NCBI GenBank assembly: GCA_018692315.1
Contig: JABHKC010000165.1
Location: 1 to 40,978, forward strand
Source of the DNA: Bacteroidota bacterium
Lineage (GTDB): Bacteria; Bacteroidota; Bacteroidia; Bacteroidales; JABHKC01
Length of the DNA: 40,978 bases
Direction of reading: 5' to 3'
The notes below the pieces were generated by a model. The model saw only the letters and a list, made by a program, of their open reading frames with translations, did no database searches and was not told the origin of the DNA. Below are positions 1 to 40,978 of the stretch, one piece after another; the first letter of the stretch is position 1, and each line of letters begins with the position of its first letter. The position numbers and the translations under genes are program-made.

Positions 1-3
1 AAT

Positions 4-612
4 ATGATACAAGAAAGGAATCACATAAAGGTATTTGTAGCTACTACGGTTTATAATTTTGAAAGTGACTTAAATCGTATCTATGAGTTATTAGATAATT
101 TAGGTTACGATGTATATATGTCTCACAAAGGAAGCATTCCTCTGAACAGTCGTTTATCCAACCTTATAAATTGCACTGATGGTGTAGAAGATTGTGATGT
201 ATTTCTAGGCTTTATTAGACCGTCATATGGCTCCGGTGTTTTAAAAAAAGGAGATAAATCGATAACACACTATGAATTTGAGACTGCTTATAAATTAGAT
301 ATTCCACGCTTTGTTTTAGCAGATTACAGAGTGCCTTTTACCAGAGATTTATTCAGAAATAATAAAGTAATAAAGGATACTACCAATGAAGTATTAAAAT
401 TTGAGGATATTTCTTTCAAGGATAATAAGGTAATGGATACCCGTAGTGTTGAAATGTATAACGAAGCAATAAAAGACAAAGAAAAGCCAGCATCTAAACG
501 AACTGGTAATTGGGTTCAATCTTATGTCGATATTAAAGATATTGTGTTACATCTTGAATCTCAATTTAAATATCCTGAACGGATTAAAAAATTAATAAAT
601 AACTCAAAATAA
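4..612 (+). CDS. DUF4062 domain protein
   Basis: This 202-residue protein opens with KVFVATTVYNFESDLNRIY, the pattern that starts DUF4062 domains (V-F-V-[AS]-[ST]-T-x-x-D/N-[FL]). A second conserved stretch follows at about residues 62-75 (DCDVFLGFIRPSYGSG). The N-terminal half therefore looks like a Rossmann-like DUF4062 fold; the rest is alpha-rich and unassigned. There is no signal peptide or membrane segment, so it should be cytoplasmic. DUF4062 is often the N-terminal domain of larger signalling or defence proteins, whereas here it stands almost alone. The next gene starts 6 nt after its stop, so the two are probably co-transcribed. Its biochemical function is unknown; a sensor or effector role in defence is inferred only from its neighbours. 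The ATG is at the window edge, so the upstream promoter cannot be seen. Confidence 0.85.
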   Translation: MIQERNHIKVFVATTVYNFESDLNRIYELLDNLGYDVYMSHKGSIPLNSRLSNLINCTDGVEDCDVFLGFIRPSYGSGVLKKGDKSITHYEFETAYKLDIPRFVLADYRVPFTRDLFRNNKVIKDTTNEVLKFEDISFKDNKVMDTRSVEMYNEAIKDKEKPASKRTGNWVQSYVDIKDIVLHLESQFKYPERIKKLINNSK

Positions 613-618
613 TATATT

Positions 619-2007
619 ATGGCAGCACAATCTTTTATCACAAAGCTCTTGAAGCAAGAAGATGTTAATATTGAGTTTAAATCTAAATTCAATATTCAGC
701 TTACATTACAGACCGTATGTGCCTTTTTAAATGGTGAAGGTGGTTGGGTTTTAATAGGATATACAAATAAAAAAGCTATCGGTATAGCGGATTATGTCGA
801 AGAAAAACTTGAAGAATTAGAAGCAGCAGTATTAAATAAAATAATGCCCCAGCCTTTGGTATACATAAATGAGGAATCATATCAGGGCAAAAAGCTTATT
901 TTGGTTAATGTTCATAAAGGTTCCAATCAGCCTTATTCGTATGATGGTGAATATTATGTTCGTATGGGCAGTTCTACAAAAAAGGCAAATCCTGATGAAA
1001 TAAGTTTACTTCTAAGGACAAGTCAGCCACAAACCTCTGTATGGGAGAAAATAAGTGTAACCGATGCTACAATTGATGATTTAGATAAAGACGAAATTCT
1101 TGCAACTATTAAAGATGCTAAAATTAAAGATAAAGGAAACAGTTTGCCGGAGTCTGTTGATGACTTTTTGTCTTATTTTAAAATGCTAGATTATTCTTTT
1201 GTAAGTAATGGAGCGATGCTTCTTTTTGGCGGAAAACCAGCAAAATATATTCCTCAGTGCAGAATAAGGATTACTGTTATGCCTTTCGGAAAAGAAGGAG
1301 GAAGTTTTGCCGACGAGGTGTTTATTGAAGACAATCTGTTTATAAGCTACAATAGAGTGATAGATTATTTCACAAAGAATTTACCACTTATTAGCGAATT
1401 TAATCCAGCTACAGGGCACAGACAAACTGCACCTAAATATCCAAATGAAGCACTCCGTGAGGCTGTAATAAATGCGATAGTTCATCGAGATTATTCCGAT
1501 TTTTCAGGAGATGTCACGATAAATATTTATACCGATAAGGTTGAAATAATAAATTCGGGTGAAATCCCTGCAAATATTATTACTGAAGATAATAAGATAT
1601 TGCTGCATCATTCTGTTTTACGAAATCCGTCTATAGCCCATATATTCCATTTAAGAGGTAAAATGGAGAAAGTGGGACGGGGTTTAAGTTTGATTAAGAA
1701 TCAGTTTATCAAAGCAGGATATAAATCACCTGAATGGCGAAGTAAAGGAGGTTATACTACCTTAACTCTACATACTGAATCGGAACAGTTAAATGATAGA
1801 ATGAATGAGTATTTAGCACAGCTCAAAAAAAGTAGTTTCTTTACTAGTAAGGAATATGAACAGTATTTTTCGGGGCGGATATCGGAAAAGACTGCTCGGA
1901 ATGATATTTCTCTATTAGTTAGAAGTAAATATATTAATAAAGAAGGACAAGGCCCTTCCACTAGATATATAAGAACAAATAAAGAATTGCCGGATGTTGC
2001 CGGATAA
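619..2007 (+). CDS. AlbA_2 (Schlafen-type) domain ATP-binding protein
   Basis: The 462-residue protein has an N-terminal AlbA_2 domain at about residues 12-130, recognisable from NIEFKSKF, AFLNGEGGWVLIGY and YYVRMGSSTKKA. A GHKL-type ATPase domain follows, with the N-box-like EALREAVINAIVHRDY at about 276-291 and the glycine segment GRGLSLI near 353. The C-terminus looks like a winged helix. Proteins of this build are annotated as putative transcriptional regulators or ATP-dependent helicase-like proteins, and they are frequently interleaved with type I restriction genes. It lies 6 nt after the DUF4062 gene and about 400 nt before hsdM. The reading frame stays open for 115 codons after its TAA stop (see the next entry). 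The exact role is unknown; regulation or modulation of the restriction locus is inferred from position. Confidence 0.88.
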   Translation: MAAQSFITKLLKQEDVNIEFKSKFNIQLTLQTVCAFLNGEGGWVLIGYTNKKAIGIADYVEEKLEELEAAVLNKIMPQPLVYINEESYQGKKLILVNVHKGSNQPYSYDGEYYVRMGSSTKKANPDEISLLLRTSQPQTSVWEKISVTDATIDDLDKDEILATIKDAKIKDKGNSLPESVDDFLSYFKMLDYSFVSNGAMLLFGGKPAKYIPQCRIRITVMPFGKEGGSFADEVFIEDNLFISYNRVIDYFTKNLPLISEFNPATGHRQTAPKYPNEALREAVINAIVHRDYSDFSGDVTINIYTDKVEIINSGEIPANIITEDNKILLHHSVLRNPSIAHIFHLRGKMEKVGRGLSLIKNQFIKAGYKSPEWRSKGGYTTLTLHTESEQLNDRMNEYLAQLKKSSFFTSKEYEQYFSGRISEKTARNDISLLVRSKYINKEGQGPSTRYIRTNKELPDVAG

Positions 2008-2376
2008 TATTTAAGTAGTCGTGCTAATAAAGCTTATTCAATGAGTATAAATAGTAATAATGTTAGTAGTTATAGTAGTGTTACTAAAGTAGCTCTTATA
2101 AATAGTAATGCTAATGCTTTTACCGGATATTGCCAAGTAAATACTTTAAGAGATATTGTTTGTAGGCGTACTGAAAGCTGTGAATTACCTGATAGTGTAG
2201 ATGATATAAAAGATGATAGTTCTGCTGATAACATATATGGCTTTAATAATATTACCAGATATTACCGAATAAATAAGTATCAAATTAGTGCTGATAGACT
2301 TATTAAGAATGAAGATACAGTTAATAATAGTATTGCAACTACAGCAACGCTATGAATTGCCGGAAATTACCGGATA
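1986..2376 (+). repeat. Four clusters of paired TTGCCGGA/TTACCGGA-like motifs before hsdM
   Basis: The motif T-T-[GA]-C-C-[GA]-[GA]-A occurs in closely spaced pairs, each pair about 9-11 nt apart: 1986-2006, 2119-2133 (second half weaker), 2251-2270 (degenerate) and 2356-2376. The last pair ends 30 nt before the hsdM start codon. The sequence shows a real recurrence. A role as operator sites for hsdM or for the AlbA_2 protein is only a guess. Confidence 0.4.
2041..2355 (+). other. Low-complexity ORF in frame with the preceding gene; doubtful CDS or detached C-terminus
   Basis: This 104-codon open stretch is rich in Ser, Asn and Ile and resembles no family I know. It is in the same frame as the AlbA_2 gene, separated from it by the TAA at 2005-2007 and ten sense codons. 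It also carries fragments similar to that gene's last residues (CELPDSVDD compared with NKELPDVAG). I read it as a detached or decayed low-complexity C-terminal tail of the upstream gene, or as non-coding DNA that happens to be open. It is unlikely to be an independent gene. Confidence 0.35.
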
Positions 2377-2406
2377 GATTAAAAAGTACATTTATATAGA
2401 ACTAAA

Positions 2407-3930
2407 ATGACCGATTCAAGCATAATATCAAAAATATGGAACCTCGCTGGCGTACTTCGTGACGATGGCGTAGGCTATGGTGACTACTTAGAGCAAATTA
2501 CTTATCTGTTATTCTTAAAAATGGCAGATGAATTAAACAAACCACCCTACAATAAAGGGTTGCAGTTTCCTCGCATAAAGGATGTAGAGGGCAAAGAAAT
2601 TGCAGATGGTGAAACCTGTGATTGGGAAACGCTATCGAGCAAACGAGGTGCTGAATTAGAATCGTTCTATTCGCAATTGCTACGCAGTTTGAGCACCGAA
2701 AAAGGAATGTTAGGGCAAATATTTACCAAGAGCCAAAATAAGATACAAGACCCTGCTAAGCTTTCGCGTGTAATCAACATGATAGACCAAGAACAATGGT
2801 CGATGATGGGAGCCGACATTAAAGGCAAGATTTACGAAGGTTTGTTGGAAAAGAATGCCGAAGATACCAAGTCGGGCGCAGGGCAATATTTTACCCCTCG
2901 TGCTTTGATAAAAACAATGGTGGCTTGTGTGCAACCCAAACCCATGAAAACCATTTCCGACCCTGCATGTGGCACAGGCGGTTTCTTTTTAGCTGCTTAC
3001 GATTGGATTGTAGCCAATAACCAACTCGACCGTGAAGAAAAGGAGTTTATAAAAAACGATACTTTTCACGGAAATGAAATTGTAGCCAACACACGCCGTA
3101 TGTGTTTAATGAATATGTATTTGCACAACATTGGTGAGATAGATGGTATGAGCTTCATTTCATCAAATGACGCTTTGGTCTCCGACGAGGGTAGCCGCTA
3201 CGATTATGTTTTGGCTAATCCACCTTTCGGCAAGAAAAGCAGCATGACCATTACCAACGAACAAGGCGAAGCTGAAAAAGAAGATTTAAGTTACAACCGT
3301 CAGGATTTTTGGGAAACCACTTCCAACAAACAGCTTAACTTTTTACAGCACATAAAAACACAATTAAAAATTACGGGTGAAGCTGCCGTAGTTTTACCCG
3401 ATAATGTATTATTCGAAGGTGGTGCAGGCGAAGAAGTCCGAAAACAATTAATGCTGACTACCGATTTACATACCATTCTGCGTTTACCAACAGGCTTGTT
3501 TTATGCACATGGCGTAAAAGCAAATGTGTTATTCTTCGATAACAAAGCAGCTAGTAAAGAAGCACAAACCAAAGAAGTGTGGATTTATGATTACCGTACT
3601 AACATTCATCATACGCTTAAGAAAAAGCAAATGTCTATGGCTGATTTAGCCGACTTTGTTAAGCTGTATAATCCTGATAATAGACACAAACGAACTGAGA
3701 CTTGGAGCGAAGAAAATCCCGATGGACGTTGGCGTAAATATGCTTATGAAGAAATACTGGCGAGAGATAAAACCAACTTGGATATATTTTGGCTCAAAGA
3801 CAAAAGTCTGACTGATTTGGATAATCTACCAGACCCTGATATTTTGGCAAACGAGATTATTGAAAACTTAGAATCGGGATTGAATAGTTTTAAGGGAATA
3901 ATGGCAACTATAAACGGACAAACAGAATAA
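2407..3930 (+). CDS. hsdM: Type I restriction-modification DNA methyltransferase subunit M
   Basis: This is a full-length 507-residue HsdM. The helical N-terminal domain (about 1-150) is followed by the N6-adenine methyltransferase domain. The SAM-binding motif I, DPACGTGGF, starts at residue 185, and the catalytic motif IV, NPPF, starts at Asn271. It would methylate adenine in a bipartite target once paired with a specificity subunit (HsdS). Unusually, no hsdS follows: the next 250 nt are non-coding repeat sequence, and then come unrelated ABC transporter genes. hsdR is not in the window either and could lie upstream of position 1. Codon use is visibly richer in G and C than in the genes to the right, which suggests separate acquisition. 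Identification of the enzyme is firm; whether it is an active system is not. Confidence 0.95.
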   Translation: MTDSSIISKIWNLAGVLRDDGVGYGDYLEQITYLLFLKMADELNKPPYNKGLQFPRIKDVEGKEIADGETCDWETLSSKRGAELESFYSQLLRSLSTEKGMLGQIFTKSQNKIQDPAKLSRVINMIDQEQWSMMGADIKGKIYEGLLEKNAEDTKSGAGQYFTPRALIKTMVACVQPKPMKTISDPACGTGGFFLAAYDWIVANNQLDREEKEFIKNDTFHGNEIVANTRRMCLMNMYLHNIGEIDGMSFISSNDALVSDEGSRYDYVLANPPFGKKSSMTITNEQGEAEKEDLSYNRQDFWETTSNKQLNFLQHIKTQLKITGEAAVVLPDNVLFEGGAGEEVRKQLMLTTDLHTILRLPTGLFYAHGVKANVLFFDNKAASKEAQTKEVWIYDYRTNIHHTLKKKQMSMADLADFVKLYNPDNRHKRTETWSEENPDGRWRKYAYEEILARDKTNLDIFWLKDKSLTDLDNLPDPDILANEIIENLESGLNSFKGIMATINGQTE

Positions 3931-4188
3931 TATGCCAGCACTTTGCATCCATACACATTGTCAAATAGTGCAAAAAGCCTACAACACGAAAAATTCTTGT
4001 CATAGAGAGTGCAATACCACCACTTTTTTGTCGGCTAGAAAAAACTAAATTAGGACAGTGCCAAATTGAAAATGAAATGACAAAAATAAAGAAGGCCCAG
4101 CATACAACACCTAAGAATACGAAAACAACAAAAAACCACCAAACCGAGCTCAGTAGTTTTAATATTTTTTATTTGTAGCAATATTTGA
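3931..4188 (+). repeat. Non-coding cassette-tail region with partial dispersed repeat
   Basis: No gene is seen here. Directly after the hsdM stop, a box GCCAGCAC (3934-3941) begins an imperfect hairpin in which TTTGCA (3942-3947) pairs with TGCAAA (3969-3974), followed by GCCTACAACAC. A second unit starts at 4095 (GCCCAGCATACAACACC) and continues with CTAAGAATAC and an A-rich stretch to about 4144. That second unit matches the start of the repeats at 5157, 6325, 21156 (minus) and 23458 (minus). The arrangement of gene stop followed by tail recurs at the next two loci. Confidence 0.6.
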
Positions 4189-4518
4189 ATGAAGACAATA
4201 CGATTAATATTAACATTTTATAAGTCATTCGCATTTATTAGTTTATTAATAACTTGCACTTGCCTAGGACTTCTATATGGTTTTGGAGCAAAAGGGATTT
4301 ACATGATTCAAGCATTATTTTGGTTTAAGATTATTACGCTTGCATTAACTGTATATTTTGTAAATATTTATAAAAAAAATCAATTTTACTATTATAAAAA
4401 TCTTGGTTTGTCAAGATTGATAATTTGGATTCCTATTATAGTCTTTGACTTTTTATTATTCTTAATTCCTTCAATAATTTTAGCATCACACCTTCATGAA
4501 ACACTCCCTGGAAGTTGA
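4189..4518 (+). CDS. Small integral membrane protein, likely partner of the ABC ATPase
   Basis: The 109-residue product is highly hydrophobic, with about three membrane segments (roughly residues 12-33, 39-58 and 76-100) and a positively charged loop, YKKNQFYYYKN, between the second and third. No family is recognised with certainty. Its last 23 nt overlap the start of the ABC ATPase gene, which indicates translational coupling and a shared job. It is too small to be a conventional ABC permease, so it could work as an oligomer or as an accessory subunit. It is probably transcribed from within the AT-rich region before 4189. The functional link to the ATPase is inferred from the overlap. Confidence 0.75.
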   Translation: MKTIRLILTFYKSFAFISLLITCTCLGLLYGFGAKGIYMIQALFWFKIITLALTVYFVNIYKKNQFYYYKNLGLSRLIIWIPIIVFDFLLFLIPSIILASHLHETLPGS

Positions 4519-5176
4519 CAGTATAATTCTTGAATTTGACACTAAAAGAATACTTCAGGATGTTTATCTCAAAAATGAAACTGGGAAAACAACTGGAATT
4601 CTTGGGCGAAATGGCTCTGGAAAAACATGTCTTTTGAATATTATCTATGGAGAACTTAAAACAAATAATAAGTCAATTCGATTGGATGGAAATGCTATAT
4701 ATGATGGATATCGAAATCCTGAAATTTTACGATATTTGCCTCAATTCAATTTTATCCCGCGAAACATAAAAATCAAAAGAATTTTTAAAGACTTCAACAT
4801 AGATTTTTCTCAGTTCATTGGATACTTCCCAGAATTCAAAAAATACTACAATTCAAAAATAGGAAATCTATCAGGAGGGGAAAATAGAATCGTTGAGATT
4901 TACTCAATAATTGCTTCAAAAACAAAATTTTGCATGTTGGATGAACCGTTTTCACAAGTTATGCCTGTGCATGTTGATACAATAAAAAACATTGTGAGAG
5001 CTGAGAAAGAAAAAAAAGGAATTATTATTACAGACCATTTATATGAACACATAATTGATATTTGCGATGATATTTATGTAATTTCTAATGGCAAAACATA
5101 TTTGACTCAAGACAAAGCGGATCTAATAAAACATGGATATATAAATCAAAAAGGTTCCCAACACCCAAGAAAATAA
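4496..5176 (+). CDS. ABC transporter ATP-binding protein
   Basis: This is a complete 226-residue single nucleotide-binding domain. Walker A is GRNGSGKT (37-44), the signature LSGGE lies near 124-128, Walker B is FCMLDEP near 145, and the H-loop is in IIITDHLYEH. The stretch DEPFSQVMPVHVDTIK is, from memory, typical of a Bacteroidota subfamily that sits beside small membrane proteins. It would power transport, or an ATP-driven conformational change, with the overlapping upstream membrane protein; the substrate is unknown. The last seven codons (ending SQHPRK) run into the dispersed repeat that begins at 5157, so the C-terminus is partly repeat-encoded. This is the same arrangement as at the end of the hydrolase at 6336. 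Confidence 0.9.
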   Translation: MKHSLEVDSIILEFDTKRILQDVYLKNETGKTTGILGRNGSGKTCLLNIIYGELKTNNKSIRLDGNAIYDGYRNPEILRYLPQFNFIPRNIKIKRIFKDFNIDFSQFIGYFPEFKKYYNSKIGNLSGGENRIVEIYSIIASKTKFCMLDEPFSQVMPVHVDTIKNIVRAEKEKKGIIITDHLYEHIIDICDDIYVISNGKTYLTQDKADLIKHGYINQKGSQHPRK

Positions 5177-5310
5177 AAACAGCGAAAAACTAATAAGTCC
5201 CAATGAAAAATAGGGATTTACTTTTTTTCACCATCTTTACATATTTAATGAAATTAAAAGATGAGTTTACAAGATTTTTACTGAATTTGTTGGTTTGGGT
5301 TTAGTTCAAC
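5157..5310 (+). repeat. Dispersed repeat, shortened copy (R2)
   Basis: It starts CCCAACACCCAAGAA and continues with AAAAACAGCG. A hairpin-like segment follows (GTCCC-AATGAAAAATA-GGGAT), then an ACATCTTTACAT-like stretch. It closes with GGTTTGGGTTTAGTTCAA (5292-5309), the same end as the copy at 23157-23458. Compared with that copy, about 130 bp are missing from the middle. The rest of the gap, to 5478, shows no gene. Confidence 0.6.
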
Positions 5311-5478
5311 ATCCAAGATAAATAATTGGGCAGAAAATGGTAGATATGAATGAATTAGTAATAAATAAACACAGTAGTAAAATGAAATTTTGGAGCATTG
5401 AAATGCCAAACACATCATATTCAAAATTTGATGTGTAAGCAAAACAAACGACAGAATTAATATTTAGAAGGACAAAAT

Positions 5479-6336
5479 ATGACAACAGAAAATAAAGCTT
5501 GGTTAGACAAAAAACAATATCCATTCAATTCAAATTATTTTGATTTACCAATTGGAAAATTGCACTATGTGGACGAAGGAAAAGGCGAGCCAATTGTTTT
5601 TGTTCACGGAAATCCAGGTTGGTCTTATGAATATAGAAAATCAATTAAGGTATTATCAAAAACAAATAGATGCATTTCGGCAGACAATATTGGTTTTGGA
5701 CTTTCTGATAAACCATTTGACTGGAATTACTTACCGAAAAATCACGCTGCAAACTTTGAAAAATTCATCAATCATTTGAATTTAGACAAATTTGTTTTAG
5801 TAGTAAATGATTGGGGTGGACCGATTGGATTATCCTATGCGATTAATAATCCAGACAAAATAAAACACTTGATTATTACAAATACATGGATGTGGTCAGC
5901 CAAAGACGACCCATATTACAAAAAATTTAGTGGATTTGTTGGTGGACCTATAGGACGGTTTTTAATAAAGAACTTTAATTTTTTCGGAAAGATAATAATC
6001 AAAAAATGTATCGTTGACAAAAAACATTTTGATCCCACAATTTACAGACATCTTGAAACAAAAAAGGATAGAAAAGGTTGTTGGACTTTTCCTAAACAAA
6101 TAATTGCATCAAGTGAATGGCTTGACAGTTTATGGCAGAAACGCAAGAATTTAGACAATATTCCAAAAACATTAATTTGGGGAATGAAAGACATTGCATT
6201 TAGAGAACAAGAATTAAATGTTTGGGAAAAGGAATTAACAAACAAAACGGTCATAAAACTTGACAATGTTGGGCATTATCCACACGAAGAAGCTACTGGA
6301 ATATTTATTGAAGAATTAAAGAAAGCCAGCACATAA
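5479..6336 (+). CDS. Alpha/beta hydrolase, haloalkane dehalogenase-like (subfamily III signature)
   Basis: The 285-residue protein has a complete alpha/beta-hydrolase core. HGNP at 43-46 supplies the oxyanion loop and Asn45. The nucleophile is Asp111 in NDWGG, with Trp112 next to it. Asp238 (WGMKD) and His266 (VGHYPHEE) complete the triad. Haloalkane dehalogenases hydrolyse carbon-halogen bonds through an Asp nucleophile and hold the halide with Trp plus either Asn or a second Trp. Asp-His-Asp with Asn-Trp is the HLD-III pattern. The substrate cannot be read from sequence, and an epoxide hydrolase or other Asp-nucleophile enzyme remains possible. It has no signal peptide. The last four codons (KAST) lie in the repeat tail starting at 6325, so the gene is one unit of the cassette-like array. 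Confidence 0.85.
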   Translation: MTTENKAWLDKKQYPFNSNYFDLPIGKLHYVDEGKGEPIVFVHGNPGWSYEYRKSIKVLSKTNRCISADNIGFGLSDKPFDWNYLPKNHAANFEKFINHLNLDKFVLVVNDWGGPIGLSYAINNPDKIKHLIITNTWMWSAKDDPYYKKFSGFVGGPIGRFLIKNFNFFGKIIIKKCIVDKKHFDPTIYRHLETKKDRKGCWTFPKQIIASSEWLDSLWQKRKNLDNIPKTLIWGMKDIAFREQELNVWEKELTNKTVIKLDNVGHYPHEEATGIFIEELKKAST

Positions 6337-6415
6337 TGCACCTACGAATATAAAAGTAGCAAGAAACCAAAATACATGGTTTATTGCCGATTAAAATTCG
6401 GGATTGATTAAATCC
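6325..6415 (+). repeat. Dispersed repeat, partial copy (R3), with following non-coding region to 6651
   Basis: It begins GCCAGCACATAATGCACC, followed by TACGAATATAAAAGTAGC. The hairpin arm CCGATTAAAATTCGGGATTGA and TAAATCC follow, matching the middle of the copy at 23157-23458 (CCCGATGAAAAATCGGGATTGA, then TAAATCC). The hydrolase stop codon lies inside it. Between 6416 and 6651 only a promoter candidate for the next gene is seen. Confidence 0.6.
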
Positions 6416-6519
6416 TAAATTTAATGAAAATGGTAGTCGAAATTTTGTTACATAATTTGAAAAGGTTTTTGTTGCTCTTTTTTGGAAGAACTATTTCAAA
6501 ATAATTGACCTTTATAAAA

Positions 6520-6549
6520 TTGCTAATTTACTTTTATAGTATATATTTG
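6520..6549 (+). promoter_or_regulatory. Candidate Bacteroidota-type promoter for the T9SS protein at 6652
   Basis: TTG at 6520-6522 is followed after 19 nt by TATATTTG at 6542-6549. This fits the -33 TTG and -7 TAnnTTTG consensus of Bacteroidota housekeeping promoters. It would give a 5' leader of about 95 nt. Confidence 0.5.
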
Positions 6550-6651
6550 TTTTTTTTAATTATCAAAAATGAGAGTTTTGAAATGAATGCCAGATAAGGA
6601 TTTATAAACTAAAATAGAAAAAATACAGTATTAATTAATAATCTAAAAAAC

Positions 6652-7959
6652 ATGTTACTAAAGAAAAACAACATTAAAACAATCGCAACACTAATTCTAC
6701 TTTTAATTACTTCAATCACTTATTCCCAATCTTTACCTATTGATTTTGAAACAGCGGTAGTAACTTCCGATTTCATCGATTTCGATGGAGGAACAGGAAC
6801 AGTAATAGCAAATCCTCAGGCTAATGGTTTAAATACCAGCACAATGGTAGCACAAATAGTAAGAGATGGCGGACAGACTTGGGCCGGTAGTAAAATCCAA
6901 TTAGATGCCAATCTCGATTTTTCAAGTTCGACTTCTATTTCAATGAAAGTTTACACTTCGGCTCCTATTGGAACTACTGTTAAATTCAAACTCGAAGGAT
7001 CTGGTGAAACAGAAAGAGATGCCCAAACTACTGTCTCCAGCGAGTGGGAAGTATTAACATGGGATTTTTCAGGTGAACCTGCCAACTACAACGAAATTGT
7101 TTTTATGTTCGACTTTGGTAATGTTGGAGATGGTTCTGCAAGCTCAACTTTCCTTTTCGATGATATCGAACAATTTTTCGGTGGTACTCAAATTGATTTA
7201 CCTGTAGATTTCGAAGGCTCAATCATAAATTATACCACAACTGATTTTGGCGGCAATGAATCTTCTCTAGTAGCTGATCCGACAGATGGAAGCAATATGG
7301 TTATTAAAGCCATCAAAACTGCTCAGGCAGAAACATGGGCCGGTACTACTATTGGTACTCCTGCTGGATTTGCCACAGATATTCCTTTGACCTTGACTAA
7401 CTCAAAAATGACGGTTAAAGTATGGTCTCCCGATTCTAATACTCCTATCAGATTGAAAGTCGAAGATTCGAATGATCCAACTCACACTTGCGAAACAGAA
7501 ACCAATACTACCGTTTCAGGTGATTGGGAAATAATAGAATTTGACTTCATAAACCAGGCTCCCGGCACAGAATTATTAAGTGTTGGTTTAAACATGGGTT
7601 GGACTTATAATATGGCATCAATCTTCTTCAATTTTGGAACAGATGGAGCAACTGCAGGAGAAAAAACATATTATTTCGACGATGTGGAATTTGGAGAATT
7701 ACCGCAAGGAACAAACAATATAGAAGTAAATGGACTGAATGTATTTCCCAATCCGTCAAATTCTCAGTGGACTATTTCTTCTGAAAACACAAATATTACT
7801 TCCCTGCAAGTATTTGACTCACAGGCAAAGCTTATACTAAATCACATTCCTAATAGCCATATTGCGAAAATTGATGCCTCAAACTTTGCTCAAGGAATTT
7901 ATTTAGCTAAAATTTCAACTAATTCAGGAACTAGTTTAATCAAACTTTTGAAGGAATAA
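6652..7959 (+). CDS. Secreted T9SS cargo protein with two tandem carbohydrate-binding-like domains
   Basis: The 435-residue product starts with a clear signal peptide (about 1-25, ending TYSQS). Two homologous beta-rich modules follow, at about 26-175 and 181-350. Both share LP[IV]DFE at the start, an internal ETWAG/QTWAG turn and FDD[IV]E near the end. Such modules occur beside glycosidases of marine Bacteroidota and probably bind polysaccharide; no catalytic domain is present. The C-terminal part (about 358-435) is a T9SS sorting domain with NVFPNPSN, ending in SLIKLLKE. The protein should cross the outer membrane and be displayed or released. It stands alone, with its own promoter candidate. 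Confidence 0.85.
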   Translation: MLLKKNNIKTIATLILLLITSITYSQSLPIDFETAVVTSDFIDFDGGTGTVIANPQANGLNTSTMVAQIVRDGGQTWAGSKIQLDANLDFSSSTSISMKVYTSAPIGTTVKFKLEGSGETERDAQTTVSSEWEVLTWDFSGEPANYNEIVFMFDFGNVGDGSASSTFLFDDIEQFFGGTQIDLPVDFEGSIINYTTTDFGGNESSLVADPTDGSNMVIKAIKTAQAETWAGTTIGTPAGFATDIPLTLTNSKMTVKVWSPDSNTPIRLKVEDSNDPTHTCETETNTTVSGDWEIIEFDFINQAPGTELLSVGLNMGWTYNMASIFFNFGTDGATAGEKTYYFDDVEFGELPQGTNNIEVNGLNVFPNPSNSQWTISSENTNITSLQVFDSQAKLILNHIPNSHIAKIDASNFAQGIYLAKISTNSGTSLIKLLKE

Positions 7960-8045
7960 TTTGGCTTGGTGATAAAAAATAATTGAAATTCAAATATTCT
8001 AAACAGATAAAATTTTTATAAATTACCTTGTGAAACTTAGTACAT

Positions 8046-8089
8046 TCTTTATGGCACTTTGCAACAGCATTCATAAAGTGCTATAAAGA
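8046..8089. terminator. Inverted repeat between convergent genes, possible bidirectional terminator
   Basis: TCTTTATGGCACTTT (8046-8060) pairs with AAAGTGCTATAAAGA (8075-8089), with one mismatch in 15 and a 14-nt loop. It lies between the T9SS gene ending at 7959 and the leftward methyltransferase gene ending at 8197. The stem is AT-rich and has no clear U-tract, so terminator function is only plausible. Confidence 0.4.
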
Positions 8090-8196
8090 AGACTCAAAGT
8101 TGCTCATTGAAAAATTAGCATATAAAATCCTGCATACCAAATAATTGAAGGAATATATTTTATATTCGAGCCTTGGTTATATAAAACAAAACTTTA

Positions 8197-8730
8197 TCAA
8201 ATTCCTTTAAAGCTTTTAAAAAACTCCCACAAAACAATACCCACACTCACAGAAATATTCAGCGAGTGTTTTGTACCAAGTTGTGGAATTTCAACACAAT
8301 AATCACTGTCATCAATCGCAGTCTGTTCTACTCCTTTCACTTCATTTCCAAAAATCAAAGCATACTTCAATTCATCCTTAATCTCAAATTTCTCAAGAAA
8401 AACACTTCCTTTGGCTTGCTCTACTGAAACAATAGTAAAGCGTTTTTGCTTCAAATCATCAAGAGCATCCATTGTTGTTTTAAAATATTTCCAATCTACA
8501 GATTCGGTAGCACCGAGTGCAGTTTTATGTATATCTTTATGTGGTGGGCAAGCAGTAAATCCACAAAGATAAATTGCTTCAATTAAAAATGCGTCTGCTG
8601 TCCTAAAAGCCGACCCAATATTGTTCAAACTTCTTACATTGTCAAGAACAATTATTATAGGAATTTTTTGTGCTTTTTTGAACACTTCCACCGTTTTTCT
8701 ATCAATTTCATCTATTCTAAGTTTACGCAT
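8197..8730 (-). CDS. TrmH/SpoU family RNA 2'-O-methyltransferase
   Basis: The 177-residue protein is essentially one SPOUT catalytic domain. Motif 1 is NVRSLNNIGSAFRTAD (31-46), with the conserved N and R. Motif 2 is LIFGNEVKGVE near 129. Motif 3 is IPQLGTKHSLNISVSVGI near 149-166 and forms the knotted SAM-binding site. Enzymes of this type methylate 2'-OH groups of tRNA or rRNA. With no N-terminal substrate domain, the target cannot be named. It runs opposite to sucC; the 115-bp gap between their starts should hold both promoters, but no strong consensus was found. Confidence 0.9.
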   Translation of the reverse strand: MRKLRIDEIDRKTVEVFKKAQKIPIIIVLDNVRSLNNIGSAFRTADAFLIEAIYLCGFTACPPHKDIHKTALGATESVDWKYFKTTMDALDDLKQKRFTIVSVEQAKGSVFLEKFEIKDELKYALIFGNEVKGVEQTAIDDSDYCVEIPQLGTKHSLNISVSVGIVLWEFFKSFKGI

Positions 8731-8845
8731 AAAACTATGATTTTTAGGTCAAAAAATAAATTTGTCAAAATTACTTTTGTAGAAACTCTTAAACAAATTA
8801 TCTTAGGCAATTATTTAAATTGAATATTTTTTTAATTATTTTGTA

Positions 8846-10033
8846 ATGAACATACACGAATATCAAGGAAAACGGATATTGAGAAAGTTTGGAGTTGCAG
8901 TGCCAGAGGCACAAGTTGCAGATTCTCCGGATTCAGCAGTCGAAGCTGCAAAAAAAATCAGGTCAATAGCAAGCAACGATAGTTGGGCTGTGAAAGCACA
9001 AATTCATGCAGGCGGAAGAGGAAAAGGTGGAGGCGTAAAAATAGCTAAATCTTTAGATGAAGTAAAACAATTTGCCAAAGAAATTATTGGTATGCAGTTG
9101 GTTACCCATCAAACCGGACCTGAAGGAAAAAAAGTAAATAAAGTTCTTATCGAACAAGGAATTTTTTATCCTGGCGAAAGCGAAATCAAAGAGTTTTATA
9201 TGAGCGTACTTTTAGACCGCTCATCTAGTAAAAACATAGTGATGTACTCCACTGAAGGCGGAATGGATATTGAGACTGTTGCCGAAAAAACTCCACATTT
9301 GATTTTCAAAGAAGTAATAGATCCAAAAGTTGGAATTCAAGCTTTCCAAGCAAGAAAAATTGCGTTCAATCTTGGGCTCTCAGGCAAAGCTTTCAAAGAA
9401 ATGACAAAATTTGCAGTTGCCTTATATAATGCTTATGAAAAATGCGATGCTGCTCTTTTCGAAATTAATCCTGTTTTTAAAACTTCCGATAATCTAATCC
9501 TTGCTGCCGATGCAAAAGTTTCAATAGACGACAATGCTTTATACCGACAAAAAGAATTTGCTGAGTTTAGAGACATCAACGAAGAAGACCCAACAGAAGT
9601 AGAAGCCGGAAAATACGATTTGAATTTCGTGAAACTTGACGGAAATGTTGGCTGCATGGTAAATGGTGCAGGTCTGGCCATGGCTACAATGGATATTATT
9701 AAACTTTCGGGCGGCGACCCTGCAAATTTCCTTGATGTCGGGGGCTCGGCAAATGCAGAAACTGTTGAAGCAGGTTTTAGAATTATCTTGAAAGACCCAA
9801 ATGTTAAAGCCATTTTAATTAATATATTTGGAGGAATTGTTAGATGCGATAGAGTTGCTCAAGGTGTTGTCGAGGCATACAAAAGTATTGGAAATATTAA
9901 AGTTCCGGTAATTGTTCGTCTTCAGGGAACCAATGCCGAAGAAGGAAAAGAACTTGTAGATAAGTCCGGATTAAAAGTTTACTCAGCAATTACACTGAAA
10001 GAAGCTGCCGATTTGGTAAAAAAAGTTGTATAA
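8846..10033 (+). CDS. sucC: Succinyl-CoA synthetase (ADP-forming) beta subunit
   Basis: The 395-residue product begins MNIHEYQGKRILRKFGV, the standard SucC start. The ATP-grasp domain (about 1-235) has the HAGGRGKGGGV loop. The C-terminal ligase domain contains NIFGGIVRCD and RLQGTNAEEG. It catalyses the substrate-level phosphorylation step of the TCA cycle as a heterotetramer with SucD, in the cytoplasm. Length is normal (the E. coli protein has 388 residues). No sucD is adjacent; cysQ starts 12 nt after its stop, so the partner subunit must be encoded elsewhere. Confidence 0.96.
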   Translation: MNIHEYQGKRILRKFGVAVPEAQVADSPDSAVEAAKKIRSIASNDSWAVKAQIHAGGRGKGGGVKIAKSLDEVKQFAKEIIGMQLVTHQTGPEGKKVNKVLIEQGIFYPGESEIKEFYMSVLLDRSSSKNIVMYSTEGGMDIETVAEKTPHLIFKEVIDPKVGIQAFQARKIAFNLGLSGKAFKEMTKFAVALYNAYEKCDAALFEINPVFKTSDNLILAADAKVSIDDNALYRQKEFAEFRDINEEDPTEVEAGKYDLNFVKLDGNVGCMVNGAGLAMATMDIIKLSGGDPANFLDVGGSANAETVEAGFRIILKDPNVKAILINIFGGIVRCDRVAQGVVEAYKSIGNIKVPVIVRLQGTNAEEGKELVDKSGLKVYSAITLKEAADLVKKVV

Positions 10034-10045
10034 TATAATCAAATA

Positions 10046-10870
10046 ATGGATATAAATATTATTAAAAATATTCTTTCTGTTGCAGTGAAAGCTTCATTAA
10101 CTGCCGGAAAGGATATTTTGGAAATATATCAAACCGCCGATTTTGGTATTGAAATGAAAGGAGACAATTCTCCCTTAACATTGGCAGACAAAAAAGCTCA
10201 TCGCACAATTGTAGATTTTTTGCAAAAAACAGATATTCCTGTCCTTAGCGAGGAAGGACGAAATATTGCTTACGAAGAACGGTCGAATTGGGATTATTTT
10301 TGGTTGGTAGATCCTTTAGATGGTACCAAAGAATTTATTAAGAGAAATGGAGAATTTACAGTAAACATTGCTCTTATTAACAATGGAATTCCCGTAGCCG
10401 GTGTAATTTATGTACCTGTTTTAGAAGATCTGTATTTTGGTATAGAAAATTTAGGAGCATTTAAAATCGAAAAAATTGCAATTGAAAATGAAAGTAATTT
10501 TTCAATAAATAAACTTATCGAACGTGCCGACAAGCTACCGAAGAACATAAAAAAAGAGAAATATACTGTAGTAGGAAGCCGTTCTCATATGTCTGCTGAA
10601 ACCGAAGAATTTATCAATGAGCTGAAAAAAACAAATGGCGATATTGAAATGATTTCCAAAGGTAGTTCTCTTAAATTGTGCATGGTGGCCGAAGGATTTG
10701 CAGATATTTACCCTCGATTTGCACCAACCATGGAATGGGACACAGCCGCAGGACATTCTATATGCATCGCTGCCGGTTTCTTAGTTACAAAACAAGATGG
10801 AAAAACCCTTCTTAAATACAATAAAGAGAATCTTCTAAACCCTTGGTTTATAGTCAAGCCCAATGGATGA
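10046..10870 (+). CDS. cysQ: 3'(2'),5'-bisphosphate nucleotidase
   Basis: This is a 274-residue member of the inositol monophosphatase fold. The metal-binding motif DPLDGT starts at Asp89, with the upstream acidic site in VLSEEGR (about 69-75) and the second motif WDTAAGH near 231. CysQ hydrolyses 3'-phosphoadenosine 5'-phosphate, recycling the by-product of sulfate activation and sulfonation. The gene follows sucC by 12 nt and precedes the glycosyltransferase by 29 nt, so the genes are probably co-transcribed. An inositol monophosphatase is the main alternative, but the overall match favours CysQ. Confidence 0.9.
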   Translation: MDINIIKNILSVAVKASLTAGKDILEIYQTADFGIEMKGDNSPLTLADKKAHRTIVDFLQKTDIPVLSEEGRNIAYEERSNWDYFWLVDPLDGTKEFIKRNGEFTVNIALINNGIPVAGVIYVPVLEDLYFGIENLGAFKIEKIAIENESNFSINKLIERADKLPKNIKKEKYTVVGSRSHMSAETEEFINELKKTNGDIEMISKGSSLKLCMVAEGFADIYPRFAPTMEWDTAAGHSICIAAGFLVTKQDGKTLLKYNKENLLNPWFIVKPNG

Positions 10871-10899
10871 ATTGAAATAAAATATAAATCAATTTTATT

Positions 10900-11862
10900 A
10901 TGAAAGAATTTCCTTTAGTATCAATTATCTCGGTTAATTACAATCAATCTGCCGTTACATTCGAAATGCTGGATTCATTGAAAAACATTTCGTATCCAAA
11001 TATTGAAATAATAATCGTTGACAATGGTTCACCCTCTGACAAGCCGGAACTTATAAAAGAAAAATATCCCTACGTAAATTTAATTATAAGCAAAAAAAAT
11101 CTTGGATTTGCCGGAGGAAACAACATTGGTGTGAAAGAGGCAAAAGGGAAATATATTCTTTTTCTGAACAATGATACTGAAGTTGAACCCGATTTTTTAG
11201 AACCTCTCGTCGAAAAATTGGAAAGCGATGAGAAGATTGCAATGGCATCGCCGAAAATTGTTTTTTATTATAGCGAAAACAAAAAAATGATTCAATATGC
11301 AGGTGCAGTTGCAATTAATCCATTCACCGGACGTGGACGAAATATTGGATATCAAGAAATTGATACCGGTCAATATGACACTACCAGAGAATCTGATCTG
11401 GGACATGGTGCATGTCTTTTGGTGAGGATGGAAACTATGCTTGAAATGGGCTTGATGCCCGACATTTATTTTCTTTACTATGAAGAACACGACTGGTGTG
11501 CAATGTTCAGAAGAGCTGGCTACAAAGCATTCTATGTAGCAAATTCAAAAATTTATCATAAAGAATCTATTTCTATTGGGAAAAATTCTCCTTTGAAGGT
11601 TTATCATATGGGGCGAAATAGAATTATCTATTTACGTAGGAATACAAATTTTCTGACTTTCGTAATAAGCATTCTCTTCTTTTCATTTTTATCTGTACCA
11701 AAATCGATGGTACAATTTCTGCTTAAGCGAGAATTTAAATTATTTGCTGCATTTTATAAGGGAATATTTTGGAATTTTTTCAATTATAAGGGAATTCATC
11801 AAAACCCAAAATTGAAAAAATCAGAAAATAAGCAGTTTGAATTATACGACACTTATTTTTAG
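10900..11862 (+). CDS. Family 2 glycosyltransferase, rhamnosyltransferase-like
   Basis: The 320-residue protein has a GT-A domain: VSIISVNYNQS at the start, IIIVDNGS near 40 and LNNDTEVEP as the metal/nucleotide-sugar motif near 90. An acceptor-side motif, YYEEHDWC, lies near 190. Hydrophobic segments at about 250-275 probably anchor it to the inner membrane. It resembles WbbL-like rhamnosyltransferases of polysaccharide synthesis; the actual sugar is not known. The acyltransferase at 11917 follows in the same direction, so both may modify a surface polysaccharide or glycolipid. Confidence 0.9.
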   Translation: MKEFPLVSIISVNYNQSAVTFEMLDSLKNISYPNIEIIIVDNGSPSDKPELIKEKYPYVNLIISKKNLGFAGGNNIGVKEAKGKYILFLNNDTEVEPDFLEPLVEKLESDEKIAMASPKIVFYYSENKKMIQYAGAVAINPFTGRGRNIGYQEIDTGQYDTTRESDLGHGACLLVRMETMLEMGLMPDIYFLYYEEHDWCAMFRRAGYKAFYVANSKIYHKESISIGKNSPLKVYHMGRNRIIYLRRNTNFLTFVISILFFSFLSVPKSMVQFLLKREFKLFAAFYKGIFWNFFNYKGIHQNPKLKKSENKQFELYDTYF

Positions 11863-11916
11863 ATAATTGTGTTTTTTTTCATCGATTTTATTTGAAATTA
11901 TTAAAACCTTATTGCT

Positions 11917-12537
11917 ATGAAAGAACTCTTGAAACGCGAATTGCAAAAAATGATGACTGACAGAGGTATTGAAAAAACTTCTCTGATAGTTTATATTCTA
12001 TTTATTTTTAGAATAATTGGTATTGCCTGGAATATTTTCAAAACGAAAATATACTTAGTAAGATGCAACAAAATAGGACCTCTCGTGCAAACGAAAGGAT
12101 GCCCACAAATTAGAAACAAAGGGAAAATTACAATCGGGAATGTTGTTAGTATTTGGTCTAATATCCACAAAACAAGACTTTCAGCCCATCGAGGCGGTGT
12201 GTTAGAAATTGGCGATAATAATTATTTAAATGGGGTTTTTATCTCGGCATCTGAAAAAATTGTCATAGGGAACAATTGCAAATTCGGACCTCTTACAATG
12301 ATTATGGATAGCGATTTTCATGATATAAAAGATCATACAAAAGGTGGAGCAAAATCAGGAATTATTATTGAAGACGATGTTTGGATTGGCGCAAGAGTTA
12401 CTATTCTAAAAGGCGTGAAGGTTGGGAAAGGCTCGGTGGTTGCAGTTGGCTCTGTTGTTACGAAAGATGTTCCTGAAAATTCGATTGTTGGAGGTGTTCC
12501 TGCAAAAGTTGTTAAAACCATTGATAGAGAAAGTTAG
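11917..12537 (+). CDS. Acyltransferase with left-handed beta-helix (hexapeptide repeats)
   Basis: The 206-residue product has an N-terminal hydrophobic helix (about 22-38). Hexapeptide repeats follow from about 68 to 190 ([54 protein letters not shown]). The cap [14 protein letters not shown] is typical of O-acetyltransferases of the xenobiotic/galactoside group. It probably transfers an acetyl group from acetyl-CoA to a sugar. Position after a glycosyltransferase suggests a role in surface polysaccharide decoration. The 200 nt after it contain no supported gene. Confidence 0.88.
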
Positions 12538-12774
12538 GCATTCGATATTTTCAAATCTGAATTTTCATGAAGACATTTTTATAATAAAGGTATTAAAACC
12601 TATTAATCTTCTAAAAGGAATAAAAAAAATACATACTTCACAAAAATTTAATTCAGAAAATAAACTAACAACTTAATAAACAATATTTTCTAAAATAATT
12701 GAAGGCAATTTAATTTAATAATATTCAAGGAAAAAGTGAACAAAATTTTCTTTTTAATAAGAGAAATTATAAAA

Positions 12775-15700
12775 ATGCTAAGAATAGGTTTTTTAGTGAA
12801 ATATATATATTTATTTTTCATAATCCTGGTTCTTGGAGTTCCTGATTTGCAAAGCCAATTCTACAACGGACATCAAATGACCTTTGGCAAAAATAGAGTA
12901 CAATATGAGCAATTCTTTTGGCAATTTTACAGATACGACAAATTTGATGTTTACTACTACGTTCATGGAAAAGAATTGGCACTTTTCACGGCAAAAACCG
13001 TTGAAGCTAAGATTGGCAGTTTAGAAAAATATTACCAATACTCTTTAGATAAACGGTTCATCTTCATCATATTCAATAAATTATCAGATTTTCGACAATC
13101 AAACATTGGTTTAGTTTCGGAAAACGAACTCGGAAATATTGGAGGAGTTACAAAAATTATTGATAATAAAGTTTTTTTGTATTTCGAAGGCGACCATAAC
13201 CAAATGGAAAAACAAATTGTAGCAGCAATGACTGAAATTTTGATAAATGAGCTTCTTTATGGAAATAGCATAAAAGACAATTTTGCAAATTCAACACTGC
13301 TCACAATTCCGGAATGGTATAAAAGTGGCTTGATATCGTGGACGGCAGAGAATTGGAATTTCGAATTAGAAGACAAAATTAAAGACGGGATTTTAAGCGG
13401 AAAATACGAAAAATTTAATCATTTAACCGGCGAAGATGCAAAATACGCAGGACATTCGATTTGGAAGTTTGTAGCAGAAACCTATGGCGAAGACATAATT
13501 CCGAATATTATTTATTTGACACGAATAAGCAAAAATTCGGATAATGGTTTCCTTTATACACTTGGCATTCCATTTTCTCAACTTTCAGACGATTGGCTGA
13601 TTCATTATTCAATGAAATATTTTGAGAATTCTGTTGAAGAAAAACTACCTGACAAATCATTGATTATCAATAAAGCAAAATCAAATAGAAAATACCAAAA
13701 TCCGAAAATTAGTCCGAATGAAAAATATATCGCATATGTTACGAATCAACAAGGGCGATATAAAATTTGGCTATATGATATTGAAAATTCGAAGCGAAAG
13801 TGTATTCTAAAAAGAGAACATAAAATAGAGCAAATTACAGACTACTCATATCCAATAATAGAATGGCACCCAAGTTCTAAAATCCTTTCATATATCACCG
13901 AACGTAAGGGAAAAATATTATTCTCAAGATATGAACTTGACGAAAAAAAAACAAGCTCTCTCGAACTTTTTTATCTCGACAAAATATTAGACTACTCATT
14001 TTCACAAAATGGAATAAATCTTGCAATGTCGGCTAGTGTAAATTCACAAACCGACATCTATATTCATAATTTAATTTCACACACTAACCAACAGATTACA
14101 AACGATATAGCAGACGATTTTAATCCCCAATTTCTAAACAATTCAAAACAAATTATTTTTAGTTCCAACCGAAAAAATTCTTTCGCCAACAATCCTGAAT
14201 CCAAAAATGATTATCAATTGAAAAACGACATTTATATTGCTGATGTTGAAAAAGATAGTGTCAAAATATTTCAGATTACAAATACTCCATACATCAACGA
14301 AAGCTTCCCGTATGAAATTGAAAAACATAAGTATATATTTTTGAGTGATGCAAGCGGAATAATAAATCAAAATATTGCAATTTTTGATAGTACCATAAAC
14401 TTTATCGACACAGCAATTCATTATAGATATTTCACAAATATTTTCCCCTATTCAAGTTATTCTCGAAATATTTCAACTCACTCAATCAAGAACAATAAAA
14501 CAGCAGGACTATTTGAAAAAGAAGGAAGACAACATATATATTATGATGAAATTTTAATTCCTGAAACTTTTAAAAATAATGAATTGACCGAAACAGAATT
14601 TCGAAAAAAATATACTGCCGATTTCATTAAACTTGATAGCCTAAAAAACCTATCCCAAGAAATTCAAACAGAAATAAATGATGAAAATCAACTACATATT
14701 CCAAAAGAACCGGCAGATAGTCTGATTGATATTTACAATTACACCTTTGAAATAGAAAAAGCACCGGACAAAAATACTGATCATTCTGCCAAAGAAAAAG
14801 CAAAATCGCAAAAAAATAAAAGACTGATTTCGAGAATTTACAATACTGCATTTTATACAACTAGTTTAGTAACACAAATTGATTTTAGTTTTCTAAATGC
14901 CTCATATCAAACATTCACAGGTGGCGAAGTATATTTTAATCCCGGCCCAAATGTGTTCTTTAAACTTGGAACAAATGACCTTTTTGAGGATTATAGAATC
15001 ACTGGAGGTGTAAGGCTTTCGCCCAATCTTCAAAGTAATGAATACTTGCTAAGTTTCGAAAATCTGAAAAAGAGGATCGATAAACAAGTAATTTTTCATA
15101 GGCAAACTTTCAAGAATACAAACTACTCGGTAGTTTCTTCATTTTCTGATCCATCCTTTGAAAAATATTATACACATGAGTTGATGTATATTTTGAAATT
15201 TCCCTTTAGCCAGGTTTCAGCTATAAAAGGAACTGCAAATTTCAGAATAGACAATTTAGTATTTTTAAGTACAGATCATGCAAATCTAATTCACGATAAT
15301 GAGCTAAGTTCCTGGGCTGGACTAAAATTTGAATATATTTTCGACAATACAATTTCCAAAGGCTTAAATATTTATAATGGAACCCGTATGAAAATATTTG
15401 CTGAATCGTATTTCAAAATGGATCATGGATATTCAGATTTATTTGTTGTGGGTGCAGATATTAGACATTATCAAAAAATTCATCGCAATTTGATTTTTGC
15501 AAGTCGTTTTGCAGCAAGCAGTTCATTCGGACAAAGTTTATTAATTTACTATCTCGGTGGAGTTGACAATTGGTACAATTTTTCGACTCTGGTACCCACT
15601 TTCGATCCATCAATTAGAATTGATGAATCTAAAAATTATGTGTATCAAACAGTTGCAACAAATATGAGAGGATTTTCGCAGAATATCAGAAACGGAAATA

Positions 15701-16056
15701 GTTTTGCTGTTTTGAACAGCGAATTGCGTTTTCCTTTCATCAGATATTTTGCTAACCGCCCCATAAGCAACGATTTCATAGCTAACCTTCAGGCAATTGG
15801 ATTTGCAGATATTGGCTCGGCATGGACAGGGTTTTTACCCTTTTCAGAAGAAAATGCTTATAATTCCGAAGTAATTGACCAACCGCCTGTTTTAGTAATA
15901 ATTGACCACAACAAAAACCCTTTTGTTTTTGGATATGGTTTTGGCTTACGATCAAGGCTTTTCGGATATTTTGTCCGTGCAGATTGGGCATGGGGAGTCG
16001 ATACAAATGTTATTTTGCCACGATTATTTTACCTCTCGTTAAGTTTAGATTTTTAA
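12775..16056 (+). CDS. TolB-like propeller protein with peptidase-MA-like N-domain and C-terminal outer membrane barrel
   Basis: The product has 1093 residues from this ATG; a GTG 39 nt upstream (12736) is possible, but the ATG gives a cleaner signal peptide (MLRIGFLVKYIYLFFIILVLG). An N-terminal domain of about 270 residues resembles peptidase MA-type gluzincins (IPEWYKSGLISW), but no HExxH is present; the equivalent helix reads TEILINELLYG. A TolB/WD40-like propeller follows (repeats such as NPKISPNEKYIAYVTNQQG). The last 400 or so residues look like a BamA/Omp85-type barrel and end in LSLDF, with a terminal Phe as in outer membrane proteins. It would sit in the outer membrane with a periplasmic propeller. 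The role is unknown; the domain assignments are by eye. Confidence 0.8.
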   Translation: MLRIGFLVKYIYLFFIILVLGVPDLQSQFYNGHQMTFGKNRVQYEQFFWQFYRYDKFDVYYYVHGKELALFTAKTVEAKIGSLEKYYQYSLDKRFIFIIFNKLSDFRQSNIGLVSENELGNIGGVTKIIDNKVFLYFEGDHNQMEKQIVAAMTEILINELLYGNSIKDNFANSTLLTIPEWYKSGLISWTAENWNFELEDKIKDGILSGKYEKFNHLTGEDAKYAGHSIWKFVAETYGEDIIPNIIYLTRISKNSDNGFLYTLGIPFSQLSDDWLIHYSMKYFENSVEEKLPDKSLIINKAKSNRKYQNPKISPNEKYIAYVTNQQGRYKIWLYDIENSKRKCILKREHKIEQITDYSYPIIEWHPSSKILSYITERKGKILFSRYELDEKKTSSLELFYLDKILDYSFSQNGINLAMSASVNSQTDIYIHNLISHTNQQITNDIADDFNPQFLNNSKQIIFSSNRKNSFANNPESKNDYQLKNDIYIADVEKDSVKIFQITNTPYINESFPYEIEKHKYIFLSDASGIINQNIAIFDSTINFIDTAIHYRYFTNIFPYSSYSRNISTHSIKNNKTAGLFEKEGRQHIYYDEILIPETFKNNELTETEFRKKYTADFIKLDSLKNLSQEIQTEINDENQLHIPKEPADSLIDIYNYTFEIEKAPDKNTDHSAKEKAKSQKNKRLISRIYNTAFYTTSLVTQIDFSFLNASYQTFTGGEVYFNPGPNVFFKLGTNDLFEDYRITGGVRLSPNLQSNEYLLSFENLKKRIDKQVIFHRQTFKNTNYSVVSSFSDPSFEKYYTHELMYILKFPFSQVSAIKGTANFRIDNLVFLSTDHANLIHDNELSSWAGLKFEYIFDNTISKGLNIYNGTRMKIFAESYFKMDHGYSDLFVVGADIRHYQKIHRNLIFASRFAASSSFGQSLLIYYLGGVDNWYNFSTLVPTFDPSIRIDESKNYVYQTVATNMRGFSQNIRNGNSFAVLNSELRFPFIRYFANRPISNDFIANLQAIGFADIGSAWTGFLPFSEENAYNSEVIDQPPVLVIIDHNKNPFVFGYGFGLRSRLFGYFVRADWAWGVDTNVILPRLFYLSLSLDF

Positions 16057-16083
16057 AAATAACAAATTCTCAAACACAATAAT

Positions 16084-16452
16084 ATGCAACTTGTTGAAAT
16101 ACTTTCCTTAGTACTTATTGGATTACTCGCCGGTTTCATAAGCGGTGGTTTTGGAGTAGGAGGCGGAATAATTATTGTTCCGGCTTTGGTATTTTTTTTA
16201 GGTTTGAGCCAACAGCAAGCACAAGGAACAAGTCTTGCCTTGATGGTCTTTCCAATAGGTTTAATCTCAGCATTTAACTATTTTAAAGCCGGTCAAATAA
16301 ATATAAAGTTTGTGCTAATAATTGTTGTTGCATTTTTCATTGGATCTTACTTTGGTTCGATAATAGCTTTAAAACTTCCGGCAAAATTGTTACGCCAAAT
16401 ATTTGGAATAATAATGCTTATTGCTGCTTTCAAAATGATTTTTAGCAAATAA
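16084..16452 (+). CDS. TSUP (sulfite exporter TauE/SafE) family membrane protein, half-length
   Basis: The 122-residue protein carries the family hallmark GGGFGVGGGIIIVPALVFFLG and about four hydrophobic helices. Usual TauE/SafE proteins have 240-280 residues and two such halves, so this is a single-half version that would need to dimerise. It transports small anions such as sulfite or organosulfonates in known members; the substrate here is unknown. It lies 27 nt after the large barrel protein gene and may share its transcript. Confidence 0.85.
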   Translation: MQLVEILSLVLIGLLAGFISGGFGVGGGIIIVPALVFFLGLSQQQAQGTSLALMVFPIGLISAFNYFKAGQINIKFVLIIVVAFFIGSYFGSIIALKLPAKLLRQIFGIIMLIAAFKMIFSK

Positions 16453-16516
16453 AAACTAATTAGAAAAAAATGAGAACAGCAACGCATTTCTAACTAATGA
16501 TTTAATTTAAAATTAT

Positions 16517-18451
16517 ATGATTTCTTTAAATCAAATATCTGTTTTTTTTGGCAGTTTTGTCCTTTTCAAAGACATTTCGTTTCTGATAAACCAACAAGAT
16601 AAAATCGGTTTGGTTGGCAAAAACGGTGCTGGCAAATCTACTTTACTAAAATTGATAATTGGAGAGCAAACTGCTGACAATGGAAAAATTAATTTTCCCA
16701 ATGAATTAAAATTTGGCTACTTACCTCAACAAATGGTAATTAAAGACCAAAGAAATGTGTATGACGAAATTATGTCAGCTTTCGACGAAATTATTTTCAT
16801 TGAAAAAAAAATAAAAACTTTAAATCATGATATAAGTTCGAGAACAGATTACGAAACCGAAGAATATTTGGATTTAATAGACTCACTTTCGGTTGCAAAC
16901 GAACGATTTCAAATTTTAGGAGGTAATTCAATACAATCCAAGATTGAACAAACCCTGTTAGGTCTCGGATTTGAAACCTCTGATTTTCAAAGACCTACAA
17001 ATGAATTTAGCGGAGGTTGGAGAATGAGAATCGAATTGGCAAAAATTCTAATTTCAAAACCAGATTCAATTCTGCTTGATGAGCCTACAAATCATCTTGA
17101 TATTGAATCGATTCAATGGCTCGAGAACTTTCTAATAGAATATACCGGAGCTGTAGTATTAATTTCGCACGACAGAGCGTTCCTCGACAATGTAACAAAA
17201 CGAACAATAGAAATATCCTTAGGAAAAATTTACGATTATAAAGTTCCCTATTCGAAGTATCTGTATTTGCGTGACGAACGCCAACAGCAACAAATCGCTG
17301 CATATAGAAATCAGCAAAAAATTATTGAAGATACCGAGGCATTTATCAAGAGATTTAGATATAAGGCAAGCAAAGCCGTGCAAGTTCAAAGCCGAGTAAA
17401 ACACCTCGAAAAACTTGACAGAATAGAAATTGATGAACAAGATTTATCTAAAATTCATTTCAAATTTCCGCCGGCACCACATTCTGGAAATATAATTGTT
17501 GAAACCAAAGGTCTCTCTAAAAATTACGGAAATTTGTCTGTACTTAAGGATATTGATTTTTTTATTGAGAAAGGAGAAAAAATTGCTTTTGTTGGTAGAA
17601 ATGGGGAAGGAAAAACTACACTGTCGAGAATCATTATGGGCGAATTGGATCACTCAGGAATGTGCAAAATAGGACATAAAGTCAAAATTGGATATTTTGC
17701 CCAAAATCAGGATGAACTTTTAGATGAAGCCAAAACTGTTTTTGAAACACTCGACGAAATTGCAACTGGCGATATTAGGACAAAAACGAGGAATATTCTC
17801 GGCTCATTTCTTTTTAGTGGCGAAGATATTGAGAAAAAAGTGAAAGTGCTTTCGGGAGGAGAACGCTCACGATTAGCTCTTGCCAAACTCTTGCTCGAAC
17901 CTGTAAATTTATTAGTGCTCGACGAGCCTACAAATCATCTCGACCTTCGCTCCAAAGATGTATTGAAAAAAGCTTTGCAACAATTCGACGGTACTATTAT
18001 CATTGTTTCGCACGATAGAGATTTCTTAGATGGATTGGTTAGTAAAGTTTATGAATTTAAAAACAAAAAAGTTAAAGAAAATATTGGCGGCATTTATGAA
18101 TTTTTGCAACGAAAAAGAATTGCTTCCTTAGTTGAGTTAGAACGCAAAAAGGCTATAAAAACAAAAAATATTGAACAATCAATAAGCGAAAACAAGAAAA
18201 GTTATAAAGAAAAGAAAGAGCTTGAAAAAATAATCAGGAAAATCAGCAATAAAATTTCAAAATCAGAAGCCAAGATCTCAGAACTCGAATCAGAAATCAA
18301 AGAAATGGATATACTTTTGTCCGATTCCGAGAAAATTAGCGACAACTCGTTATTTTCTACTTATGAAGAAAAAAAGAAAGAGCTTGAAATTGAATTAGGA
18401 AATTGGGAATTATATTGCCAGGAGCAAGAAGAGTGGGAGAATAAAAGATAA
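16517..18451 (+). CDS. ABC-F family ATPase
   Basis: This 644-residue soluble protein has two nucleotide-binding domains. The Walker A motifs are GKNGAGKS near 33-40 and GRNGEGKT near 359-366. The signatures are FSGGW near 166 and LSGGERS near 447; both halves have Walker B LLDEPTNHLD / VLDEPTNHLD. The inter-domain linker contains the arginine/lysine-rich stretch typical of ABC-F. A C-terminal extension of about 110 residues is a charged coiled coil. No membrane domain is present. ABC-F proteins act on ribosomes in translation or antibiotic protection; the subgroup (Uup/EttA-like) cannot be fixed by eye. Confidence 0.93.
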   Translation: MISLNQISVFFGSFVLFKDISFLINQQDKIGLVGKNGAGKSTLLKLIIGEQTADNGKINFPNELKFGYLPQQMVIKDQRNVYDEIMSAFDEIIFIEKKIKTLNHDISSRTDYETEEYLDLIDSLSVANERFQILGGNSIQSKIEQTLLGLGFETSDFQRPTNEFSGGWRMRIELAKILISKPDSILLDEPTNHLDIESIQWLENFLIEYTGAVVLISHDRAFLDNVTKRTIEISLGKIYDYKVPYSKYLYLRDERQQQQIAAYRNQQKIIEDTEAFIKRFRYKASKAVQVQSRVKHLEKLDRIEIDEQDLSKIHFKFPPAPHSGNIIVETKGLSKNYGNLSVLKDIDFFIEKGEKIAFVGRNGEGKTTLSRIIMGELDHSGMCKIGHKVKIGYFAQNQDELLDEAKTVFETLDEIATGDIRTKTRNILGSFLFSGEDIEKKVKVLSGGERSRLALAKLLLEPVNLLVLDEPTNHLDLRSKDVLKKALQQFDGTIIIVSHDRDFLDGLVSKVYEFKNKKVKENIGGIYEFLQRKRIASLVELERKKAIKTKNIEQSISENKKSYKEKKELEKIIRKISNKISKSEAKISELESEIKEMDILLSDSEKISDNSLFSTYEEKKKELEIELGNWELYCQEQEEWENKR

Positions 18452-18496
18452 CTAAAAAAGAAGTATCTTTGCATAAATGAAAAATTTATTGAAAAT

Positions 18497-18640
18497 ATGG
18501 AAAAATATATTCGATTTGATTGGAAAATCTTGAAATCCATAGCAATAAAAAACATAAGCAAAAGAAGTATTTTTAATGCACAAATTTCTAAAATTACAGC
18601 TGAAAAAATTGATGATATAATTATATATATTGCTGAATGA
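18497..18640 (+). CDS. Possible 47-residue small ORF, perhaps an Rpn-nuclease remnant
   Basis: This ATG-started ORF reads MEKYIRFDWKILKSIAIKN and ends IIIYIAE. Its stop overlaps the first possible ATG of the downstream frame as ATGA (18637-18640). The opening MEKYIRFDW resembles, from memory, the start of Rpn-family PD-(D/E)XK nuclease/transposase proteins, after which the similarity is lost. It may be a truncated remnant or chance. Confidence 0.3.
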   Translation: MEKYIRFDWKILKSIAIKNISKRSIFNAQISKITAEKIDDIIIYIAE

Positions 18641-18657
18641 ACGAACGAAACCTTTTT

Positions 18658-19926
18658 ATGAAGATAAATCCAATTTCAATCCTTTCAACTATTTTATTAG
18701 TTGGTTTATTTTCCTGTGCGGCATACAATTATTCTGTCAGCAATAGGAATGTAGCCTATATTTACCAATCCGGGAAATCAACTTTAAATCCCGAGTTTTT
18801 AGTCTATCATATTTCAGATACAAGTTCTTCGCTGTTTTTTAAAATAAATGCAAACGAATTGACCTTCATTGCAGCAAAAGAAACAGCTGAAGAAATCTCT
18901 AAAATTAAAATTCATTATCAAATTATCTCATCATTAGATAGTTACGAATTGATTGACAGTGCCAGTACAATTTTACTTATTAATAAAGCAAATATTTCCG
19001 AAATTTTTATTTCATATATTCCCCTGACTATCCCTGACAAATCGAAATATAACATTGAGATTGTAACAACAGATTTGTTAAGAAATGAAAAAAAACACTC
19101 ATTTCTAACTATTGATAAGCTTAATAAGTTTTCAAGGCAAAATTTTTTATTGAAGTTAAACAATGAAGTCTATTTTAAAAATCATTTAATAGAGGGCGAA
19201 AAATTCAGTATCAATTGTACAAGAAACCATTTCGAAAACATTTATATTTCCTATTTTAGTAAGACCTTCCCGCATCCCTATCCCCCATTTTCAATTATAA
19301 ATCCAAAATCGTTTTCCTTTGTAGCGGATAGTGTCTGGACAATCCCAAATCAAGATTATTTTTCTTTCGAGCTGAAATACAATGGCATGTATCATTTCAG
19401 GATAGATTCAACTAAAAAAGATGGGATTACTTTATTCAATTATGACGAATATTTTCCCGAGTTCAAAACTGCCAATAAAATGATAGATCCATTGATATTT
19501 ATAACTTCTAAAAAAGAGATGAAACAACTTCTCGAATTCGGAAATCCAAAACTTGCTATTGACAGTTTTTGGCTGAAAAAGTCTGGAAATATCAATCGTG
19601 CAAAGCAACTAATAAGTGTTTATTACTCAAGAGCAAAATATTCAAATATTTATTTCAGTTCGTATCAAGAAGGCTGGAAAACAGACCGTGGCATGATTTA
19701 CTCCATTTTCGGAGAACCAAGCACAATTTATAAATCCAACAAAAATGAACGTTGGATTTATGGAAATTCCAATTCGGACTATTCATTGGATTTTACATTC
19801 AACAAAGTACAAAACACTTTTTCAGAAAACGATTATGTATTGATACGTAACGATATATACAAAAACAGTTGGTACAAAGCAATTGAAACTTGGAGAGATG
19901 GAAGAATTTACTCTATTGGGAAATGA
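18658..19926 (+). CDS. GWxTD domain lipoprotein
   Basis: The product has 422 residues when started at this ATG. The first ATG (18637) would add seven residues before the signal peptide. The chosen start gives MKINPISILSTILLVGLFSC, a lipoprotein signal with lipobox LFSC. The C-terminal third contains GWKTDRGMIYSIFGEP, the motif that defines GWxTD domains, followed by ERWIYG. The domain is found in Bacteroidota and relatives, and its biochemical role is unknown. The protein should be anchored in the periplasm or outer membrane. rlmB begins 35 nt after its stop. Confidence 0.88.
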   Translation: MKINPISILSTILLVGLFSCAAYNYSVSNRNVAYIYQSGKSTLNPEFLVYHISDTSSSLFFKINANELTFIAAKETAEEISKIKIHYQIISSLDSYELIDSASTILLINKANISEIFISYIPLTIPDKSKYNIEIVTTDLLRNEKKHSFLTIDKLNKFSRQNFLLKLNNEVYFKNHLIEGEKFSINCTRNHFENIYISYFSKTFPHPYPPFSIINPKSFSFVADSVWTIPNQDYFSFELKYNGMYHFRIDSTKKDGITLFNYDEYFPEFKTANKMIDPLIFITSKKEMKQLLEFGNPKLAIDSFWLKKSGNINRAKQLISVYYSRAKYSNIYFSSYQEGWKTDRGMIYSIFGEPSTIYKSNKNERWIYGNSNSDYSLDFTFNKVQNTFSENDYVLIRNDIYKNSWYKAIETWRDGRIYSIGK

Positions 19927-19961
19927 TGATTTGGAGAATTGAAGGTTTGAAAATAAAAAAA

Positions 19962-20711
19962 ATGGCAAAATCAACGGAAATATACGGAATCAGGACAACA
20001 ATTGAAGCAATAAAGTCTGGAAAAATTTTAAATAAAGTTTTGATAAAAAAAGGCTTAAGATCTACTATTTTCTCAGAATTATTCGATTTGGTTAAAAAAT
20101 ACGAAATCCCGTATCAGTATGTACCAATAGAAAAATTGAATAGAATTACAAATGCCAACCATCAGGGAATTGTAGCAGATGTTTCAGTAATTGAATATCA
20201 AAAAATCGAAAATGTTTTACCTGCGATTTACGAAAATGGGAAAACTCCTCTAATTTTGATATTGGATAAAATTTCAGACGTTAGAAACTTTGGAGCAATT
20301 GTCAGAACTGCCGAATGTGCAGGAGTTGATGCAATAATAATCCCTACTTTTGGTTCGGCCAGAATTAGTGCCGATGCTATAAAAACATCAGCAGGTGCGT
20401 TATTTTCGGTTCCAATTTGCCGAAGTTTTAATTTGAAAGAAACAATAGTTTTCTTAAAGAACAGTGGTTTGCAAATTGTTGCAGCAAGCGAAAAATCAAG
20501 CAATTACTATTACACGATAAATTTCACATTGCCAACAACAATTATTTCCGGTTCCGAAGAAAAAGGAGTTTCTAACGAATATTTGAAACTTTCTGATATA
20601 AAAGTTCGCATTCCACAATTTGGCAAAATTGACTCACTGAACGTTTCAATAGCAAGCGGAGTTATAATTTATGAAGCTATTAGACAACGGATGATTGGCT
20701 CAGTTGTATAA
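19962..20711 (+). CDS. rlmB: 23S rRNA (guanosine-2'-O-)-methyltransferase RlmB-like
   Basis: The product has 249 residues from this ATG (MAKSTEIYGIRTTIEAI). The frame is open further upstream to 19890, but that overlaps the GWxTD gene and lacks family similarity. The N-terminal substrate domain (about 1-75, LLxxKG-like IKKGLRS) is followed by the SPOUT domain. Motif 1 is DKISDVRNFGAIVRTAE, motif 2 is IISGSEEKGVS and motif 3 is IPQFGKIDSLNVSIASGV. RlmB methylates a conserved guanosine in the 23S rRNA peptidyl-transferase region. A related family member acting on tRNA is the alternative. Confidence 0.88.
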   Translation: MAKSTEIYGIRTTIEAIKSGKILNKVLIKKGLRSTIFSELFDLVKKYEIPYQYVPIEKLNRITNANHQGIVADVSVIEYQKIENVLPAIYENGKTPLILILDKISDVRNFGAIVRTAECAGVDAIIIPTFGSARISADAIKTSAGALFSVPICRSFNLKETIVFLKNSGLQIVAASEKSSNYYYTINFTLPTTIISGSEEKGVSNEYLKLSDIKVRIPQFGKIDSLNVSIASGVIIYEAIRQRMIGSVV

Positions 20712-20876
20712 TGGATTTTTTCAAAAGCATTTTTTGTCCGGATTTTATATTAAGGCATGCCTATTTTCATATAGTGTAATCACTGATAATCAATATATTA
20801 TATTCAAACAATTTGTTGTATTCAATGGTTTATTAAGTTATTGACTATCTTGATAAATGCGTTTCAATATATTTTA

Positions 20877-20914
20877 TCACTAATGGCAAAATAAAATATT
20901 TTACCCATTAGTGA
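20877..20914. repeat. Perfect 10-bp stem hairpin
   Basis: TCACTAATGG (20877-20886) pairs perfectly with CCATTAGTGA (20905-20914) around an 18-nt AT-only-rich loop. It directly abuts the dispersed repeat copy R4. It could be part of that repeat's end or a weak terminator after rlmB. Confidence 0.5.
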
Positions 20915-20918
20915 CAAA

Positions 20919-21156
20919 ATGTAAAGATGAATAAAAAAATGAATTTACAGTAAAAGGTTTGCCTGAGTTGTTGGACAAAAAAATGCAATAGAAAATCCGT
21001 TTCCATTCAATACCCGCGAATCATAAAAAATACATTCAGAAAATCCTATAAAAAAACACTGCTATGTACTACCTTGGGCTTAGTCCAATCCCAATTTTTC
21101 ATCAGGACTGAGTCAGGCACAGTAGTTCCACGTTGTTTTTATATTCTTAGGTGTTG
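20919..21156 (-). repeat. Dispersed repeat, copy R4, downstream of the SGNH gene
   Basis: Read on the minus strand it starts CAACACCTAAGAATATAAAA (21156 leftwards). It continues through CAGTCC-TGATGAAAAATT-GGGATTG and ACTAAGCCCAAGG. It ends with TTTTACTGTAAATTCA and a CATCTTTACAT stretch near 20919. It matches R5 (23157-23458) at both ends and diverges in the middle. The rest of 20712-21222 shows no gene. Confidence 0.65.
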
Positions 21157-21222
21157 GTAGTTGTTTTCTATGAAAGAGTGAATTTGTTCTACTATCAAAA
21201 TATTCAGTAATTTAATTAATTC

Positions 21223-23016
21223 CTATTGTTTAATCAACTTTAATGCCAACCGTTTATTGTTTTTTAGTCTAATATAATAAACCCCAGCTGGTAAATCTGA
21301 AATATTAATTATTGTTATTGTGGCCACTTCTTTCTCTTTTACTATTCGTCCGATTGCATTATAAATTTGAATCTGTTCCTGTATAATGTTTTTTGTAAAT
21401 TTAATAGTAATAGTTTCGGATGCGGGGTTTGGGGACATACTCCAAAATAAATTCTGATTGCAATCATTAATGTTTTCTATTCCTACTACTACTCCACAAT
21501 CATATTCAATAACATATGAGGTGGTATCAAGAGGGCAATTGGAGTTTGGAGCAACAATCTTACACTCATATATTCCCGAGCCGGTAATTAATAATGTATC
21601 TTCATTAGACATATTTGATAATAGTATACTATTTTTAAACCATAGGATAATTTCTGAGCCAGATAGAAAACCATTAACATGTAATACTGCAAATGCTACT
21701 GTATCTCCTACACAAGGATCACCAAGTGCGTCATAGAAATAACCCGACCATTCAGGAGTTTCTGAATATGCTTCTGATAATTCAGAACAACCATTAACGG
21801 TAGAAATAACAGAAAATCCCGAAATATTATATTGAGCATAATCGGATAAATATTGATTAGTTTCAGTTATAGGCAATCCCCATACTAACCATTGATAAGT
21901 ATCTGCAGCTTGTGTCCAAAGAGTATCAACATTACACAACCAGGGATGAGATGTAATAATGGTTGGTGTATGGCTACAAAATTGAATAACTGTATCCTTA
22001 ATACTGGTATATGATCCCTGTAGATCACAATTTGTTGTTGTTAATTCAACTATGTAGTTTCCATCTAAAAGATAGGAATGTGTTGGATAGTGCAGAGTCG
22101 ATGTAGTATTATCACCAAAGTCCCAAAAATAATTTTGCTGAACACTTTGGAGATTTTTTGGACTAAAAAATACTTCATTTACGCCGGAGCCTGTTGTATA
22201 TCCAAAATCGGAAATTGGAGGTTTCTTATAATCCCACAAATTCAAATTGTCATAAACTTTTGTTTTGGCTGCACTTCTAATAATAGAAGCAACAGTTGCA
22301 TTTAAACCGAAATTAAATGTGATCAATGTAGGGTCTTTTTTGAAAACTGCTGCATAAAAACAACATGCTGCAGCATAAGACCCCGTAGCTGATGGATGAC
22401 TTTCGTCTGCTTGATACAATTCAATGCTTGGATGATTTTGCCGAAGATAACTCCATACAACAGATACAGGAGAAACTTCTCCATTCACAAATAATGTTTT
22501 TTCCAAATATTTGTTTCTTAATGTAGTGTCCATACCTTGATAAGTACACATTACAGGGAAAGCTAAACAATTTGACGCATCTCCATTTTTTCTCCCCCAA
22601 GTCATAAAGGGCATAATTATAGTACAAGGATTATATTGTCTGATTTGGTTATATAAAGCTGAGAAGCCATTTGCAAAATCATAGGGATTCGTAATTGGTT
22701 CTTGACTTTGTCCTTGCAAAACAATGTAATCCCAACAACCAGCCACTATTTTATTTTGGCTAACAGCATTAAGGCTATGATCTATTAACTGGTATCCTCC
22801 AGGCGTATGACTGTCAAAAATCAAGGTATCTCCAACTGATAGGGCAACATCACTTATAATTTGGGGTAAATTATTAACTCCGGTATAACTATTTCCTAAG
22901 AATAGAACCTTGTTACTTTGTTGGCCTTTTAGCACTGACCCCGAACATAAGAGTAGTAATGACAAGAAAATGATAAGAAAATGATTTTTTTTATTTATTG
23001 TTATGTACTTTTTCAT
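21223..23016 (-). CDS. Secreted SGNH/GDSL hydrolase-like protein with PKD and T9SS sorting domains
   Basis: This is a 597-residue exported protein with a signal peptide at about 1-31. The SGNH-like domain (about 35-245) has VLFLGNSYTG with Ser43, LQGQSQEP as the probable oxyanion block, and ESHPSATGSY with Asp204 and His207. This fits a DUF4886/SGNH esterase acting on acetylated or acylated glycans. A PKD domain follows near 275-335 (YFWDFGDNTTST), then an Ig-like region. The C-terminal T9SS signal contains MSPNPASETITIKF and ends LALKLIKQ. The gene is flanked on both sides by copies of one dispersed repeat in the same orientation, so it may have moved as a unit. The enzymatic role is inferred. 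Confidence 0.85.
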   Translation of the reverse strand: MKKYITINKKNHFLIIFLSLLLLCSGSVLKGQQSNKVLFLGNSYTGVNNLPQIISDVALSVGDTLIFDSHTPGGYQLIDHSLNAVSQNKIVAGCWDYIVLQGQSQEPITNPYDFANGFSALYNQIRQYNPCTIIMPFMTWGRKNGDASNCLAFPVMCTYQGMDTTLRNKYLEKTLFVNGEVSPVSVVWSYLRQNHPSIELYQADESHPSATGSYAAACCFYAAVFKKDPTLITFNFGLNATVASIIRSAAKTKVYDNLNLWDYKKPPISDFGYTTGSGVNEVFFSPKNLQSVQQNYFWDFGDNTTSTLHYPTHSYLLDGNYIVELTTTNCDLQGSYTSIKDTVIQFCSHTPTIITSHPWLCNVDTLWTQAADTYQWLVWGLPITETNQYLSDYAQYNISGFSVISTVNGCSELSEAYSETPEWSGYFYDALGDPCVGDTVAFAVLHVNGFLSGSEIILWFKNSILLSNMSNEDTLLITGSGIYECKIVAPNSNCPLDTTSYVIEYDCGVVVGIENINDCNQNLFWSMSPNPASETITIKFTKNIIQEQIQIYNAIGRIVKEKEVATITIINISDLPAGVYYIRLKNNKRLALKLIKQ

Positions 23017-23156
23017 TTGAATTGTTTTTAAGATTACAAATTCATCTGTATAATTTAAATATCCACTTGGTGCTTTCCTGTCAGACCATGATGAAGTTTG
23101 AGCGGGCTACAAACCTTGAAATATATTGCTTTTCCTGCCAATACTTATACAAAATG

Positions 23157-23458
23157 TTGAACTAAACCCAAGCCAGCTAATTCAGTAATAATCACGTAAG
23201 TTCATCTTTGTTAATTTATTAAAATATGTAAAGATGGATAAAAAAAGTGAATTTACAGTAAAAGGATTGCCTGAAATATTGGACAAAAAATGCAACAGGA
23301 ATTCCGCCTCTCTCCAAAATCCCTGAATTATTAAAATTACATATAGGATAAGACCTACCCAATAAACCCTCTGGCTTGGATTTAGTTCAATCCCGATTTT
23401 TCATCGGGACTGAACCCGGCTCAACAGTTTTACGCTGCTTTTATATTCTTAGGTGTTG
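23157..23458 (-). repeat. Dispersed repeat, fullest copy R5, containing a 234-bp element with 20-bp inverted ends
   Basis: On the minus strand it starts CAACACCTAAGAATATAAAA at 23458 and passes through the hairpin GTCCCGATGAAAAATCGGGAT. It then contains an element bounded by inverted repeats TTGAACTAAACCCAAGCCAG (23157-23176) and CTGGCTTGGATTTAGTTCAA (23371-23390), with one mismatch in 20. No coding sequence is inside. The structure resembles a MITE joined to a cassette-like tail. The remaining sequence 23017-23156 shows nothing recognisable. Confidence 0.7.
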
Positions 23459-23582
23459 TGTGGCGTTTATATTCTTTTCTCGGCGAAGTAAATATTTCAA
23501 TTTTGAGTTCTTCCATTTCGATAAATTGTTCTGTAAACTTTAAGTCAATGGAGTATTTTACAATCAATATTTTTGTCCGCAT
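23430..23582 (-). pseudogene. 50-residue ORF ending inside repeat R5, probable gene remnant
   Basis: It reads MRTKILIVKYSIDLKF and ends TTPKNIKAA; the last dozen or so codons lie in the conserved start of the repeat. A stop lies just upstream in frame. No family is recognised. The arrangement copies that of the ABC ATPase and hydrolase, whose last codons also run into the repeat, so it may be the 3' end of a lost gene. The rest of 23583-23737 shows no gene. Confidence 0.3.
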
Positions 23583-23737
23583 TACAATCTTCTAATGTTC
23601 TTATTCTTCAGTTTCCAATTTTAAAATTCGAATCCTATTTCCGGTTAAACAATTTTAATGAAGCCAGAATATTATAAAAACTTTCAATTAATTCTCTCTT
23701 TTTGCTAATTCGCCAATTTGAAAAGTTCCTCAAAATT

Positions 23738-23923
23738 CTAATTAGAATTACGTTTGTATATCAATAAAGCGAAGAAGAGTAAATTTAATATCAGGAATAC
23801 AATATTGACAGTTCTTGCAAAAGGAGGTGCTCCATCTGGCCATATTTGTCCTAATAAAACAACTAAATTCAGAACTATCAGCACTATTATTCCCGCTTTT
23901 TTCATTTTTGAAATTGTTTCCAT
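23738..23923 (-). CDS. Small two-helix membrane protein
   Basis: The 61-residue product (55 if started at the second Met, MKKAGIIVLIVLN) has two hydrophobic helices at about 10-27 and 39-57. They are separated by the conserved-looking loop QIWPDGAPPFART and followed by the basic tail YKRNSN. The even charge bracketing supports a real inner-membrane hairpin protein. No known function. A perfect palindrome (23992-24009) lies about 70 nt upstream. Confidence 0.6.
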   Translation of the reverse strand: METISKMKKAGIIVLIVLNLVVLLGQIWPDGAPPFARTVNIVFLILNLLFFALLIYKRNSN

Positions 23924-23991
23924 TGATTTCTATGTAATAATTTTTTCATTCCACGAATTTCAATTTTTCAAATGCCACAAAACATTAGTAC

Positions 23992-24009
23992 ATCCGGAAA
24001 ATTCCGGAT
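23992..24009. repeat. Short perfect palindrome
   Basis: ATCCGGAA and TTCCGGAT flank a 2-nt spacer. It lies upstream of the small membrane protein gene and downstream of the pseudogene, both on the minus strand. It may be an operator or the stem of a terminator; no T-run follows. Confidence 0.35.
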
Positions 24010-24166
24010 ATTTCTTTATTATATTTTTTAATTTCTTTATCAATTAAACTATTTCTAATTTCATTTTTCAAATATAACTATTTCATCATAATTATATCAT
24101 ATTGTTTAATCGAACTCTGATTATTGCAAACAAAACATAAATAGACAAGCTTGTGAAAATGCTGAT

Positions 24167-25145
24167 TATTTGATATTAAAAATAGCTCCAAAGAAGAATT
24201 GTGCTTGATTATCATACCCTATGCTGTTTAATCCAAAGTTCCATGTAACATCTATATAGTGTATCTAAGAAAACAGTTCAAAATTAAAAATATCTCTTTT
24301 TGCGATATTTCTATTTTTTTCATTTGTCTAACACAAAAGCATTTACTGCATGAAAGAAAATAGAAATCTCTTTAAAATAAATTATTTTATAAAAATTGCC
24401 TGTTTTCTTAGATACACTATATATGGAAAACCAATATATACGTAATAGCCTAGCTCCTTAGATTTTTGAGCAGACGACTCCGAATTATAATAATTAATCT
24501 CATCTGTTAAAGGAAGCACCACACCAACAGATATTTCTGAATACCTTTTGAGTTTGCCAGACCTTGTTCTACCACGTTACTGTCCTTAACCTTTACATTT
24601 GAATTTACAATTGTTTTCCAACTTAAACCAAGTCTTCCAACTTTAGACATATATTGTCCTTCATTATATCCCACAGGATTAAAAAACAAGCCAAATTCAG
24701 GAACAATAAAATGATGAACAGGAGCCTCAACCCTATAGAATGTTTCAGAATTACTATCTCGCGAAATAGCCCATTTCACATTTCCTGATGTTTCAAAATG
24801 AAGAGGGTAACCTGCTTTAACTCCGAACCAAGGCATTACCCACTTCACATTCGTTGGACGAGACTCTTTAGTTTTATATGTCCAACCCAAACCTGCCTCT
24901 CCGGTAATATAAATCATGTAAGGTTTATAATAGGCTCCAACTACACCAAGTCCTATTACTCCCAGTACTGAAAAATTCAAATTAATATCCAATTTATAAC
25001 TCTAACTCATTACTTTGTCCGCCGTTATATTGGGATATTTACTGGTTTGTGCCTGAATATTTGCAACCAGCAAAAGCAAAAACATGAGAACAAATAAATT
25101 CGTAATTACCATAGAACCGTAAACTTTTCTTGTAACATCTTCCAT
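24167..25145 (-). pseudogene. Broken gene for a secreted beta-barrel-like protein (nonsense, frameshift, MITE insertion)
   Basis: Reading leftwards from ATG 25145, the frame gives a signal peptide (LFVLMFLLLLVANIQAQ) and then meets TAG at 25004-25002. It continues in the same frame into a 161-codon open stretch (24992-24507), rich in alternating hydrophobic and aromatic residues as in small outer-membrane barrels. Near 24550 the sense reading moves to another frame (RYSEISVGVVLPLTDE instead of GIQKYLLVWCFL). It proceeds to YYVYIGFPY, where a 171-bp inverted-repeat element interrupts it. Sense resumes after the element as DVTWNFGLNSIGYDNQAQFFFGA and ends near 24170. Three independent lesions make this a pseudogene. 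Its start lies 15 nt after the stop of the 25160-26857 gene. Confidence 0.75.
24253..24423. mobile_element. MITE (171 bp) with 24-bp perfect terminal inverted repeats
   Basis: The left end TATATAGTGTATCTAAGAAA continues to CAG (24253-24276) and is the exact reverse complement of 24400-24423. The interior is AT-rich and non-coding. The outermost TA on each side can be read as a 2-bp target duplication, as in IS630/Tc1-type insertions. It is inserted in the pseudogene, whose sense reading resumes on the far side. Confidence 0.8.
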
Positions 25146-25159
25146 GATTAATATTATTT

Positions 25160-26857
25160 TTAAAGTTCAATTTTTGCCATATAAATCTTCTTTCCCTTTG
25201 GTCCTTTTTCTCGTCCTGTAAAATAGATGGCATTATCAGTAAATATGGCTGGGAAACTTCCCATTGTAAAGAATTCTTTTCCATTCATTATCAAACGATT
25301 ACTAATTTCCATGGTATTAGTATTTATTCTAACAATTTGGGATTGTAGAAAAACCTCGTTTAATTTCTTCACGGTTGTCGTTTTTAGGGTTCCAGCACTA
25401 TTTGCTAATTTGGTGCTAGAATGAGAGACTTTAGCATTATTGCTATGTTCATACAATTGTTCATTTAATACTAAATAAATGTTATCGCCTTTCATATGAA
25501 GTTGATAGTCATACATTATACCTTCAACTTTTTTATCAATTCGTGGAATTCTATAAAAGGCTTTCAGGTCGCCTTCAGATGATAACTGAAGTGAATAGGT
25601 TCCTGTTGCAGACTGTGCAATAATAAAACTGTCGCCATTGGGCAGTGAAATTATTTCTCTAATATGCTGTAAATGAGGCTGACCAAAAACATTTTTGGAC
25701 TTTTCGCCTTTGGGAACTATAAGTTTACTTTCAATAAGCTCCTCACTAAATAATTTTGAATAGAGCACTTTACCATCCTTAACTCTTGATACCTGAATAT
25801 CTTCAACTTTTTTCAGTTGTATCCCATCTGCATTTCTCGCCCAACCATCAAAAGAAGCCTTACCAAGTCCTATTACATAGGTTGACTCATCACCTTCCAA
25901 TATTCTAAATGAAGCCCATAGTATTTTATTAATAAATGAAACAGAATCCACTAACTCATAGTTATCGCTAAAGCGCATTAATGTAGCATGGGTTTTTCTA
26001 TCCTTCCATAAAAAATGCTTAAGGGATTTAACATTAGTTGGTCCATTAAGTGGTGCAAACAAAACTGATAAATTATCGTCTTGCCCCAGACCGGAGCCCA
26101 TTGTTTGAGCAGTGTATGGCAATGGATAAATATTATATCTGGTGTCATCAAAGTTTTTGCCATCGATAGCCAGTATTGCTACTTGATTTCCTGAAGTGAG
26201 CCACGGACCTTTAGTTTTTATTTTCTCAGTAATTATCCCAGCCGCAAGTACAGGAGAGTTTGCCGGAGCAGTTAAGGGATTTCCGTATTTATCCAATTCC
26301 CGATAAAAACTATTGCCAGTTGAAATAGCATCAATTTTGGAAGTGGTTTTATATCCACTTGGTCTAATTCTCCAAATATCTCCGGTTTTTGGCTTTAACT
26401 TTTTTTCTTCAACAAAATTTAGTCCAGTGAAAATACCCATATAATAGACTTTTATCATTTTTCCAAGATATATTTTCATGCCTCCGCCAAAGGCAGCAGT
26501 TGCTTTAATAAATTTCTGATTATTGGGGGCAACCTCCTCTACTTTTTCTTTTGGCATATACCATACAAAGTCATTGGTAGCCTCAGCATCATCTACAAAA
26601 ACATCTTGCATATCACTGTATTTCAGATAAGAATCAAAATGATACTGATCGAGTTGAATACCCTCCTTTTTAGCGGAAGTAAGGTATAAAACTTTAAACT
26701 TACCATCATCGAGATATGTACCTGCATAACGACCTTTTTTAGAGGCCTTGCTTAATTCCGTTTCTTCAAGTTGATTGATTTTGAGATCTTGAGATTGTGT
26801 ATTATAGACAAGAAGTATGCATAGTAGGATTGTTAAATATATAAATGAATTTTTCAT
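25160..26857 (-). CDS. Large secreted protein of unknown function
   Basis: The 565-residue product begins with a signal peptide (MKNSFIYLTILLCILLVYNTQS). No domain is recognised with confidence. The sequence is beta-rich, with recurring segments of the type 'strand, turn, strand' (for example NGDSFIIAQSATGTYSLQLSSEG and NIYLVLNEQLYEHSN), which suggests a beta-propeller over much of its length. There is no T9SS sorting domain and no lipobox, so it is probably periplasmic. The pseudogene with its own signal peptide follows 15 nt downstream, so the two were probably one operon. It lies 38 nt after the Asp-box protein gene (26896-28197). Confidence 0.75.
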   Translation of the reverse strand: MKNSFIYLTILLCILLVYNTQSQDLKINQLEETELSKASKKGRYAGTYLDDGKFKVLYLTSAKKEGIQLDQYHFDSYLKYSDMQDVFVDDAEATNDFVWYMPKEKVEEVAPNNQKFIKATAAFGGGMKIYLGKMIKVYYMGIFTGLNFVEEKKLKPKTGDIWRIRPSGYKTTSKIDAISTGNSFYRELDKYGNPLTAPANSPVLAAGIITEKIKTKGPWLTSGNQVAILAIDGKNFDDTRYNIYPLPYTAQTMGSGLGQDDNLSVLFAPLNGPTNVKSLKHFLWKDRKTHATLMRFSDNYELVDSVSFINKILWASFRILEGDESTYVIGLGKASFDGWARNADGIQLKKVEDIQVSRVKDGKVLYSKLFSEELIESKLIVPKGEKSKNVFGQPHLQHIREIISLPNGDSFIIAQSATGTYSLQLSSEGDLKAFYRIPRIDKKVEGIMYDYQLHMKGDNIYLVLNEQLYEHSNNAKVSHSSTKLANSAGTLKTTTVKKLNEVFLQSQIVRINTNTMEISNRLIMNGKEFFTMGSFPAIFTDNAIYFTGREKGPKGKKIYMAKIEL

Positions 26858-26895
26858 TGTGTTGTCTTTTAAGGTTTAGTATTCTAATAAGATAG

Positions 26896-28197
26896 TTATT
26901 TTCTAATTATTAGTTTTTCTTTGAAATTTTTGGTGCCCAAAACTATTGTAACTATATAAAAGCCAGACTCTAGTTTCGTAGTACATATTTTAAAACTAAG
27001 ACTTCCTTGAGGTAGTATATCTTGATAAACAAGTCTGCCATTAATATCAGTAATACTAAGTTCATTTTTCATTTTATCACTTTCAGAATTATATAATTTA
27101 ATAGTAACAAAATCATTAGCAGGATTTGGATAAATACTTAAAGGAGATTTACCTGCAAGATCACTTATCGACGAAACATTTTCACGAGTTTTTCTATAAA
27201 CAGTTGAATCATTTCCAGAAACATAAATGTAATTATCACTAATGGCCATATCCAATAAGCTTGATGCTCTTGATCCATTTTTATTTGGACTCCATACAGA
27301 TTCCCAATGAATGCAGTCATCTGATTTAAAAAAACCACCAGAATTGGCAAACCAGAAAGTACCATCAGAAGTAATTTCAAATTCCATAATATTCATAGCC
27401 ATCCATGGATCTGGTACTAATTCTTCCCAGTTTTCACCATTATCAGTTGATTTTAGTATGGCACCTAAACTTGCCACATATAGATCTCCGGTGGTTGGAT
27501 GCTCGTTTAAATAACCAAGCGTAACAAATGATTCATAAACGCGTGTCCAGTTTTCTCCTGCATCAGAAGATTTAAAAACACCTTGGTTATAGGTAGTTAT
27601 AAAAAAGTCTCCATTGGAAGTTAATAATGCCGAATAAATATCATTATAATCAAAAGGTCCTGAAATAAAAGTAGGTATCAAGGTCCAACTTGCTCCATCA
27701 TCAGTTGAGTATTTAAAACCACCGGTATTTTCACTAAAACCACGGAAGGCGGTATAAAGTGTACCACTATTATCCATTCTGAAAACGGATGCATTAACCT
27801 GACCCATATTATCTGCAACTGTATCAATTGTTGTCCAGCTACTACCATCATCAGCAGTTAGAAATGTACTTTGTGGGAAGTATAAGCTTGTGCCAGGAAA
27901 ATTGTCTTGACGTATGGCATAAAGATCCTCCTGATTGTTAAAAAAAGCTGTGGCAAACTTCTCATCGTTCACCTGAGTCCATGTGCTACCATTATCTATC
28001 GAAAGCATTGCTTCATAATACGTCGAGTTCAGAAAATGATAAGCTTGATAAGTGAATATTTTACCGGTGTTGCTTACAGCGATAGATCCATTTGGACTAC
28101 TAAAATTGAAAACGGGCTCCCAATTATTCTGTGAAAAGGAGATTTTTGCAGTAATTAAAAATACTGCAACAGTTAAACAAATCGTAATTTTTTTCAT
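26896..28197 (-). CDS. Secreted Asp-box (BNR/VPS10-like) propeller protein with T9SS sorting domain
   Basis: The 433-residue protein has a signal peptide (about 1-22) and at least five Asp-boxes of the type S-x-D-x-G-x-[TS]-W: SIDNGSTW, TADDGSSW, STDDGASW, SSDAGENW and STDNGENW. These turns are typical of sialidase-like and Vps10-like beta-propellers. Catalytic sialidase residues are not evident, so it may be a binding rather than an enzymatic propeller. The C-terminal T9SS domain includes LSIYPNPANDFVTIK and ends LIIRK. It should be exported to the cell surface. A good promoter lies just upstream on the minus strand. Confidence 0.87.
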   Translation of the reverse strand: MKKITICLTVAVFLITAKISFSQNNWEPVFNFSSPNGSIAVSNTGKIFTYQAYHFLNSTYYEAMLSIDNGSTWTQVNDEKFATAFFNNQEDLYAIRQDNFPGTSLYFPQSTFLTADDGSSWTTIDTVADNMGQVNASVFRMDNSGTLYTAFRGFSENTGGFKYSTDDGASWTLIPTFISGPFDYNDIYSALLTSNGDFFITTYNQGVFKSSDAGENWTRVYESFVTLGYLNEHPTTGDLYVASLGAILKSTDNGENWEELVPDPWMAMNIMEFEITSDGTFWFANSGGFFKSDDCIHWESVWSPNKNGSRASSLLDMAISDNYIYVSGNDSTVYRKTRENVSSISDLAGKSPLSIYPNPANDFVTIKLYNSESDKMKNELSITDINGRLVYQDILPQGSLSFKICTTKLESGFYIVTIVLGTKNFKEKLIIRK

Positions 28198-28223
28198 AAT
28201 AAATTATTTTAATATTAATGAGA

Positions 28224-28254
28224 CAAAAATATCTCAGTCTAATTGAAGACACAA
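28224..28254 (-). promoter_or_regulatory. Bacteroidota-type promoter for the Asp-box protein
   Basis: On the minus strand, TTG (28254-28252) is followed after 20 nt by TATTTTTG (28231-28224), matching the -33 TTG and -7 TAnnTTTG elements. The -7 element ends 26 nt before the start codon at 28197. Confidence 0.55.
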
Positions 28255-28424
28255 TACCACAATAGTAGTAATCTTTGTTTTTGACGAGGGAACATTTAAA
28301 TAATAACAGCTCTGAAGTTACACGTAATCAATGACAAATTCATATGTCATGTTTGAGATTTGTAATAAATAACCTAAATCTGCTTAGAACCAAAGCCATT
28401 TTGAAAAGTATAAATGTTTGTTAT

Positions 28425-28545
28425 GGGGACTTCTAAAAATAGTAAATTTCAAGGCGTAAGAAATTTCAAAACCGCAGTTTACTATTGTAAATGAGGATTT
28501 TGAAATTTTGAAGCAACGAAGAAATTTGCATTTTTAGAAGTCCCC
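28425..28545. mobile_element. MITE (121 bp) with 16-bp terminal inverted repeats
   Basis: GGGGACTTCTAAAAAT (28425-28440) is the exact reverse complement of the right end (28530-28545). The two halves are imperfect inverse copies along most of their length, so the whole element can fold into one hairpin. TTAT flanks both sides (28421-28424 and 28546-28549), a probable 4-bp target duplication. It carries no ORF. The rest of 28255-28602 shows nothing recognisable. Confidence 0.75.
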
Positions 28546-28602
28546 TTATATTTTTCCCGACAGGAAAAACAAATTTTTGTAAGAAGCGCAGAAGTATTTG
28601 TA

Positions 28603-29226
28603 CTACTTATTGTAGAACTTATTCAATGCTTCGGTACGCGATTGTACTTGTAATTTAGAATAAATATTGCGGATGTGTGTCCTTACGGTTTCAGTGCTGA
28701 TATAGAGTTTCGCTGCAATCTCTTTATATCGATATCCTTTCGACAACCAGTTAAGAATTTCAGTCTCCCTTTTGCTCAAATTATATTTTATTTCCTTTAG
28801 TCTTACCGAATGAAATGATTCAATTACCTTACGAGCAATACTACGGCTCATGGGTGAGCCTCCACGTTTTACTTCCGAAATAGCCTGTATAATAGACTGT
28901 ATTTCAGCATTTTTCAAGACGTAACCATTGGCTCCGGCACGTAATGCTTCAAATACTTTTTCATCATCGTCAAAATTGGTACACATTAAAAACTGAATGT
29001 CAGGATATTTTTGTTTTACAATTTCCACACACTCTATTCCATTCATTTTAGGAAGTCCAATGTCCATAAGTACAACATCTGGTTTTAGCTCATCTATGCT
29101 TTCCATAAAACTTTCGGCACTTGTGAATGAATCGAGCACCCTTAATTCTTCCGAGAGGTTAAGCATCTGCTTAATACCTTTCAGTACTTCCAAATCGTCT
29201 TCAACAATAACTAATGATATACTCAT
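28603..29226 (-). CDS. LuxR/NarL-family response regulator
   Basis: The 207-residue protein has an N-terminal receiver domain (about 1-120). The phospho-acceptor is Asp55 in VVLMDIGLP, with the acidic pair EDD near the start and Lys in VLKNAE. A C-terminal LuxR-type helix-turn-helix follows (about 143-205, LSKRETEILNWLSKGYRYKEI). It binds DNA as a dimer once phosphorylated, presumably by the histidine kinase encoded just upstream. The gap between the two genes is 35 nt, so they form an operon. Targets are unknown; the divergent giant-protein gene is the nearest candidate. Confidence 0.94.
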   Translation of the reverse strand: MSISLVIVEDDLEVLKGIKQMLNLSEELRVLDSFTSAESFMESIDELKPDVVLMDIGLPKMNGIECVEIVKQKYPDIQFLMCTNFDDDEKVFEALRAGANGYVLKNAEIQSIIQAISEVKRGGSPMSRSIARKVIESFHSVRLKEIKYNLSKRETEILNWLSKGYRYKEIAAKLYISTETVRTHIRNIYSKLQVQSRTEALNKFYNK

Positions 29227-29261
29227 ACGGCAAAAATATATGTAAAATTGTTATAAAGCAA

Positions 29262-31184
29262 TCACACTTTAGTAGTATTTAATGTCATTTGTTTTAGTTT
29301 AATGATTGTTCCTTTGTTTATTTTACTATTTAGTTTAAAAACGCCATTCAACTTTTCTGTCCTTGTTTTTATACTGCCCAGCCCAACACCTTTTTTAATG
29401 GTTTTCTGATCAAAGCCTTTCCCATTGTCCTCAACTACCAAAACCCCCAATTTATTTTTTAAACAAAACTTAATCTCAACAGTTTCTGCATCAGCATGCT
29501 TTGCAATATTGTTTAAAATTTCTTTTAATGCTAAAAATAAATTACGGCGTATTTCTGATGCAACTTCTATATCTGCCACATCATCAGGAAAATCAACATT
29601 GCACCTAATGGCCGTATTGTCAGAAAACTCATTTATATAATCGTGCATATAAAATAGCAATTCTGAGAGTTTATCATTTGTAGGGTCTATAGCCCAAATA
29701 ATTTCCCTTAGGTTTTTGCTCAAATTCCTTGATTGCTCAATTACTTTTGATATACCTTCAAAGTTTCTATCAAAATCCTTTTGCAACTTAATTTGCTCAC
29801 TCATAAATGAAATCCGGGTTAAACCCGATCCAATTTCGTCGTGCATATCTCGTGCTATTCTTACCCTTTCTTCTTCTCTCATTTTTAAGATGGCCAACTC
29901 TTTGAGTTTTCGTTGCCTTTGTTTTAAGAGAAAGAAAGCCAAAGTTCCACCTCCAATAAATATTACCAAAAAGAATATTAAAAACGAAATCTGCCAGCGC
30001 TGTTTCTGAACTTTAATTATAGTGAGTTCATTTTTAGCCTCCAGCATTTTAATGTTCTCCTCCTTTTGTTGTGTTTTATATTTTGCATCCAACTCAAATA
30101 TTTCTTTTTGTTTCTGAAACTCAAAAATTGAATCGTTTAGTTTCATTAACGAATCGAGATATAAATATGCAAGTGTGTTTTTTCCACAATTTTGCAAAGC
30201 CTTTGCCCTTTGTTTCAAATACTTTTGTTTAAGGAAAATATCATCGGAAAAACCTAAATAAAATGCAACACTATCAAGTCTCTTAATCGCCAGGCTACAT
30301 TTTTTATGGTAATAATCCGAAACAGCTAAGTTCAAATAAGTCCTGGCTATTCCTTTTGAATCGTTTATCTTTTTTTGATCATTGAGTAATTCGAGGAAGC
30401 ATTCTTCGCATTTATCAGGTTTTTTTTTATAATCAATTTGAGTACATAAATTATTACGTGCACTAACAATTCCATAAATATCACCACTTTTAAGCTTTAG
30501 TTCCAGGCTTTTTTCATAGTAAAAAATAGCCGAGTCATCAATCCACTGTGTACTGTAAGCATAACCAAACGAATTATAAATATTTCCTCTTAATCCATCA
30601 TTATCATATCCCTCTATATACTTCAATGCTTCATTTTGATAGTGGATTCCTTTTTGGTAATCTTTCAAATACAAATAAGTATTTCCAATATCGTTTAATG
30701 TAGCAGCAACCCGTACATCATTACTATCACTCTTATAAAACTCCAATATCTCGAAAAAACTTTTCAGTGCCTGTTGATAATCACCCTGGCTTCTTTGGGC
30801 AAGTGCTATGTTTTTGCGACTTACAATTCCTCTGGTAGGGTTACCATTATCAATGCATATCTTTAATGCTCGTGAGGCATAATAAATAACACTATCAAAA
30901 TTGTGATTATTGAAATGGTACACTCCAAGGCCATTTAAGCAGTTTCCAAGATTTTCTGAATTAGGATTTTCAGAACTGTCTTTTAAGGCAGCATATAAAT
31001 ACTTTATGGCTGTATCGGGTTGACTGCTTATGGTTTGTTTTGCAATTTTGTATCCTATTTTCAACCTCTCCTCCGAGTTTATTGCAGTACCAAATGCAAG
31101 CTTTAAAGAGTCAATATCAGCATAAGAATACAATTGCAAAAGCAGAAAAAAAGTTAAAAAAAGTATTGTTTTTCTATTCATCAT
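29262..31184 (-). CDS. TPR-containing sensor histidine kinase (HisKA_3 type)
   Basis: The product has 640 residues from this ATG. The frame also has a TTG 39 nt upstream, but a -7-like TATATTTG at 31228-31221 overlaps that TTG, so the ATG (MMNRKTILFLTFFLLLQLYS) is preferred and gives a signal peptide. Tetratricopeptide repeats fill about residues 30-350 and should lie in the periplasm. A transmembrane helix (WQISFLIFFLVIFIGGGTLAFF) and a short coiled coil follow. The HisKA_3 box RIARDMHDEIGSG has its phospho-His at codon 29843-29841. The ATPase domain is at the end (DNGKGFD, GVGLGSI). It pairs with the response regulator directly downstream. Confidence 0.93.
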   Translation of the reverse strand: MMNRKTILFLTFFLLLQLYSYADIDSLKLAFGTAINSEERLKIGYKIAKQTISSQPDTAIKYLYAALKDSSENPNSENLGNCLNGLGVYHFNNHNFDSVIYYASRALKICIDNGNPTRGIVSRKNIALAQRSQGDYQQALKSFFEILEFYKSDSNDVRVAATLNDIGNTYLYLKDYQKGIHYQNEALKYIEGYDNDGLRGNIYNSFGYAYSTQWIDDSAIFYYEKSLELKLKSGDIYGIVSARNNLCTQIDYKKKPDKCEECFLELLNDQKKINDSKGIARTYLNLAVSDYYHKKCSLAIKRLDSVAFYLGFSDDIFLKQKYLKQRAKALQNCGKNTLAYLYLDSLMKLNDSIFEFQKQKEIFELDAKYKTQQKEENIKMLEAKNELTIIKVQKQRWQISFLIFFLVIFIGGGTLAFFLLKQRQRKLKELAILKMREEERVRIARDMHDEIGSGLTRISFMSEQIKLQKDFDRNFEGISKVIEQSRNLSKNLREIIWAIDPTNDKLSELLFYMHDYINEFSDNTAIRCNVDFPDDVADIEVASEIRRNLFLALKEILNNIAKHADAETVEIKFCLKNKLGVLVVEDNGKGFDQKTIKKGVGLGSIKTRTEKLNGVFKLNSKINKGTIIKLKQMTLNTTKV

Positions 31185-31220
31185 AAAATACCAATTAAAT
31201 AATAAAATTAAATTTCTATC

Positions 31221-31228
31221 CAAATATA
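31221..31228 (-). promoter_or_regulatory. -7 element for the histidine kinase operon
   Basis: TATATTTG on the minus strand matches TAnnTTTG. No convincing TTG is found at -33. The element lies 37 nt before the ATG at 31184 and overlaps the alternative TTG start, which argues against that start. Confidence 0.4.
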
Positions 31229-31260
31229 CAATTTAATAGTATTTTTTTTAAAAAATTAAT

Positions 31261-31291
31261 TTTGAACTTTCCAATTTTATGAATATATTTG
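31261..31291 (+). promoter_or_regulatory. Strong Bacteroidota-type promoter for the giant surface protein
   Basis: TTTG (31261-31264) is followed after 19 nt by TATATTTG (31284-31291). This is an excellent match to the Bacteroidota TTTG and TAnnTTTG consensus. The -7 element ends 31 nt before the ATG at 31323. Confidence 0.65.
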
Positions 31292-31322
31292 TCAAAAGTA
31301 TATTAATTTCAAAAGCAGAACA

Positions 31323-34300
31323 ATGGAAAGAAAATTAATTATTACAGTAATCACACTATTTTTGGCATTTTGTATAAATTCTAAAACTATTTCCGCTAAA
31401 ATAGAAAAATATGAAAACTCAGAAATGAATTTGAACAACACAATAGTTTTGAGTTATAATATTTCTGACTATAATGGATACAACCTAAGTTGTTTTGGCG
31501 AAAATGACGGATTTATTCAAGCCATAGCTTCAGGAGGCACTCCTCCATTTTCATATTTATGGTCAACCGGCGACACTATTGCAGATTTGCAAAATCTGGC
31601 TGCCGGAACTTATTATCTCACAGTAAGCGACTTTAATAGCCAAATTGTTACAGACAGTATTTCGCTTTCACAAGCTGATGAATTATATATTTCACCCTAT
31701 ATTTATCAAACTTCCTCAATTGGCGCAACAGATGGTAGCATTTCAATTTATATTTCAGGAGGAAATACCCCATATAGTTTTTTGTGGAGCAATGGTGAAA
31801 CAAACGAAGATTTGAGTAATATTCAAACTGGTTTATACAGTTTCACTGTTTCTGATGCAAATTCTTGTTTCGCTATTGATTCTTTTCTTGTGCCTGAAGG
31901 AATTTTTCATGAAGTTTCAGGTTTAAATATAATTGGAATTGAAGATGCATCAGTAGATTGGGGCGATTATGACAATGATGGAGATTTAGATTTTATTTTC
32001 TCTGGAACTATAGATGGTAGTTCAACTAATGCAATTACACGAATTTATAAAAATCAAGGAAACGATGTATTTTCTATACTTGCTGCATCGAACATTGAAG
32101 ATTTATGCAAAGGAACAGTTTCTTGGGCAGATTACAATAACGATGGACTTTTAGATTTCCTTGCCACCGGATATACTTATTTAAATGAAAGAAAAAGCAT
32201 AATATATAGAAACAACGGAAACGATACTTTTACTGAAATTACAAGTGCAAATATCGAAGGAATAGCATACAGTTCTGTTGACTGGGGCGACTATGACAAT
32301 GATGGCGATTTAGATATACTAATAGCAGGAAGTAGTGTATCGAACTATTATTCGACAAAAATTTATAAAAATAATGGAAATGATAGTTTCACAGAATTAA
32401 CCAATTTGTCTTTGATAGGAATTACCTACGGAGAAGCCAAATGGGGCGATTTCGACAAGGATGGAGATTTGGATATTTTTTTATCAGGAAGAACGTCCTT
32501 AGATAGGATTAGTACAATATTTTCGAATGAAGGAAACGATAATTTTAGTCAAATTTCCGGATTACCGTTTGTTGTTGTTGCATATAGTTCGGTTGCTTGG
32601 GGCGACTATGACAGTGATGGAGATTTGGATTTGTTATTAACCGGCAATGAAGATTATTATTCTTCTGATGCAATTGTAAAAATATATAAAAATAATGGAA
32701 ATTTTGATTTTTCGGAACTTTCCGGTTTATTTTCAAATGGAATATATAATGGTTCGGTAGCCTGGGGCGATTGCAATAACGATGGGCTACTTGATGTAAT
32801 TCTTACAGGAGATTGTTCATACAGTTTTGTAATGAATAAAATTTTGAAAAATAATGGAGATGACACCTTCACAGATTTGTATTATTTTCCATTAGGACAT
32901 TTAGACAATTCATCCATAGATATAGGTGATTATGATAATGATGGAGATTTGGATATTATAGAAACCGGCTATTATAACAGTAATACTAACCTATTTAAAC
33001 TTTTTAAGAACGATATTAATTCTACAAATAATCCTCCATCGGCACCAGAAAACTTACAAACTTCATTTCTTAGTTTCAACAAATTACAACTAAGTTGGAA
33101 TCAAACAACAGATGATTTGACACCACAAAACGGGATTACTTATAATTTTTATTTACGAAAAGTAAGTGGTGAAATTATTTATAATTCAATGGCAGATATA
33201 AATACAGGCTACCGAAAAATATCAGAGTCAGGAAATGCAGCTTTTGATACTTCATTTACAGTACAATACCTCGATACAGGAGTTTATATTTGGAGTGTTC
33301 AGGCAATAGATAATTGCTATCTTGGTTCTGAATTTGCAATTACCGATACTTTCGAGATTCAAGTTAAAATAACTCCTAATTTAATAGATTTTGGAACTTT
33401 AACTACAAGTATTTCAGATACATCACAGTTTATTTCTATTTTTAATTTATCTCAAGATACAATCGTTATTGATAGTTTAAATTTATTGGAAGAGCCTTTT
33501 AGTATTGGTTTCAATACATTCCCGATTGAAATTTTACCGGGCGATTCAATTTTCATTGAAATATCAATAAATCAAGCTTTTACAAATGGATTTTATAATG
33601 AAACATTAAATATTTATTCTTCAGATTTTTCGTCTCCTATTCTATTCGAAGTTTTAGGTGGAATATCTTTATATGAAATAGTTACAGGAACAAATATCGA
33701 AGGAGTTCAGGGGAGCATAGCCGAATGGGGCGATTATGATAATGATGGAGATTTAGATCTTTTGCTATTTGGCCAAATATATAATTATCCGAATACAATC
33801 TACAAAAACAAACTATATAAAAACAATGGAAACGATACATTTACAGAAATAGCTGAATTTCCGGCAATACAATCAACTGACGATATTGAATGGGGCGATT
33901 ACGATAATGATGGCGATTTAGATTTTATTGTTGCCGGTAGAATTTCTTATTACGATGGCCTTACCAAAATTTACAAAAACAATGGAAATGACACATTTAC
34001 AGAACTTGTTGTAAACGATTTAGAACAAGTTAGAGATGGAGCAGTAGCCTGGGGCGATTGCGACAACGATGGCGATTTGGATATTTTACTCACAGGAGAA
34101 AGAAATTCATATTATCCTATTTCAAAAATTTATATAAATAATGGAAACGATAATTTTTCCGCTTTAAGTAATATTTCAATTGAATGGATTGAAGACAGTG
34201 AGCAAAAATGGGTAGATTTTGATAATGACAGCGATTTAGATTTCTTATTAAGTGGAATAGACAATGCCAATAATAAAATAACCAAACTATATATAAATGA

Positions 34301-37300
34301 AGGTGAAAATTCCTTCACAGAGTCGCAAACAGCATTTCAGGGATTTATTGATGCTTCAATTGCTTGTGGCGACTACGACCAGGATGGTGATATTGATATT
34401 TTGATTTGTGGCTCAACAGATTATAATAATGCAGGAATTATGACAAAATTGTACAAAAATCAAGGGAATAATCAGTTTTTGGACATTATTGGTTTTTCAA
34501 TTCCTGAAGTTTACAATCAGTCAATAGCATTTGGCGATTACGATAATGATGGAGATTTAGATGTCCTGATATCAGGTTCAAATAGCTGGACACAAGCAAT
34601 AAGTAGAATCTATCGCAATGAAGGCAACGATATATTTACGGAAGTAAAAACCTTACCATTTGAAGGCATTTCCTTTGGTACCGCAATTTTTGGCGATTAC
34701 GATAACGATAAAGATTTAGATGTGTTTCTAAGCGGAAGTAATGCTTTGGGACAACCAGTTTGCAATATTTACAAAAACTATTGTTTAACTGAAAACAACC
34801 CTCCTACTCCACCAACTTATTTAGAGATTTCCATAACTGGTTTTAATGATGTTAAACTTGCGTGGAATCCTGCATCAGACGACCATAGTTTACAAAACAG
34901 TTTGAGCTATAATGTTTATCTGTACAAAATTGGTGGCGATACCATTTGGAACTCTATGTCGAACATTTCTTCAGGTAACAGAAAAATTGTCTCTATGGGA
35001 AGCACAAATTTAGATACCTCATGGACAATAAATAATCTTGTAGCCGGAACATATGCCTGGAGCGTTCAGGCAATTGACAATAGTTTTATAGGTTCAGAAT
35101 TTGCTCTTGAAGACACTTTTGAAACTACAATAAATATTTCTCCTAATTCTGTCGATTTTGGGCAAAACCTGCCAAACATTAATGACACCTCAATAAGATA
35201 TACGATTAGCAATTTTGGTCAGAATACAATTACAATTGATAGTCTAAGCCAAATTTCCCAGCCTTTTAGTTATACAACTACAAGCCTGCCATATCAAATC
35301 ATTCCCGGAGATTCACTTATAATTCACATAAGTTTCAATCGAATGCACGAAGATGGATATTTTGAACAATCATTAAATATTTACAGCTCTGTATCCCTTG
35401 AACCTACCGTATTAAACATTGAAGGTGAAATACACTATTTTACTGAAGTTCAGGGCAATAATATTGAAGGGCTTTATGAAGGTATAACAGATTGGGCAGA
35501 TTATGATAATGACGGCGATTTAGATTTTATTATAGCAGGTCGAACTTCTTCTTGGAATGTAAAATACACAAGAGTCTATCAAAATTTCGGAAACAATAGT
35601 TTTGTCTATTTGCCAAGCACTCCTTTTTCTGGCGTATCAAATGGTTCTACTTCATGGGGCGATTACGATAATGATGGCGATTTGGATGTTTTATTAACTG
35701 GTAGCCAATATAGTTCACCCTCAAATATTTCAAGAATATACAAAAATCTCGGAAATGGAAATTTTTCATTACTAACTGACCTTTATGGAATGTCATTAAG
35801 TGAAGGAGAATGGGCAGATTTTGATAACGATGGCGATTTAGATATTCTAATATCCAGCAATTATTATGGAACTAAATTATACAAAAACGAAGGAAATGAC
35901 ATATTTACCGAAATGGCAGACTTAGGATTTCCTAATAATGGCGGAGCAATAGATTGGGGCGACTACGATAATGATATGGATTTAGATGTTTTATTTTATT
36001 CTGGCAACAGTGATTGTATTGTTTATAGAAATGACGGAAACGATACTTTTTATGAAATATCAATTAGCACATTATCGGTAAATACAAAACCAAGAGCCTA
36101 CTGGAGCGATTTAGATAATGATGGAGATCTTGATATTTTCTTATTACGAACTACAACATCCTACAATTCCTCTGATGTTTCAGCATTCATATACGAAAAT
36201 ATTGGTAACGACAATTTTTCGGAAATTACAGGTCTGTCAATGATTGCACCGATTGACGGCTCTGTTGATTTAGGCGACTACGATAATGATGGAGATATTG
36301 ACATTTTCCTATGCGGAAAAAAGGATTACTCTCCTAAAAGTTGGATTTATAAAAATAATGGTAATTTTTCATTCACTGAATTTCCTCTTTCAAGTATAAC
36401 CGGTGCTACCGGTAGTTCTTCAAAATGGGGCGATTATGATAATGATGGCGATTTAGATCTATTACTCACTGGGCATGATGGTACAGACATTATTTCCACT
36501 GTTTTTAAAAACAACTGCTTAGCACAAAACAATCCTCCATTGTCGCCACAAAATCTAAACTCCTTTGCAACAAGAAATGATGAAATATTGCTTTCGTGGG
36601 ACAAATCTACAGATGATGTAACACCACAAAACAGCTTGAGCTATAACTCATTTTTATATAAAGTTGGTGGCGACACTATCTGGAGTTCAATGTCCGACAA
36701 TACTTCCGGGCTAAGAAGGATTCCAGATAACGGAAATGCAAGCAAGGACACTTCATGGCTAATAAATAATCTTAATTTTGGAACTTACAATTGGAGCGTA
36801 CAAACAGTTGATCGAGCATACTCGGGTTCGGAATTTGCAATTGAAGCAAGTTTTGAGATGAATATTCTTATCGAATCTGAAACAATTGATTTTGACACAG
36901 TTAGCATTAGTAATATTTCAGATACTACAAAATACTTTACAATTTCAAACTTTAGCCAAAACGATATCATCCTTGATAGTATAAAAATAGAAAATAATGT
37001 ATTTAGCTGCGGTATAAATAATTTTTCATACACAATTCTTTCTGGCGATTCCTTGCAAATTCCTATCATTATGCACCGTACTCAAATCGGATATTCCGAA
37101 TCTGTTATTGATATTTATATTTCACAATTTCCCTTACCATCGCAAATTTTGGCCAAAGGTTCTGTTAGCCAGTTTGTAAAAGTTGAAGGATTGCAGTTTC
37201 AACAAATTGCAAACGGCTATGTATCATGGGGAGATTGCGACAACGACAACGATTTAGACATTTTACTTACCGGAAGTACAAATTCCGACACTATTTCGAG

Positions 37301-40300
37301 AATTTATATTAATGAAGGAAATGATATTTTCAATGAAATAACTACAGCAAATATTGATGGAGTTGAAAACAGCGTAACAGATTGGGGCGATTACGACAAG
37401 GATGGCGATCTTGATATTTTAATAGTTGGCGGCTCGAATAATTCGACTGCTATGTGCAAAATTTACAGAAATGACGGTAATAATATTTTTATTGAATTAA
37501 CAAATCTAAACTTGGAACAGTATTATGATGGAGCTGCTGCCTGGGGCGATTATGATAACGATGGCGACTTAGATTTTATTTATTCCGGAACCAAAATTAT
37601 AAATCAGGTTTATACCAAAATTTATGAAAATAAGGGAAACGATATTTTTGAACCATTAGTTGGAGCAAATATTACAGGATTTTACGACAATTCTATTGCC
37701 TGGGGCGATTACGACAACGATAGTGATTTAGATATTCTGATTTCCGGCAGAACAACTACTTATTCGGGTGATGCTGCAAGCAAAGTTTATAAAAATAATG
37801 GGAATGGAAATTTCACAGAATTGACAAACCTTCCTTTTGTCCAGATATATAAAAGTGAAGTTTCATGGGGCGACTATGACAATGATGGAGATCTTGATAT
37901 TCTATTAAACGGAACAACCAGTTATTCGGGTAGTGAATATCATTCTAAAATATACAAAAACATTGGAAATGACAGTTTTACTGAATTAATCGGAATGCCA
38001 TTTGAAAACCTCGGAGAGGGTTCGCTTATTTGGGGCGATTACGATAACGATGGCGATTTAGATGTTTTTAGTTCTGGCAAATCAGGTCCTTGGCAAAACA
38101 TTATTATCAAATCAATAATGTATTTAAATGAAGGAAACGATATTTTCACAGAATCGGAAGGCTATTATTTAGAAAATGTTTACAATAGCTCAATAGTCAG
38201 TGCCGATTACGATAACGATGGCGATTTAGATATTCTACTCACCGGGCTAAATCAATCAGAAGAGCCAGTTACAATTTTGTATAAAAATCACACTTTTATT
38301 CAAAATAATCCTCCGCAAACTCCTACAAATATTAGTAGCGAAATTGTTGCAATAAATGAGACAAAACTAAGCTGGAACAAAACAACAGACGATAATACAC
38401 CTCAAGATGGTTTAAGCTATAATGCTTATATATATAAAGTTGGAGGCGATACCGTTTGGAGTTCTATGGCAAATATCAATACAGGTTTTAGGAAAATTCC
38501 AAAAATTGGAAATTCCAATTTGGATACTACTTGGACAATCAATAGTCTTGAAACCGGACTATATAAATGGAGCGTTCAAGCAATTGATAATTCATTTTTT
38601 GGTTCTGAATTTGCAATTGAAGAAAGCTTTGAAATATTTACTCAAATTGATGAAACAATTCTCGATTTCGGAAGAGTTCCGCTGCACCCAAGCCTTGATT
38701 CTATATTGTCTGTTAAAATTAAAAATTCTGCACAAAACTCTCTCTCTATCAACAATATTGTTATAAATTCTCCTTATAGTCATAATATCCCAAACCTTCC
38801 TTATACAATTGCACAATCCGATTCCTTGATTATTGATGTTTCTCTTGATCGCAGTCATCTTGAAGGAAAATACTACGACACTTTAGAAATATATTTTGCA
38901 CAATACAATCACTCAACTGAAATTATTTTAAAAAGTTATTTAGCTAGATTTACAGAACTCCCGGGCTTAAACTTGCCGGAAATTTCTAGGGGTACAACAG
39001 CTTGGGGCGATTATGATGGCGATGGCGATCTTGATGTTCTCCTTACCGGAAGATATTCTATTATTGATATTACAAAGCTTTATAAGAATATAGGCAACGA
39101 CAATTTCCAACAAGTTGTAGGTTTGCCTTTTGCAAATGTTATGAATAGTTCGGCAGCCTGGGGCGATTGCGACAAAGACGGCGATTTAGACCTTTTCCTA
39201 TCAGGATATACTGATAATGGACCAATTTCCAGGATATATAAAAACGAAGGTGATGATCTTTTCACTGAAATGTCTTTCCCATTTCCAAATTTAGAATCTG
39301 GAGCAGTAGCCTGGGGCGATTACGATAATGATGGAGATCTTGATATTTTACTATCAGGAATGATGAGTTATCAAAATTATTTTACTTATATCTTTAAAAA
39401 TGCAGGGGATTTTGATTTCAATCTAATAAGCACTCCCAATATTCCATATCTTAGAAAATCTTCAGTTGCATGGGGCGACTACGATAAAGATAACGATTTG
39501 GATATATTAATTTCCGGCTCAAGTAGCACAGAAGATATTTGTAATGTGTATAAAAATATGGGAAATGATACATTTTCCGCATTAGCTGAATTCTCTGTTT
39601 CCGGAGACTATGGAACAGTTGAATGGGCAGATTTCAACAACGATGGATATCTTGACATTTTATTTGCCGGACAAAATAATTTTAATTCAGAAATTTACAT
39701 ATATTTGAATCAAGCAAATGATACTTTTATTAATATTTCAAATTTAGAATTATCAGGAGCTCGCTATGGCAAAACCACTTGGGGCGATTGCGACAACGAT
39801 GGCGATTTAGATATTTTTACTACAGGTGAAAATTCATCGGAACACATTACAAAAATATACAAGAATCAAGGGAACAATGTATTTACTGAAATGGGAGGTT
39901 CCGATTTAGTTGGAGTCCAAAATAGTTCTCTATCTCTTGGCGACTACGATTTCGATGGAGACCTGGATTTTATTCTTCTTGGCGAAAAAGACACCTATAA
40001 TAAACTATGCAGAATTTATAAAAACCATAGTTACACTACAAATAATCCACCTTTGGCACCAAATAATTTGTCATCTGAAATAAATGACACCATCACTAAT
40101 TTGTCATGGGAAAAATCTACAGACGACCATAGCTCACAAAATGCTTTGAGTTATAATGGATATTTATACAAAGTTGGTGGCGATACAATTTGGAGTTCTA
40201 TGTCGGATATAAATTCCGGATTTAGAAGAATACCTGCTTTGGGTAACGCAAGCCTCAACACTTCCTGGGCTATCAAAAATCTTAGTTCCGGAAACTATCA

Positions 40301-40907
40301 CTGGAGCGTTCAGGCAATCGACAATTCTTATTCAGGTTCTCCATTTGCTCCCGAGCAGCTTATTTCTATTTTTGGTGTAGATTTCGTTGCAGATACTACC
40401 ATCGGATATGCTCCACTTCAAGTTCAATTTACCGACCTGTCCACCGGAAACATATTACTTAGATATTGGGATTTTGGCGATGGAAATACAAGTATGGATC
40501 AAAATCCAGTCCATATTTTTGCAGATACCGGTTCATACACAATCCAACTAATAGTGTCCGATGGAGTAGAAATAGATACATTGATAAAACTAAACTATAT
40601 TTTTGTAGAAGAAGGAACTTTTGTACCAAACTTTGCGGATTCAAAACCATTCATTCTCCACCAAAACAAACCAAATCCTTTTGCAGAAACAACAGAAATT
40701 TCGTTCTACATCCCAAAACAAACTGAAGTTGAAATTTCAATTTATAATATTCTTGGAGAAAAAATTCAAACTCTTGTATCAAAAACTTACTCAATCGGGG
40801 AGCATTCAATAAAATTCAATTCAAAAAATTACAATCTAGGAACATATTTTTATAAAATGACTTGCCCTGATTTTGTTGACACAAAAAATATGATTATTTT
40901 GGAATGA
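31323..40907 (+). CDS. Giant T9SS surface protein: SprB repeats, five FG-GAP/VCBS propellers, FN3 and anchor domains, PKD
   Basis: This is a 3194-residue exported protein. After the signal peptide (about 1-25) come two SprB-type repeats (about 50-190, GGTPPFSYLWSTGDT and GGNTPYSFLWSNGET). Five blocks of seven FG-GAP/VCBS repeats follow, at about 193-563, 783-1153, 1370-1731, 1950-2326 and 2541-2904. Each repeat has a D-x-D-x-D-G calcium-type loop (WGDYDNDGDLD). Each block is followed by an FN3-like domain starting NNPP. The first four FN3 domains are followed by a choice-of-anchor-type domain (PN.[IV]DFG ... GDS). A PKD domain (about 3018-3100, WDFGDGNTS) and a T9SS sorting domain (about 3106-3194, KPNPFAETTEISFYI) end the protein. 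It is probably a calcium-dependent adhesin or matrix protein; the ligand is unknown. Confidence 0.93.
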   Translation: MERKLIITVITLFLAFCINSKTISAKIEKYENSEMNLNNTIVLSYNISDYNGYNLSCFGENDGFIQAIASGGTPPFSYLWSTGDTIADLQNLAAGTYYLTVSDFNSQIVTDSISLSQADELYISPYIYQTSSIGATDGSISIYISGGNTPYSFLWSNGETNEDLSNIQTGLYSFTVSDANSCFAIDSFLVPEGIFHEVSGLNIIGIEDASVDWGDYDNDGDLDFIFSGTIDGSSTNAITRIYKNQGNDVFSILAASNIEDLCKGTVSWADYNNDGLLDFLATGYTYLNERKSIIYRNNGNDTFTEITSANIEGIAYSSVDWGDYDNDGDLDILIAGSSVSNYYSTKIYKNNGNDSFTELTNLSLIGITYGEAKWGDFDKDGDLDIFLSGRTSLDRISTIFSNEGNDNFSQISGLPFVVVAYSSVAWGDYDSDGDLDLLLTGNEDYYSSDAIVKIYKNNGNFDFSELSGLFSNGIYNGSVAWGDCNNDGLLDVILTGDCSYSFVMNKILKNNGDDTFTDLYYFPLGHLDNSSIDIGDYDNDGDLDIIETGYYNSNTNLFKLFKNDINSTNNPPSAPENLQTSFLSFNKLQLSWNQTTDDLTPQNGITYNFYLRKVSGEIIYNSMADINTGYRKISESGNAAFDTSFTVQYLDTGVYIWSVQAIDNCYLGSEFAITDTFEIQVKITPNLIDFGTLTTSISDTSQFISIFNLSQDTIVIDSLNLLEEPFSIGFNTFPIEILPGDSIFIEISINQAFTNGFYNETLNIYSSDFSSPILFEVLGGISLYEIVTGTNIEGVQGSIAEWGDYDNDGDLDLLLFGQIYNYPNTIYKNKLYKNNGNDTFTEIAEFPAIQSTDDIEWGDYDNDGDLDFIVAGRISYYDGLTKIYKNNGNDTFTELVVNDLEQVRDGAVAWGDCDNDGDLDILLTGERNSYYPISKIYINNGNDNFSALSNISIEWIEDSEQKWVDFDNDSDLDFLLSGIDNANNKITKLYINEGENSFTESQTAFQGFIDASIACGDYDQDGDIDILICGSTDYNNAGIMTKLYKNQGNNQFLDIIGFSIPEVYNQSIAFGDYDNDGDLDVLISGSNSWTQAISRIYRNEGNDIFTEVKTLPFEGISFGTAIFGDYDNDKDLDVFLSGSNALGQPVCNIYKNYCLTENNPPTPPTYLEISITGFNDVKLAWNPASDDHSLQNSLSYNVYLYKIGGDTIWNSMSNISSGNRKIVSMGSTNLDTSWTINNLVAGTYAWSVQAIDNSFIGSEFALEDTFETTINISPNSVDFGQNLPNINDTSIRYTISNFGQNTITIDSLSQISQPFSYTTTSLPYQIIPGDSLIIHISFNRMHEDGYFEQSLNIYSSVSLEPTVLNIEGEIHYFTEVQGNNIEGLYEGITDWADYDNDGDLDFIIAGRTSSWNVKYTRVYQNFGNNSFVYLPSTPFSGVSNGSTSWGDYDNDGDLDVLLTGSQYSSPSNISRIYKNLGNGNFSLLTDLYGMSLSEGEWADFDNDGDLDILISSNYYGTKLYKNEGNDIFTEMADLGFPNNGGAIDWGDYDNDMDLDVLFYSGNSDCIVYRNDGNDTFYEISISTLSVNTKPRAYWSDLDNDGDLDIFLLRTTTSYNSSDVSAFIYENIGNDNFSEITGLSMIAPIDGSVDLGDYDNDGDIDIFLCGKKDYSPKSWIYKNNGNFSFTEFPLSSITGATGSSSKWGDYDNDGDLDLLLTGHDGTDIISTVFKNNCLAQNNPPLSPQNLNSFATRNDEILLSWDKSTDDVTPQNSLSYNSFLYKVGGDTIWSSMSDNTSGLRRIPDNGNASKDTSWLINNLNFGTYNWSVQTVDRAYSGSEFAIEASFEMNILIESETIDFDTVSISNISDTTKYFTISNFSQNDIILDSIKIENNVFSCGINNFSYTILSGDSLQIPIIMHRTQIGYSESVIDIYISQFPLPSQILAKGSVSQFVKVEGLQFQQIANGYVSWGDCDNDNDLDILLTGSTNSDTISRIYINEGNDIFNEITTANIDGVENSVTDWGDYDKDGDLDILIVGGSNNSTAMCKIYRNDGNNIFIELTNLNLEQYYDGAAAWGDYDNDGDLDFIYSGTKIINQVYTKIYENKGNDIFEPLVGANITGFYDNSIAWGDYDNDSDLDILISGRTTTYSGDAASKVYKNNGNGNFTELTNLPFVQIYKSEVSWGDYDNDGDLDILLNGTTSYSGSEYHSKIYKNIGNDSFTELIGMPFENLGEGSLIWGDYDNDGDLDVFSSGKSGPWQNIIIKSIMYLNEGNDIFTESEGYYLENVYNSSIVSADYDNDGDLDILLTGLNQSEEPVTILYKNHTFIQNNPPQTPTNISSEIVAINETKLSWNKTTDDNTPQDGLSYNAYIYKVGGDTVWSSMANINTGFRKIPKIGNSNLDTTWTINSLETGLYKWSVQAIDNSFFGSEFAIEESFEIFTQIDETILDFGRVPLHPSLDSILSVKIKNSAQNSLSINNIVINSPYSHNIPNLPYTIAQSDSLIIDVSLDRSHLEGKYYDTLEIYFAQYNHSTEIILKSYLARFTELPGLNLPEISRGTTAWGDYDGDGDLDVLLTGRYSIIDITKLYKNIGNDNFQQVVGLPFANVMNSSAAWGDCDKDGDLDLFLSGYTDNGPISRIYKNEGDDLFTEMSFPFPNLESGAVAWGDYDNDGDLDILLSGMMSYQNYFTYIFKNAGDFDFNLISTPNIPYLRKSSVAWGDYDKDNDLDILISGSSSTEDICNVYKNMGNDTFSALAEFSVSGDYGTVEWADFNNDGYLDILFAGQNNFNSEIYIYLNQANDTFINISNLELSGARYGKTTWGDCDNDGDLDIFTTGENSSEHITKIYKNQGNNVFTEMGGSDLVGVQNSSLSLGDYDFDGDLDFILLGEKDTYNKLCRIYKNHSYTTNNPPLAPNNLSSEINDTITNLSWEKSTDDHSSQNALSYNGYLYKVGGDTIWSSMSDINSGFRRIPALGNASLNTSWAIKNLSSGNYHWSVQAIDNSYSGSPFAPEQLISIFGVDFVADTTIGYAPLQVQFTDLSTGNILLRYWDFGDGNTSMDQNPVHIFADTGSYTIQLIVSDGVEIDTLIKLNYIFVEEGTFVPNFADSKPFILHQNKPNPFAETTEISFYIPKQTEVEISIYNILGEKIQTLVSKTYSIGEHSIKFNSKNYNLGTYFYKMTCPDFVDTKNMIILE
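31900..40365 (+). repeat. Five intragenic super-repeats of about 1.73-1.78 kb
   Basis: The NNPP boundary codons lie near 33027, 34793, 36528, 38304 and 40041, so the period is 1735-1776 bp. Within each unit a core close to TGGGGCGATTATGATAATGA recurs about every 160 bp, seven times. The repeats are diverged in the third codon position and in the strands between cores. That suggests old duplication followed by selection on the loop sequence. Confidence 0.85.
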
Positions 40908-40967
40908 TTTGTTGAAAATGATGACAATAACACAAAAAATATAAATGTTAATTAAAAACTTAGTCAT

Positions 40968-40978
40968 ATGAAAAATGT
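40968..40978 (+). CDS. Possible start of the next gene, cut by the window edge
   Basis: ATGAAAAATGT at the right edge would begin with Met-Lys-Asn, a usual start for exported proteins. Only three codons are visible, so it is a guess. The 60 nt before it, after the giant gene, show no clear terminator. Confidence 0.2.

Follow-up and report, generated by a model that had tools for sequence, protein, structure and literature searches.

IS91 transposes as a rolling circle from oriIS to terIS and inserts beside a fixed tetranucleotide (the GTTC/CTTG rule), the oriIS of IS91-like elements carries a hairpin, and relatives of IS91 sometimes carry an integrase gene. IS1111-type elements are described as targeting attC in the available part of PMC11187229. 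Integron attC sites are used as folded bottom strands, and attC mutants deprived of the extrahelical bases show increased top-strand recombination, with the crossover moved to R'' (PMC2727003, in the sections at hand). For SE-6945 and SE-6283, tyrosine recombinases have been proposed to circularise one strand; the accessible text of that report found no attC-like inverted repeat at their sites and does not mention an own HUH enzyme (PMC9345347). Bacteroidota are counted among the integron-bearing phyla in excerpts of a review (PMC8618304), and the passages available on IntegronFinder 2.0 name one complete integron in Bacteroidetes, that of Salinibacter ruber M1 (PMC9024848).

Here we analyze a stretch of 40,978 nucleotides from a Bacteroidales genome (the window), in which a gene for a secreted hydrolase is flanked by two repeats, R4 and R5, that we assign to an element termed E. 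Like IS91/ISCR, E has a transposase of that family and a hairpin at the transposase 3' end; it differs from them in having a tyrosine recombinase gene as well, inverted ends of cassette type (GTTGAAC/GTTCAAC) and a location in attC-like sites. With the IS1111-attC group (ISKpn4, ISPst6) it shares orientation-specific insertion at one attC end, but that group moves by a DEDD transposase with guide RNA, in place of which E encodes a tyrosine recombinase plus an HUH transposase and carries attC-like termini. Searching E for a DEDD (IS110-type) transposase found none; Pfam and NCBIfam give IS91 and tyrosine recombinase. As in integron cassettes, there is an R'-like TTGAAC start, an R''-like CAAC end and a hairpin with spacers and bulges; unlike these, E encodes a recombinase and an HUH enzyme and lies reversed, at the R'' of other attC sites. 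Among the top-ranked open-licence PMC papers, none described an attC-targeting element of IS91 type that also carries a recombinase; the attC-aiming insertion sequences found described, the IS1111-attC group, have enzymes that differ from those of E.

Results

Two repeat copies flank a secreted hydrolase gene

The gene at 21223..23016 (minus strand) encodes an SGNH-like secreted protein of 597 aa, for which a Pfam scan gave DUF4886 just below the cut-off, PKD and a T9SS sorting domain. As the original prediction had claimed, two copies of a repeat bracket this gene in the same orientation: alignment places R4 at about 23155-23459 and R5 at about 20900-21156, both on the minus strand. Read in gene orientation, R4 lies upstream of the gene and R5 begins 69 nt past its stop. 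The repeat contains more than was first noted, since a complete copy in gene orientation consists of a B part (hairpin head, then tail) followed by an A part. The head of R4 (23391..23459, minus) starts with AAC and is a degenerate form of E's own attC-like hairpin, whose full palindromic counterpart is present in contig C113 and in relatives. Its deleted element body (23156..23390, minus) runs ATTGAAC ... GTTTAGTTCAAC, the B tail being joined to the A part. R5 has lost the end of its A part, which is broken off near 20900-20916. Identity between R4 and R5 is 82% over 84 nt, 90% over 50 nt and 75.5% over the whole alignment. In the stretch separating R4 from the hydrolase gene, alignment reveals a degenerate native attC-like site (23036..23155, minus) that resembles the site after the element in C235 (locus L012); neither folds better than shuffled sequences (z +0.43 in the window, +1.03 for the L012 homologue).

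Further copies stand in the left array of the window, all on the plus strand. A copy reduced to the hairpin head (4106..4171) is followed by an ORF of 109 aa without Pfam match and a 226-aa ABC ATPase (4189..5176), then by a copy with B head, A part and the element end GTTTAGTTCAAC (5160..5311). Directly after that end, homology search and model match identify a native attC (type 1, about 5305..5433). It scores E 1.7e-20 in the homology search and E 4.4e-19 in the site model, of which it is itself a seed, belongs to the same family as an uninterrupted site on contig C8, and has a folding z of -1.31 against shuffles. An alpha/beta hydrolase gene (5479..6336, 285 aa, Pfam) and a B-head copy (6338..6417) close the array. 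The copies starting at 4107, 5161 and 6339 are real and all lie on the strand of their genes.

An Rfam scan of the window gave no match. A palindrome, CACTAATGGG...CCATTAGTG, occupies 20855-20905, at the break in the A part of R5, and is perhaps a further small element. Elsewhere (31323-40907) the window encodes a protein of 3194 aa with about 30 short repeats of roughly 53 aa, which we take to be FG-GAP-like, and five longer repeat units.

The repeat family follows gene ends throughout the genome

The genome of the window (G000, Bacteroidales) comprises 4.98 Mb in 248 contigs and is 99.6% complete. A repeat search in it, with 40 of 135 candidates scored, gave at least 53 matches, in which several copies appear as separate halves. 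Profiles of both repeat halves, run at E < 1e-4 on 47 sequences (fetched loci) of this genome, yielded 46 B and 33 A hits, one palindrome echo having been removed. These merge into 58 segments in 36 sequences, of which 21 have both parts, 25 B only and 12 A only; about nine copies are head-only or nearly so. Chance origin of the family is excluded.

That copies sit at the 3' ends of genes and on the gene's strand had been predicted from the window, and genome-wide this stands: a same-strand ORF (at least 60 aa) ends within -60 to +40 nt at 30 B starts out of 44, a total that includes the palindrome echo, and at 18 of the 30 it ends 10-16 nt before the start. Random control positions give 372 of 4000 (9.3%). 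The other 14 B starts have no ORF ending nearby. Two of the window copies fit the rule only loosely, as the copy at 4107 begins 177 nt past the nearest long ORF and R4 is preceded only by a short ORF-like remnant. Most B starts, with few exceptions, read YAAC, which is GTT plus purine on the strand used.

Two observations stand beside this family. At 214-290 of L048 (G000:C72) an E-type hairpin without element body forms an almost complete palindrome behind a short ORF of RelE/ParE-like type (named by eye) and is possibly a solo site. A second E family in the same genome (L155, G000:C129:3471-3597; L159, G000:C26:3387-3513) ends CACCTCACGAATGTGAGGTTTAG|TTCAAC ahead of attC.

Short copies as internal deletions of a coding element

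In antisense, the A part corresponds to the leader and initial ~18 codons of a tyrosine recombinase gene; relatives of the repeat that are coding were found as well. This bears out the view that the repeats are mobile-element material, and a simple MITE or terminator is ruled out on the same grounds. On C113, the tyrosine recombinase gene of E (1358-2236, minus) adjoins its IS91-family (HUH) transposase gene (162-1376, minus; NF033538), and the right end reads CTCAAC. In this one scanned locus the transposase reaches 411 bits against NF033538 (cut-off 125) and also matches PF04986 and PF14319. No single contig of the window's own genome holds full-length E, which would fit assembly breaks at a multi-copy repeat; contig C146 of the relative G050 carries it whole.

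On C139, a segment flanked by an A and a B part (6080-6115) aligns with sequence 3' of the transposase; the short copies are thus a single element that has lost its interior. Inspection by eye shows one deletion junction shared by R4, R5 and a C118 copy, and another common to about eight copies (L006-8021, L008, L014, L015-5537, two in L019, L020, L027). This suggests that deleted forms of E were themselves copied, recurrent deletion being the alternative source of common junctions. Judged from these alignments, R4 and R5 appear to be non-autonomous, internally deleted copies of E, and full-length E consists of TTGAAC, the tyrosine recombinase, the IS91-family HUH transposase, (T/G)CAAC and its own attC-like hairpin, in this order. 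As a separate observation, the E-bearing contig L012 contains a group II intron (Rfam RF00029, 6332-6451, minus), and by eye the sequence downstream of a second E hairpin in L012 (1717-1774) is intron-like.

The ends of E are conserved among relatives

A profile of four recombinases led to 12 loci in named genomes. Three at 26-30% identity were left out and nine examined, from two Bacteroidales MAGs (one of them G050), Flexithrix dorotheae (two loci), Salinivirgaceae GH44, Bacteroidales Tobar, a Margulisiibacteriota MAG, Cesiribacter sp. SM1 and Nafulsella turpanensis. Flexithrix, Cesiribacter and Nafulsella extend the family to other Bacteroidota. All nine have TTGAACnnAAC upstream of the recombinase. 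The other end was reached in six, each with (T/G)CAAC, hairpin and spacer; GTT follows in five, and L104 has ATT in its place, at the contig end. The two Flexithrix loci stop at a contig end, and L105 is without a transposase ORF. GTTGAAC pairs with GTTCAAC in L100, L101 and L104, and with GTGCAAC, at one mismatch, in L106-L108. E has complementary R'/R''-type ends and a 3' attC-like hairpin, as a cassette does; since it begins TTGAAC and ends (T/G)CAAC plus its own attC-like hairpin, it is laid out like a cassette. This hairpin folds beyond shuffles in seven of eight sequences (z -2.8 to -5.5); that of G252 does not (z -0.34). Between G000 and G050 the stem changes on both sides, GAATAT/ATATTC versus GCATAT/ATATGC.

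At the recombinase end, an attC-like site was seen by eye in five relatives (L100, L103, L106, L107, L108). None was recognized beside E in L104, L105 has another E-type hairpin there and L101 begins at the contig edge. The E copy of L102 (Flexithrix dorotheae NZ_KB903500.1) seems to lie inside the 5' part of a coding sequence, outside attC; the interrupted gene was named by eye as Rossmann-type.

E occupies one side of attC-like sites

The uninterrupted attC of C8 has homologues directly after the element end GTTTAGTTCAAC in the left array (5317-5424), in C118 and in G026, as well as after the E end of G050. A site covariance model (R1) was built from eight seed sites, seven chosen after E and one without E. 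It gave at least 34 matches (13 in G000, 18 in G050, three in G026; 150 candidates scored per genome). Reading by eye the 30 matches with loci, we found an E end at 15 and none at 15, a comparison between members of one site family rather than alleles of the R4 and R5 sites. Once the eight seeds are set aside, 22 sites remain, eight with an E end, including two of another E family (C129, C26) and two degenerate ones (C66, C94), and 14 without. E meets the site exactly at AAC in 12 of the 15 occupied cases and 6 nt before it in one, the last two being degenerate; by eye it is on the same side in all 15, seven of which are model seeds. Folding of native sites is mixed, with z of -2.43 for L057, -3.73 for L103 and -2.74 for L092.

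These sites indicate that E inserts at the R'' (AAC) of attC-like sites in one orientation, opposite to the cassette genes. The fixed orientation of E at R'' explains why its copies stand behind genes and on the same strand as these. An alternative in which the B head serves each gene as its own attC was dropped once the native attC turned up at the opposite end of E.

Cassette arrays without a classical IntI

Contig C8 holds the clearest cassette array of the genome. It is headed by an integrase gene (L057, G000:C8, 187-1341; 384 aa). Behind this come an attI-like site and the unit GTTATCGGC...GCCGATAAC, then a roughly 120-nt attC and one more unit, GTTAGCTCCC...GGGAGCTAAC; the unit ends are R'/R'' ends like those of integron cassettes. 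With integrase, attI-like site and attC cassettes the array is like integrons and inverted integrons, and an integrase in the orientation of its genes, as here, is reported for Treponema in the available part of PMC3607928. Unlike IntI, the C8 integrase lacks the IntI-specific segment and has an N-terminal extension of ~100 aa.

Homologues of this integrase (E <= 1e-60) occur in 111 of 393 genomes of the order, own genome included. From 24 loci taken, 21 gave the integrase end and 11 had at least 1.3 kb downstream; five of the 11 show an 8-nt end pair against 13-29% of shuffles, a weak test of whether such integrases head arrays. Palindromes plus GTT follow several homologues. Behind C8-type integrases, G232 shows an E-like left end, GTTGAACTAAACCGCC...GGCGGT, in forward orientation, and the G268 contig stops after nine readable letters.

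Cassette ends can also be read at genes next to E. Of the 30 genes whose end coincides with a B start, five carry an exact reverse complement of that end, 9-10 nt long (nnnnAAC/GTTnnnn), 18-41 nt before the start codon, compared with an expectation of 0.03 genes with at least 8 nt (1000 permutations); in the other 25 no end pair of at least 8 nt was found. In G050:C56, three of three successive genes have matching ends of 9-10 nt (GTTGTGTGGC/GCCACACAAC, GTTGTGCCG/CGGCACAAC, GTTAGCAACA/TGTTGCTAAC), and a deleted E sits at each of the four attC-like sites of the stretch. These cassette ends (GTTnnnn...nnnnAAC) fall outside the repeat, which speaks against the earlier idea that the direct repeats delimit an excised unit. 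Of ten genes scanned, two had no Pfam match and eight matched GNAT, beta-lactamase-type, AAA/DUF4143, ParE, NACHT, PIN, PfpI-like and trypsin-like domains. L045, L046 and L026 each show the C-terminal part of an integrase and a hairpin common to all three, ahead of different genes, which suggests that ordinary cassettes cross over at G|TT next to attI.

A search of the own genome for IntI (TIGR02249, cut-off 265 bits) found none above the curated cut-off, and the reading as a classical integron was dropped on this ground. The E recombinase reaches 155 and the C8 integrase 202 bits, and the longer matches skip columns ~180-240. Below-cut-off matches also occur in the 14 control genomes. One of the 80 genomes in the relatives set (own included, the 79 others all of the same order) has an IntI above the cut-off.

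Orthologues of the hydrolase gene

Full-length orthologues of the hydrolase were found in G027 (71% identity) and G026 (69%); its remaining matches in the own genome are distant paralogues (<=42%). Conserved synteny without repeats in relatives had been named as the observation that would count against a mobile gene; no such case was encountered. The G026 orthologue is again preceded by an E-type end, then an attC of the same family, then GTTATGCG, and is followed by CGCTTAAC, one mismatch away from the complement of GTTATGCG; beside the G027 orthologue neither an element end nor an attC-like site was recognized. Upstream of the window gene no complement of its end was seen, so that a cassette end pair is absent and only the decayed site is left. 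The hydrolase gene is probably a mobile unit, and probably a decayed cassette between two E-occupied sites whose own cassette ends are no longer recognizable. Its excision through recombination between R4 and R5 is possible but improbable and is not needed to explain the locus.

Discussion

The likeliest account of R4 and R5, and one we hold with good though not full confidence, is that they are deleted copies of E in attC sites, moved by a route that combines the HUH enzyme with the recombinase. The HUH enzyme would make a single-stranded copy or circle of E, whose hairpin would fold into an attC-like recombination site. The recombinase would then join the folded E to a target attC through the strand that classical IntI does not use, and this would place E at R'', reversed relative to the cassette genes. 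Deleted copies would be mobilized in trans. An E at R'' and reversed is the outcome expected from top-strand use of the target attC, and an HUH transposase makes single strands, the substrate of folded sites, which is why we propose a circle supplied by the transposase. For the hydrolase cassette, the upstream and the downstream attC would each have been hit by E, with the copies decaying afterwards. The broader reading is that E is a self-mobilizing integron cassette with its own recombinase and HUH nuclease, the nuclease providing a single-stranded circle with the hairpin and the recombinase putting it into the top strand of attC, and that E and its deleted derivatives are parasites of Bacteroidota arrays run by integrases without the IntI-specific domain. 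It is offered tentatively, and we lean slightly against it.

The HUH transposase might instead act alone, inserting E beside GTT plus purine and hitting attC as an extruded hairpin, with the recombinase as multimer resolver or passenger. The E transposase scores clearly within the IS91 family, B starts mostly read YAAC, one copy (L102) lies within a coding sequence, and the hairpin is at the transposase 3' end, the position of oriIS (3' boundary) in IS91-like elements according to the available text of PMC9376610. This would leave unexplained why the two ends of E and its hairpin look like R'/R'' boxes and why insertion at the attC R'' is restricted to one strand, and we judge it rather unlikely. 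Less probable again is that the B head is the cassette attC, the stretch from A to B an old cassette, and host integrases the movers of everything. A gene plus B head does resemble a gene plus attC, C8 has an integrase-headed array and E a cassette-like layout; yet the native attC lies on E's other side, the hairpin moves along with E from family to family, and E runs opposite to the genes.

The original prediction had favored a composite unit of R4, gene and R5 that excises or transposes through recombination between the repeats. Their shared orientation and deletion junction would suit it. The two match at no more than about 75-82% for most of their extent, however, and any cassette of an array with filled sites, as in G050:C56, comes to be arranged in this way, so we now think it improbable. 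That the repeats are immobile terminators or REP-like structures at gene ends seems hardly credible, for even though hairpins stand right behind stop codons, the repeats hold a recombinase gene start and have coding relatives.

Reading the repeats as copies of E accounts for their place behind gene ends in the window and for their presence at unrelated small genes. If this reading is true, E, as an element that copies the attC architecture and pairs a single-strand nuclease with a tyrosine recombinase, would offer a natural experiment on the evolution of folded single-stranded sites, and on whether cassette recombination needs the IntI-specific domain. Since the curated IntI profile misses the cassette arrays of this genome, gene-cassette mobility in Bacteroidota may be underestimated.

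Follow-up and report, generated by a model that had tools for sequence, protein, structure and literature searches.

Five predicted seven-bladed VCBS propellers in a giant T9SS-type protein of a Bacteroidota bacterium

The window analysed here, a stretch of 40,978 nucleotides from a Bacteroidota bacterium (contig JABHKC010000165.1), encodes a giant protein filled with short acidic repeats. This raises the question of whether the repeats close into separate rings or form one long array, and why each block should hold the same number of them. The original prediction, a count by eye, read 35 cores in five blocks of seven as five closed propellers of the integrin-alpha type. Our structural reading, which does not extend to function and to which we give a probability of close to 0.9, is that of five independent closed seven-bladed VCBS propellers lying between FN3 and choice-of-anchor-D spacers.

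Domain order and blade count

Open reading frame prediction and translation gave a single, uninterrupted plus-strand ORF (31323-40907; 3194 aa), whose end lies 71 bases short of the contig end. According to profile searches, a probable signal peptide and two SprB repeats, the only ones found by Pfam and both N-terminal, are followed by five repetitions of a propeller block (~375 aa) plus an FN3-like domain (~110 aa). FN3-like domains 1-4 each precede a choice-of-anchor-D domain (DUF1573-like), and the blocks are kept apart by spacers of ~215 aa. The expected pair of FN3 and choice-of-anchor spacers was thus found after blocks 1-4 but not after block 5, where a PKD domain and then a T9SS type A sorting domain come after the FN3-like domain. 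The features are as follows.

31323..40907, +, giant T9SS-type, probably secreted multi-propeller protein, 3194 aa (single ORF; domain matches)
31323..31397, +, probable Sec signal peptide, aa 1 to ~25 (by eye from the sequence)
31482..31577, +, SprB repeat 1, aa 54-85 (Pfam PF13573)
31707..31802, +, SprB repeat 2, ~aa 129-160 (Pfam PF13573, two stretches)
31890..33017, +, propeller 1, 7 blades, aa 190-565 (core count, blade profile; AlphaFold2 pLDDT 87.8, pTM 0.90)
33018..33350, +, FN3-like spacer 1, aa 566-676 (homologous to copies matched by Pfam fn3_4)
33351..33656, +, choice-of-anchor-D-like spacer 1, aa 677-778 (26-42% identity to other copies)
33657..34784, +, propeller 2, 7 blades, aa 779-1154 (core count, blade profile; two-block AlphaFold2 model)
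34785..35117, +, FN3-like spacer 2 (block limits, identity to other copies)
35118..35423, +, choice-of-anchor-D / DUF1573 spacer 2, aa 1266-1367 (Pfam PF07610, best stretch aa 1272-1370; NF012200, aa 1268-1353)
35424..36521, +, propeller 3, 7 blades, aa 1368-1733 (core count, blade profile)
36522..36854, +, FN3-like spacer 3 (block limits, identity to other copies)
36855..37157, +, choice-of-anchor-D-like spacer 3 (block limits, identity to other copies)
37158..38294, +, propeller 4, 7 blades, aa 1946-2324 (core count, blade profile)
38295..38627, +, FN3-like spacer 4, aa 2325-2435 (Pfam fn3_4, best stretch aa 2329-2422)
38628..38933, +, choice-of-anchor-D-like spacer 4 (block limits, identity to other copies)
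38934..40031, +, propeller 5, 7 blades, aa 2538-2903 (core count, blade profile)
40032..40364, +, FN3-like domain 5 (block limits, identity to other copies)
40389..40571, +, PKD domain, aa 3023-3083 (Pfam PKD_4 / PKD)
40671..40898, +, T9SS type A C-terminal sorting domain, aa 3117-3192 (TIGR04183; PF18962)

The five FN3 copies share 46-65% pairwise protein identity, and the NCBIfam choice-of-anchor D model NF012200 scored barely above its cut-off for the whole protein. A match to SaoC (NCBIfam, 64.6 bits, cut-off 80) lay within the blades and was set aside as a repeat cross-match.

A pattern scan of the protein for D-x-[DN]-x-D-x-x-[LIV]-D cores returned the predicted 35, grouped 7+7+7+7+7, with neighbouring cores of one group spaced 48-56 aa and the propeller blocks together spanning nt 31890-40031; the shuffled protein gave a mean of 0.05 cores and a maximum of 2. 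The profile count per block, set beforehand as a test, came to seven in each, although the blade-derived profile HMM with its 35 matches was trained on the same blades and is not independent. The independent Pfam model FG-GAP_3 found 31 significant repeats (537 bits, E=4.3e-165). The motif was looser than the D-x-D-x-D-G originally proposed, since the strict DxDxDG form occurs in only 26/35 cores and Dx[DN]xDG in 29/35, the glycine of the Ca2+ motif being absent from 6/35; acidic or amide residues at core positions 1, 3, 5 and 9 are kept in all 35.

The number seven is not an artefact of the counting method, as blade counts in other FG-GAP_3 proteins of the same genome vary by protein type. 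In five of these proteins (C231, C186, two on C189, and C2, the last split by a stop) 14 blades follow one another every 50 aa with no spacer in between; a further one (C5) reaches ~14 when degenerate blades are counted on the strength of the spacing. Five blades each were counted in the C108 and C135 proteins, and six at 69 aa in two proteins of C200. Multiples of seven are common in this set. By analogy with the cases in PMC9218822 and PMC3192720, the contiguous 14-blade proteins probably represent two rings.

Predicted fold and family of the propellers

Block 1, folded alone by AlphaFold2 with the five blocks of the same protein as input alignment, was predicted as one closed seven-bladed propeller (mean pLDDT 87.8, pTM 0.90). 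The 28 strands of the model comprise one leading D strand (residues 6-8), seven sets of A, B and C, and six D strands. In the model the first strand acts as strand D of blade seven, which is the usual velcro closure, and each ring would be shut in this manner by the N-terminal strand of its block. The best solved fold match is mouse CRTAC1 (PDB 9etn; Z 30.7, 365 residues, rmsd 2.9), which also ranks first among solved structures in the sequence-profile comparison (E=2.7e-11), with 17% identity over the aligned residues. Further solved matches are aldos-2-ulose dehydratase, LGI1, integrin alpha V and PLL lectins; PHL also matches. We take these closest solved folds, from CRTAC1 to the PLL lectins, to be seven-bladed, and CRTAC1 presumably has one propeller.

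In a two-block model (971 aa), the strand pattern of block 1 appears twice, and single-propeller chains match residues 2-378 or ~608-966. With blade contacts read from secondary structure and fold-match ranges, blades are predicted not to be shared between blocks. The pTM of this model is 0.47 and its linkers are poorly predicted, so it does not establish the relative orientation of the propellers and hence the rod geometry. That the rings are closed and that the propellers stand apart is thus a prediction, and the purely visual count is borne out by tools as reflecting real domains with a predicted closed fold. The propellers may form a rigid rod and may be loaded with calcium. The Dx[DN]xDG loop sits between predicted strands A and B in block 1, and loops of this kind bind Ca2+ in solved propellers (PMC3123361); the acidic Dx[DN]xD loop at every A-B turn probably binds extracellular Ca2+, which would stiffen the blade.

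The blades are, with good support, of the VCBS / FG-GAP_3 (PF13517) type, a cousin of integrin alpha and not the integrin type that had been proposed. PF13517 reached 537 bits against a cut-off of 26.9 over 31 stretches, far above PF01839 (FG-GAP) with 73 bits and 10 significant stretches over the 35 blades. No integrin leg family was found in the protein by Pfam and NCBIfam searches, and it ends in the PKD domain and T9SS tail. The integrin alpha propeller has seven blades, DxDxDG loops and a fold match of Z ~25 in common with it. However, an integrin has three or four Ca2+ sites (PMC3192720) and a single propeller, followed by leg domains, a membrane helix and a cytoplasmic tail, whereas the protein described here has five propellers and a T9SS tail, with seven acidic loops in each ring and short (~53 aa) blades. 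Integrin blades are also marked by the FG-GAP/Cage motif, for which the FG-GAP profile PF01839 gave the 10 stretches reported above. Chouhan et al. (2011, PMC3192720) described domains of seven blades in bacteria, each blade with its own Ca2+ motif and the domain sometimes present in two tandem copies; seven blades, a motif in each and tandem copies are found here too. Their tandem examples consist of two closely spaced sets (14 repeats), while our protein has five sets with long spacers, and its blades fit the FG-GAP_3 profile much more closely than that of FG-GAP.

Pereira and Lupas (2021, PMC8023676) characterised the core of the VCBS supercluster as prokaryotic proteins with a signal sequence, sometimes several propellers, and mostly Ig-like companions. 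Our protein shares with this core (PF13517) the FG-GAP_3 blades, the acidic A-B loop, a probable signal sequence, several propellers and Ig-like companions, and no tested feature lies outside the group. Both tandem seven-bladed bacterial propellers and VCBS proteins combining several propellers with Ig-like domains have been published, and the protein joins a large family that has already been described. In the part of the literature covered, no T9SS multi-propeller protein with this exact order of SprB, choice-of-anchor-D and T9SS tail was found. The recently amplified VCBS propellers reported by Pereira and Lupas (PMC9218822), in which blade amplification is ongoing, have highly similar blades and variable counts. 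They belong to the same superfamily and likewise consist of repeated blades, but in our protein the number is fixed at seven and blade identity (0.41-0.42, ~42%) is below the ~60% level of such highly repetitive propellers. For WD40 propellers, blade counts peak at 7 and 14 (PMC9218822).

Blade number in relatives and history of the blades

Scanning of genome contigs with unit 1 yielded 76 loci from more than ten phyla, the groups named in the records being Bacteroidetes, Ignavibacteria, cyanobacteria, Delongbacteria, Acidobacteria, Fibrobacteria, Anaerolineae, Cloacimonadota, Omnitrophota, Margulisbacteria and others. Among 177 arrays uncut by a contig end, not all independent since some loci are close orthologues, seven blades were counted in 169, against six in four, five in three and fourteen in one, which supports the proposed selection for a fixed seven. 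Because the query had seven blades, the matched block is biased to seven, and arrays outside the match were therefore tallied separately: 78/83 are seven-bladed, or 78/80 (~97%) after curation. Curation, in which the exceptions were read by eye, removed three of the five, two of them cut by masked sequence (L086 and L093) and one from a different subfamily with blades of 56-61 aa (L069). L092 has six blades with degenerate ones present, and L043, L064 and L083 contain genuine six-blade arrays. Seven blades per ring is the rule of this family, now quantified at ~97% of arrays in relatives across many phyla. Five propellers per protein are not exceptional either, as the ORF of L048, at least 7340 aa long, encodes 12 complete propellers plus a thirteenth that is cut, while L064 has seven arrays (six sevens and one six) and L072 at least seven.

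A comparison of blade n with blade n across the five blocks, suggested by the original prediction, revealed almost no shared register. Mean blade identity is alike for blades of the same position, of the same block, or of neither. The in-register score was 92.5 against 90.4 +- 1.7 for shuffled order, with 2084 of 20000 shuffles as high (51/1000 in a rerun with fewer shuffles), and this shuffle test showed no clear blade-n-to-blade-n orthology across the blocks of this protein. With in-register similarity barely above chance, there is little direct evidence here for whole-propeller duplication. A unit of propeller plus spacers was nevertheless probably duplicated to give the five units, because the spacers are still clearly homologous. 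In relatives the register is often strong, and the sequences clearly point to duplication of whole propellers as units in L048 (z=17.6) and L064 (z=8.2). Recent amplification was rejected for our protein, as DNA identity among its FN3 spacers is no more than 60-68%; the same value makes assembly collapse unlikely.

Among 1099 blades compared, the nearest blade lies within the window protein itself for 23/35 of its blades, and for only 6 of those 23 is it the blade of the same position in another propeller. The pattern is compatible with blades being exchanged or converging inside the protein while their number stays the same. We treat this as a lead, not as a finding, since much of the pattern might come from saturation of short repeats. 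We tentatively hypothesize, while thinking it somewhat less probable than its opposite, that in the multi-propeller VCBS branch within-protein blade turnover erodes positional identity between propellers as the ring size stays seven. If true, ring closure alone would fix blade number through repeated re-amplification, and our protein, with five rings whose register has nearly vanished, would illustrate this clearly. Multi-ring proteins are a good system for studying how repeat number stays fixed while repeats diverge.

These data bear on two other accounts of the repeats. Some long blade arrays elsewhere are not multiples of a ring size (PMC9218822), and an open or superhelical array, or rings borrowing blades from neighbouring blocks, could be imagined instead of five closed sevens. 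We consider this highly improbable, as block 1 folds alone with high confidence, the predicted block begins with a lone D strand and stops after strand C, just as one closed ring needs, the long spacers part the blocks, and nearly all arrays of the relatives are seven-bladed. The constant seven could also be mere inheritance of one ancestral propeller, with no continuing selection for closure. The in-register duplication of whole propellers in L048 and L064 speaks for this, as does a weak cross-protein register, register 0 being the best in 28% of cross-protein propeller pairs against 14% by chance. We nonetheless regard inheritance alone as unlikely, since seven persists even where the blades within one protein are closer to each other than to those of relatives and register is nearly gone, the loci span many phyla, and blade number can change, as shown by the few six-blade arrays here and by the 3-9 blades in one group of cyanobacterial chitinases (PMC9218822).

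Secretion and possible function

The C-terminal tail scored above cut-off with both TIGR04183 (27 bits vs 23) and PF18962 (30.2 vs 27). The genome encodes the SprA translocon in one intact frame (2746 bits) and at least 150 T9SS tails, which makes export via T9SS likely; the giant protein would thus leave the cell through the type IX secretion system. As a large, probably surface-displayed protein it is typical of T9SS bacteria, and its SprB, FN3 and PKD companions resemble those of other long surface proteins.

VCBS-like propellers are typically linked to carbohydrate recognition (PMC9218822). Surface display with multivalent binding of glycans or matrix may be expected. Our best guess, at roughly even odds, is a multivalent, calcium-stabilised, T9SS-secreted surface adhesin or lectin. 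The propellers might instead act chiefly as bulky building blocks, or as modules for contacts between proteins, within a surface fibre or a biofilm matrix, without specific glycan binding. The companion domains alongside the propellers agree with such a role, and VCBS propellers also make protein-protein contacts (PMC9218822), but the usual tie to carbohydrates and the lectins PLL and PHL among the fold matches argue against it, and we view it as a serious though less favoured possibility. That the propellers are catalytic, carbohydrate-active modules and not binding ones appears quite improbable, even though aldos-2-ulose dehydratase is among the fold matches and rhamnogalacturonan lyase propellers fall within the VCBS supercluster (PMC8023676). 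Pfam and NCBIfam searches found no catalytic domain in the protein, and the near-consensus blades with little position-specific sequence in all five blocks are unlike one active site per ring. Multi-ring proteins are natural multivalent scaffolds.

Fourteen-blade paralogues in the same genome

The genome of the window encodes five contiguous 14-blade proteins (contigs C231, C186, C2 and C189; loci L031, L032, L033 and L034), in which blades 7 and 8 adjoin without a spacer. Blade spacing follows a common pattern in all five, 50 aa for the most part and widening to 52-53 aa after blade 5, which makes them probable whole-gene duplicates. One of them is interrupted:

C2, about 8200-10400: 14-blade paralogue L033, in-frame TAA between blades 7 and 8

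The TAA leaves one ORF of 412 aa and another of 597 aa, and may reflect a pseudogene, an assembly error or a split gene. The FN3-like portion of the query from the window protein matches C115:27789-28172, inside a 5102-aa open frame that probably encodes another giant surface protein.

Blade number in related arrays

The ORF on the + strand of L048, a locus in a related genome, runs from position 2 for at least 7340 aa and comprises 12 complete seven-bladed propellers and one more that is truncated where the contig stops; compared in register, the propellers resemble one another strongly. Six-blade arrays are rare (L043, L064, L083 and L092). Since all six blades of L043 appear near-identical by eye, their sequences suggest recent re-amplification. 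In L036 and L037, two proteins encoded in the genome of the window (contigs C108 and C135), a five-blade FG-GAP_3 array is accompanied by a PKD-like stretch and by SprB repeats in long runs.

Neighbours of the propeller gene

28603-31223, divergent from the propeller gene: TPR histidine kinase and LuxR-type response regulator
21223-23016 and 26896-28197: two more T9SS cargo genes

About 100 bp of intergenic DNA separates the kinase and regulator pair from the propeller gene, which the two could possibly regulate. One cargo gene matches PKD and DUF4886, the other BNR/sortilin-like propeller repeats.
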